Positions 1 through 38,322 of a stretch of DNA of 38,322 nucleotides are shown here, one piece after another. The first letter of the stretch is position 1. Each line of letters begins with the position of its first letter. This DNA is from an uncultured Opitutales bacterium (GTDB lineage Bacteria > Verrucomicrobiota > Verrucomicrobiia > Opitutales > UBA2995): the NCBI GenBank assembly GCA_938075565.1, contig CALJGU010000214.1, positions 1 to 38,322 on the forward strand. Reading direction: 5' to 3'. Made by a program: the position numbers and the translations under genes. The notes under the pieces were generated by a model. It ran no database searches and was not told where the DNA came from. It saw only the letters and a list, made by a program, of their open reading frames with translations.

Positions 1-304
1 GCGTAAGCTTCCAATAATCGAAGTTCTAAAGAGAGAATGATCTAGCTCAGTCTTGAACTGAGCATCATGAGGGAAGATTCCCTGGGGGCGCAGGGTTTCG
101 TTGGTAGATGATTTCATATGATCGCGGGAGATACCGATCGATTGATACTAAGACACGTCCCGCCCCACTTTTTATGAAAAACAATTCAATTTTTTCTGAA
201 ATAAAATGACCCAATTCCTCATAGCACCAGACCCAGTCTTCATGACTAATCCGTAAACTAAGGAAAGCCAAGGACTTACAGAACTTATGAAAATTAAATT
301 GGCC
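1..304. other. Non-coding stretch downstream of the TonB-dependent receptor
   Basis: I see no convincing gene here; the short open frames have no recognisable content. The stretch holds several small inverted repeats: GCTCAGT/ACTGAGC (45-51 and 57-63, loop of 5), GGGAA/TTCCC (71-75 and 78-82) and CCCTG/CAGGG (about 80-95). They lie past the stop codon of the minus-strand receptor gene, so one could end its transcript, but none is followed by a T tract on that strand. Confidence 0.4.
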
Positions 305-3300
305 CTAAAAACTACCCCGAATACCCATAAAAATAGTTCTACCGGTGCCCGCAAAACGGTGATTACGTTCACGAACTCCAAAATAGGTAAACTCCTTCTC
401 ATTCGTAACGTTAATGGCCTCCAAGGTTAACTGGAGATCTTGAAATCCCGGCATGGAATAGGTGGCACTCACATCCAGCTGTCCCGCTGGATCGCGAGTG
501 CGAATATCGGGCAGCGTACCCTGCAGGCCTGTACTTTCTGGAAACGAATCACGCCAGTTGTAGGAGCCTCGAATTCCAAAGCTGTCTGATTCGTAGTAGA
601 GAATCAAATTGAAGAGGTTTTGAGACAATCCCTGGATGGCTGTAGTCACCACCGTATTCCCTGAAGACAAGGTCACGTCCGAAGAATCAATAAAGGAGTA
701 ATTGCCGTAAAACCCAAGTCCATCGACGATGAAATCAAGCGGATGCTGCAAAATAAATTCGAAACCACTGATTTCACGGAGCTCATCTGAATTTACGGTA
801 GTCGCTTGGGTTACAAGCGTATCTGGAGTGAGATCTACATAAATGTTCGGATCGAGGTCGTTGAGGTTAATTCCTGTCTGACTAAAGGGAACCGTTCGGG
901 TCTTGTCCTCAATGAAGCCAGTGATCTCCTTGTAGAAAAAGTTCAATGCCACCAGTGAATCGGGCGCATAATACCATTCGGCCGTCAGGTCTATTTGGTC
1001 CGATAGAAAAGGATTCAGGAACGGATTTCCGCTCGTAGATGTAAAGTCATCGTTGAACTTGGTATTGGCTTGAAGCTGCTCAAAGCTGGGCCTGGTCATC
1101 GCTTGGCCGCCAGACAATCGCATAACCACGTCGTCATGGATATCGTAGGCTAGATTGAAGGAAGGAAGGAGGTTTGCATAATCACGCTCAATGAAGATAT
1201 CCGCACCTTCAGGTGTTTTATTTTCTGAGGTCTGAAATGTACGAATTCCTCTAACGCCCACGTTGATTCGTAGATCTTTATTAAACAGATGGGACACGGT
1301 GTTAAATTCTAGAAAAGCACCGATGTTCTCCTCTTCGACTCGTGGAGAATCACTGGGACCTGCCACTGCCGTTTCAAGGACCGCTCTATTGCCTCCACTA
1401 AAGAAACCATCAAGTGCTGGAAAGTCTGCGATAATATGATCTGTCACTGAACCAGCGGGTGACCCTAGAGTTGCCCCAAAATCGCGCACCAAGTCTGAAA
1501 GGAGTTTCGTGCCTTGAGTAATCGGAATAACTCGGCCACCGGAAAATTCATTAAAGAAGGCAATCGCTTCGTCGTTATTATCACGGTTATTTTCAAAACG
1601 TTCAAAGGCGTCAAAAGCGATCCCCAGCTTCAGGTTCCTGGCATCATTTCCTAAAATAGCATCCAGGTGCGCACTGATGTTATCTTCCTGCTGGACGTTG
1701 ATACGGTTCCTAAGCAATGAAATGGAAGGAACGTCCATTCCAGATCCATCAGCAGTTGGGACACCTCCGCCATCCACATTTAAAAGGGTGTTATTATAAT
1801 TCAATGGATCTCTAACATCCACGCTCGAAGCAATGGTAGGAATGATACCTGATATATAGTCGAGAGTGACCGTAGAATCTTTAATCTCGTGCAAGTAGGT
1901 TTGCTGTAGGTTCTCATATCTTGAATCGTTTAAAGCAAAGGAAGCATTCACTTGAACCCAGTCGTTTAGATCCCACTTTGAGCTTATTGAGAACTGCTCA
2001 AAATCGTCGTCGAAACCAATCTCCCTACTCTCAGAGCGACGATCCGCATTGCCTATCGTTCCACGCAATAGGGAATTCGCTGGCGATATTTCAAAACCGA
2101 TCGGAATCAGATCAGATTGATTTCGCAACTCCACGTCTAAATTATGACGCTCTTGCACTTCCCTTAATTCGGTGGAGAAAAAATCAAAGTTAAACAATAC
2201 CGTATCACTGGGACGAAACTGAGCTGCGATCACATAACCCTTTCGATCACGCGATCCCAATTGCAGGTCTGTCCTCTGGAGTCGAGGAAGACGAACGGCT
2301 TCCAATTGCCCTGAATCCAAATCAACCGTAGGGTCATCACGAATAACCCCAATGGTCCGACGCTCACCCTTTGTTATCCAATCCTCGAAAAGAACGCTTT
2401 GTAGTCCCGATTTGTTGACCGGAATGCCATCTCCATCCGAATCAAAATCGAATCCCCGAATAACTCCACCATAGCCAGCCGCCCCCCAACCAAAGCTTTC
2501 ATGAGCATCCACACGGTAAGTTCTTTTCGACATGGCGTAGCCTGCCAGGAGACCGAATTTCCCATCATTGAATGTTTGAGTAGCCAATAGGTGACCACGC
2601 GGATCCCATTCTTCGGATAGGTCGTTATATCCCATCTGAAACGAGGTGGATACCTTGAGGCCTTCACCCAAAAAATCAAACGGACGTACATTACCCAGAT
2701 TAATGACTCCTGAAATGCCACCTTCCACTTGAGAAGCCAGAGCGGTCTTATCGACAGCTATTCGATTAAATAACTCGGATGGAAATATATCAAAGTCTAC
2801 GTCCCTGCCACTACTGGCCGTAGAAAGGGGCACGTCGTTTAATAGGACTCGGATGAAGTTCGAACCCAATCCACGAAGTTGAATCCTTTTGCCCTCTCCA
2901 TTTTCCCGTTCAATGGCGATGCCCGGTATTCTCTGTAAGGCCTCTGCGAGATTAAGATCTGGGAACTTCCCCAGGTCCTCCGCAAAGATGGTGTCCTGGA
3001 GCTGTACGGATTTGCGCCTGGTTTCCAGAGAGGCGACTAGAGATTCACTGAAATCATCTATCACTGCATAAGTGTCCAGGTTCACAATGGAGTCTGAAAC
3101 GCCATCTTTGTCTTTTCGGCGTTTCTTTGACTGCCCAAATTTAAACCACTGGGAAAACGTCTTTAAGAAACTCTCATCCGGGCCTTCTCCCTTAATTTCA
3201 GGTAAGGCCTCTTCACCGGATGCTGAATCAGTGGATGTATCCGAACCTCCAACGCCAGCTGAATCATCTTTCAATCGAATACCGAATGCATTCCCGTCGG

Positions 3301-3586
3301 TTACGGGGACCAAGACGAGAGAGGTGCCGCTTAGCATTTTCTCTAAAACGGCTTTCGGTTCCAATTTCCCATGTACCGCATTGGTGGCAATTCCGATAAC
3401 AGCCTTGGCCGTATACACTAATTCAATACGCCCTTGTTCAGCCGCCATTTTAAGCGTTTTTTCAGCGGGACCGGAAGGAATATCGTACACCAGTGTCTTA
3501 GCCTCGATGCCAAATATCGGTGCGCAGAACAGGATTACTCCAGCAAGGAGATGAAGCGCCTGGAAGTTCCAATGGAACAACCTCAT
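305..3586 (-). CDS. TonB-dependent receptor with N-terminal STN signalling domain
   Basis: A 1093-residue outer-membrane receptor. A signal peptide (about 1-29) is followed by an STN domain (about 31-105, starting LVYDIPSGPAEKTLKMAAEQ). A low-complexity acidic then basic linker (108-165) leads to a TonB-box-like VNLDTYAVI (168-176). The plug domain begins near 190 and contains LGKFPDLNLAEALQRIPGI and the IQLRGLGSNFIRVLLND motif. The rest is a 22-strand-type barrel ending in the terminal aromatic residue GIRGSF. In FecA-type receptors the STN domain passes the ligand signal to a FecR anti-sigma factor, and FecR and an ECF sigma factor lie directly upstream on the same strand, 161 bp away. The substrate is not visible in the sequence; the neighbouring fucan-type catabolic genes make a glycan or oligosaccharide plausible. 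Length is typical for Verrucomicrobiota/Proteobacteria glycan receptors with an STN domain. The ATG at 3586 is followed by a good signal peptide. Confidence 0.93.
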   Translation of the reverse strand: MRLFHWNFQALHLLAGVILFCAPIFGIEAKTLVYDIPSGPAEKTLKMAAEQGRIELVYTAKAVIGIATNAVHGKLEPKAVLEKMLSGTSLVLVPVTDGNAFGIRLKDDSAGVGGSDTSTDSASGEEALPEIKGEGPDESFLKTFSQWFKFGQSKKRRKDKDGVSDSIVNLDTYAVIDDFSESLVASLETRRKSVQLQDTIFAEDLGKFPDLNLAEALQRIPGIAIERENGEGKRIQLRGLGSNFIRVLLNDVPLSTASSGRDVDFDIFPSELFNRIAVDKTALASQVEGGISGVINLGNVRPFDFLGEGLKVSTSFQMGYNDLSEEWDPRGHLLATQTFNDGKFGLLAGYAMSKRTYRVDAHESFGWGAAGYGGVIRGFDFDSDGDGIPVNKSGLQSVLFEDWITKGERRTIGVIRDDPTVDLDSGQLEAVRLPRLQRTDLQLGSRDRKGYVIAAQFRPSDTVLFNFDFFSTELREVQERHNLDVELRNQSDLIPIGFEISPANSLLRGTIGNADRRSESREIGFDDDFEQFSISSKWDLNDWVQVNASFALNDSRYENLQQTYLHEIKDSTVTLDYISGIIPTIASSVDVRDPLNYNNTLLNVDGGGVPTADGSGMDVPSISLLRNRINVQQEDNISAHLDAILGNDARNLKLGIAFDAFERFENNRDNNDEAIAFFNEFSGGRVIPITQGTKLLSDLVRDFGATLGSPAGSVTDHIIADFPALDGFFSGGNRAVLETAVAGPSDSPRVEEENIGAFLEFNTVSHLFNKDLRINVGVRGIRTFQTSENKTPEGADIFIERDYANLLPSFNLAYDIHDDVVMRLSGGQAMTRPSFEQLQANTKFNDDFTSTSGNPFLNPFLSDQIDLTAEWYYAPDSLVALNFFYKEITGFIEDKTRTVPFSQTGINLNDLDPNIYVDLTPDTLVTQATTVNSDELREISGFEFILQHPLDFIVDGLGFYGNYSFIDSSDVTLSSGNTVVTTAIQGLSQNLFNLILYYESDSFGIRGSYNWRDSFPESTGLQGTLPDIRTRDPAGQLDVSATYSMPGFQDLQLTLEAINVTNEKEFTYFGVRERNHRFAGTGRTIFMGIRGSF

Positions 3587-3747
3587 TCAGTGTTTGTAGT
3601 GTGCTTTTCAAGCGATTCCTTAAAGAAGAGCTCAACTTCTCAAGAGACACGCAGGAAAGTAGTTTTTGTGAAGACTATGGGAGATTTATAAATATGAACT
3701 TCTATAAACTGGCCAATGCATCCTCAAAGATCAATAGCCAGCAGTAA
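3587..3747 (-). other. Gap between fecR-like gene and receptor gene
   Basis: A 161-bp gap separates the anti-sigma gene from the receptor. It is AT-rich near 3670-3720, so the receptor could have its own promoter, possibly one used by the adjacent ECF sigma factor. I could not identify a clear -35/-10 pair or hairpin. Confidence 0.3.
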
Positions 3748-4806
3748 TTACTTGGAACGCAGAATAATTACTGATTCTCCCATTCTTTCCGCCTGGATAT
3801 CCGAAATTGCGGGCAGTAGTTCCACAAAGTCATCAATGTTTTGAGGCCTGATGGTTACCGTTAATTCCGTATCCTCGATCGTAGGGTCTTCAATCACAAG
3901 TTTTCGGTAATTCCGACGATTGAACTCGAACACAATATCGGACAAAGGAGCAGCATCGAAGTAAATAACCTGCTTGAGCCAGGTGAGTTCATGTTCGAGC
4001 TCCAAATCCGAAAGGGTGGACACTTCGAGACAGCATTGGTCAGTGCCAATTTCAAAAACGGTTTGCTGACCTGCCGAGAGCTCCTGAACAAACGCAGTTT
4101 CTGAAGCATCTTGGGCAAGGGATTGATCGTAATCCTCAGGCTGGACTCGAACTCGGCCTTCCGTGACAAGCACGCCTACTGAGTCATCTCGAATCTGCAC
4201 ATTGAAAATCGTGCCCACCGCTTGTACGGAGACTCCATTGGCCATCACGGTAAACGGACGTTGCGGATCTTTTGCTATGGTGAAGTAAGCTTCACCGGAT
4301 TGAAGCGAAATCAGGCGCCTGTCCTTCGAAAAGTCTACCGTGGCTTGGGTGCCCAAGTTTAATTCAACAACTGAACCATCTTCCAGAACATGCCGTTCGT
4401 AACCCAAAGCAAATTCTCCGGAAGACAATTTAGTCGGTTCCGAAAATGCATCTGACAGTACCGTGATGCCGAGCAGGCATCCCAATGCAATCACAGCAGC
4501 GGTCGCAAATACCCATGCAGGAAATTTCGACTGAGACGGCTTTTTGACTTTGTCGCCATCCAGGAGGTCTCGATTCGTTTTCAGACTATGCTCAGGTCGC
4601 CAGTCTGCCAATATATCAAGCTGCTTCCAGGTCTCCTGACGCTGCTGATAGGCGTCGGCATGATCGGGATCTGCCGCCAACCATTCAAAAAATGCATCCT
4701 GATCTTCGGGCGAAAAGTCGTAACTTTGTTTGATGACCCAGTCAGCAGCTTCGGCATTGATCCGAGCTCTTCTTGTGTCGTTCGATTCTGTATTTCCTCT
4801 ACTCAT
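3748..4806 (-). CDS. FecR family anti-sigma factor / cell-surface signalling protein
   Basis: A 352-residue inner-membrane signalling protein. Its order is an N-terminal DUF4880-like cytoplasmic part (about 15-65, AADWVIKQSYDFSPEDQDAFFEWLAADPDHADAY), one membrane segment (about 96-118), a periplasmic FecR domain (about 125-225, with EDGSVVELNLGTQATVDFS and FTVMANGVSVQAVGTIFNV), and a C-terminal DUF4974/STN-like part (about 278-350). FecR proteins bind the STN domain of a receptor in the periplasm and hold or activate an ECF sigma factor in the cytoplasm. I chose the ATG at 4806 because it overlaps the sigma-factor stop as ATGA, which implies translational coupling; a longer reading of 14 codons exists but runs into the sigma gene. 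Confidence 0.9.
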   Translation of the reverse strand: MSRGNTESNDTRRARINAEAADWVIKQSYDFSPEDQDAFFEWLAADPDHADAYQQRQETWKQLDILADWRPEHSLKTNRDLLDGDKVKKPSQSKFPAWVFATAAVIALGCLLGITVLSDAFSEPTKLSSGEFALGYERHVLEDGSVVELNLGTQATVDFSKDRRLISLQSGEAYFTIAKDPQRPFTVMANGVSVQAVGTIFNVQIRDDSVGVLVTEGRVRVQPEDYDQSLAQDASETAFVQELSAGQQTVFEIGTDQCCLEVSTLSDLELEHELTWLKQVIYFDAAPLSDIVFEFNRRNYRKLVIEDPTIEDTELTVTIRPQNIDDFVELLPAISDIQAERMGESVIILRSK

Positions 4807-5336
4807 GATATACGGCTGTGCCCTTGGCCATGCATATGCTCCGCACATTTATCTAATCCAATCGTCAATTGGCGATAAATGGTGGGTAGGGAGAGGTTCA
4901 GTTCTAGGGATATTTCTTTGGGTGTCATTCCGTAAACTTTACATAGGGTGAATATTTGCCGGCACTTCTTAGGGAGTGATTGAATGGCAATAGTTAGAGC
5001 TTCGAGCTCTTGATTTCGAACGATGGTCTCCTGAACATTTTGTTCATTATCCAGGATTTCCATATCCTCAATCAGGGTTAAACGCTCTCCACGGACGTTA
5101 GAGGCGCGAACCATATTAAGCGCAATATTCCGTGCCGTCGCGAAAAGGAAGGCTTTCGGGGCTTTGATTGGCTTTTCTTTATGACTCCGCAGAATTCGCA
5201 GGTAGCTGTCCTGAATCACATCATCTACATCGACTCCTTTCGGAAATCGACTGTGCAACCAACCACGAAGCATCGCCTCGTGCGGGAGCAGGTTCTGGGA
5301 GAACCATAGACTTTGATCAGAGAATTTGGGAGCCAT
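4803..5336 (-). CDS. RNA polymerase ECF-type sigma factor (FecI-like)
   Basis: A 177-residue ECF sigma factor. Sigma region 2 is at about 20-80, with GVDVDDVIQDSYLRILRS (34-51) and AFLFATARNIALNMVR (62-77). Region 4, the helix-turn-helix, is at about 112-165, with LPKKCRQIFTLCKVYGMTPKEI and LNLSLPTIYRQLTIGL. There is no region 1.1 or 3, as expected for the group. It is the first gene of a sigma - anti-sigma - receptor set and overlaps the FecR start by 4 bp. By the FecI model it would transcribe the receptor gene and perhaps the adjacent glycan locus. The ATG at 5336 gives a normal length for the family. Confidence 0.92.
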   Translation of the reverse strand: MAPKFSDQSLWFSQNLLPHEAMLRGWLHSRFPKGVDVDDVIQDSYLRILRSHKEKPIKAPKAFLFATARNIALNMVRASNVRGERLTLIEDMEILDNEQNVQETIVRNQELEALTIAIQSLPKKCRQIFTLCKVYGMTPKEISLELNLSLPTIYRQLTIGLDKCAEHMHGQGHSRIS

Positions 5337-5469
5337 TCAGAAAATACAATGAGCTTAACAGCTCTAGAACACCCCAGTTACCAGATTTTATCAAAACCAA
5401 TTTTAAATTAAGGGACTGAATCTATCCAAAAAAGCCCAAACCTCCCTATTTACATCCTGTTCGAAGCAA

Positions 5470-7086
5470 TTAACTCAAAGGTGCCCCGCCCTTGCCAGTT
5501 CCGCAAAGAGAGACCTTCATCCCCAGCTTGGCGGCCAATGCGGCCTTCGTTTGCATTGCCAGGTCAGCTTCTTCTGCGCTGTTGGCATAAGCCAGCTGAA
5601 TGTGGTTGGCCTTGTGTCGGGCCATCATTTCGTCGCGCGACACTCCGTAAGTGATACAATGCATGATAGGCCATTGGGGAGTCGTTTCATTGAGGCGACG
5701 TTGGGTTTCTTCTTCAGGCAACTCGATCGCTTCTCCACGACCCAGATCCATGCACAGCTGTCCACCTTGCACAGATCCATCGACCCAGATGCGACTCCAC
5801 ACCACTTCACCCGGATGCGATATGCCCTGTAAGGTTGAGCCCCCTTTCCCGAAGTACATGATCGGCTGTCGATAACCATGGCAGTTTGCATAGCCGCCGT
5901 TGTGCTCTACGGGAACGGAGCCACTGATGAGAAACACCCAGACGTATTCGTCGGTGGTTCCGCTTCTATCAGCATCGCCCCACCGTAAATCGTGCAGCGT
6001 ATTTTCCGGCGGTTGCCCCAGAGCATCGTGCACGCGCTGAGTCAGCAATCCATCCAGTCCGGCGCACTCGTCCACTTCGTTAAAATGAGTAAATGGTTTT
6101 CCGGCCCGAATAACTTCACCGGCATCATTCGTCACAGGCGGACGGTCACTGCTATTGAGTAAACCTTCCGCAAGGTCAGAGGCAGGACAGAGGTCTTTGA
6201 GTCCCTGTTGATATTGAATGCCGATCGCGTCGCATCCAAATAAATCTCCGATCCGACAAGCGGCAATATACAATTTGCACTGCTCAAGAACTTGCGCCTC
6301 GGTCAGGTCCTCAACTTCGTCTTCACCGAAGTGAAAATTGAACCCACGATCACAAATCCACTGATAGGTTGAAGCAGCATCTTCGTCGCTGACCTCCTGC
6401 ATGCCAGCATAGAGGGCTGACTGACTCAGCCGTTCTTTGTAAACACCAGTTGAGAAAAGTAAGTGGTCAGGAATGATGGCATTGAACATACCCATGCAGC
6501 CTTCGTCGAAGACGCCCATAATGGCTTTGTCTCTCTGTAACTGTCCGGCCAGTTGGCCAGCAACTTCATCGGCCTGACCCGATACTCCACCAAAAGGATT
6601 TACGTGCGGTGTGGTGTGAACGACTTCGCCAACTTCCAGCCAAGATGTTAACCCGTTTAAAAACAAATCATCGCTAAAGTCCTCACTCCAGAGCGTCGAA
6701 TACTTCACCCCTGCTTTAGTCAGTGAGCCATTGAGATTAAGCATGCCAACAAGCCCAGGCCAAGTGCCCGACCAGTTCGCCACAGTGAGTATGGGCGCCT
6801 CGTGGCTGATGAGCCCATGCAGGATGTGATGACTATATTGCCACACCGCCTCGGCTACTATAATGGGTTGCTTAGGATCTATACGGGAAAAGACATCCAT
6901 GCCTTCCTTCTGACTTCCAATGAAGCCATGGCCACGCGCTTCATTATAGACATGCGCTCGCTCGAGCTCATGCCCAAGCTTCGCCACCACGTCGGTAAGC
7001 TGCGCTTCCATTTCGGCTTGTTTCTCCCAGCAGGTCTGGTTGGCACTTTCGCGTAAGTCGCCACTCGCAATCAGGGTAATTTTCAT
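5470..7086 (-). CDS. fucI: L-fucose isomerase family protein
   Basis: A 538-residue cytoplasmic aldose-ketose isomerase expected to convert L-fucose to L-fuculose (possibly also D-arabinose) with a divalent metal. It starts [20 protein letters not shown]. The conserved isomerase block [17 protein letters not shown] is at about 194-210, followed by [15 protein letters not shown]; the Glu in this block matches the region of the catalytic/metal Glu in FucI. Later conserved stretches include [30 protein letters not shown] and [14 protein letters not shown]. It is slightly shorter than E. coli FucI (about 590). A frame opening 68 codons further upstream was rejected because the N terminus fits at the ATG at 7086. 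The gene is divergent from the oxidoreductase, with a 136-bp shared upstream region. Its presence with a GH29 fucosidase and sulfatases points to fucose-containing sulfated glycans. No aldolase for the downstream step is in the window. Confidence 0.85.
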
Positions 7087-7222
7087 AATGGAGGATTCTA
7101 TTAGTAAGCTCCGTTCATCGAATGAAAAGGCAAAGCTTTTATAAATAAAATTGTCGATCATTGACGCCTCACCGGGAGCCAACAACACTCCACTTTTCTC
7201 GCATACTCTCAAAAGTACAACC
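7087..7222. promoter_or_regulatory. Divergent promoter region of isomerase and oxidoreductase
   Basis: This 136-bp region must drive the isomerase leftwards and the oxidoreductase rightwards. It contains a short palindrome TTCAT-CGA-ATGAA (7114-7126), close to the isomerase start, and an AT-rich run (7134-7150) that could hold a -10 box. The palindrome is of a size seen in LacI/GntR-type operators, but a match this short can occur by chance. Confidence 0.3.
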
Positions 7223-8278
7223 ATGAAAAAGATACAGTTCGGACTCATCGGCGCAGGACAAATAGCAGATATCAGTGCAGGCGAAATCAACGACCATGCA
7301 GCGGCTCAAGTGGTTGCCATCCAGGACCTCAATCAAGGAAGGTGCGAAGGACTCGCCGCCAAGCATGATATAGAACATACCTTTGCAAGCAGCGAGGAGC
7401 TACTCGCCTGTGACAAGGTGGATGCAGTTTACATAGCTGTGCCCAATAAGTTTCACGCTCCATTGGCGATCCAGGCACTGCAGGCAGGAAAGCACGTCAT
7501 CCTGGAAAAACCTTTTGCCATGAACCGACCACAGGCGGAAGAGGTCGCAGCGGCAGCCAGAGTCAGTGGCAAATGTTTTACCCTGGGCATGAACCTTCGC
7601 TTCCTTGAGGAGGTTCAACGGATTCGGTCAGTAGTCGAAGAAGGAGAACTTGGAGAGGTCTACCATGCCAAGGCATATTGGTTCCGTCGCTCCGGTATCC
7701 CCAAACTGGGTACCTGGTTCGGAAATAAGGAATTGGCCGGGGCAGGAGCCATTAACGATATCGGCGTCCACTACCTGGATGCCTGTTTATACCTGATGAA
7801 CAACTTTGAGCCCGTATCGGTGTCGGGCGTCACATACACAAAATTTGGTAACCGGGGCTTGGGAGAAGGTGACTGGGGAAACTCAGACAAAGAAGACATC
7901 ACTTTCGACGTAGATGATTTTGCATCCGCGCTCATAAAAATGAAGAATGGAGCCACCGTTCACCTGGAGGTTACCTGGGCCTGTCAAACCGCCGAAGAAA
8001 ACCGGCAAGGGATCTAACTCTTTGGCACTGAGGCAGGGGCATCCATGAGTCCAGCCAAGCTTTACCGTCCAGGTTGTAAACCGAATGACTATCACGCGGT
8101 AGAAATTGGAAGCCGATCCAACCCATTCCCACACGGCAATCGTTTCCACAACTTCATCAATTATCTAACCGGCGATGAACCGCTGGCCATGAACCTGGAG
8201 CAGGGCTTGGCAGTTCAACAAATCCTGGATGCCGTATCCGAATCGAGCCGGACCGGTAGAGAAGTGGTCTTCGACTAG
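7223..8278 (+). pseudogene. Gfo/Idh/MocA oxidoreductase interrupted by an in-frame TAA
   Basis: An NAD(P)-dependent sugar or cyclitol oxidoreductase of 351 codons. The N-terminal Rossmann motif [10 protein letters not shown] is at 7-16, the family EKP motif at 95-97, and the C-terminal domain contains GAGAINDIGVHYLDACLY. Codon 265 (8015-8017) is TAA, between RQGI and LFGTEAGA. The same frame continues for 86 more sense codons that match the family's C terminus (GNRFHNFINYLTGDEPLAMNLEQGL). A single C-to-T change of a CAA Gln codon would explain it. With the stop obeyed, the product lacks its last quarter and is probably inactive. Family members oxidise sugars at C3 or similar positions, and some act with DUF1080 hydrolases, one of which is encoded nearby. 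The start at 7223 places [12 protein letters not shown] at the N terminus. The gene ends 2 bp from the convergent fucosidase. Confidence 0.85.
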
Positions 8279-8280
8279 AA

Positions 8281-9636
8281 TCAGTACTCTAGCTTCACCA
8301 CGGTTGCGATTGAATTTGGTGCTTCCAGTGGTAGAGAGATGAATGCATCGTCGCCACGGATTTCCCATGGCAAGTCTTCACAGCAATCTATAACTTGGAT
8401 GCTTTTATATGGCCTTCCGTCCATGAGTGGAATCCGGAGCGTTCCGTCTTCTGGCCATTCGAAAACGTGAGCAAAGATCTGCCCCTCTTTCTGAGTAAAC
8501 CGTCCCCAATCAGGTTTTTCAAATGGGCTCGCATCTGAGCCGTAAATCGATTCCTCATACACGAACAGCCAGTCACCCATCGCGTGCAGTCGTTCGATGC
8601 TGGGTGCGGGAATGAGCCCTTCATGTGTCGGGCCTACATTCAAAAGGTAGTTCCCTCCCTTGGAAGCGATATCGATAAGGTTTCGTATCAGAAGCGCATC
8701 CGACTTCCACTCATTGTCAGCCGATTTCCAACCCCAGGTTTTATTCATGGTCATGCAGGACTCCCAATCGACACCGGGTAGCCCAGTATCAGGAATTTCC
8801 TGTTCAGGTGTTCCATAGTCACCCGCAAAGTCGCCTTCCGCGTCCAACCCCTACATACCTTTGCGCCCTTTATCAACTCGGTTATTGATAATGATGTCGG
8901 GCTGGAGATTGCGAACGAAGTTATAGACGTCCTTTCCCATCTCAGTTTTGTAATTCGGGATCCACTCGCCATCGAACCAGAGTATGCCCAGGTCCCCGTA
9001 ACCGGTCAGCAATTCCTTCAACTGGGGCTTCAAGTAGTTTTACACATACTGGGGGAATCGAGGGTTTTCACGCTCACGATCATTGTACTTGGGATAGAAA
9101 GGTCCCTGGGCATCCGGGTGATGCCAATCCATGATGGAATGATAAAAGCTCAGACGGATTCCATGCTTGTTGCAGGCGACAGAAGGTTCTTTCAGGATAT
9201 CTCTTTTAAAGGGTGAAGCATCCATGATATCCCAATCGCTGACCTTGGAGTCCCAAAGCGCGAAGCCGTCATGATGCTTGGAGGTGATGACGATGTATTT
9301 CATACCCCCATTCTTCGCGATACGGACCCACTCATCGGCATCGAAAAACACAGGATTAAACATGTCTGCATATCCTTCATACTCTTCCACAGGTATGGGA
9401 GCCCGGTGCATGATCCATTCACCAATGCCGGGAACCTGGTTGCCCTTATAAGTACCACCGTGAACAGAATAGACGCCCCAATGGATAAACATACCAAAGC
9501 GGGCTTCTTTCCACCACTCCATGCGATCTTCCCAATCTTCGGGTGTTTCTTCCAGATAGTTGTTACCCATGAGCGAGCAGACCAACATAAGCAATAAACC
9601 CGCCCAAAGTACACGACTTACAATTCGCATATTCAT
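8281..9636 (-). pseudogene. GH29 alpha-L-fucosidase with two in-frame stop codons
   Basis: A secreted alpha-L-fucosidase of 451 codons that would cleave terminal L-fucose. A signal peptide (about 1-25) is followed by the GH29 start WWKEARFGMFIHWGVYSVHG, the KHHDGFALWDSKVSDWDI signature, and ILWFDGEW, whose Asp (codon 222) is the expected catalytic nucleophile. Then come IIINNRVDKGR and GDFAGDYGTPEQEIP, and a small C-terminal beta domain. Codon 199 (9040-9042) is TAA, between PQYV and NYLKPQLKELL. Codon 262 (8851-8853) is TAG, between GRKGM and GLDAEGDF. All three segments are in one frame and align with the family without a gap, so two single-base changes explain the damage. The first stop removes the nucleophile, so an obeyed stop means no activity. 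The neighbour 2 bp away is the convergent, also interrupted, oxidoreductase. Confidence 0.88.
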
Positions 9637-9715
9637 AAAATATCCTTAACGAAAATAGACCTTCCCGAAACCAGGTTGCTTAGTTAGAAAGCCTGCTTCT
9701 AATTATCATTACCAT

Positions 9716-10570
9716 ATGTCTCGTATTATCATTTTTGGCGAAATCCTCTGGGACTGCCTCCCCTCCGGTCCCCGACTGGGTGGCGCACCTCTCAATGCAG
9801 CCGCAAACCTGAGCCTCCTCGGTAACGAAGCCATTATGGTTTCTGCACTTGGTAAAGACAAGTTTGGGGAACGCGCGTTGGAAGCGATGAAGCGATACGG
9901 TGTGAACACGGAATTTGTCCAGGTGGGCGACCACCCGACGGGAACTGTCGAAGTAACACTCAATGAAGAAGGGGACGCCACCTATGCCTTCACTCCCAAC
10001 TGCGCCTGGCAACATATCGCAGAATTGATGGAGACCACACCGCTTCCCGAAGGCGACGCATTGCTCTATGGTTCCCTCGCTAATCACGTTCACGAAAACT
10101 GGTCTTGGCTGAAAGGTCAGCTAGAGAATTTTCCCGGATTGAAATTTTGCGACATCAACCTGCGGGATCCCTGGGAACTTGAGCTCGTTCAAGAAATCGC
10201 AGCTACACCCGATGTCTTGAAATGCAATGAGACTGAGTACGAAGCCATCACTCAATCTGAGGCATCGGTCAGCGACATGAGCCTTTTGAGATCAGCTAAA
10301 GAAAAGCTCTCCGATTTCCCCAACAATCTATGCGTTACCTTTGGAAAAGACGGAGCTCTCTACTTTTCAGAAAAAAATGAAATCTTCTCCGGAGCCACGT
10401 CCGACATCGAAGTGGTCGACTCTATCGGAGCGGGAGATGCGTTTATGGCGGGACTGATACACCAGTTGGTTTCAGTCGATGAAGATCCTGAATTAGACTT
10501 CCTCAATGTGTGCTGCCAGTTGGGTGCTGAGGCCGCATCCCGAAGCGGGGCTTTGCCGGCCCTGGCTTAA
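9716..10570 (+). CDS. PfkB-family carbohydrate kinase (fructokinase-like)
   Basis: A 284-residue cytoplasmic sugar kinase. The N-terminal PfkB signature region is GEILWDCLPSGPRLGGAPLNAAANLSLLG (8-36), CDINLRDPWE is at about 145-154, NETEYE at 171-176, and the C-terminal signature DSIGAGDAF at 235-243 holds the catalytic Asp241. The nearest functional class is fructokinase. L-fuculokinases are usually FGGY-family, so a role in phosphorylating fuculose is only a possibility from context. The gene is divergent from the fucosidase. Its stop overlaps the stop of the convergent PQQ-like gene at TTAA (10567-10570). The reading frame is intact although the genes on both sides are interrupted. Confidence 0.88.
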   Translation: MSRIIIFGEILWDCLPSGPRLGGAPLNAAANLSLLGNEAIMVSALGKDKFGERALEAMKRYGVNTEFVQVGDHPTGTVEVTLNEEGDATYAFTPNCAWQHIAELMETTPLPEGDALLYGSLANHVHENWSWLKGQLENFPGLKFCDINLRDPWELELVQEIAATPDVLKCNETEYEAITQSEASVSDMSLLRSAKEKLSDFPNNLCVTFGKDGALYFSEKNEIFSGATSDIEVVDSIGAGDAFMAGLIHQLVSVDEDPELDFLNVCCQLGAEAASRSGALPALA

Positions 10571-12294
10571 CCATCGATTAAGCTCAATCTGAACGCTGCC
10601 ATCTCGCGATCATTGCGCACGAGCAAAACGTCATTGGCAATGACCGGATGGTTCCAGGTCTTTCCTTCAATGGCAGGTATTTTAGCCAGTTCAACAAACG
10701 CATCCGGCTTGGCTTCCGCCAGTACCAACTCACCTTCCTCAGAAAGGATGATCAAAATATCCTGGTCGGCCAGGAGTAGCAATTGTCCGCTTCCGTAGCG
10801 TCCGCCTTTCCAATTCCGGTCAGCCCCCTCTAGAGTCACAGACACCAAACGATTTCCATCAAATCCATAAACGTGTCTCTCGTGAATCAGGAAGTCGCTG
10901 AAGTAAGGTTTGAAGCGATTGGTGGCCCATTGCTCTTCCACAGACCAGCTTCCGTCTGTTTCTCCGACAGTCACACGACTCAGGCCTGAGGTTTCGCCAC
11001 GGCTCATGAGTAACTCACCATTTTGAATCTGCGCTGGCTGAACAATGCGAACGCCTCCCGGCCACTCGTAATTCCATAGAAGGGATCCGTCATCTGCAGC
11101 CGGAGAAGCCGCTCCGGCTTTGCTCATCAAAATAATCTGCTCATGTCCATCGATGGTGAGCATGTGTGGAGAACTGTAACCGTCCTTCCCATCTGGGCTT
11201 TTCCATAGAAATGCTCCCGACTGTACCTCGTAGGCAGCAAGAATTCCAGCCGTGGCGATGTAGATCTTGTCCTGAACGATGAGAGGTGAACCTGCTATTC
11301 CCCAGGCAGGTATTTTGGCCCCTGTATCTTCCACGGTATTTCGCGACCAAATGAGAGTAATATCGATCGCATTCAAAACGTTAAGCACTCCCGTTGCACC
11401 TAAAGCATAGACACGCCCTTCATGAATCAGAGGAGTTGCCCGTGGTCCGGCGCCTGCATTAGCCTCCCAGAAACGAATGGGATCGCTATGTATCCACAAT
11501 TGCTGTCCGGACTCCAAGCTATAGCAAACAACTACCTCAACTTCACCTCGCTGTTCCTGAGTAAACACGAGGCCTCCGAGCACAGCAAAAGAAGAACACG
11601 CAGGTCCGACTGATCGACGCCACAATTCCTGAGGTGGTGAAGTTCCCCAATCGGTATCGAAGGCAACAACAGACACCTTGGCATCTCGGTTTTCACCACG
11701 AAATCCCGTCCAGTGAGTCACCATCTCGTTCATCTTGATGTCGGCCAGAGATCCCGCAGAAGCTTCTGCCTCTGCTAAGAAACGATCCTCCGCGGTTTGG
11801 CTCCAGCGCCAGGCCATTTCATGATCCCCCGCACTGTCAAAGCCACCGGTTCTAGCAAACAACCAGATTCCTCAGCCGACAAAAATAGCTAGAGCCATAG
11901 ATGCCCAACGCGGTTCAAGGGATTTGCTCCGGATGAAAGTGACCCAAAGTACAAAAGCCAGGCACACGGTAGGGATCGCAAACATGCCATACATCATACC
12001 CATCATAGAGGTACCAATCGATTCGTGTAGAAACATTGAGACCAGCCACATAATCCCGATCACAAGCAGCATACCTCCGATTCGTTCCGACCAGCGTACT
12101 CGACTGAAAAATAACCACCAAATTAGAAGCAAAGGTCCACACGCCAGCGAACCGACCATTGCAACTAATAGCCCTTCAGGATAAATAGCCGGTAACACCC
12201 AGCGGAGAAACCATTGCAAGAAGACAATGACCAAAGCTGGCCAGAAGCGTAAAGACTGTGGAGTATGGTAGGAATTGTGAATGGTATTAGACAT
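10567..12294 (-). pseudogene. Membrane-anchored PQQ-like beta-propeller protein with in-frame TGA
   Basis: A 574-codon protein with an N-terminal membrane part of four or five helices (about 17-39, 42-64, 72-90, 100-121, 131-147) and a long C-terminal outer-wall PQQ-like propeller (from about 190). The propeller contains repeats such as GLVFTQEQRGEVEVVVCYSLESGQQLW and LNVLNAIDITLIWSRN. Codon 141 (11872-11874) is TGA, inside the fifth hydrophobic segment between ALAIFVG and GIWLFARTGG; the frame continues unbroken. TGG-to-TGA (Trp) or CGA-to-TGA (Arg) would explain it. If the stop is obeyed, only the membrane helices are made and the propeller is lost. Such propellers occur beside sulfatases in Verrucomicrobiota and Planctomycetota, with unclear function. 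The start is the ATG at 12294; a TTG two codons upstream is less likely. Confidence 0.8.
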
Positions 12295-12374
12295 ATTCAA
12301 AAAATACTCAGATCAACCCACTTTGTTCCAGCGAATTTCAGTCTTATGGATTTTAGTGAACCAAAACTCGATTC

Positions 12375-13130
12375 TCAGCTGGGAAGGTGATCGATTTGTC
12401 CCAATGGCCGGATCCAGATATCACGAAAGCGCACCAAGTCTCCGTGATCTTGTAACTTGAGTGGTCCGGTTGATCTATGGGTTTCAGTGGGTGAAAGTTC
12501 TTTATGAGTGGTCGGACCCACGAGTTCTTTTGCATGGTGAACAACTACACCATTGAGCAGCGCCGTGATGCGAGCGTGCTTGGTAAGTACGCCATCTTCA
12601 AAAACCGGGCACTCCCACAAAATATCGTAGCTGTTCCACTCGCCTGGTTCACGGATAGCATTTACCAGCGGTGGACATTGACCATAGAGCCCACCCACCG
12701 TGCCGTCGGCGTAAGTAGGGTTGTTGTAATTATCAAGGACCTGGACCTCGTATAGCCCCATGAGAAAGACGCCACTGTTTCCGCGACCCTGGCCTTCGCC
12801 TTTAATTTCAGGTGGGCAATAAAATTCAAGATGAAGCTGAACATCGCCAAAGGACTCGTGGGTTTGTATGTCTCCAGTTCCTAGAACGACTTCCATGGAA
12901 CCATCGCCAATCAACTGCCACTGAGCAGGGCCCTTTTCTTTGACCGATTCCCAGGCATCCAGATTGGAGCCATCGAATAATACAATCGCATCGCTCGGCG
13001 CTGAATTTCCAGTACCGGGAGTTACGATGGGTGGCTGCGGGCGTGTGCCATCGTGCACCGTGTATCCAGAATCTGGCAACACCGGTGTGTCAGAGTATCC
13101 AAGGGGTTCGTTTTCCGGAAAACGATTCAA
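12375..13130 (-). CDS. DUF1080 (3-keto-disaccharide hydrolase-like) protein
   Basis: A 251-residue single-domain protein of the DUF1080/PF06439 family, a concanavalin-like jelly roll. Recognisable blocks are PSDAIVLFDGSNLDAWES, FGDVQLHLEFYCPP, GRGNSGVFLMGLYEVQVLDNYNNPTYADG, EPGEWNSYDILWECP and GPLKLQDHGDLVRFRDIWIRPL. Characterised relatives hydrolyse 3-keto sugars or glycosides, so pairing with the Gfo/Idh/MocA oxidoreductase and ThuA protein suggests an oxidation-based glycan route; that is inference. No signal peptide is present, which fits a cytoplasmic enzyme. The only available start is a TTG at 13130, with no good ribosome site. The gene lies in the same reading frame as the upstream ThuA gene, whose TAA is 15 nt away. 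Confidence 0.8.
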   Translation of the reverse strand: MNRFPENEPLGYSDTPVLPDSGYTVHDGTRPQPPIVTPGTGNSAPSDAIVLFDGSNLDAWESVKEKGPAQWQLIGDGSMEVVLGTGDIQTHESFGDVQLHLEFYCPPEIKGEGQGRGNSGVFLMGLYEVQVLDNYNNPTYADGTVGGLYGQCPPLVNAIREPGEWNSYDILWECPVFEDGVLTKHARITALLNGVVVHHAKELVGPTTHKELSPTETHRSTGPLKLQDHGDLVRFRDIWIRPLGQIDHLPS

Positions 13131-13145
13131 GCTCGCATATAAACG

Positions 13146-13802
13146 TTAAGAGTTAGCTACCCAGAAGATACCTTGTCGCAGAATAGCTTCAAACGAAGGG
13201 TGATTCCAACCATTTGAGTCATGACCCAGCTGGAAGCAAAAGACGCGGCTGTTTTTCACCTCTCGTGTCCAGGCGGTAGGTCTCATCGTTTTTGGATGAT
13301 CGACCTTCAGTAACAGATGCCCTTGTGCATCCTCATCAGGCATATGATAGCCTTCATCTACAGTCTCGAAGGACTCAATTCCGGTCAGGATGGGATGAGC
13401 TGGATCCAGAACATCAACGTGTTGTTCTACATCGAAGTGAAACTCGAATCCTGCGTCCGGATCGGACTGCCGGTTCTGTAATCCAATCACTTCATCCCAG
13501 AAAGGCCAGTCGGGTAATGCAAAGAACGAATGATGAAGCGCAACGACTCCCTGTCCCCTTTCAAAAAGCCGCTCAATGGCCGGGCGCGGATCTCGCTTGA
13601 ACCAGGTATCTTCATAAGCCACCGACTGCTCCATGGTGTAAAACACAACTGCATCGTAGCTATCGCGGATCTCATCCGGCGAGGTGCCAAAATCATCCAG
13701 GTGTTGGATGTAGGCATCGACTCCTTCCATCTTCCGGAAGAGTTGATGAAACGATGGCAGGTCGAATGGATGTCCACCGGTTATGACTGCAATTTTTAAC
13801 AT
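13146..13802 (-). CDS. ThuA domain protein (trehalose-utilisation-like)
   Basis: A 218-residue protein covering the whole ThuA-like fold, which resembles class I glutamine amidotransferases. Blocks seen are MLKIAVITGGHPFDLPSF at the N terminus, YDAVVFYTMEQ, a GQGVVALHHSFFALPDWPFW core, DPAHPILTGIESFETVDEGYHM, and the C-terminal RVFCFQLGHDSNGWNHPSFEAIL. ThuA proteins take part in catabolism of trehalose and related disaccharides through 3-keto intermediates. No signal peptide is seen. The start is ATG 13802, 3 bp after the sulfatase stop, so the two genes are one transcription unit. The DUF1080 gene follows in the same frame. Confidence 0.85.
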   Translation of the reverse strand: MLKIAVITGGHPFDLPSFHQLFRKMEGVDAYIQHLDDFGTSPDEIRDSYDAVVFYTMEQSVAYEDTWFKRDPRPAIERLFERGQGVVALHHSFFALPDWPFWDEVIGLQNRQSDPDAGFEFHFDVEQHVDVLDPAHPILTGIESFETVDEGYHMPDEDAQGHLLLKVDHPKTMRPTAWTREVKNSRVFCFQLGHDSNGWNHPSFEAILRQGIFWVANS

Positions 13803-13805
13803 GAA

Positions 13806-15272
13806 TCAATCTGTCGTGAGATCCCAGGTCTCGTCAAAGGGCGTATGCTGTTCCATCATCATGGCTAGAAGCTGTTTTGCTAAACCCGGGTTAGCAGACG
13901 CCAGGTCGCGTTGCTCTCCCACATCCCAAGTGATATCGTACAACTCAACGGGGGCATCCTTGTTTTCATACAAGTTGTGGCGGATAGCCTTCCATTGATT
14001 TAAATAGAGCAGTGCTTGCCTACCATCAAGAGATGGGAACTCCCAGTATAGGAACTCATGCCTCTTCTGAGTATCGCCGTTTGCAGTGAGAGTAGGTACG
14101 ATGGAAATGCCATCGGTATCCGGTGACTCGGTACCGATCAGTTCAGCCATCGTAGGCATCATGTCGTGAAAGCCAGACATCAGGTCGCTTTCTTGTCCCA
14201 CCGGAATCGTGCCCGGCCAGGATGCAATAAAGGGAACTCGCACACCTCCATCAAAAAGCGCGCGTTTGTAACTCCGGAAATCTCCGTTAGAATCAAAAAA
14301 CTCGTGATCGTGGTTTCCCTCATGGTGCGGGCCATTGTCACTGGAAAACATCACGACGGTGTCTTCTGTCAGATCCAACTCATCTAGCAGAGCTACAATC
14401 TCGCCGACCCAGTCATCAATGTACTGAATCATGCGACCAAAGCCTTGTTCCTGGATCGGCCAGTCCTGAGCTCCAAATTTACCCACATCAGGCACCGCCA
14501 TGCCATTGAACTGCTTACCCCGGATGCGCGTTCCATCCGCTTCGTAACCATTGCCACCTTCATTGTTCGCGTGAGGAATATTGAGAGCATAGTAGAGGAA
14601 GAACGGATTCTCTTCATTCTCACGGATAAATCGCAGCACATCGTCCTGAATGAGCTGTGGAGCATAATCGACTTTCTTCGTCGCGACTCCCCTCCCCTCC
14701 TGGTAATAGGCTACCGGCATGTAATTGGTTGGCTCATCAAAAAAGTCGGGCACTTCATTGCGCAGCATTTCTTTCTCACCATTGCGAATGAGAAATTCGG
14801 GGTAGTAATTGTGCGCATGAAACATGTTCAGGTATCCGTAGAACTCATCGAATCCGGCCCGCTGCGGGTCCTTGTCATCCGGAGGAGTTCCGACACCCCA
14901 TTTGCCGATACAGGCCGTTCGATAGCCGGCCTTTTTAAACAACTCGGCAATCGTGAATTCCTCTTCTCCCATGGCCTTGATCCGATTGTTGCGGATAGCG
15001 GCATGGCCATTGTGCTTACCAGTCATCAAAACGTAGCGCGAGGGTGCACACACGGTCGCACCCGAATAGTGACTGGTGAACCGGATTCCATTATCGGCCA
15101 AGCGATCGAGATGGGGCGTCGTTAGCGTTTCCTGACCGTAGCACGAGAGATCGTTGTAGCCCAAATCATCGGCGAGTATGTAGATGACATTCGGGGCGGC
15201 GAAAGCATTCGTGGCGAATCCAACAATAACCAAGAGGAACGAAAATAATAGTCTAGGGGAACTCATAGGCAT
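13806..15272 (-). CDS. Secreted Cys-type sulfatase
   Basis: A 488-residue type I sulfatase. A signal peptide (about 1-25, ending TNAFA) is followed by PNVIYILADDLGYNDLSCYG with the metal-binding Asp pair. The formylglycine signature CAPSR is at 75-79, with LMTGKHNGH after it. IGKWGVG, a GPHHEGNH-type segment after MFSSDN, and a C-terminal YDITWDVGEQRDLA region complete the fold. The Cys of CAPSR must be oxidised to formylglycine by a maturation enzyme not encoded in this window. It would remove sulfate esters from a polysaccharide in the periplasm or at the cell surface. It is the first gene of a minus-strand run with ThuA (3 bp gap), DUF1080 and the PQQ-like gene. ATG 15272 is chosen; ATG 15266 would also keep the signal peptide. 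Confidence 0.93.
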   Translation of the reverse strand: MPMSSPRLLFSFLLVIVGFATNAFAAPNVIYILADDLGYNDLSCYGQETLTTPHLDRLADNGIRFTSHYSGATVCAPSRYVLMTGKHNGHAAIRNNRIKAMGEEEFTIAELFKKAGYRTACIGKWGVGTPPDDKDPQRAGFDEFYGYLNMFHAHNYYPEFLIRNGEKEMLRNEVPDFFDEPTNYMPVAYYQEGRGVATKKVDYAPQLIQDDVLRFIRENEENPFFLYYALNIPHANNEGGNGYEADGTRIRGKQFNGMAVPDVGKFGAQDWPIQEQGFGRMIQYIDDWVGEIVALLDELDLTEDTVVMFSSDNGPHHEGNHDHEFFDSNGDFRSYKRALFDGGVRVPFIASWPGTIPVGQESDLMSGFHDMMPTMAELIGTESPDTDGISIVPTLTANGDTQKRHEFLYWEFPSLDGRQALLYLNQWKAIRHNLYENKDAPVELYDITWDVGEQRDLASANPGLAKQLLAMMMEQHTPFDETWDLTTD

Positions 15273-15405
15273 TCAGTTTTTCAATACTCAGGTGCCGGGA
15301 GCAAGCTTCAAGCAATCTGGCGCTCTTAATTAAATTGAAGTTCTCGTGTAAAACGGGAATATTTCCAATCATAAGACATCCACTTTCAATACCCATTAAG
15401 CATTT
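15273..15405. promoter_or_regulatory. Divergent intergenic region between sulfatase and PQQ-like gene
   Basis: This 133-bp region separates two divergently read genes and must hold both promoters. It is AT-rich around 15328-15345 and 15355-15375. I see no convincing operator palindrome or riboswitch. Confidence 0.3.
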
Positions 15406-16623
15406 ATGATCCCAAAGAAACTACTCGTCCTTACTACCTCAATTGGCCTGTTCATTTCCAGTCACCTTCTTCGCGCAGATGATTGGCCTCATTGGTTGGG
15501 ACCGAATGGAGACAACATCGTCGAGGCCGCTACCAATTTTGATCCGGACCTTAACAACTGGAAAATTGCCTGGGAGAAAAATGTCGGACTTGGCTACTCA
15601 ACCGTCACCAGCGCAGACGGTCGTGCCTTCACGATGGGCCATGATGGGAAATCGACGGAGACCATCCTATGCTTCAACGCCGCTACTGGGGAAAAACTAT
15701 GGGAATACTCTTACGAAGGCAAATTGATCCCCGCCATGCACGTGGGTGGGCCCAATGCTTCCGTAACCGTCAGTGGGGACGTCGTATACACGATTAGTAA
15801 GGATGGCCGCGTTGTCTGCCTCGAAGCTGAGTCCGGAAAATTGGTTTGGAGCGCTCAGTTAACTGACGTATTAGAAATGGGCGTTCCCAAATGGGGATTT
15901 GGAAGTTCACCCGTCGAATACAAGGGCGACTTAATTATCAGCGCTGGCAAAACGGTCGCTATAAATAAAACCAACGGGCGGCCTAGTTGGGTTTCTGACA
16001 CTGCCTACAAACCAGGCTACGGTTCCCCCATCATTTTCAATAACTCAGGGAAGGACTACATCGCATCTATGGATTCAGCCGGACTCTCGATTCTGAATGC
16101 GAAGAACGGAAAGGAAATCGCACGCCATGAAGCTCGATCCAAGTACACTATGATCGCCACCACGCCGGCCGTTTTCAATGACGGGAAGGACATCTACATC
16201 TTCACCGACATGAAAACTGAGGTGCTTGGCTTTGATGGATCCAGCCTAAGTTCTCAGTGGGAGGACCGGAAGCTAAAGAACTCCTTATCCGGATCATTGC
16301 TGATCGACGGAACCCTGTATGGCGTAAACGGCAATCACAAGAATAGCGGAACCGATTTGTATGCTCGCGATTTTTCAACCGGTGCAGAAAAATGGTCCGT
16401 ACCCAATTACGGATACGCATCTATGATTGCAGTGGGAGAGACTCTTGTCATTCTGACAGAGGATGGTGACCTGGTCACAGCACCCGTCGATGCCGATGAA
16501 TATACTGAAATTTCCCGCAAGAAACTACTCGATGCCATTTGTTGGACGAACCCCACCTACGTTGGCGGCAGACTATATGTACGTAACGAACATGGGAAGT
16601 TGATTGTTTTGGAGCGCGTTTGA
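15406..16623 (+). CDS. Secreted PQQ-like beta-propeller protein
   Basis: A 405-residue exported protein with a signal peptide (about 1-24, ending SHLLRA). DDWPHWLGPNGDNIVEA opens the mature part, as in many PQQ-like beta-propeller proteins of Planctomycetota and Verrucomicrobiota. Blade repeats include ILCFNAATGEKLWEYSYEG, VVCLEAESGKLVWSAQL and DLYARDFSTGAEKW. No catalytic dehydrogenase motif is evident, so it is more likely a scaffold or binding protein than a quinoprotein enzyme. It resembles the propeller of the interrupted membrane-anchored protein at 10567-12294 and could be a functional substitute for it. It is the first of four plus-strand genes leading to the symporter. Confidence 0.85.
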   Translation: MIPKKLLVLTTSIGLFISSHLLRADDWPHWLGPNGDNIVEAATNFDPDLNNWKIAWEKNVGLGYSTVTSADGRAFTMGHDGKSTETILCFNAATGEKLWEYSYEGKLIPAMHVGGPNASVTVSGDVVYTISKDGRVVCLEAESGKLVWSAQLTDVLEMGVPKWGFGSSPVEYKGDLIISAGKTVAINKTNGRPSWVSDTAYKPGYGSPIIFNNSGKDYIASMDSAGLSILNAKNGKEIARHEARSKYTMIATTPAVFNDGKDIYIFTDMKTEVLGFDGSSLSSQWEDRKLKNSLSGSLLIDGTLYGVNGNHKNSGTDLYARDFSTGAEKWSVPNYGYASMIAVGETLVILTEDGDLVTAPVDADEYTEISRKKLLDAICWTNPTYVGGRLYVRNEHGKLIVLERV

Positions 16624-16666
16624 GGAGACCTTTTAGTTACCATCAAGATCAACATCCTAGAAAATA

Positions 16667-16691
16667 CACAGGCAAGATGCCTGTGCTACTC
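16667..16691 (+). repeat. Short palindromic interspersed repeat
   Basis: CACAGGC-AAGAT-GCCTGTG (16667-16685) is a perfect 7-bp inverted repeat followed by CTACT. It resembles the short palindromic intergenic repeats common in Verrucomicrobiota genomes (general knowledge; not searched). It sits between the propeller gene and the Sir2 gene, and the likely Sir2 ATG (16677) lies inside it. Confidence 0.5.
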
Positions 16692-17378
16692 TATTTGAAT
16701 AAAGAAAAGATAGTCATCCTAACCGGAGCAGGCATTAGCGCCGAAAGCGGGCTATCCACGTTTCGCGATAGCGGAGGTTTATGGAAGAGCTTTTCAGTGT
16801 ATGAAGTTGCGACACCTGAAGGTTGGGAGGCGAATCCCGAAATCGTGCTGGAGTTTTATAATCAACGTCGAAGAAAAGTGGCCTTGGCCCAGCCCAATGC
16901 GGCACATCTCGCCGTCGCTAAGCTAGAGGAGGCTTTCGATGTAACCATTGTTACTCAAAACGTGGACAACCTGCATGAGAAGGCAGGCTCCACCAAGGTC
17001 GTACATGTGCATGGTGAAATCACCAAGGCACGCAGTTCGGCTGATCCGGCGCTTATTTCCGATATAGGCTATGAAGACATCCAACTCGGCGACACCTGCG
17101 ATGAAGGCAGCCAGCTGCGCCCACACATCGTGTGGTTTGGTGAGTCGGTGCAAAACATGGAAGCCGCCGCTAAACACGTAGAAGAAGCTGACAAAGTCCT
17201 GGTGATAGGTACTTCGCTTTCCGTTTATCCAGCTGCCGGGCTAGTAGACTACGCACAAGCGTCGGCCGAGAAAGTCCTCGTCGCCTTGGAGATGGACCAC
17301 CTGCCGGACGGATTTCGTTTCTACCAAGGCAAAGCGACGGAGCAGATCCCAAAGATCATTGAGAAATGGATGGGATAG
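16677..17378 (+). CDS. Sir2-family NAD-dependent deacylase lacking the zinc-ribbon cysteines
   Basis: A 233-residue sirtuin. It has the NAD-binding GAGIS motif in ILTGAGISAESGLSTFRDSGG, TQNVDNLHEKAG with the conserved QN-D, and HVHGE with the catalytic His. PHIVWFGE and GTSLSVYPAAGLVDYA form the rest of the Rossmann fold. The four Cys of the usual zinc ribbon are replaced: after HVHGEITKARSS only one Cys (in GDTCDEG) occurs before PHIVWFGE. A similar Cys-poor Sir2 group exists in Bacteroidota. The start is uncertain: TTG 16620, ATG 16677 (inside a palindromic repeat) or TTG 16695 are in frame, and the conserved protein starts at about 16698. Its role beside sulfatases is unknown; acetylation control of metabolism or NAD-dependent chemistry are guesses. 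Confidence 0.8.
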   Translation: MPVLLYLNKEKIVILTGAGISAESGLSTFRDSGGLWKSFSVYEVATPEGWEANPEIVLEFYNQRRRKVALAQPNAAHLAVAKLEEAFDVTIVTQNVDNLHEKAGSTKVVHVHGEITKARSSADPALISDIGYEDIQLGDTCDEGSQLRPHIVWFGESVQNMEAAAKHVEEADKVLVIGTSLSVYPAAGLVDYAQASAEKVLVALEMDHLPDGFRFYQGKATEQIPKIIEKWMG

Positions 17379-17384
17379 CCTCCT

Positions 17385-17446
17385 CCAGATAAAATGGTTG
17401 GCCCATCGGGATTTATCTGGTCACTTAGAGGTTTACTACGACCTCT
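17385..17446 (+). promoter_or_regulatory. Two stem-loops in the leader of the second sulfatase
   Basis: CCAGATAAA (17385-17393) pairs perfectly with TTTATCTGG (17412-17420). A second repeat AGAGGT/ACCTCT (17427-17432 and 17441-17446) ends directly at the ATG of the sulfatase (17447). The purine-rich AGAGG could serve as a ribosome site but is 15 nt from the ATG and paired in the hairpin. The first hairpin lacks a T tract, so it is not a classical terminator. Confidence 0.35.
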
Positions 17447-18952
17447 ATGACTCGTCCCAATATTTTGTTTTGTATAGCCGATGATGCCGGCATGCATTTT
17501 GGAGCTTATGGCTGTCCCTGGGTAGACACGCCTAGCTTTGATCGCGTAGCGAATAACGGTATCCTGTTTCAGAATACCTACACGCCGAACGCTAAGTGCG
17601 CTCCCTCGCGGGCTTGTATTTTGACTGGAAGAAACAGCTGGCAATTGGAAGAAGCCTGTAACCACATGCCTTACTTCCCGGCCAAGTTTAAGACCTTCGC
17701 AGAAACGTTAGGGGACAATGGCTACCATGTCGGTGTGACGAATAAAGGCTGGGCCCCAGGCGACGCCGGAATGGTGGACGAGATGCCGAGGCAACTTTGC
17801 GGCACGCCGTATGATGAGCACAAATGTGAGTCACCAACGGATTATACCTCCTCCATCGACTACTCGGCCAATTTCAAATCCTTTCTCGATGACAGGGACA
17901 ACGACCAGCCTTTCTGCTTCTGGTATGGTGCGCAGGAACCTCATCGCCCCTACGAATACGAGTCGGGCTTCAAACGCGGGTCTAAAAAGCTGGAGGACAT
18001 CGACGAGGTCTATGAGATCTGGCCGGACAATGAGGTCGTTCGCAAGGACTTGCTCGATTACGGATACGAGATTGAGTATTTCGATAAACACCTGGGGCAC
18101 ATGCTCGACGAGTTGGAAAAGCGGGGAGAGTTGGACAATACCCTGATTGTCGTGACTTCCGACAACGGCATGCCCTTCCCCACCATCAAGGGCCAGGAGT
18201 ATTATTACTCGAACCACCTACCATTGGCCGTCATGTGGCCGAAGGGGATCCAATCACCGGGCCGATCGATCGACGACTTTGTAAACTTTATTGATTTCGC
18301 CCCCACTTTTCTTGAAGTCACCGAACTGGATGGCGAAGCGAATGGCATGAAGCCCCTCACGGGACGCAGCTTAACCGAGTTTTTCAACACCGATCAACAA
18401 GGTCACATCAACCCTGAACGCGACCACCACATCATGGGCAAGGAGCGGCACGACATTGGGCGACCTCACGATCAAGGTTACCCGATTCGCGGGATCATAA
18501 AGGATGGCTACCTCTACTTACGCAATTTTGAGCCGACTCGCTGGCCAGCTGGGAATCCCGAGACGGGTTATCTAAACTGCGATGGCAGCCCCACCAAAAC
18601 CGAAATCCTCAAGTGTCGGGAAGATCCGGATACGCGGCACTTCTGGGACTGGGCCTTCGGCAAACGTCCTTTCGAGCAGATGTACGACATCAACAAGGAT
18701 CCAGCCTGTATAAACAATCTTGCGCACCAAGGAGAACACCGAGCCCGCAAGGAAGCACTGCGAGACCAACTGTTCGCTGAGCTGGCAGAACAAGGTGATC
18801 CGAGGATGTTTGGGAATGGAGCGGTATTCGATAATTACCCCTGCGCGAATCCTGATGTGAACGGTTTTTACGAACGCTATATGGCGGGAGAGCGTATGCC
18901 GACCTTCTGGGTAAATGACAGCGACTATGAGGACGGGCCGCTGGAAGGGTAA
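17447..18952 (+). CDS. Cys-type sulfatase without visible signal peptide
   Basis: A 501-residue type I sulfatase. It starts [22 protein letters not shown] with the metal-binding Asp pair. The formylglycine motif CAPSR is at 51-55, followed by [40 protein letters not shown] and [24 protein letters not shown] give the rest of the catalytic site. A C-terminal subdomain contains [17 protein letters not shown]. Unlike the sulfatase at 13806, the protein starts directly at the fold, and an in-frame stop lies 7 codons upstream of the ATG, so no signal peptide can be added. It may be cytoplasmic or exported unconventionally. It lies between the Sir2 gene and the SSS symporter on the same strand. Confidence 0.92.
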
Positions 18953-18970
18953 TAATTTGAATTTAAAAAT

Positions 18971-18995
18971 TGTAGGAGCGGGTTTACCCAGCGAT
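18971..18995 (+). repeat. GTAGGAGCGGGTTTACCC-type interspersed repeat
   Basis: The 25-nt segment contains GGGT-TT-ACCC flanked by GC and resembles short REP-like elements (GTAGGAGCGGG...) known from several bacterial groups. It lies in the 80-bp gap between the sulfatase and the symporter. Only one copy is in the window, so identification rests on memory of the motif. Confidence 0.4.
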
Positions 18996-19032
18996 CATTT
19001 CAACTTCTTCCTTCAACCTTCAACAATACCCC

Positions 19033-20634
19033 ATGACTCTAGAAACCATTGATATCACCATCGTCATTGTTTACCTAGTGGGTGTGTTAGCATTCGGTAT
19101 CTGGATCGGACGCCGGGAAAAGGCGGACCGTGAGGGCTACTTTTTAGGAGGTCGACATTTTACCTGGCTGCTGATTGGCACCTCTTTGTTCGCGACCAAT
19201 ATTTCCAGCGTTCAGTTCGTCGGGCAATCGGGCCTAGCCTATCAGATCGGTATTGCCGCAGCGAATCCACAACTCATCGGGGGCATCTGCCTGGCTACCT
19301 CGGCCCTCTTTTTTATCCCGGTTTACCTTCGGACAAAGATCTTTACGATTCCCGGTTTTCTCGAGCAGCGATATAACAAACCGGCCAAACTGATCTACTG
19401 TGTCACCATGATCAGTTTCGGTCTGTTTATGACCTCGATCATTCTCTACACGGGGAGCCTGGTGATTCTCCAACTGTTTGGTTTGGGAGAAGACATGCTC
19501 TTTACATGTTCTTTGGTTCTGGGAATCGCCGTAGGAGTTTACGCCATCATCGGAGGACTCACCTCGGTCGTATATACAGACCTTATCCAATCGATCGTCC
19601 TGCTTGTTGGCGGCGTGTTGGTTCTGGTTCTTGGCACCCTATCGGTAGGTGGACTCGGCGAACTCTTCGCAGCAGTGCCAGAAGAACACTTTGAACTATT
19701 GCTGCCTTCCAACCATCCGCAAATGCCCTGGACTGCTGTCTTCAGTGGTCTGCTAATGATCAGTTTTTTCTGGGCCATCAGTAATCAGGAGCTTCTACAG
19801 CGAACACTTGGAGCCAAGGATACCCGCAACGCCCAACTGGGTATGTTGCTCGGAGGATTTCTCAAAATCATAGCCATCTTCGTTCTGGTATTTCCAGGCA
19901 TCCTAGCCTTCAAATTGGTTCCTGGAATCAACCCAGACCAGGCTTACCCTGCTCTCATCCAGAAGGTCCTACCTATTGGAATATCCGGGATTGTTCTGGC
20001 AGGCTTCCTCGCCGCATTGATGTCGACATTGGATTCCAGCATCATGTCTCTGAGTTCTATTTTCGCCATCGATATCTATCCTTTGTTTGATAAAAACATT
20101 AGCGAAAAGAAGGCACTCAAGGTGGGCCGTATCTTTGCAATATTTATTCTTATCTGGGCGATATTCACAGCTCCCATGGTCAAAGATGCAGGGGAAATTG
20201 TATACCTGTTGATGCACCGGGTCTCGAGCTTCCTCCTACCCGCCATCGGTGTGTGTTACGTGGTGGGTCGCTTTAGCAAACGCGCAAACGGATTCGGTGC
20301 CATCATCACTTTGGCCGTTGGTTATGTGTTCGGCGTGACCATCCTTTCGTTGAGGACCATTCCAGCACTCCAGGCCTACTGCCCGGACATTATCCTCAAA
20401 AGCAATTTATACCACATCAATTTCTTTCTCGTAGCTGCTTATGTAATCGTCCTGTTAGCAAGCAGCCGCTTACGCCCGGCTCCGGCCAAGGAAGATCTGG
20501 CATTTTTGCAGCCAACGGAAGAAGAGAAACAGGAACGTGCAGCAACCATTAAACGTGTTGGCATCTTTGGGACCTTTAAGTTCTGGCTCTGCGTTTACAT
20601 ATGCGGATTCGTGGGCGTGTATTTGTTGTTCTAA
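19033..20634 (+). CDS. Sodium:solute symporter (SSS family)
   Basis: A 533-residue inner-membrane transporter with about 13-14 hydrophobic helices. It starts at ITIVIVYLVGVLAFGIWIGRR, followed by the SSS hallmark EGYFLGGRHFTWLLIGTSLFATNISSVQFVGQSG. GVYAIIGGLTSVVYTDLIQS and AGFLAALMSTLDSSIMSLSSIF (the conserved sodium-site region of TM8) are clear. Family members couple sodium entry to uptake of sugars, amino acids or other solutes. Its place at the end of the fucosidase/sulfatase locus makes a monosaccharide such as fucose the likely cargo, which is inference. Length and topology fit the SGLT-like subgroup. No obvious Shine-Dalgarno is seen before the ATG at 19033. Confidence 0.92.
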   Translation: MTLETIDITIVIVYLVGVLAFGIWIGRREKADREGYFLGGRHFTWLLIGTSLFATNISSVQFVGQSGLAYQIGIAAANPQLIGGICLATSALFFIPVYLRTKIFTIPGFLEQRYNKPAKLIYCVTMISFGLFMTSIILYTGSLVILQLFGLGEDMLFTCSLVLGIAVGVYAIIGGLTSVVYTDLIQSIVLLVGGVLVLVLGTLSVGGLGELFAAVPEEHFELLLPSNHPQMPWTAVFSGLLMISFFWAISNQELLQRTLGAKDTRNAQLGMLLGGFLKIIAIFVLVFPGILAFKLVPGINPDQAYPALIQKVLPIGISGIVLAGFLAALMSTLDSSIMSLSSIFAIDIYPLFDKNISEKKALKVGRIFAIFILIWAIFTAPMVKDAGEIVYLLMHRVSSFLLPAIGVCYVVGRFSKRANGFGAIITLAVGYVFGVTILSLRTIPALQAYCPDIILKSNLYHINFFLVAAYVIVLLASSRLRPAPAKEDLAFLQPTEEEKQERAATIKRVGIFGTFKFWLCVYICGFVGVYLLF

Positions 20635-20694
20635 CAGAGCCTCTCCACTTGTTCACGTATTCTTCGCATGGGTACATTCATGCTGGGCGCCGAT

Positions 20695-21372
20695 CTATCC
20701 CCGCAAAGAGTAAGAGAAGGGAATTCTCACCCGAGCTTTCACTGGGACTCCTTCAATCTTTCCCGGCTTAAAGGTCCACTGCTTGATCGCAGTTAAAGCG
20801 GACTCGTTGAATTGTTGGTTAGTACTTTCCTCTATTTCCCAATCCACCACCTTCCCTGTTTCATCGACCACGAACTCTACTATTACAGTGGCTTGCTTGC
20901 GTAACCGCTTCAGCGCACGAGGATATCTAGGAGTTACACTTTCAAGCACTTCAGGTTTCACATCCAGTCCATCGATGTCGTGCGCTTCGATGGGCGTTAA
21001 GGCATATTTGAAGGGTTGCCTGACACGTGTTCTAACCGCTTTGTCGTTGCGGACGCCGGGTTGAAATCTCCACTGCTGGATGGCTTTTAAAGCAGATGCA
21101 TTAAAACGTTCGTCTGAGCTCTCCTCAATACTGGCTTTCGTTACGACGCCAGTCTCATCGACGATAAATACAGCGGTCACCTCTGCGCGGATTCTATTGG
21201 CTTTCAGCTCAGGGGGATAAACGGGTGTAATTAGTACTACCGGCAAGGGAGCCTTGTCCAAATCGGAACACTCAAACACAGCCTGTGCGACCGAAGATTC
21301 ATCGTTGGAGAAAGACGGGATGGAGCTGAGCACAAAGCTAAATAAAGAAAGGAGTGAAATTAGTTTTTTCAT
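20695..21372 (-). CDS. Secreted protein with two tandem TonB C-terminal domains
   Basis: A 225-residue protein with a cleavable-looking signal peptide (about 1-22, MKKLISLLSLFSFVLSSIPS) and two TonB_C repeats. Repeat 1 (about 45-125) has TPVYPPELKANRIRAEVTAVFIVDETG and ALKAIQQWRFQPG. Repeat 2 (about 142-223) has TPRYPRALKRLRKQATVIVEFVVDETG and ALTAIKQWTFKPG. A normal TonB has one such domain, a proline-rich linker and an uncleaved membrane anchor; all but the domain are missing here. It could bind receptors in the periplasm without delivering energy, or serve another role. It is a single gene convergent with the symporter and divergent from the SGNH hydrolase. Confidence 0.85.
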   Translation of the reverse strand: MKKLISLLSLFSFVLSSIPSFSNDESSVAQAVFECSDLDKAPLPVVLITPVYPPELKANRIRAEVTAVFIVDETGVVTKASIEESSDERFNASALKAIQQWRFQPGVRNDKAVRTRVRQPFKYALTPIEAHDIDGLDVKPEVLESVTPRYPRALKRLRKQATVIVEFVVDETGKVVDWEIEESTNQQFNESALTAIKQWTFKPGKIEGVPVKARVRIPFSYSLRG

Positions 21373-21477
21373 GGAGCTTTTTTATCGAAGATAGAAGATA
21401 TCCCTTACTTACGATTTTGCTCTACCGTTTATTAACAGACATCTACAATTTCTTCAGCAGACCTAAGCCCACAGATC

Positions 21478-22206
21478 ATGCGCAATATTCTCTTTCAAAT
21501 CACAGCGACCCTATTGATAAGTGCGATTTACCTATCCAGCGAAGTAGGTCAAAACAACCGAGCGGATCCGCAAAACTATTTGCATGAACTTAGCAAGGAG
21601 TTGGTCAAAACATGGCCGAAGAACCGTACGATCAATATTGTCTGCCATGGGCACAGTGTTCCAACAGGCTATTTCAAAACCCCAAAGGTCGATACTTTTA
21701 GCGCCTATCCTCATTTGCTCCATCGGAAATTAAAAGAGCGCTATCCGAACGCAGTCATCAATGTAATCGTAACTAGTATCGGCGGAGAAGCATCTGATAA
21801 AGGAGCCTCAAGATTTGAGGAAACAGTGCTGAACCATAAACCGGATCTAATCACGATTGATTACTCGCTGAACGACCGAGGGTTGGGGCTCGCCAAAGCA
21901 GACGCAGCCTGGCGAAATATGATTGAGCAGGCGCAGGAGAAGGACATCCCCATAATTCTATTAACACCTACGATTGATTCACGCTCCAATTTGCAAGATC
22001 CGAAAGATCCACTAAACCAGCAGGCTGAGCAGGTACGAAACCTCGCAGCGGAATACGGCGTTGGACTTGTCGACAGTCTGAAAAGCTTTAAAGCCTATGT
22101 AAAATCTGACGGGCCAATGGAGGATCTATTATCCCAGATCAATCATCCAAATCGAAAAGGACATGCCATAGTAGCAAATGGAATCATGGAATGGTTTCCT
22201 GAATAG
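21478..22206 (+). CDS. SGNH/GDSL-family hydrolase (secreted esterase-like)
   Basis: A 242-residue hydrolase with an N-terminal hydrophobic signal (about 1-22). SGNH blocks are visible: block I NIVCHGHSVPTGYF, where the Ser of GHSVP is the nucleophile; block II with conserved Gly in VIVTSIGGEASDKG; block III DYSLNDRG with Asn; and block V NHPNRKGHAIVANGI with the catalytic His. The substrate is not evident. SGNH esterases in polysaccharide loci often remove acetyl groups, but this gene may simply accompany the PSD1 pair downstream. The stop at 22206 is 64 bp before the PSD1 start. Confidence 0.82.
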   Translation: MRNILFQITATLLISAIYLSSEVGQNNRADPQNYLHELSKELVKTWPKNRTINIVCHGHSVPTGYFKTPKVDTFSAYPHLLHRKLKERYPNAVINVIVTSIGGEASDKGASRFEETVLNHKPDLITIDYSLNDRGLGLAKADAAWRNMIEQAQEKDIPIILLTPTIDSRSNLQDPKDPLNQQAEQVRNLAAEYGVGLVDSLKSFKAYVKSDGPMEDLLSQINHPNRKGHAIVANGIMEWFPE

Positions 22207-22270
22207 GTTGACTGACCTCTTCAGATTCGAGACAAGTTTTAGTAGAGTTTTCTTCCCAATTTCGAGCGAT

Positions 22271-25200
22271 ATGCCACCCACCTTACGTACTACCCTAGCT
22301 TCTCTAACCCTACCCTTGTGCCTGTCGCTTACTACTTCTGTGCAGGCTGCTGATCCAAGCGAGGCAGCTCAAGCCGAAGTTGACGCGATCAAAGAGGTCG
22401 ATTTCAACCGGCACATACGGCCCATTCTATCTAACAATTGCTATTTTTGTCACGGCCCCGACGAGGCCACGCGCGAGGGGGACCTGCGACTCGATATCAG
22501 GGAAGATGCCATCGAAGCTTTTGCGTTTGTTCCAGGGGACACGGAGGACGGAGAGCTCTTGCTAAGAGTCTTTAGTGAGGATCCCGATGAAATGATGCCG
22601 GAGCCGAGTTCGAACAAAGTGCTAACGGACAAAGAGAAGCTCCTGCTCAAACGATGGATTGCTGAAGGCGCTGAGTATGAGAGTCACTGGTCTTATAACT
22701 CAGTTGAGAAACCCGCATACGATGGCATTGATGAAATCGTAGGGAAGGAACTGGAAGCTCGGAATCTTAGCATTTCGGAAGAAGCCTCCAAAGAAACCCT
22801 TATCAGGAGAGTCTCTCTTGATCTAATCGGCCTTCCTCCTACTCCCAGTGAAGTAGAAACCTTCATGAAGGATCGTAGCCCCAACGCTTATGATAAGTTG
22901 GTCGATCGACTCCTCGCATCCAAACGCTACGGCGAAAAAATGGCCATCCATTGGCTCGATGCGGTTCGTTACTCGGATACCGTTGGCTACCACGGCGATC
23001 AGGAACGAGACGCCACGCCTTACCGCGACTACGTGATCGAAGCATTCAATGACAACCAGCCCTACGACCAATTTACGATTGAGCAAATAGCCGGCGACCT
23101 ACTGCCCAACCCAAGTATCAAACAACTCGTTGCAACCAGTTATAACCGCATCAACCAACTCAGTCGCGAAGGAGGCATTCAGGACAAGGAGTACCTAAAG
23201 AAATACCAGGCAGAGCGAGTAAGAACCACGGCGACCACCTGGCTCGGTTCCACCATGGCCTGTGCGGAATGTCACGATCACAAATTCGATCCGTTTACCA
23301 CGAAAGACTTCTACAGCATGGCAGCCTTCTTTTCTGACATTTTAGAAAAAGGTGCCTATACTGCAGTCGGAAGCTACCAGGAGGACATCGAACCTTACGT
23401 GGAAATTGACCGGGCTCATGAAGGCTGGTTTGGCCCGGAGCTTACGGTACCCAACCACGTGTTCCATGAAGACCCTGAAACCATTAAGAGTGAGATTAAA
23501 GCAAAAGAAGCCACATTGAGAAAAGGTTCGCCCGAGGCAGAAGCTGAATTCGAAAGATGGCTGAGCAAGCAATCCGACCTTCTTCATCGAAACATTCCTA
23601 CGTATGTGCGATTCAATTACACTGATAAAAATGCGGAAACGACCAGAACCGAGTCCATCGACGTCACTCATTACCCCTACCCACTGGAAGATATAGCGGC
23701 ACTGGAATTTGATGCAAAGATGCTAGGTGGAGGCGGCCGCGGGAGCTTAGGCTTGGAAATAAGATACGAAGTAAACGGCAGAATTCATAAACGCGCCTAC
23801 CATATGGGGGACAACTTCGAACGAGAACTCGACAGCAAATCAACCGCTCCCTGGCGCATTCAAGTTTCACCCAAGCTCTACAAGGGGCCTTGGCACCCAA
23901 TAAGATTAAGCCAAGACACGCTCAAGTTACCTCGCGGAGCGAAACTGATTTCCCTTCTCCCACTAAAAGGCAACATCGCAAGTTTTCGGGATTTCAAGAT
24001 CCGCACCCTGCGAAACGGTTCGCAGTTTTCAAAGCTCAACAAAGCCCAGTCCAAGACCCTGACCAAGTTGTTGAACGGCGACGCATCACAAACGGACAAA
24101 GACCAACTAAAACAGACATTCTTCGTTAACCACGCAGATACCTTTTACGAAGAGCGGTCAGAGATTGATACCCTCAAGAATGAGCTCAACGGCAAGCGAT
24201 ATACTCCACTCACGATTAGCGCAGCTCCCAGGGAAGTTAAAGTGCTTCCACGGGGAAACTGGATGGATGATAGCGGCGAAACAGTGCTCCCGGCCAGTCC
24301 CGGATTTCTACCCAACCCCATTACATCAAACTCGAACTCACAGCTTACACGACTGGATCTGGCGCATTGGATCGTGGATCGAGAAAACCCGCTCACCGCG
24401 CGCACCTTTGTGAACCGGATTTGGGCCATGTATTTTGGGATGCCGCTCTCAAGTGCTCCGGAGGACCTGGGGCAACAAGGCGAATACCCGCCCTACCCCG
24501 AGCTGCTCGATTGGCTCGCAGCTGAGTTCATGGAATCAGACTGGGACATCAAACACCTGGTCAAAACCATCGTAAACTCACAGGTTTACCGCCAAACGAG
24601 TGACGTATCTGACACGCTCTTTGAATTGGATCCTTACAATCGGCTACTGGCCCGCCAGAGCCCCGTTCGCCTACCGGCCGAAGTGATTCGAGACAATGCG
24701 CTACAAATAAGCGGTCTTCTAAACACCAAGATGGGAGGCATTGCCGCACGCCCATACCAGCCCGATGGACACTACCGGAATCTAAACTTTCCGCGACGCA
24801 AGTACACCGCTGATACCGATGCGGAGCAATACAGACGTGGAGTTTACATCCATTGGCAAAGAACCTTCCTCCATCCAATGATGTCCACCTTCGATGCTAG
24901 TAGTCGCGACGAATGCGTCGTGATGCGCGACCTATCCAACACACCGCTCCAAGCGCTCAATTTGTTAAATGATCCCACTCAAGTGGAAGCCGCCAAGGCT
25001 CTCGCTGAAATCCTCCTAACCGAAGAAAGTAACGATTCGGATCGCATCCATGCTGCTTACACAAGAGCTTTGGCTCGAAAGCCATCGGAGAAAGAAACAG
25101 CAACTCTCAAAGGTTTTCTATCCCGTGAACGAGAGCGATTTGAAAAAGCAGAGAACCAAGCGGATGCCTTGCTCCAAGTGGGGCTCTATTTCACAGACCC

Positions 25201-25285
25201 TGATCTCCCCATCGTTGAATTGGCAGCACTCACCAGTATGAGCCGGGCCATCCTCAATCTGCACGAAACCATAACCCGATACTAA
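22271..25285 (+). CDS. PSD1 / planctomycete-type cytochrome c, DUF1549 and DUF1553 protein
   Basis: A 1004-residue secreted protein. A signal peptide (about 1-26, ending TTSVQA) is followed by the planctomycete cytochrome c domain with CYFCH (FNRHIRPILSNNCYFCHGPDEATR). DUF1549 (with LIRRVSLDLIGLPPTPSEV, MAIHWLDAVRYSDTVGYHGD and a second CAECH haem site) comes next, then a jelly-roll-like insert and DUF1553 (LDLAHWIVDRENPLTARTFVNRIWAMYFG, PAEVIRDNALQISGLL, MSTFDASSRDECVVMRDLSNTPLQALNLLND). These proteins are always paired with a DUF1501 protein, as here (7 bp gap), and are abundant in Planctomycetota and Verrucomicrobiota with glycan-degradation links; function is not established. Frames opening upstream at 22178 overlap the SGNH gene; ATG 22271 gives the signal peptide. 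Confidence 0.9.
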   Translation: MPPTLRTTLASLTLPLCLSLTTSVQAADPSEAAQAEVDAIKEVDFNRHIRPILSNNCYFCHGPDEATREGDLRLDIREDAIEAFAFVPGDTEDGELLLRVFSEDPDEMMPEPSSNKVLTDKEKLLLKRWIAEGAEYESHWSYNSVEKPAYDGIDEIVGKELEARNLSISEEASKETLIRRVSLDLIGLPPTPSEVETFMKDRSPNAYDKLVDRLLASKRYGEKMAIHWLDAVRYSDTVGYHGDQERDATPYRDYVIEAFNDNQPYDQFTIEQIAGDLLPNPSIKQLVATSYNRINQLSREGGIQDKEYLKKYQAERVRTTATTWLGSTMACAECHDHKFDPFTTKDFYSMAAFFSDILEKGAYTAVGSYQEDIEPYVEIDRAHEGWFGPELTVPNHVFHEDPETIKSEIKAKEATLRKGSPEAEAEFERWLSKQSDLLHRNIPTYVRFNYTDKNAETTRTESIDVTHYPYPLEDIAALEFDAKMLGGGGRGSLGLEIRYEVNGRIHKRAYHMGDNFERELDSKSTAPWRIQVSPKLYKGPWHPIRLSQDTLKLPRGAKLISLLPLKGNIASFRDFKIRTLRNGSQFSKLNKAQSKTLTKLLNGDASQTDKDQLKQTFFVNHADTFYEERSEIDTLKNELNGKRYTPLTISAAPREVKVLPRGNWMDDSGETVLPASPGFLPNPITSNSNSQLTRLDLAHWIVDRENPLTARTFVNRIWAMYFGMPLSSAPEDLGQQGEYPPYPELLDWLAAEFMESDWDIKHLVKTIVNSQVYRQTSDVSDTLFELDPYNRLLARQSPVRLPAEVIRDNALQISGLLNTKMGGIAARPYQPDGHYRNLNFPRRKYTADTDAEQYRRGVYIHWQRTFLHPMMSTFDASSRDECVVMRDLSNTPLQALNLLNDPTQVEAAKALAEILLTEESNDSDRIHAAYTRALARKPSEKETATLKGFLSRERERFEKAENQADALLQVGLYFTDPDLPIVELAALTSMSRAILNLHETITRY

Positions 25286-25292
25286 TCGAACG

Positions 25293-26717
25293 ATGTCATC
25301 TTTTTCTGAATACGCCACAGAAGTTAATCGCAGAACATTCCTCAAGAAGTCTCTTTCCAGCCTGGGAGTGGTAGCTCTCGGTGATCTTTTTGCCTCCGAT
25401 GCCATTGGTGCCTCGAACCCAATCCTGGGAAGCACAGGCTTACACCATCCAGCGAAAGTGAAACGAATCATTCACCTTTGTATGGCCGGCGGACCTTCGC
25501 ACTTGGAAACCTTCGATTACAAACCCGTGCTGGAAGCCCAACACGGACAAGCCATGCCGACATCAGTGACTGACGGTGAACAGATCGCTCAGCTACAAGG
25601 CGCAGAACTCAAGATTAAGGGCCCTACTTTCAAGTTCTCCCGCCATGGGCAAAGTGGCATGCAAATCAGCGACCAGTTTCCGCACATTGCCGGCCTTGCC
25701 GATGAGATCGCTGTGATACGTTCCATGTATACGGAGCAGATCAATCATGATCCGGCTCATACCTTTATGAATACGGGATCGATCATTCCTGGACGCCCCA
25801 GCATGGGAGCCTGGACCCTCTACGGTCTAGGAAGCCTGTCCAACGATCTACCCGGCTACGTGGTCCTTACCTCCGAAGCCGGGGGCCAAGGGCAACCGAT
25901 ATCCGCAAAGCAATGGCACAATGGTTTTCTACCAAGCAAACACCAAGGAGTAGAACTACAATCCAAAGGGGATCCAGTCTACTATGTCGGAAATCCCGAC
26001 GGTGTAAGCCGGGGTTCTCAGGGTGATCTCGTTGAAACCATCAACTCACTCAACGATCACCTCGCCTCACAAAGGCATGATCCGGAAATCGCCACACGAA
26101 TCGCTCAATACGAGCTCGCCTTTCAAATGCAGGCTTCTGTGCCTGACCTGGCCGATTTCTCAAAAGAACCACAGCATATTCTGGAGAGCTATGGGTGCAC
26201 ACCCGGAGACGGCTCCTATGCCTCTAATTGTTTGATGGCACGACGATTGGCTGAACGAGGCGTGCGCTTTATTCAACTCTACCACCGTGGCTGGGATCAC
26301 CACAGCAATCTCGAGAAAAACTTTACATCGGTGGCCCAACTAGCGGACCAACCCACCGCAGCATTGATCAAGGACTTGAAAGAACGAGGTATGCTCGATG
26401 AGACCCTCATTATCTGGGGCGGCGAGTTTGGCCGGACCCCCATGAGTCAGGGAGGCGGCGGCGATGGTCGCGACCACCACATAAAAGGCTTCTCAATCTT
26501 TCTAGCCGGCGGAGGCATCAAGGGCGGCACCACCTACGGAGCCACCGACGACTTTGGTTACAATGCCGAAGAAAACCCCACTGCCGTGCACGACTTGCAC
26601 GCCACCATGTTGCACTTGCTTGGGGTCGACCACAAGCGTCTGACATACAAGTTCCAAGGACGAGACTTCCGCCTAACCGATGTGCACGGACACCTGATCG
26701 ACGGTATTCTGGCTTAG
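25293..26717 (+). CDS. DUF1501 protein (alkaline-phosphatase/sulfatase-fold), Tat-type signal
   Basis: A 474-residue protein of the DUF1501 family. A Tat-like leader NRRTFLKKSLSSLGVVALG (about 12-30) implies export in folded form. IHLCMAGGPSHLETFDYKP, MYTEQINHDPAHTFMNTGS, GYVVLTSE, IQLYHRGWDHHSNLEKNF and IIWGGEFGRTPMSQGGGGDGRDHH are the family's metal-site and fold blocks. It is the usual partner of PSD1 proteins and follows one by 7 bp. The exact reaction is not known. Its stop overlaps the stop of the convergent gene at 26714-26717. Confidence 0.9.
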   Translation: MSSFSEYATEVNRRTFLKKSLSSLGVVALGDLFASDAIGASNPILGSTGLHHPAKVKRIIHLCMAGGPSHLETFDYKPVLEAQHGQAMPTSVTDGEQIAQLQGAELKIKGPTFKFSRHGQSGMQISDQFPHIAGLADEIAVIRSMYTEQINHDPAHTFMNTGSIIPGRPSMGAWTLYGLGSLSNDLPGYVVLTSEAGGQGQPISAKQWHNGFLPSKHQGVELQSKGDPVYYVGNPDGVSRGSQGDLVETINSLNDHLASQRHDPEIATRIAQYELAFQMQASVPDLADFSKEPQHILESYGCTPGDGSYASNCLMARRLAERGVRFIQLYHRGWDHHSNLEKNFTSVAQLADQPTAALIKDLKERGMLDETLIIWGGEFGRTPMSQGGGGDGRDHHIKGFSIFLAGGGIKGGTTYGATDDFGYNAEENPTAVHDLHATMLHLLGVDHKRLTYKFQGRDFRLTDVHGHLIDGILA

Positions 26718-27607
26718 CCGGCTGACTCAGCTGACTCAAGCTTCTCAAGCTCGCGAAATTTCTCCAACTGCTCGGGCGTAATTTCCTTGATCGCTTTGGC
26801 TATGTTGGTCGCTACGTGATCCCCATTTCCATCAAAGAAGAATACATCCACCTTGGCATCAGCTATGTTATGCTCAGGGAAGGTGCAGGTAGATTTCATA
26901 TTCCGAGCCACTCCGGATTCAACATCACCTATTGATATAATGCGCACCACAGAGCGACGGATTCCTTGCAAACGCTTCTGAGCATTCTGCTCTTTGAAAC
27001 TAAGAACCACAGCGGCATAAGCGTTGTCGATAGCCTGCCTCGGTTGAAGTTCAAATCGCAGCGAGATCGTATCCATCAAAATATTGGCTCCAAAAGCATC
27101 AGGATCATCTATGGATTGATTATAAGAGAGCTGGTCCAGTTCATCTACACTCTGAGCGCTATCTTCAAAAGACTGAGCTCCTCCACCCTCTTCCAGCGAC
27201 ACTCCACCTCCGGCTCCGAAAAAGGTACCGTTCTGCGTGGCTTGTTCAAAATTCTGCCCCTGCTCAAAACGCATCTGCTCGGAATTCATCTCGTTGATTG
27301 CCATAAGCTCCGTCATGTCGGCTCTGTTCGAGTTAAAGCTATAGCTCAGGCCATTTACCTCTGCATACTTATTGCTGATGGCGACAACAGGCTTCATCTG
27401 ACACGGCAAATTTCCAGCCGGCCTTAGGCGTTTTTTGATGCCTTCCAATCGTAGGCGGTCTCCATCAAATGTTTCGATGGGAAAAAAGTCTTCACTCACT
27501 GCGGCACTAACCTGGCCACTGAGAAACACATAGTGTGGTCCGGATTCGGCAGTCCCAACAATGACTGAGACGATCAATAAGCAAACGGTAGCGATACTGA
27601 TTTTCAT
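26714..27607 (-). CDS. Unrecognised secreted protein, paralogue A flanking the TonB operon
   Basis: A 297-residue protein with a signal peptide (about 1-20). I do not recognise the family. It is clearly homologous to the protein at 33163-34059: both have HY[VL]FLSG[QK]VS near residue 30, a FDG motif, KP[VI][VL]A[VI]S near 75, a central LSYNQ[SN]ID, I[DE]NAYGA/AYAA near 195, a [VL]D[VL]F[FL]FD strand, then HVATN[IM]A and a charged C-terminal helix. A Gly-rich insert (about 130-145, FFGAGGGVSLEEGGGAQ) is specific to this copy. It is the last gene of the DUF3450-TtpC-ExbB-ExbD-TonB-TPR operon, 53 bp after the TPR gene. The context suggests a periplasmic accessory to TonB-dependent transport, which is inference. 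Confidence 0.8.
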   Translation of the reverse strand: MKISIATVCLLIVSVIVGTAESGPHYVFLSGQVSAAVSEDFFPIETFDGDRLRLEGIKKRLRPAGNLPCQMKPVVAISNKYAEVNGLSYSFNSNRADMTELMAINEMNSEQMRFEQGQNFEQATQNGTFFGAGGGVSLEEGGGAQSFEDSAQSVDELDQLSYNQSIDDPDAFGANILMDTISLRFELQPRQAIDNAYAAVVLSFKEQNAQKRLQGIRRSVVRIISIGDVESGVARNMKSTCTFPEHNIADAKVDVFFFDGNGDHVATNIAKAIKEITPEQLEKFRELEKLESAESAG

Positions 27608-27660
27608 AACTTGATATATTTTAATGTTAGTATGGTTCTGTGGTCAGGGTTGGAAAATTA

Positions 27661-29073
27661 TTATTGGAGCGTTCCTTGAGTCAGGCTGATCCGGTCGAGT
27701 TCTTGTTTTCGAGCTGCGTGCATACAGTCTTGGTAAAGATTGGAAGCGTGGTCACCAGCGCCTTCGGCAATGGCCACTTCCAGTTTCTCCCCTGCTGCAT
27801 AGTAAGATTGCATACTCATAAGAATTTGCGCCTGAGCAATGAGTGCATTGCGGCGCGATGATGCGTGAGACTCGGCAAGGGCTAGGGTTTCCAAAGAGGC
27901 TTCAGATTTGCCACCTTGAAACTGGACGATTCCCAAACGCAGCCGAATGTCTCCCAATCGCTTTCCTATTTCAAGCCCTTTTGTCAGGACCCGCTCGGCC
28001 TCCGGGAGGTCCCCAGCCAGCTCAGCCCGCTTGGAGCCGATCAGAACCAGTAACGCCCGGCTCTCATCTGACAATGAATCCTCATCTGCCGATAAGCTAT
28101 CGTGTAAACGATCGGCCAGGTCGACCCACTGATTTTTGTAGAGGCCATTGACGCAAATGAGCAAGGCATCGCCATCCGGGACATGGCCCTTTGCGATCAT
28201 CTCAATAAACACTTCGGCTGCGAGATCGAATGACTCCGTATTGATGTAAACACGCGCCAACATGTCGTATTCCTCAAAGTTCATTTCGTTAGTCAGGCGC
28301 AGAAATTCCATACAAGCAGCAGCTTCTATAAAATCTTCCTGTTGAATGTAGAGGTTAGACAAGGTACGCCAGAATTCGCCCTCTTCCGGTTGGCGGCGCG
28401 TCAGACTCTCTAGAATAACGATCGCCGCCTCATTGTTGCCCAAGGCAATGTGACAGGACAGGTTGCCTCGCATCCAATCCAGATTTGTCGGATCGTAGAG
28501 CAACGCCTGCGAGTAGGCTGATTGGGCGGCCATATGGTCTCCCTGCAGGTAGTAACAATAACCGATCTGACCAAAAGTGTCCGGCTCGGTATCGCCCAGC
28601 TTGATCGCTTTTCCAAAAGCGTCCAAAGCCGTTTCGTAGTCTTCCGCGTACAAGCTGATCCAACCAATGGATCGCCAGGCACGCATGTAGTCCGGGTACT
28701 TCGCCAATGCTTTCTTGTAGGACTGCAAGGCGTCCGGCTCGCGCTGAGACTGATAGTAAAGATTGCCCAGGACAAAATCGAAAGAAGCGGAGAGGTCCTG
28801 ATTATTGGCCGTCAGGCCCTCGATCATCTCAAGCGCAAAATTAGGATCTTCTTCGAGGAAAGGTAAGAACTTCTCTACAATGGCGTACTCGCCTTGATTC
28901 AAGGCGGGCTCGCGGTTACTGAGAAACCCATAACTGCCTTGGATTTTTTTCGCCAGTTCCGACTCCGTGATCGGCTTATCGACACTGATTGATTGTGCAG
29001 TACCCAACAATGGGATACAAAGTATGATAGTCGCTGTGAAAGCTATAAGACGAACTGTTTTCTGATTCCCCAT
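27661..29073 (-). CDS. TPR-repeat periplasmic protein of the TonB operon
   Basis: A 470-residue protein with a signal peptide (about 1-27, ending LLGTAQS) and about ten tetratricopeptide repeats from roughly residue 85 on, such as FDFVLGNLYYQSQREPDALQSYKKAL and MRAWRSIGWISLYAEDYETALDAFGKAI. TPR proteins accompany TonB2/TtpC-type clusters in marine Gammaproteobacteria (Vibrio) in the same position, where they seem to assist the system. The ATG at 29073 lies 5 bp after the tonB stop; a longer in-frame opening to 29190 overlaps tonB and is unlikely. The distinct length and lack of enzymatic motifs suggest protein-protein contacts in the periplasm. Confidence 0.85.
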   Translation of the reverse strand: MGNQKTVRLIAFTATIILCIPLLGTAQSISVDKPITESELAKKIQGSYGFLSNREPALNQGEYAIVEKFLPFLEEDPNFALEMIEGLTANNQDLSASFDFVLGNLYYQSQREPDALQSYKKALAKYPDYMRAWRSIGWISLYAEDYETALDAFGKAIKLGDTEPDTFGQIGYCYYLQGDHMAAQSAYSQALLYDPTNLDWMRGNLSCHIALGNNEAAIVILESLTRRQPEEGEFWRTLSNLYIQQEDFIEAAACMEFLRLTNEMNFEEYDMLARVYINTESFDLAAEVFIEMIAKGHVPDGDALLICVNGLYKNQWVDLADRLHDSLSADEDSLSDESRALLVLIGSKRAELAGDLPEAERVLTKGLEIGKRLGDIRLRLGIVQFQGGKSEASLETLALAESHASSRRNALIAQAQILMSMQSYYAAGEKLEVAIAEGAGDHASNLYQDCMHAARKQELDRISLTQGTLQ

Positions 29074-29078
29074 AAAAG

Positions 29079-29756
29079 TTACAACCCGAACCGGGAGTTG
29101 GCTTTGTTGATAATAATTCTTTGTTTTACCCAACAACGAACCTTCATGCCGTTTTTCTCTGCTGGCGAGTAGGTCCATGTCTTGACGCATGCGACGACCT
29201 CCTCGTTGAATTTGGCATTCGATGTTTCAAGCACATAGGTATCACCCACCGTACCGTCAACGTTGACCACATAGATAAGCTGAACGGATTCCTTGGGTTT
29301 CTTAATCTTCACATCGGGCATGACACGGTAGATGTGTTCCGGGCGCTTATCAACTTCCCTGCCCTCGTAGACGACCATGTCGTTTATGTCCCGCCCTTTC
29401 ACCTCGAACTTGGAAAGGTCGAAGTCAACTTTCTGCACGATATCCTGAGCTCGCGTTGGGCGAATGTTGGACGCCAATAATTTGATGGCCAAATTATCCT
29501 GAGACAAAGCAAAGTCGACCTGCGCGGAAATGGTGTTGTCCGGCTCATCCGCCGGTTGCTCCACTTCGGGAGGCTTCGGGGGCGTGATCTGCACCGATTG
29601 AGTAACGAAGGCATTCACTTGCTCCTCTGGCTTCGCGTCTTTTTTCAAACTTAAGGAGACAGTATAGAAAAGACCGGCCGATACGGTCACACCAATAACC
29701 GCATGGAGCAACTTCTGGCCCCAAGTGTATGGTGTGGTTGTATTCCAGTCTTTCAT
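29079..29756 (-). CDS. tonB: TonB energy-transducing protein
   Basis: A 225-residue protein anchored by one N-terminal helix (about 17-37, AVIGVTVSAGLFYTVSLSL). A short periplasmic proline-containing linker (ITPPKPPEVEQPADEP, about 57-72) and an extended region precede a TonB_C domain (about 145-220) with VNVDGTVGDTYVLETSNAKFNEEVVACVKTWTYSPAEKNG. It transmits proton-motive energy from ExbB/ExbD to outer-membrane receptors such as the one at 305-3586. The linker is short, as in TonB2-type proteins. It follows exbD by 6 bp and precedes the TPR gene by 5 bp. Confidence 0.9.
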   Translation of the reverse strand: MKDWNTTTPYTWGQKLLHAVIGVTVSAGLFYTVSLSLKKDAKPEEQVNAFVTQSVQITPPKPPEVEQPADEPDNTISAQVDFALSQDNLAIKLLASNIRPTRAQDIVQKVDFDLSKFEVKGRDINDMVVYEGREVDKRPEHIYRVMPDVKIKKPKESVQLIYVVNVDGTVGDTYVLETSNAKFNEEVVACVKTWTYSPAEKNGMKVRCWVKQRIIINKANSRFGL

Positions 29757-29762
29757 GAACGT

Positions 29763-30170
29763 TTAGTACTCCGTGGCAAAATTTACTTTCGTCGCACCCG
29801 CGGCCTTGGCTTCTCCGTAGACACGGGAAAACACGCCATGGTCGGCCCGTTCATCAGCCTGAATGATCACTGGGATCTCAGCGATCTCCATCTGGCGTTT
29901 GACGATACCCGCCACACCGGAGATTCCGATCTCTGTTCCTGCATAGACGACGTTATTCTCAGCTGTGATGGCAATGAGCAGGCTCTTCTTATCCAACTGA
30001 GTAGAGGCAGCGGCCTCCGGCTTGTTTACTTCGACTCCGGTTTCCTCGATGAAAACAGTGGTGACGATATAGAAAATCAACAGGATGAACACGCAATCGA
30101 TCAAAGGAGATAAATTGATCTCCGCGCTGTCGAAATCCCCGTCCGGGTTACTGACACGATTTCGAATCAT
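29763..30170 (-). CDS. exbD: ExbD/TolR biopolymer transport protein
   Basis: A 135-residue protein with one N-terminal membrane helix (about 20-42, [23 protein letters not shown] preceded by AEIN). It includes the conserved membrane Asp in [10 protein letters not shown] that takes part in proton passage. The periplasmic domain (about 45-135) has the usual [25 protein letters not shown] segment. It forms the channel with ExbB and couples to TonB. The start is 1 bp after the exbB stop (30172), so the pair is translationally coupled. Confidence 0.92.
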
Positions 30171-30171
30171 C

Positions 30172-30771
30172 CTAACTCGCGCCCTCCATCGTGTTTAGAA
30201 ATTGAGTTTCCAAGCTTCCAAAAACGGCAAGGGTTCGGTTGAGGTGACGCTGCACCAGGTAAGTCAGAAAGATCGCGGGAATGGCCACAACCAATCCGGC
30301 ATTAGTGGTGAGCAGTGCTTTGGAAATCCCACTGGCAACCAGAGTAGAAGCATCTTCGCCCATACCGGTGCTCAAGGCTGAGAAGGTTTGGATCATTCCG
30401 GTGATGGTTCCCAGCAACCCCAAGAGAGGTGCAGCAGCAATCGCAATTTTTATATGGGCTAGCTTGGATGTCACCAATCTCTGGATACCCCGTCGAGCGA
30501 ACTTCAGGTAAGAGATAGCCAAATGGCTATTGTCGCTGAATCCATCCAGTCCTTCCGACAGATTCCTCCAATAGCGATTCAGTTTGGCATTGGGGGGCAG
30601 AGCGTTTCCTTGAATGCGTACCACCTTATAGGGGGCCGAGGTAGTCAAGGTCAGATGCAGCGCACGCAACAGCGTTCCATACAAGAGAATGGAAAGTATA
30701 AAGATACAAATAATGATAGGCCCACCTGCATCGGCCACTTCAAGAAAGGGAGCCATCCATTCCATCGTCAT
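30172..30771 (-). CDS. exbB: ExbB/TolQ/MotA-family proton channel protein
   Basis: A 199-residue inner-membrane protein with three hydrophobic segments (about 14-38, 108-130, 150-175). It carries the family block [25 protein letters not shown] and [25 protein letters not shown]. ExbB pentamers hold ExbD and drive TonB with proton flow. Its start overlaps the stop of the upstream TtpC-like gene by one base (TGATG). A second ExbB-like domain is present in that upstream gene, so the operon has two ExbB-type proteins. Confidence 0.92.
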
Positions 30772-32183
30772 CAGGCACTCTCCTTTCTCGATTCCTGCAG
30801 TGAGATAACAAACTCAGAAGCCAAGTCCTCCAGCGAACCCAGCTTTTCGCGAGCGGAGCGCAACAGCACACCATGCAAGATCAACGCTGGGATAGCTACG
30901 ATGAGTCCGAACTCGGTGGTGACCAAGGCCTCGGAAATTCCGGCGGAAAAAGATTGAGCATTACCCGAACCAAATACGGTGATGAGCGAAAAGGTTTTAA
31001 TCATACCCACCACGGTTCCCAGCAAGCCCATCAAAGGTGACGTGGCAGCAATAATGGCCAAGAACGGGAGCAAGCGCTCGAGGCGTGTCTTTACGTTACG
31101 TATCTCACCAATGATCACTTCTTCAATCACATCGCTTTGGTGATCCGCATATTTTAAAGCCACTGAAAGTACACGATTGGCTGGGAAAGGTTTCTTCTCT
31201 GCCAAGGCTAGAGCCTCCTCGTTGCCTTTGGTCAAACGGTGTTCGATCAAGTCGGCCACAGGCACTCCGTGGAGTCCACGCACCCGGGAAAGATCGAGCA
31301 TCTTAACCAGCACAATGAGCAAGGCCACCACGGCAAAGCCCAGAATGACATATCCCACCATGCCTCCCTTTTCCACATGCTCTTCGATGGACCACTCGGT
31401 TTGACCAAACTCTTTGGCCTGTCCCAAAGTGATATCGATGGGAAATGCAGTAGACGTTCCAGAAGACAGTGCGTTGATTTGATCAATCGCTATTTCAGGC
31501 ACGGCGCTTAGCTCCGGTAGAAGCGAATTGGTCTCAAAGGTCAGTTCTCCTGCCGACTGGTTATCTCCCCCGACAAAGTAAGCCGTCGGCCCGGTTAAAG
31601 TGATGGAACCTTCTAAAATGTCCCCAGACTCATTCACTGACTTGCCGTCAAAGCTGTAACCGCCCAAGGCCTTTTCAATGCGTTCGAAGGATAGGTCGAT
31701 CACTTCAAGCTGAGCCAGCATCTGCTCCTCACGGGAAGCACCTTCGTTCTTCTTATTCCTCAACTCAGTAAAGCGAGGTCGGTAAAGCTGATCTTCAGCC
31801 GGGTGAATCAAGGTATCGAAATTGGAGAGGTGATCCACGACGAGGGCATCGATAAAGTCGATCTGATCAGCCTGTCCTGTATTTTGTTCCTCGATACGCT
31901 CAACCACGCTCAATCGTTCTGACCGCTTGAGCAGAAGCATGTCCGTTTGGTTACGCAGCTGACTCACACGCATACGCTTGCCGTTCAGCGGGGTAACCAA
32001 GGCCAATTTCTTGTTAGATACCTCGGCCGATAGCTGTTCGTATTCCTCCAAAGCTTTTTCAAACTGAGCTTCAAGCGTGATGCTCTTTCCAGCGATGTTG
32101 AGCTCTTGAGCACGGAGGATTGAGCACGACAAAACTACAATGCCGACTACACCACAAAATGTCTTCCAAAGGTGACTACTCAT
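30771..32183 (-). CDS. ttpC: Long ExbB-like protein with extended periplasmic N-terminal region (TtpC-type)
   Basis: A 470-residue protein with a signal peptide (about 1-25, ending RAQE). A periplasmic coiled-coil and beta region covers about 30-265, with FEKALEEYEQLSAEVSNKK and DALVVDHLSNFDTLIHP. A C-terminal MotA/TolQ/ExbB domain (about 275-460) includes VGYVILGFAVVALLIVL, LAIIAATSPLMGLLGTVVGMIKTFSLI and ISEALVTTEFGLIVAIPALIL. This architecture is that of TtpC, the extra protein essential in Vibrio TonB2 systems. It overlaps the DUF3450 stop by 8 bp and the exbB start by 1 base. An upstream opening to 32297 overlaps the DUF3450 gene and is rejected in favour of ATG 32183. Confidence 0.85.
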   Translation of the reverse strand: MSSHLWKTFCGVVGIVVLSCSILRAQELNIAGKSITLEAQFEKALEEYEQLSAEVSNKKLALVTPLNGKRMRVSQLRNQTDMLLLKRSERLSVVERIEEQNTGQADQIDFIDALVVDHLSNFDTLIHPAEDQLYRPRFTELRNKKNEGASREEQMLAQLEVIDLSFERIEKALGGYSFDGKSVNESGDILEGSITLTGPTAYFVGGDNQSAGELTFETNSLLPELSAVPEIAIDQINALSSGTSTAFPIDITLGQAKEFGQTEWSIEEHVEKGGMVGYVILGFAVVALLIVLVKMLDLSRVRGLHGVPVADLIEHRLTKGNEEALALAEKKPFPANRVLSVALKYADHQSDVIEEVIIGEIRNVKTRLERLLPFLAIIAATSPLMGLLGTVVGMIKTFSLITVFGSGNAQSFSAGISEALVTTEFGLIVAIPALILHGVLLRSAREKLGSLEDLASEFVISLQESRKESA

Positions 32184-32940
32184 GAGAGCTCCTGAGTGGA
32201 ATTTGAATAAAGGAGGGAATCTCAACGCCTTCATGAATAGAGAAGGCCTGGCGAATCCCTTCCAGATGATCGTTCGCATCTTCCCAGACCCAGGCATCGT
32301 CTCCGGGATGCCCTACTTGAGCAATTGTGTTGGAAGGATCAATCCGATACCCCGTGGCAATTCCCCAATAGAGGGTATCCAACTGCTTAGCTCCGTCTCC
32401 CCCCTCGTAAGACTCTTTGGTGAAAAACGGTTTCTGATTAAAACGATGAACCAGATTAAGCGCCGATACGAGGGACTGATAGCGGGCACCTATAGTTTTA
32501 ACCTCCCGATCTGGCGCTTCCCCCAATTCATCTTTAACCTGAGTGCTCAGCGGATCCGGTAGGCGAGGCGTAAGCTTCAGCAACAAGGATTCATAATTCA
32601 CAGCGCTCTCTTTCAGGCGCTCCAATATGCGGTCCTGGTCATCAGCCGAAACGGTTGCCACGTCTTCCCGTGCGAGAAGCTCGTTGTTAATACCGAGTAG
32701 AACTTCCAGCTTCTCTTCCAATCCCTTAAGCTCCGCATCCAACAAGGTTTGCTCCTGCTTGAGTTCAGCCTGGTCCAGCTCCCAATCACTGCGGAGTTTG
32801 GCAGTGTCTTTCTTGATTTCGATGCGTTTTTCCAACAGCTCGATGGCCTTGTCTACTTCGACTGAAGTCGCGCCAGCCAGGACCATTGGAATAAAACATA
32901 ATAGAGGAATAGCCTTCGTAGGTAATTTGAGAAGAGTCAT
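32176..32940 (-). CDS. DUF3450 coiled-coil protein of the TtpC/TonB operon
   Basis: A 254-residue periplasmic protein with a signal peptide (about 1-23, ending VLAGA). A long charged coiled coil (about 28-90) contains ELLEKRIEIKKDTAKL and LDAELKGLEEKLEVLL. The globular C-terminal half has LYWGIATGYRIDPSNTIAQVG and EGIRQAFSIHEGVEIPSFIQIPL, the DUF3450 hallmark. In Vibrio the equivalent gene precedes ttpC. It is the first gene of the six- or seven-gene TonB operon. The 222-bp upstream region is shared with the divergent paralogue B gene. Confidence 0.87.
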   Translation of the reverse strand: MTLLKLPTKAIPLLCFIPMVLAGATSVEVDKAIELLEKRIEIKKDTAKLRSDWELDQAELKQEQTLLDAELKGLEEKLEVLLGINNELLAREDVATVSADDQDRILERLKESAVNYESLLLKLTPRLPDPLSTQVKDELGEAPDREVKTIGARYQSLVSALNLVHRFNQKPFFTKESYEGGDGAKQLDTLYWGIATGYRIDPSNTIAQVGHPGDDAWVWEDANDHLEGIRQAFSIHEGVEIPSFIQIPLRSSHE

Positions 32941-33162
32941 ATAAACTGAGATGATGGTGACAGAGCCAGGAGAGTCCTGAAAATGGCACTGAACGAGTCG
33001 TCACAAGGAGTAACGGGATCTTGAAGGCTAGGGTTACTCGATAGTGGAAGAATTTAGAAATGAGGAGCAATGTTTTTATCAGCAGTCTTTCCCAGTTTCC
33101 CTTGCTGTTTGACTCAAAATTGAATCTGGATACGGTAACAACCTGCAGCAATCTACCCGATT
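32941..33162. promoter_or_regulatory. Divergent promoter region of the TonB operon and paralogue B
   Basis: This 222-bp region separates DUF3450 (leftwards) from the paralogue B gene (rightwards). It holds an inverted repeat GAGTAAC/GTTACTC (33008-33014 and 33033-33039, spacer of 18). A TTGACT hexamer (33109-33114) lies 16 nt from TACGGT (33131-33136), a weak plus-strand -35/-10 pair about 27 nt before the ATG at 33163. The inverted repeat is a candidate operator for joint control. Confidence 0.35.
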
Positions 33163-34059
33163 ATGAGAACAATTACTATTATTAGCCTACTACTCACCTC
33201 TCTTTCTTTAGCCCTTGCCCAAGAAAACGCCCCTGCTTCTGAGAAGTCTCACTATCTCTTCCTGAGTGGGAAAGTGAGTGTCGATGTGAAGGGAGAAATG
33301 GTTCCTATCACAAGCTTCGACGGGAAGCGCTACCAGGCAGGAGGAAAGAACATTAAACCCTCCCCCAAATTGGGCGCCGGGCTAAAACCCATCCTCGCTG
33401 TCAGCACCATGTTCGCGGAAGTATCCGAATTCAGTTTCAACCTACACTCCTTAGAATCCGAGATTCGTGCGCTACATTCGATGAACGAGGTCGGAGCCGA
33501 GGATTTGCAAAATCAGATGGGACTTGATTTTGAGCATGCCGCGCTCGCCTCTGACAAACTCTCCGCCACTGCCGCTGGAGATAGTGCACGGCTTAGTGAG
33601 ATCCAGAACCAACAACGAGATCTCTGGAATAATGAGGATACTCAGGAAGATCTCAGCTATAACCAGAACATCGATCAAATCGACAATTTAAATGGCTTGG
33701 GGTTCATGGATATGATCAAAGGCCAGTGCACCTTCATATCCACGAAGAACATTGAAAATGCTTACGGCGCCTTGTCTATCAGTCTTCAAGTAGCCCAAAA
33801 AGATGGATCATTGAAAAAGGCGGCCCTCATTCGAACCTTTCCAGTGGGAGACCTACAAGAAGGGAAAACCCATCCCGTGGAATTCGAATGTCAGTTTCCT
33901 GAGCTGAAAGTGGCTGGAGCCAAGGTCGACCTCTTTCTATTCGACAGCAAAGGCAAGCACGTGGCCACCAACATGGCTCGAGGACTCAAGAAAGTTAGCA
34001 AAGAAGAACTTGAAGAGTTGCGTGCACAAAGTAGATCCAAGCAAGGGAAAGAAAGCTAA
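33163..34059 (+). CDS. Unrecognised secreted protein, paralogue B flanking the TonB operon
   Basis: A 298-residue protein with a signal peptide (about 1-20, ending LALAQ). I do not recognise the family. It shares with the protein at 26714-27607 the motifs HYLFLSGKVS (30-39), SFDGKR (51-56), KPILAVS (75-81), FAEVSEFSF, LSYNQNIDQ (164-172), IENAYGALSISLQ (197-209), AKVDLFLFD (253-261), GKHVATNMA (264-272) and a charged C-terminal helix (about 275-298). It lacks the Gly-rich insert of the other copy. It is read divergently from the TonB operon. The two copies on either side of the operon make a role in this energising complex plausible (inference). Confidence 0.8.
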   Translation: MRTITIISLLLTSLSLALAQENAPASEKSHYLFLSGKVSVDVKGEMVPITSFDGKRYQAGGKNIKPSPKLGAGLKPILAVSTMFAEVSEFSFNLHSLESEIRALHSMNEVGAEDLQNQMGLDFEHAALASDKLSATAAGDSARLSEIQNQQRDLWNNEDTQEDLSYNQNIDQIDNLNGLGFMDMIKGQCTFISTKNIENAYGALSISLQVAQKDGSLKKAALIRTFPVGDLQEGKTHPVEFECQFPELKVAGAKVDLFLFDSKGKHVATNMARGLKKVSKEELEELRAQSRSKQGKES

Positions 34060-34138
34060 CTCGTTTTAAAATTAGCGACCTCAAAACGGCTCCAATCTCC
34101 AAATGAGATTTAGCTTATTCCTGCAGAAATGAAGAACA

Positions 34139-34178
34139 CCCGCAATCTGCTGATTGTAAATCACTTGTTTTTCCAATT
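34139..34178 (-). pseudogene. Degenerate tRNA relic
   Basis: Read on the plus strand, this 40-nt segment matches the tRNA-Thr at 38271-38310 at 32 of 40 positions without a gap. Five of the 8 differences are transitions. It covers the T-stem edge, anticodon arm and D arm. The anticodon loop reads TTTACAA on the minus strand, so the anticodon would be TAC, not TGT. The acceptor stem and T-loop are not recognisable, so it is not a functional tRNA. It lies in the same orientation as the intact tRNA about 4.1 kb away. Confidence 0.6.
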
Positions 34179-34222
34179 TTCACGCGGCCTCCAGAGACAC
34201 TGTATACGGTCTTGTAGCTAGA

Positions 34223-34498
34223 TTGCTTTCAGAAACAGCTTTGGTTCATCTTCTTTTTGTCGTACACCCCGATGAGAGGAGATCTTATTTGTTTATGACC
34301 TGGCTGTATGGGGACCAAGACGCTCCTCCCAGTCCAGATCAAGTTGTGGCTCCTGTAACAGCTCAGGGTGCGTTCTCCTTCGATAACATGTTTTTCGCGG
34401 AAGGCCCTTCAACGATGGAGAGACTCATCTGGGAAGAGTTGACTGAAGGGCCTAGAATCCCAAAAGGTCTTGGTTATTCTTCTATGCCGGAAAAATAG
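34223..34498 (+). CDS. Doubtful small hypothetical ORF
   Basis: A 91-codon frame from a TTG (ATG at 34295 is a later start). The product has protein-like composition (MTWLYGDQDAPPSPDQVV, GAFSFDNMFFAEGPSTMERL) but matches no family I recognise. There is no clear ribosome site. A 10-bp inverted repeat (34402-34411 and 34444-34453) lies within it. It may be a remnant of a larger gene or a chance frame. Confidence 0.25.
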   Translation: MLSETALVHLLFVVHPDERRSYLFMTWLYGDQDAPPSPDQVVAPVTAQGAFSFDNMFFAEGPSTMERLIWEELTEGPRIPKGLGYSSMPEK

Positions 34499-34794
34499 TA
34501 GCTGTCACCTAGCTCATGAAAAACCGGCAGAGAGATGCGGACCCTGTTAATTCGAACAGCTCAGAAAAGCCTTTCGAACTTTTTCAATGACACATTTACC
34601 GAAAGATCGGCATCGAATCGCTGGAGGTATGAAGTGGGCAGCAGAAAAAGGTTTCATGCATAGCGAACTACGATGCTCTTGAGCTTTGCCTATTTTGAGC
34701 AACCTGCTCAGCGGTTTGTGATCTTTGAGCCTTGATGATTGGTTTCACAATACAAAGTGGAAATGCATAATCATTTGGGACTCTTTGATATTCC

Positions 34795-36282
34795 TTAAAT
34801 TTGTTGAGCCGGTTGAGCTACGTTTGAAGTGTTACGGGTATGTGTCTTGAGAATGCGGGCACGTTCTGATCTGACCAACGGATTACTACGATGGCCCCAT
34901 ATTTTCTTACGAGCCTGTTTAGCTCGCTCCAATGGGTCTATTATAGGACAAGGGTAAGTCTCTCCGATTTTTACGCCACACATGGTTTGTTCCAACAGCT
35001 CCATTTTCCATGGGGTATGTGTAAATGCGTTCGGGACGCCCTCAAGTTCTGGAACCCAGTGATGAATGAAATGACCCAGCGGATCATGTTCCAGGGATTG
35101 TTTTACAGGGTTGTAGATTCGTATGGCATTTGTACCAGTAGTTCCGGCCTGCATTTGAAATTGGGTGAAGTGTATCCCCGGTTCGTAATCGAGAAAAAGT
35201 CGCGCCAAGTGGTTAGTACCTCGTCTCCAGTCTTGATCCAGGTGGTGACACAAGACAGAAACCAACATGGCTCGCATGCGAAAATTGATCCAACCGGTTT
35301 CATGAAGGCAACGCATTAATGCATCGACCAGTGGCAAACCTGTATGACCGGTTTTCCAAGCCTCCAGCCAATCCGATCTGTTCTCGTGTTCCAGCGACTC
35401 ATAACCTCGATTCACGCACTGGTATTCGTAACTACATTCGACTTCGAACTTTTGCATAAAATGGCAATGCCATTTGAGACGTTGCAGAAATGCCGAGAAG
35501 GGACGTTTGTGATTTGCATATTGGTCATGATGCTTGATGAATCGATACGCTTGTTTAACAGAAAGATTGCCCCATGCGAGATGAGTAGAAAGGCGGGAAC
35601 AGGATACGCGACTCTCTGCCGGTTTAGAAATGTGCTTGTGGTAATTTAGTCCCCTTTCTTCAGCGAAAGAGGAGAGCTGATTGCATACCTCCGACTCTCC
35701 GGGTTTCTGGAAGGCATGAGGGTAATTTTCCAATTCCTTCAGGAGATTAGAATTTGGGGTAAAGGGATGCTTTTTGAGGGTAAGGGACTGCATGGAATAA
35801 CGATTTTCAATGCCAGGTGAATGCATGGTATCAAACCACTTTTTATCCCAACCCTTTCGGTCCTTGATTCCACGTAAAATGCCGTCACGTTGAAACTCCG
35901 TCCACTGCGTTCCGTGCTCTTGAAGAATCGTTCTAACCTGCTTGTCCCGGTTCCAGGTGGTTTCCGTCCCCGTCTCCTGATAACTAAAAACGTTCCTTAC
36001 TGAATAATGCTTTAGGGCCCAGCAAAATACATCCGTGGCTTCTCCAAAGAAGAGATCCACTTTTCGCCCAGAAGAACCAAGCCCGCGGTTCATGGAAGGC
36101 AGGCTGTGATAGGTAAACTGCCAGTGACGCAGACTCCAGTCGGGATGCTGTTGGGTGGATGGTTCAAACAAAAAGCAGATAAAGTAAGGGATACCTGCCT
36201 CCTCTGCAGCTTGCAGAGGTGCATGATCGGCAAGACGCAGATCTCGCTTGAGCCAGACAATGTTAATGGTGCGTTCAGTCAT
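34795..36282 (-). CDS. Cryptochrome/photolyase family protein
   Basis: A 495-residue flavoprotein. The N-terminal photolyase alpha/beta domain starts INIVWLKRDLRLADHAPL (about 6-23). The C-terminal FAD-binding helical domain contains LSTHLAWGNLSVKQAYRF, TGLPLVDALMRCLHETGWINFRMRAMLVS, DYEPGIHFTQFQMQAGTTGTNAIRIYNPVKQ and DPLGHFIHHWVPEL. The last blocks differ from classical CPD photolyase (NxGGWQW...STGTDA) and match a less-studied bacterial cryptochrome/photolyase subgroup. It would repair UV lesions or sense light. The start at 36282 overlaps the upstream stop as ATGA; the frame continues upstream only into that gene. Confidence 0.88.
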   Translation of the reverse strand: MTERTINIVWLKRDLRLADHAPLQAAEEAGIPYFICFLFEPSTQQHPDWSLRHWQFTYHSLPSMNRGLGSSGRKVDLFFGEATDVFCWALKHYSVRNVFSYQETGTETTWNRDKQVRTILQEHGTQWTEFQRDGILRGIKDRKGWDKKWFDTMHSPGIENRYSMQSLTLKKHPFTPNSNLLKELENYPHAFQKPGESEVCNQLSSFAEERGLNYHKHISKPAESRVSCSRLSTHLAWGNLSVKQAYRFIKHHDQYANHKRPFSAFLQRLKWHCHFMQKFEVECSYEYQCVNRGYESLEHENRSDWLEAWKTGHTGLPLVDALMRCLHETGWINFRMRAMLVSVLCHHLDQDWRRGTNHLARLFLDYEPGIHFTQFQMQAGTTGTNAIRIYNPVKQSLEHDPLGHFIHHWVPELEGVPNAFTHTPWKMELLEQTMCGVKIGETYPCPIIDPLERAKQARKKIWGHRSNPLVRSERARILKTHTRNTSNVAQPAQQI

Positions 36283-37364
36283 CTTGACTCTCGCTCGCAG
36301 CGTTTCCAAAAGGCAAAGAAAGAGCGGAAATAGCCTGTCGTTTCAAACATCCATTCCCGAGGCTCTTCTGTCCCTTGAAACTGATTAAGGGGATGCTCTT
36401 TGAACCGTATTTCTGACCTGACCAAATGTGACCTTAAAGCAGCAAAGCTTCCGGTAAAAATTTGAATGCCTGGTATATTTTTTGCGAGCTCTAAGACAAA
36501 ACGTATACAAGACTCCGATACTGGGTATTTGGAGAAGACCTCTGGCTCGAGTAAAAGCACACGATTTGCCTTCATTTCAACATGCCATCGCGGATCGAGG
36601 TTGTAATAATTGTAGATAAGCGTTGGAAGTTCTGCATCAATTTCAGGAGGTGTGGTTTTCGGCAGCTTGGTCGTTAGCTCGAGATCGGCGAGAGGCCCCA
36701 GAGCTTCAGGTTTCGGGTCGGTCAACAATCGACTGTAGGGTTTATCGAGGAAAGTTCCGCGTTGCTGGGAATGACAGTAACGGTTGATATTCTCCTGATT
36801 TGCGATGTATTGCTTGCGGCTGTTGGAGCCCGCTACCCACTGCCAACTCAGCGCGTTACTCGCCCAATCCCCATCGAGAAGATGATGATACATCCAGCGA
36901 GCCGGGGCTTTCCAGTGACTTCTACCAAGGTTACAAGCCATGGCTGCAACATACATGCGAACATGGTTATGAAGATAACCGGTTTCATAAAATGTTTCGA
37001 TCGCTGTATCAATCGCATGAATACCTGTTTCAGCCCGAATAATGGAAATCGCCAATTGATGATTGTCGAATCCAGGCTGAGGGTGAAGCAGATCCTTTTC
37101 AATCGCCGACCCCTTATGAATCCATACCTGCTGCCAGTAATCCCGCCAAGCCAACTCCTGAATGAACTTTTTGATCTTTTCTGGATTGTATCCCCGACCA
37201 AACACTGAATGGAGCACCTGTTTTGTAGAAATGACACCTCTGGAGATGTAGGGTGACAAGTAAGTTACGGCACCATCCACAAAATTTCGACTCCGCCCAT
37301 AAGCAATGGGATCTACCTGCTCTATCCTGTTGAGAACCTCGTTGTATTGAGTTGGGAATATCAT
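36279..37364 (-). CDS. Photolyase-like FAD-binding domain protein with domain order changed
   Basis: A 361-residue protein that starts directly with a photolyase-type FAD-binding helical domain (about 20-220). It contains NFVDGAVTYLSPYISRGVIS, QELAWRDYWQQVW, ETGYLHNHVRMYVAAMACNLGR and DWASNALSWQWVAGSNSRKQYIANQENINRY. A Rossmann-like part follows it (about 250-350, NRVLLLEPEVFSKYPVSESCIRFVLELAKN). In normal photolyases the alpha/beta domain comes first, so this looks like a rearranged or reduced relative. It is coupled to the photolyase by ATGA and to the upstream ORF by TAATG. Light-dependent repair or sensing in partnership with the photolyase is likely but unproven. Confidence 0.8.
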   Translation of the reverse strand: MIFPTQYNEVLNRIEQVDPIAYGRSRNFVDGAVTYLSPYISRGVISTKQVLHSVFGRGYNPEKIKKFIQELAWRDYWQQVWIHKGSAIEKDLLHPQPGFDNHQLAISIIRAETGIHAIDTAIETFYETGYLHNHVRMYVAAMACNLGRSHWKAPARWMYHHLLDGDWASNALSWQWVAGSNSRKQYIANQENINRYCHSQQRGTFLDKPYSRLLTDPKPEALGPLADLELTTKLPKTTPPEIDAELPTLIYNYYNLDPRWHVEMKANRVLLLEPEVFSKYPVSESCIRFVLELAKNIPGIQIFTGSFAALRSHLVRSEIRFKEHPLNQFQGTEEPREWMFETTGYFRSFFAFWKRCERESR

Positions 37365-37793
37365 TACAGGATGATGTTTTCTTCAACACGGCACCGGAAA
37401 CTGTTGTTTCGGTCGTGTTTTGTTTTGGATCCGCTGAGCTCGAGCCGCAAAAGATGGGGGTCTACAGCTTCGGTTTGGACCCGAATTTTAAATTTCAGAT
37501 CAGTAGCGGTTTGCTTCAATACCTCGCCGCAATATGCGAACAGGCTATGGGTTTTGGGGAACATTTTTAAGTTGTTGGTTACAGCTTGGCTTTCCAAAAG
37601 ATCTGCCATTCGAAATGGGGTTCTTGATAGAGAGTTGTAGAGTGGGCTTTTAGACTTAGTAAAATTGCTGGAAGTCTTCGCAATGGGGGAGATTTTTATG
37701 CCATGTTGAATTGAGTTGCAAACGCGCAAATGCTCGATCCAGTGCATCCGTAACGACGCTGCGGACGGGACAATAAGCAAATTCCAAAAGCAT
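37364..37793 (-). CDS. Unrecognised small ORF, possibly frameshifted, upstream of photolyase pair
   Basis: One frame runs from ATG 37747 (or TTG 37780) to a TAA at 37364-37366 that overlaps the next ATG as TAATG, the spacing of a real coupled gene (127 or 138 residues). A second frame from ATG 37793 to TAA 37656 encodes 45 residues (MLLEFAYCPVRSVVTDALDR...) that look more protein-like than the overlapping part of the first frame. The two could be the two halves of one gene broken by a single frameshift near 37660-37690. I do not recognise either half. Coordinates cover both. Confidence 0.4.
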
Positions 37794-37877
37794 TTTGTTT
37801 TGTGTATAACTCCGAGCAGAGATAAATAACCACGGAAAGGCTGAGATTAATCTTGGTCACCAGCAACCCAACCGCGC

Positions 37878-37906
37878 TATTTGAATAAAATTAGATTATT
37901 CAAATA
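37878..37906. promoter_or_regulatory. Perfect 11-bp inverted repeat, candidate operator
   Basis: TATTTGAATAA (37878-37888) and TTATTCAAATA (37896-37906) are exact inverted copies around a 7-nt centre AATTAGA. It lies 85-100 bp upstream of the first ORF of the photolyase module. It has no T tract, so it is more like a dimeric regulator site than a terminator. No regulator gene is adjacent. Confidence 0.5.
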
Positions 37907-38091
37907 CGACTCAGTGTGCCTGCTGTGCATCCTGCTTTTCCGTTCCTTAAAAGATACCTCAATAGGGAGCATGAAATGCTTTTTAAATCTCACAACATAC
38001 AATCGGGCTGGTCGAATACCTCTCGTTGGAAGCTGTAAAACCAGATAAAAGTGCCATAACAAAAGAGAGTTAATAGTGGACCTCCCTTTTC

Positions 38092-38115
38092 AAAATGAAG
38101 CCGGCGATGGGACTT
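38092..38115 (-). repeat. Partial copy of the tRNA-Thr 3' end (possible attachment site)
   Basis: These 24 nt match 38244-38267 with one mismatch. The other copy covers the T-loop edge, acceptor 3' strand and CCA end of tRNA-Thr plus 4 nt beyond. In this copy the CCA reads TCA. The copies are direct repeats about 152 bp apart. Such duplicates of tRNA 3' ends are typical of integrase attachment sites, but no integrase is in the window. Confidence 0.5.
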
Positions 38116-38209
38116 ATTCCGTGGAGCCTAGCGAGGACAAGACAGACTGCGAAGCAGATTGGAACACCCGCGCAGGTGAAAGAACCGAAGCTGGAAACAT
38201 TTTTACAGG

Positions 38210-38237
38210 ATAGCCTCTGCCAATCGGCAGAGGCTAT
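38210..38237. terminator. Strong stem-loop downstream of tRNA-Thr
   Basis: ATAGCCTCTGCC (38210-38221) pairs perfectly with GGCAGAGGCTAT (38226-38237) around a 4-nt loop. It lies 11 nt past the tRNA CCA end, so it probably ends the tRNA transcript. On that strand it is followed by an A-rich rather than T-rich run, so it is not a textbook intrinsic terminator. Confidence 0.55.
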
Positions 38238-38247
38238 TCTGAGAAAA

Positions 38248-38322
38248 TGGAGCCGGCGATGGGACTTGAACCCGCAACCTACTGATTACAAATCAGTTGC
38301 TCTACCAATTGAGCTACACCGG
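38248..38322 (-). tRNA. tRNA-Thr (anticodon TGT), truncated by one base at window edge
   Basis: Read on the minus strand, the acceptor 5' strand is CCGGTG (first base outside the window) and pairs with CGCCGGC. Then come TA, the D arm GCTC...GAGC, the anticodon arm ACTGA-TTTGTAA-TCAGT with anticodon TGT, the T arm GCGGG-TTCAAGT, a discriminator T, and an encoded CCA (38248-38250). The T stem has a C-A mismatch (second pair). All conserved tRNA positions are present, so it should be functional. Confidence 0.9.

Follow-up and report, generated by a model that had tools for sequence, protein, structure and literature searches.

The window, which is the whole 38,322-nucleotide stretch of DNA analysed here from an uncultured Opitutales bacterium, contains a minus-strand operon in the order DUF3450, TtpC, ExbB, ExbD, TonB, TPR protein, and protein A, with the gene for protein B diverging from its head (Table 1). 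All six TtpB-TtpC-ExbB-ExbD-TonB-TtpD gene types are present in one operon and in that order, and gene order and Pfam matches agree with the earlier note, which had described a complete TonB operon with A as its terminal gene and B divergent from its head. ttpD is not the last gene here, as A starts 53 nt after the TPR gene on the same strand; judged from the sequence, A would be a seventh gene added to the known six-gene system. The TPR ORF overlaps tonB at its start, and the true start of the gene is probably further downstream. Two weak plus-strand promoter-like sites were located between or near ttpB and B (32927-32955 and 32957-32984), and across the 8 kb scanned (26400-34400), promoter-like and terminator sites were no more frequent than expected by chance. 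A consensus for the Fur box gave four loose matches in the window versus 1.8 expected, one of them at the start of A and none at 32941-33162.

Table 1. Features of the TonB operon and of the two flanking family genes
Feature	Position	Strand	Remarks
Protein A	26714..27607	-	Short family member, closing the operon as its seventh gene; signal sequence at the N-terminus (by eye)
TtpD-type TPR protein	27661..29190	-	Several Pfam TPR models; TtpD as in PMC6957404
TonB, S-x-F-tail type	29079..29756	-	Pfam TonB_C (PF03544)
S-x-F tail of TonB	29082..29096	-	C-terminal SRFGL
ExbD	29763..30170	-	PF02472
ExbB	30172..30771	-	PF01618
TtpC	30771..32297	-	PF01618 in C-terminal part; placed in TtpC tree
TtpB (DUF3450)	32176..32940	-	PF11932; TtpB as in PMC6957404
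Divergent region ttpB / B	32941..33162	.	Between the two genes
Protein B	33163..34059	+	Short family member, divergent from operon head; signal sequence (by eye)

Proteins A (297 aa) and B (298 aa) are ORFs at the positions where the earlier note had placed two paralogues of unrecognised architecture, and they are real paralogues, sharing 35% identity over 264 aa (E = 7e-51) together with the motifs HY[VL]FLSG, FDG, LSYNQ[SN]ID, NAY[AG]A, and HVATN[IM]A. The motif quoted as NAYGA reads NAYAA in A, and that quoted as D-F-FD is DVFFFD in A and DLFLFD in B. Their signal sequences, recognised by eye, suggest that both proteins are secreted. Neither was assigned to a family in Pfam, NCBIfam, or PHROGs, where the best matches were at chance level (E of 0.02 or worse), and the comparison of B with PDB sequences returned no significant match (best again at chance level, E of 0.02 or worse); the family is thus an unrecognised one, as had been proposed. 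A Pfam scan found TonB_C (PF03544) in neither protein. When their own genome was searched with B at E ≤ 1, only A and B were recovered, and a profile search of the same genome revealed three longer family members away from the A/B locus.

Longer relatives combine the same N-terminal part (N-part) as A and B with a TonB_C-like end, TonB_C being the domain with which the motor grips receptors. The N-parts of short and long members align with each other (hhalign, 100%; E = 1e-41). The ends of the long members (12 of 15 members, the three with an insertion being left out) align with 34 TonB-like proteins of the fetched operon loci (hhalign, 96.4%; E = 1.4e-9), compared with 0.6% for the N-part against the same 34 proteins, and the C-terminal columns of the family profile match TonBs. 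The Pfam cut-off for PF03544 was reached by one of the 14 long members scanned, the other 13 falling below it; that member, L098 of the window's own genome, scored 27.1 bits against a cut-off of 24.6. No evident proline-rich spacer precedes the TonB_C-like end in the long members.

The AF2 models of A and B are weak (mean pLDDT of 62 and 63; four sequences) and lay out the N-part as a beta domain, a helical insert, and an Ig-like domain. Fold searches against the PDB led from both models to the same Ig-like sandwich, PDE-delta/UNC119 (E of about 8e-4; target TM of about 0.3 to 0.4), and the second domain of the A model also weakly resembles the Wzt sugar-binding domain. As the fold matches are both weak and general, a function of A and B is not assignable from fold, and one based on likeness to PDE-delta/UNC119 was rejected.

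The operon closes with one or more members of the A/B family in 10 genomes, which represent five families (G000, G004, G066, G201, G034, G271, G171, G227, G146, and G223), including a single copy in G066, G201, G034, G171, and G223 and two tandem copies in G271, G227, and G146. Among the loci examined, the flanking pair occurs only in the window's genome (G000) and its close relative G004, whose copies are 93% (A) and 95% (B) identical to those in the window. Family genes lie away from the operon in G125, G211, G235, G243, and G251. A few unlinked members are found near TonB-dependent receptors, with receptor Plug genes near L096, L100, and L118, and there are sulfatase or glycoside hydrolase genes close to some unlinked members. 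A second secreted family encoded beside some members (c8) was dismissed as not specific to the A/B family, because it is too widespread (16 of 17 family-bearing genomes and 17 of 49 others).

These systems have a distinct type of TonB, which carries an S-x-F tail at its C-terminus and lacks the canonical YP motif. In the TtpC tree, all eight family-ending operons represented fall within one 13-row clade (100/99). The S-x-F tail is found in all 16 TonBs of the clade and in none of the 29 others, and the canonical [YF]P...G in none of the 16 versus 25 of the 29. The score of a single TtpC profile was discarded as a clade marker, since its ranges overlap and it fails to separate the clade; the clade is told apart by the difference between two TtpC profiles, by the tree, and by the TonB profile. 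TonB profile scores were at least 151 bits in 15 genomes, the next best being 129, and the best TonB matches carry the S-x-F tail in all 15 of these genomes and in none of the next 15.

The family profile matched 55 genomes, of which only the 17 with the N-part were counted as carrying the family; in the other 38, the match covered the TonB-like columns at the C-terminus or a portion of the second domain, and G247 was left out of the count on a partial match (E = 2e-4). Carriage by 17 of the 273 sampled Opitutales genomes indicates that the paralogy of A and B is not a chance observation. The S-x-F TonB was found in 15 of the 273, and all 15 carry the family, including five in which the operon lacks the gene (Fisher's exact P = 7.5e-23, a value that ignores the relatedness of the genomes; scoring used the best six candidates per genome for the family and the best 10 for TonB). 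With G027, G138, G086, G052, G195, and G247 counted as well, the proportions are 15 of 15 versus 8 of 258. The family occurs without the S-x-F TonB in G007, where the copy lies at a contig end and adjoins a relative of the gene neighbouring A, and in G001. Distant relatives, with the second half of the N-part and a TonB_C-like end, were found in genomes without the S-x-F TonB. Homologues are linked to TonB, rather than scattered apart from TonB clusters, which is the outcome that would have refuted the earlier note, through their place at the operon end, the TonB_C-like ends, the co-occurrence with one TonB type, and, in a few cases, proximity to receptors.

Taken with the lack of any named family, these several kinds of linkage support the part of the earlier suggestion that saw in A and B an undescribed accessory component of a TonB system. 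We infer, with a probability of roughly 0.6, that A and B are exported periplasmic coupling adaptors of one unusual subtype of the TonB2-type system (TtpB-TtpC-ExbB-ExbD-TonB-TtpD). We hypothesize that an A/B-type protein would dock on the S-x-F-type TonB (with the S-x-F tail as a candidate docking site), on TtpD, or on both, and would help the moving TonB to bind or let go of certain TonB-dependent receptors. In long members, the TonB_C-like domain could itself take part in contacting the receptor. Short members have no TonB_C, A and B among them, and would act via the three elements of the N-part, namely the beta domain, the helical insert, and the Ig-like domain. A and B may each have receptors of their own or may act jointly. 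A bolder version, which we regard as tentative and rather doubtful, is that Opitutales possess a separate class of TonB system, in which a TonB that has lost the usual grip motif would capture with its S-x-F tail an adaptor. In its long form with TonB_C, this adaptor would contact the receptor by itself or together with TonB, and force would thereby pass in two steps, from motor to TonB to adaptor and on to the receptor.

An unlikely alternative is that the family works on the substrate side, where it would receive or bind a nutrient, probably a sugar polymer, that has entered the periplasm through the receptor, and that it only shares the locus with the energising system. The Ig-like second domain, weakly similar to PDE-delta/UNC119 and in A also to the Wzt sugar-binding domain, is consistent with this reading, as are the unlinked members near sulfatase or glycoside hydrolase genes. 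However, a terminal gene in an energising operon and a TonB_C-like end in the long members argue against it, and the family co-occurs with one TonB type and not with receptors, whose Plug domain gave 12 to 73 matches in every one of the 17 family-bearing genomes. The family could also be a brake or decoy that competes for TonB or the TonB box and so regulates or allocates TonB among receptors, and both a TonB_C-like end without an evident spacer and the several paralogues per genome (at least six in some) would fit such a role; we consider it quite unlikely, as TonB_C is absent from the short members, A and B among them, and a pure brake need not stay so consistently with one TonB type. The other part of the earlier suggestion, that A and B are two subunits of one complex, we find improbable in the form of an obligate heteromer specific to the operon: G000, G004, G271, G227, and G146 each have two copies that flank or follow the operon, but a single copy ends it in five genomes, and, as the flanking B is confined to G000 and G004 among the loci examined, the two-subunit reading is unsupported as a general rule. 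That the gene is a genomic hitchhiker with no part in TonB work is highly improbable, for although most family genes in the fetched loci (31 of 52) lie outside the operon, B's place, and the near-receptor group, the co-occurrence holds even where the genes are unlinked and the terminal position is repeated in five families.

How TonB finds and pulls on many different receptors is, to our knowledge, a standing question. The A/B family, which accompanies an aberrant TonB and has a TonB-like end in its long forms, provides a concrete extra part and, in the S-x-F tail, a concrete candidate docking site. Two proteins and a short peptide would thus be enough to put the question to the test, and the family points to a missing part of the TonB machine. 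New in this analysis are the long relatives with TonB_C-like ends, the operon-ending members, the S-x-F TonB type and its co-occurrence with the family, and the unlinked members near receptors; the six-gene system itself is already known from Vibrio (PMC6957404).

Several known systems invite comparison. In the TBDR-pTFP module, as presented in PMC13217887, a small periplasmic protein likewise stands beside a TonB-dependent receptor, with synteny that includes Opitutales; pTFP, however, is a thioredoxin-fold protein with a CXXC motif, whereas A and B match no thioredoxin-fold family in Pfam, and we rejected their identification as pTFP because the family is different. Tol-Pal, with its periplasmic partners TolB and CpoB (PMC12204202), is similar in concept, since there too the genes of an ExbB/ExbD/TonB-like motor are accompanied by one for a secreted partner, but A and B, which match no Pfam family, are neither TolB nor CpoB. 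The TonB C-terminal domain (PF03544/TIGR01352) aligns with the end of the long members, although these lack an evident proline-rich spacer and A and B lack the domain altogether. A further comparison is with the TonB2/TonB3 system of Vibrio, TtpB-TtpC-ExbB-ExbD-TonB-TtpD (Barnes et al. 2019, PMC6957404), of which TtpB2 and TtpD2 are reported there as essential for siderophore uptake in Vibrio vulnificus. The same six gene types occur in the same order in both, TtpB first and TtpD after tonB; in contrast, A follows ttpD here, whereas ttpD2 is the last gene of the Vibrio operon in that account, and the TonB encoded here has the S-x-F tail and lacks the YP motif. With the family protein added, the system in Opitutales would have seven parts, one more than the six of Vibrio.

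Proteins A and B share 35% identity across 264 aligned residues (E 7e-51), and the genes between them, all on the minus strand, encode a DUF3450 protein (PF11932), TtpC, ExbB, ExbD, TonB (PF03544), and a TPR protein, TtpC and ExbB both being MotA/TolQ/ExbB proteins. The ORFs, their paralogy, and the gene order are as the earlier note had described them, with coordinates confirmed (see table). Neither A nor B has a significant match in Pfam, NCBIfam, or PHROGs, and a search of PDB sequences, made with B alone, gave none. Judged by eye, both start with an apparent signal sequence and have no clear lipobox. A second TonB-like protein, of ordinary type (225 aa, ending FSYSLRG), is encoded outside the operon at 20695-21372 on the minus strand. 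Another contig of the same genome (C115, locus L063) carries two more TtpB-TtpC operons of ordinary type in tandem and stops straight after the second TPR gene; its counterpart in the close relative G004 (L060) has no family member at that place.

Coordinates of the A/B genes, the distinctive TonB tail, and genes of the second unnamed family
Feature	Sequence	Position	Strand	Description
A	window	26714-27607	minus	297-aa ORF, last gene of operon
B	window	33163-34059	plus	298-aa ORF, divergent from first operon gene
S-x-F tail	window	29082-29096	minus	TonB C-terminus; same type in TonBs of 15 genomes
c8	L096	8629-9504
c8	L113	2688-3557
c8	L010	4015-4872
c8	L011	5529-6428
c8	L101	11883-12902 and 12790-14052

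A search of 273 sampled Opitutales genomes with B as the query gave matches at 18 places in 10 of them, and profile searches found members with the N-part (beta domain, helical insert, and Ig-like domain) in 17 of the 273. Class and phylum samples, both including Opitutales genomes and with the number from outside the order uncounted, gave matches in 10/385 and 12/367 genomes, respectively, all in the same order, one of the latter being weak and partial. A one-genome-per-species pattern scan, which detects close relatives only, returned two relatives, both labelled Opitutales.

A member lies straight after the TPR gene in ten genomes from five families (the window genome G000, G004, G066, G201, G034, G271, G171, G227, G146, and G223), with two in tandem in G271, G227, and G146. 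The G146 contig runs out before ttpC, and the ORF start of the G171 member is over-long, the likely start being just behind the TPR gene. TtpC matches were found in 145 of 273 Opitutales genomes, and most TtpC operons inspected have no family gene: one was present (L045) among 40 loci fetched by TtpC match regardless of family, four of which have no visible TPR gene and some of which are cut by contig ends. The earlier note had read A and B as a pair framing the operon; this arrangement is found in the window genome and G004, the only ones with the divergent B-type place among the loci examined, but not elsewhere among the genomes examined, so that the pair is local to those two. The 52 family genes in fetched loci comprise 13 operon-terminal genes, the 2 B genes, 6 near receptors, and 31 elsewhere. 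Within the near-receptor group, a receptor Plug domain was confirmed in neighbors at L096, L100, and L118, while L113, L116, and L029 were assigned by blastp clustering with confirmed Plug neighbors; L096, L113, and L116 represent a single lineage, and L100 and L029 have other genes in between. Because each of the 17 family-bearing genomes has 12 to 73 Plug matches, some such proximity is expected, and the closeness of some members to TonB-dependent receptors is suggestive.

Members are either short (about 270 to 320 aa, including A and B) or long (about 340 to 470 aa from the likely start), and three long ones occur elsewhere in the window genome (L096, L097, and L098). The long N-part matches short members over nearly their full length (hhalign 100%, E 1e-41). 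When the last 80 residues of long members (12 of 15 used) are compared with 34 TonB-like proteins taken from the fetched operon loci, they match the C-terminal part of these (96.4%, E 1.4e-9); the long-member N-part gives no such match (0.6%). Pfam TonB_C reaches its cut-off in one of 14 long members scanned (L098, 27.1 versus 24.6 bits), and across Opitutales the C-terminal columns of the long profile match other TonB-like proteins in many genomes. An N-part tree separates short and long members, except that the 315-aa ORF L111 groups with the long ones; since its profile match runs on past the stop codon, L111 looks like a long member interrupted by a stop. Distant proteins with a partial second domain and a TonB-like end occur in G027, G138, G086, and G195, genomes without the S-x-F-tail TonB, and were left out of the membership count. 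Four secreted-looking proteins of about 285 to 315 aa (L180, L181, L182, and L184) also have a TonB_C-like stretch at the end; of the three scanned, L182 passes the Pfam cut-off, while L180 and L181 score under it or have no match. Their genomes mostly do not have the S-x-F-tail TonB, the exception being G201.

In a tree of 49 TtpC proteins, all eight operons that carry a family gene group within a single clade of 13 rows (support 100/99), whose other five rows (G125, two from G251, G211, and G235) come from genomes encoding members elsewhere. L045 TtpC is a long branch of unsure placement, and family-gene presence requires three changes on this tree. S-x-F plus up to three residues forms the C terminus of 16/16 clade TonBs versus 0/29 others, VxC[WL] occurs in 13/16 versus 0/29, and the [YF]P...G (YP) motif is found in 0/16 versus 25/29. 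The tail was first noticed in 13 TonBs and then seen in L122, outside the discovery set. A profile of this TonB, scoring the 10 best candidates per genome, found 17 places in 15 genomes at ≥151 bits, the next best scoring 129; the tail is present in the best match of each of these 15 genomes and absent from the matches of the next 15, and a third G251 copy ends SPLSIF. This type is sharply set apart by profile score from other Opitutales TonBs.

All 15 genomes with the S-x-F-tail TonB are among the 17 family-bearing genomes (Fisher p 7.5e-23; by genus, 10/10 versus 1/78, p 2.4e-12; relatedness ignored in both). Genera g1, g5, g48, and g49 are mixed, this TonB and the family occurring together in some of the sampled genomes and both being absent from the others, as in g79 if partial matches are left uncounted; this pattern speaks for the two having been gained or lost together and against a single old event. 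The exceptions with the family only are G001 and G007; the latter is 88% complete in 900 contigs, and its copy (L009), at a contig end, adjoins a relative of the gene neighboring A, presumably DUF1501-like. The undescribed accessory component proposed in the earlier note has gained support far beyond gene order. What the sequences show is the family itself, the TonB-like end that its long members carry, its position, the TonB type, and the co-occurrence.

AF2 models built on four sequences (A, mean pLDDT 62, pTM 0.52; B, 63 and 0.54, its other four models having pLDDT 38 to 49) predict one layout for both: a small beta domain, a poorly predicted helical insert, a beta sandwich, and a C-terminal helix. 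Foldseek matched the models to Ig-like sandwiches (PDE-delta and UNC119; E ~8e-4, low TM), which supports a predicted Ig-like domain and no more than that. Family proteins would be exported to the periplasm, where they may contact TonB, TtpD, or receptors and could aid receptor engagement. The YP motif sits in the part of TonB_C that helps hold the receptor's TonB box, and its loss in exactly the family-associated TonBs would be expected were a share of that contact handed to another protein. One protein of at least 1138 aa (L178, 2586-5999, minus strand), with a relative in G138 (L179), combines Sel1 repeats, a second-domain-like stretch, and a TonB_C-like end; this combination recalls the adjacent TPR and family genes and weakly suggests that their products touch.

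A second unnamed family, c8 (about 285 to 420 aa), lies beside A/B-family members or a TonB-dependent receptor. Five of the six proteins listed in the table were scanned, with no significant Pfam match, and c8 is multicopy and widespread (33/66 genomes).

Six proteins (TtpB2, TtpC2, ExbB2, ExbD2, TonB2, and TtpD2) make up the TonB2 system of Vibrio vulnificus as described by Barnes et al. 2019 (PMC6957404), with ttpB2 at the start of the operon and ttpD2, encoding TPR motifs, at its end; TtpB2 and TtpD2 are each essential for siderophore uptake. The same six gene types occur in the same order in the window, but there A follows, whereas the Vibrio operon closes with ttpD2. In the accessible Opitutales, Opitutaceae, Verrucomicrobia, and Verrucomicrobiota TonB literature (including portions of PMC12204202 and PMC13217887; subscription papers mostly outside coverage), we found no description of a seventh gene of the A type. 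The operon is therefore already known and its seventh gene undescribed as far as searched, and the window encodes a TonB2-type system whose TonB is distinct and which is joined by an additional, undescribed protein family.
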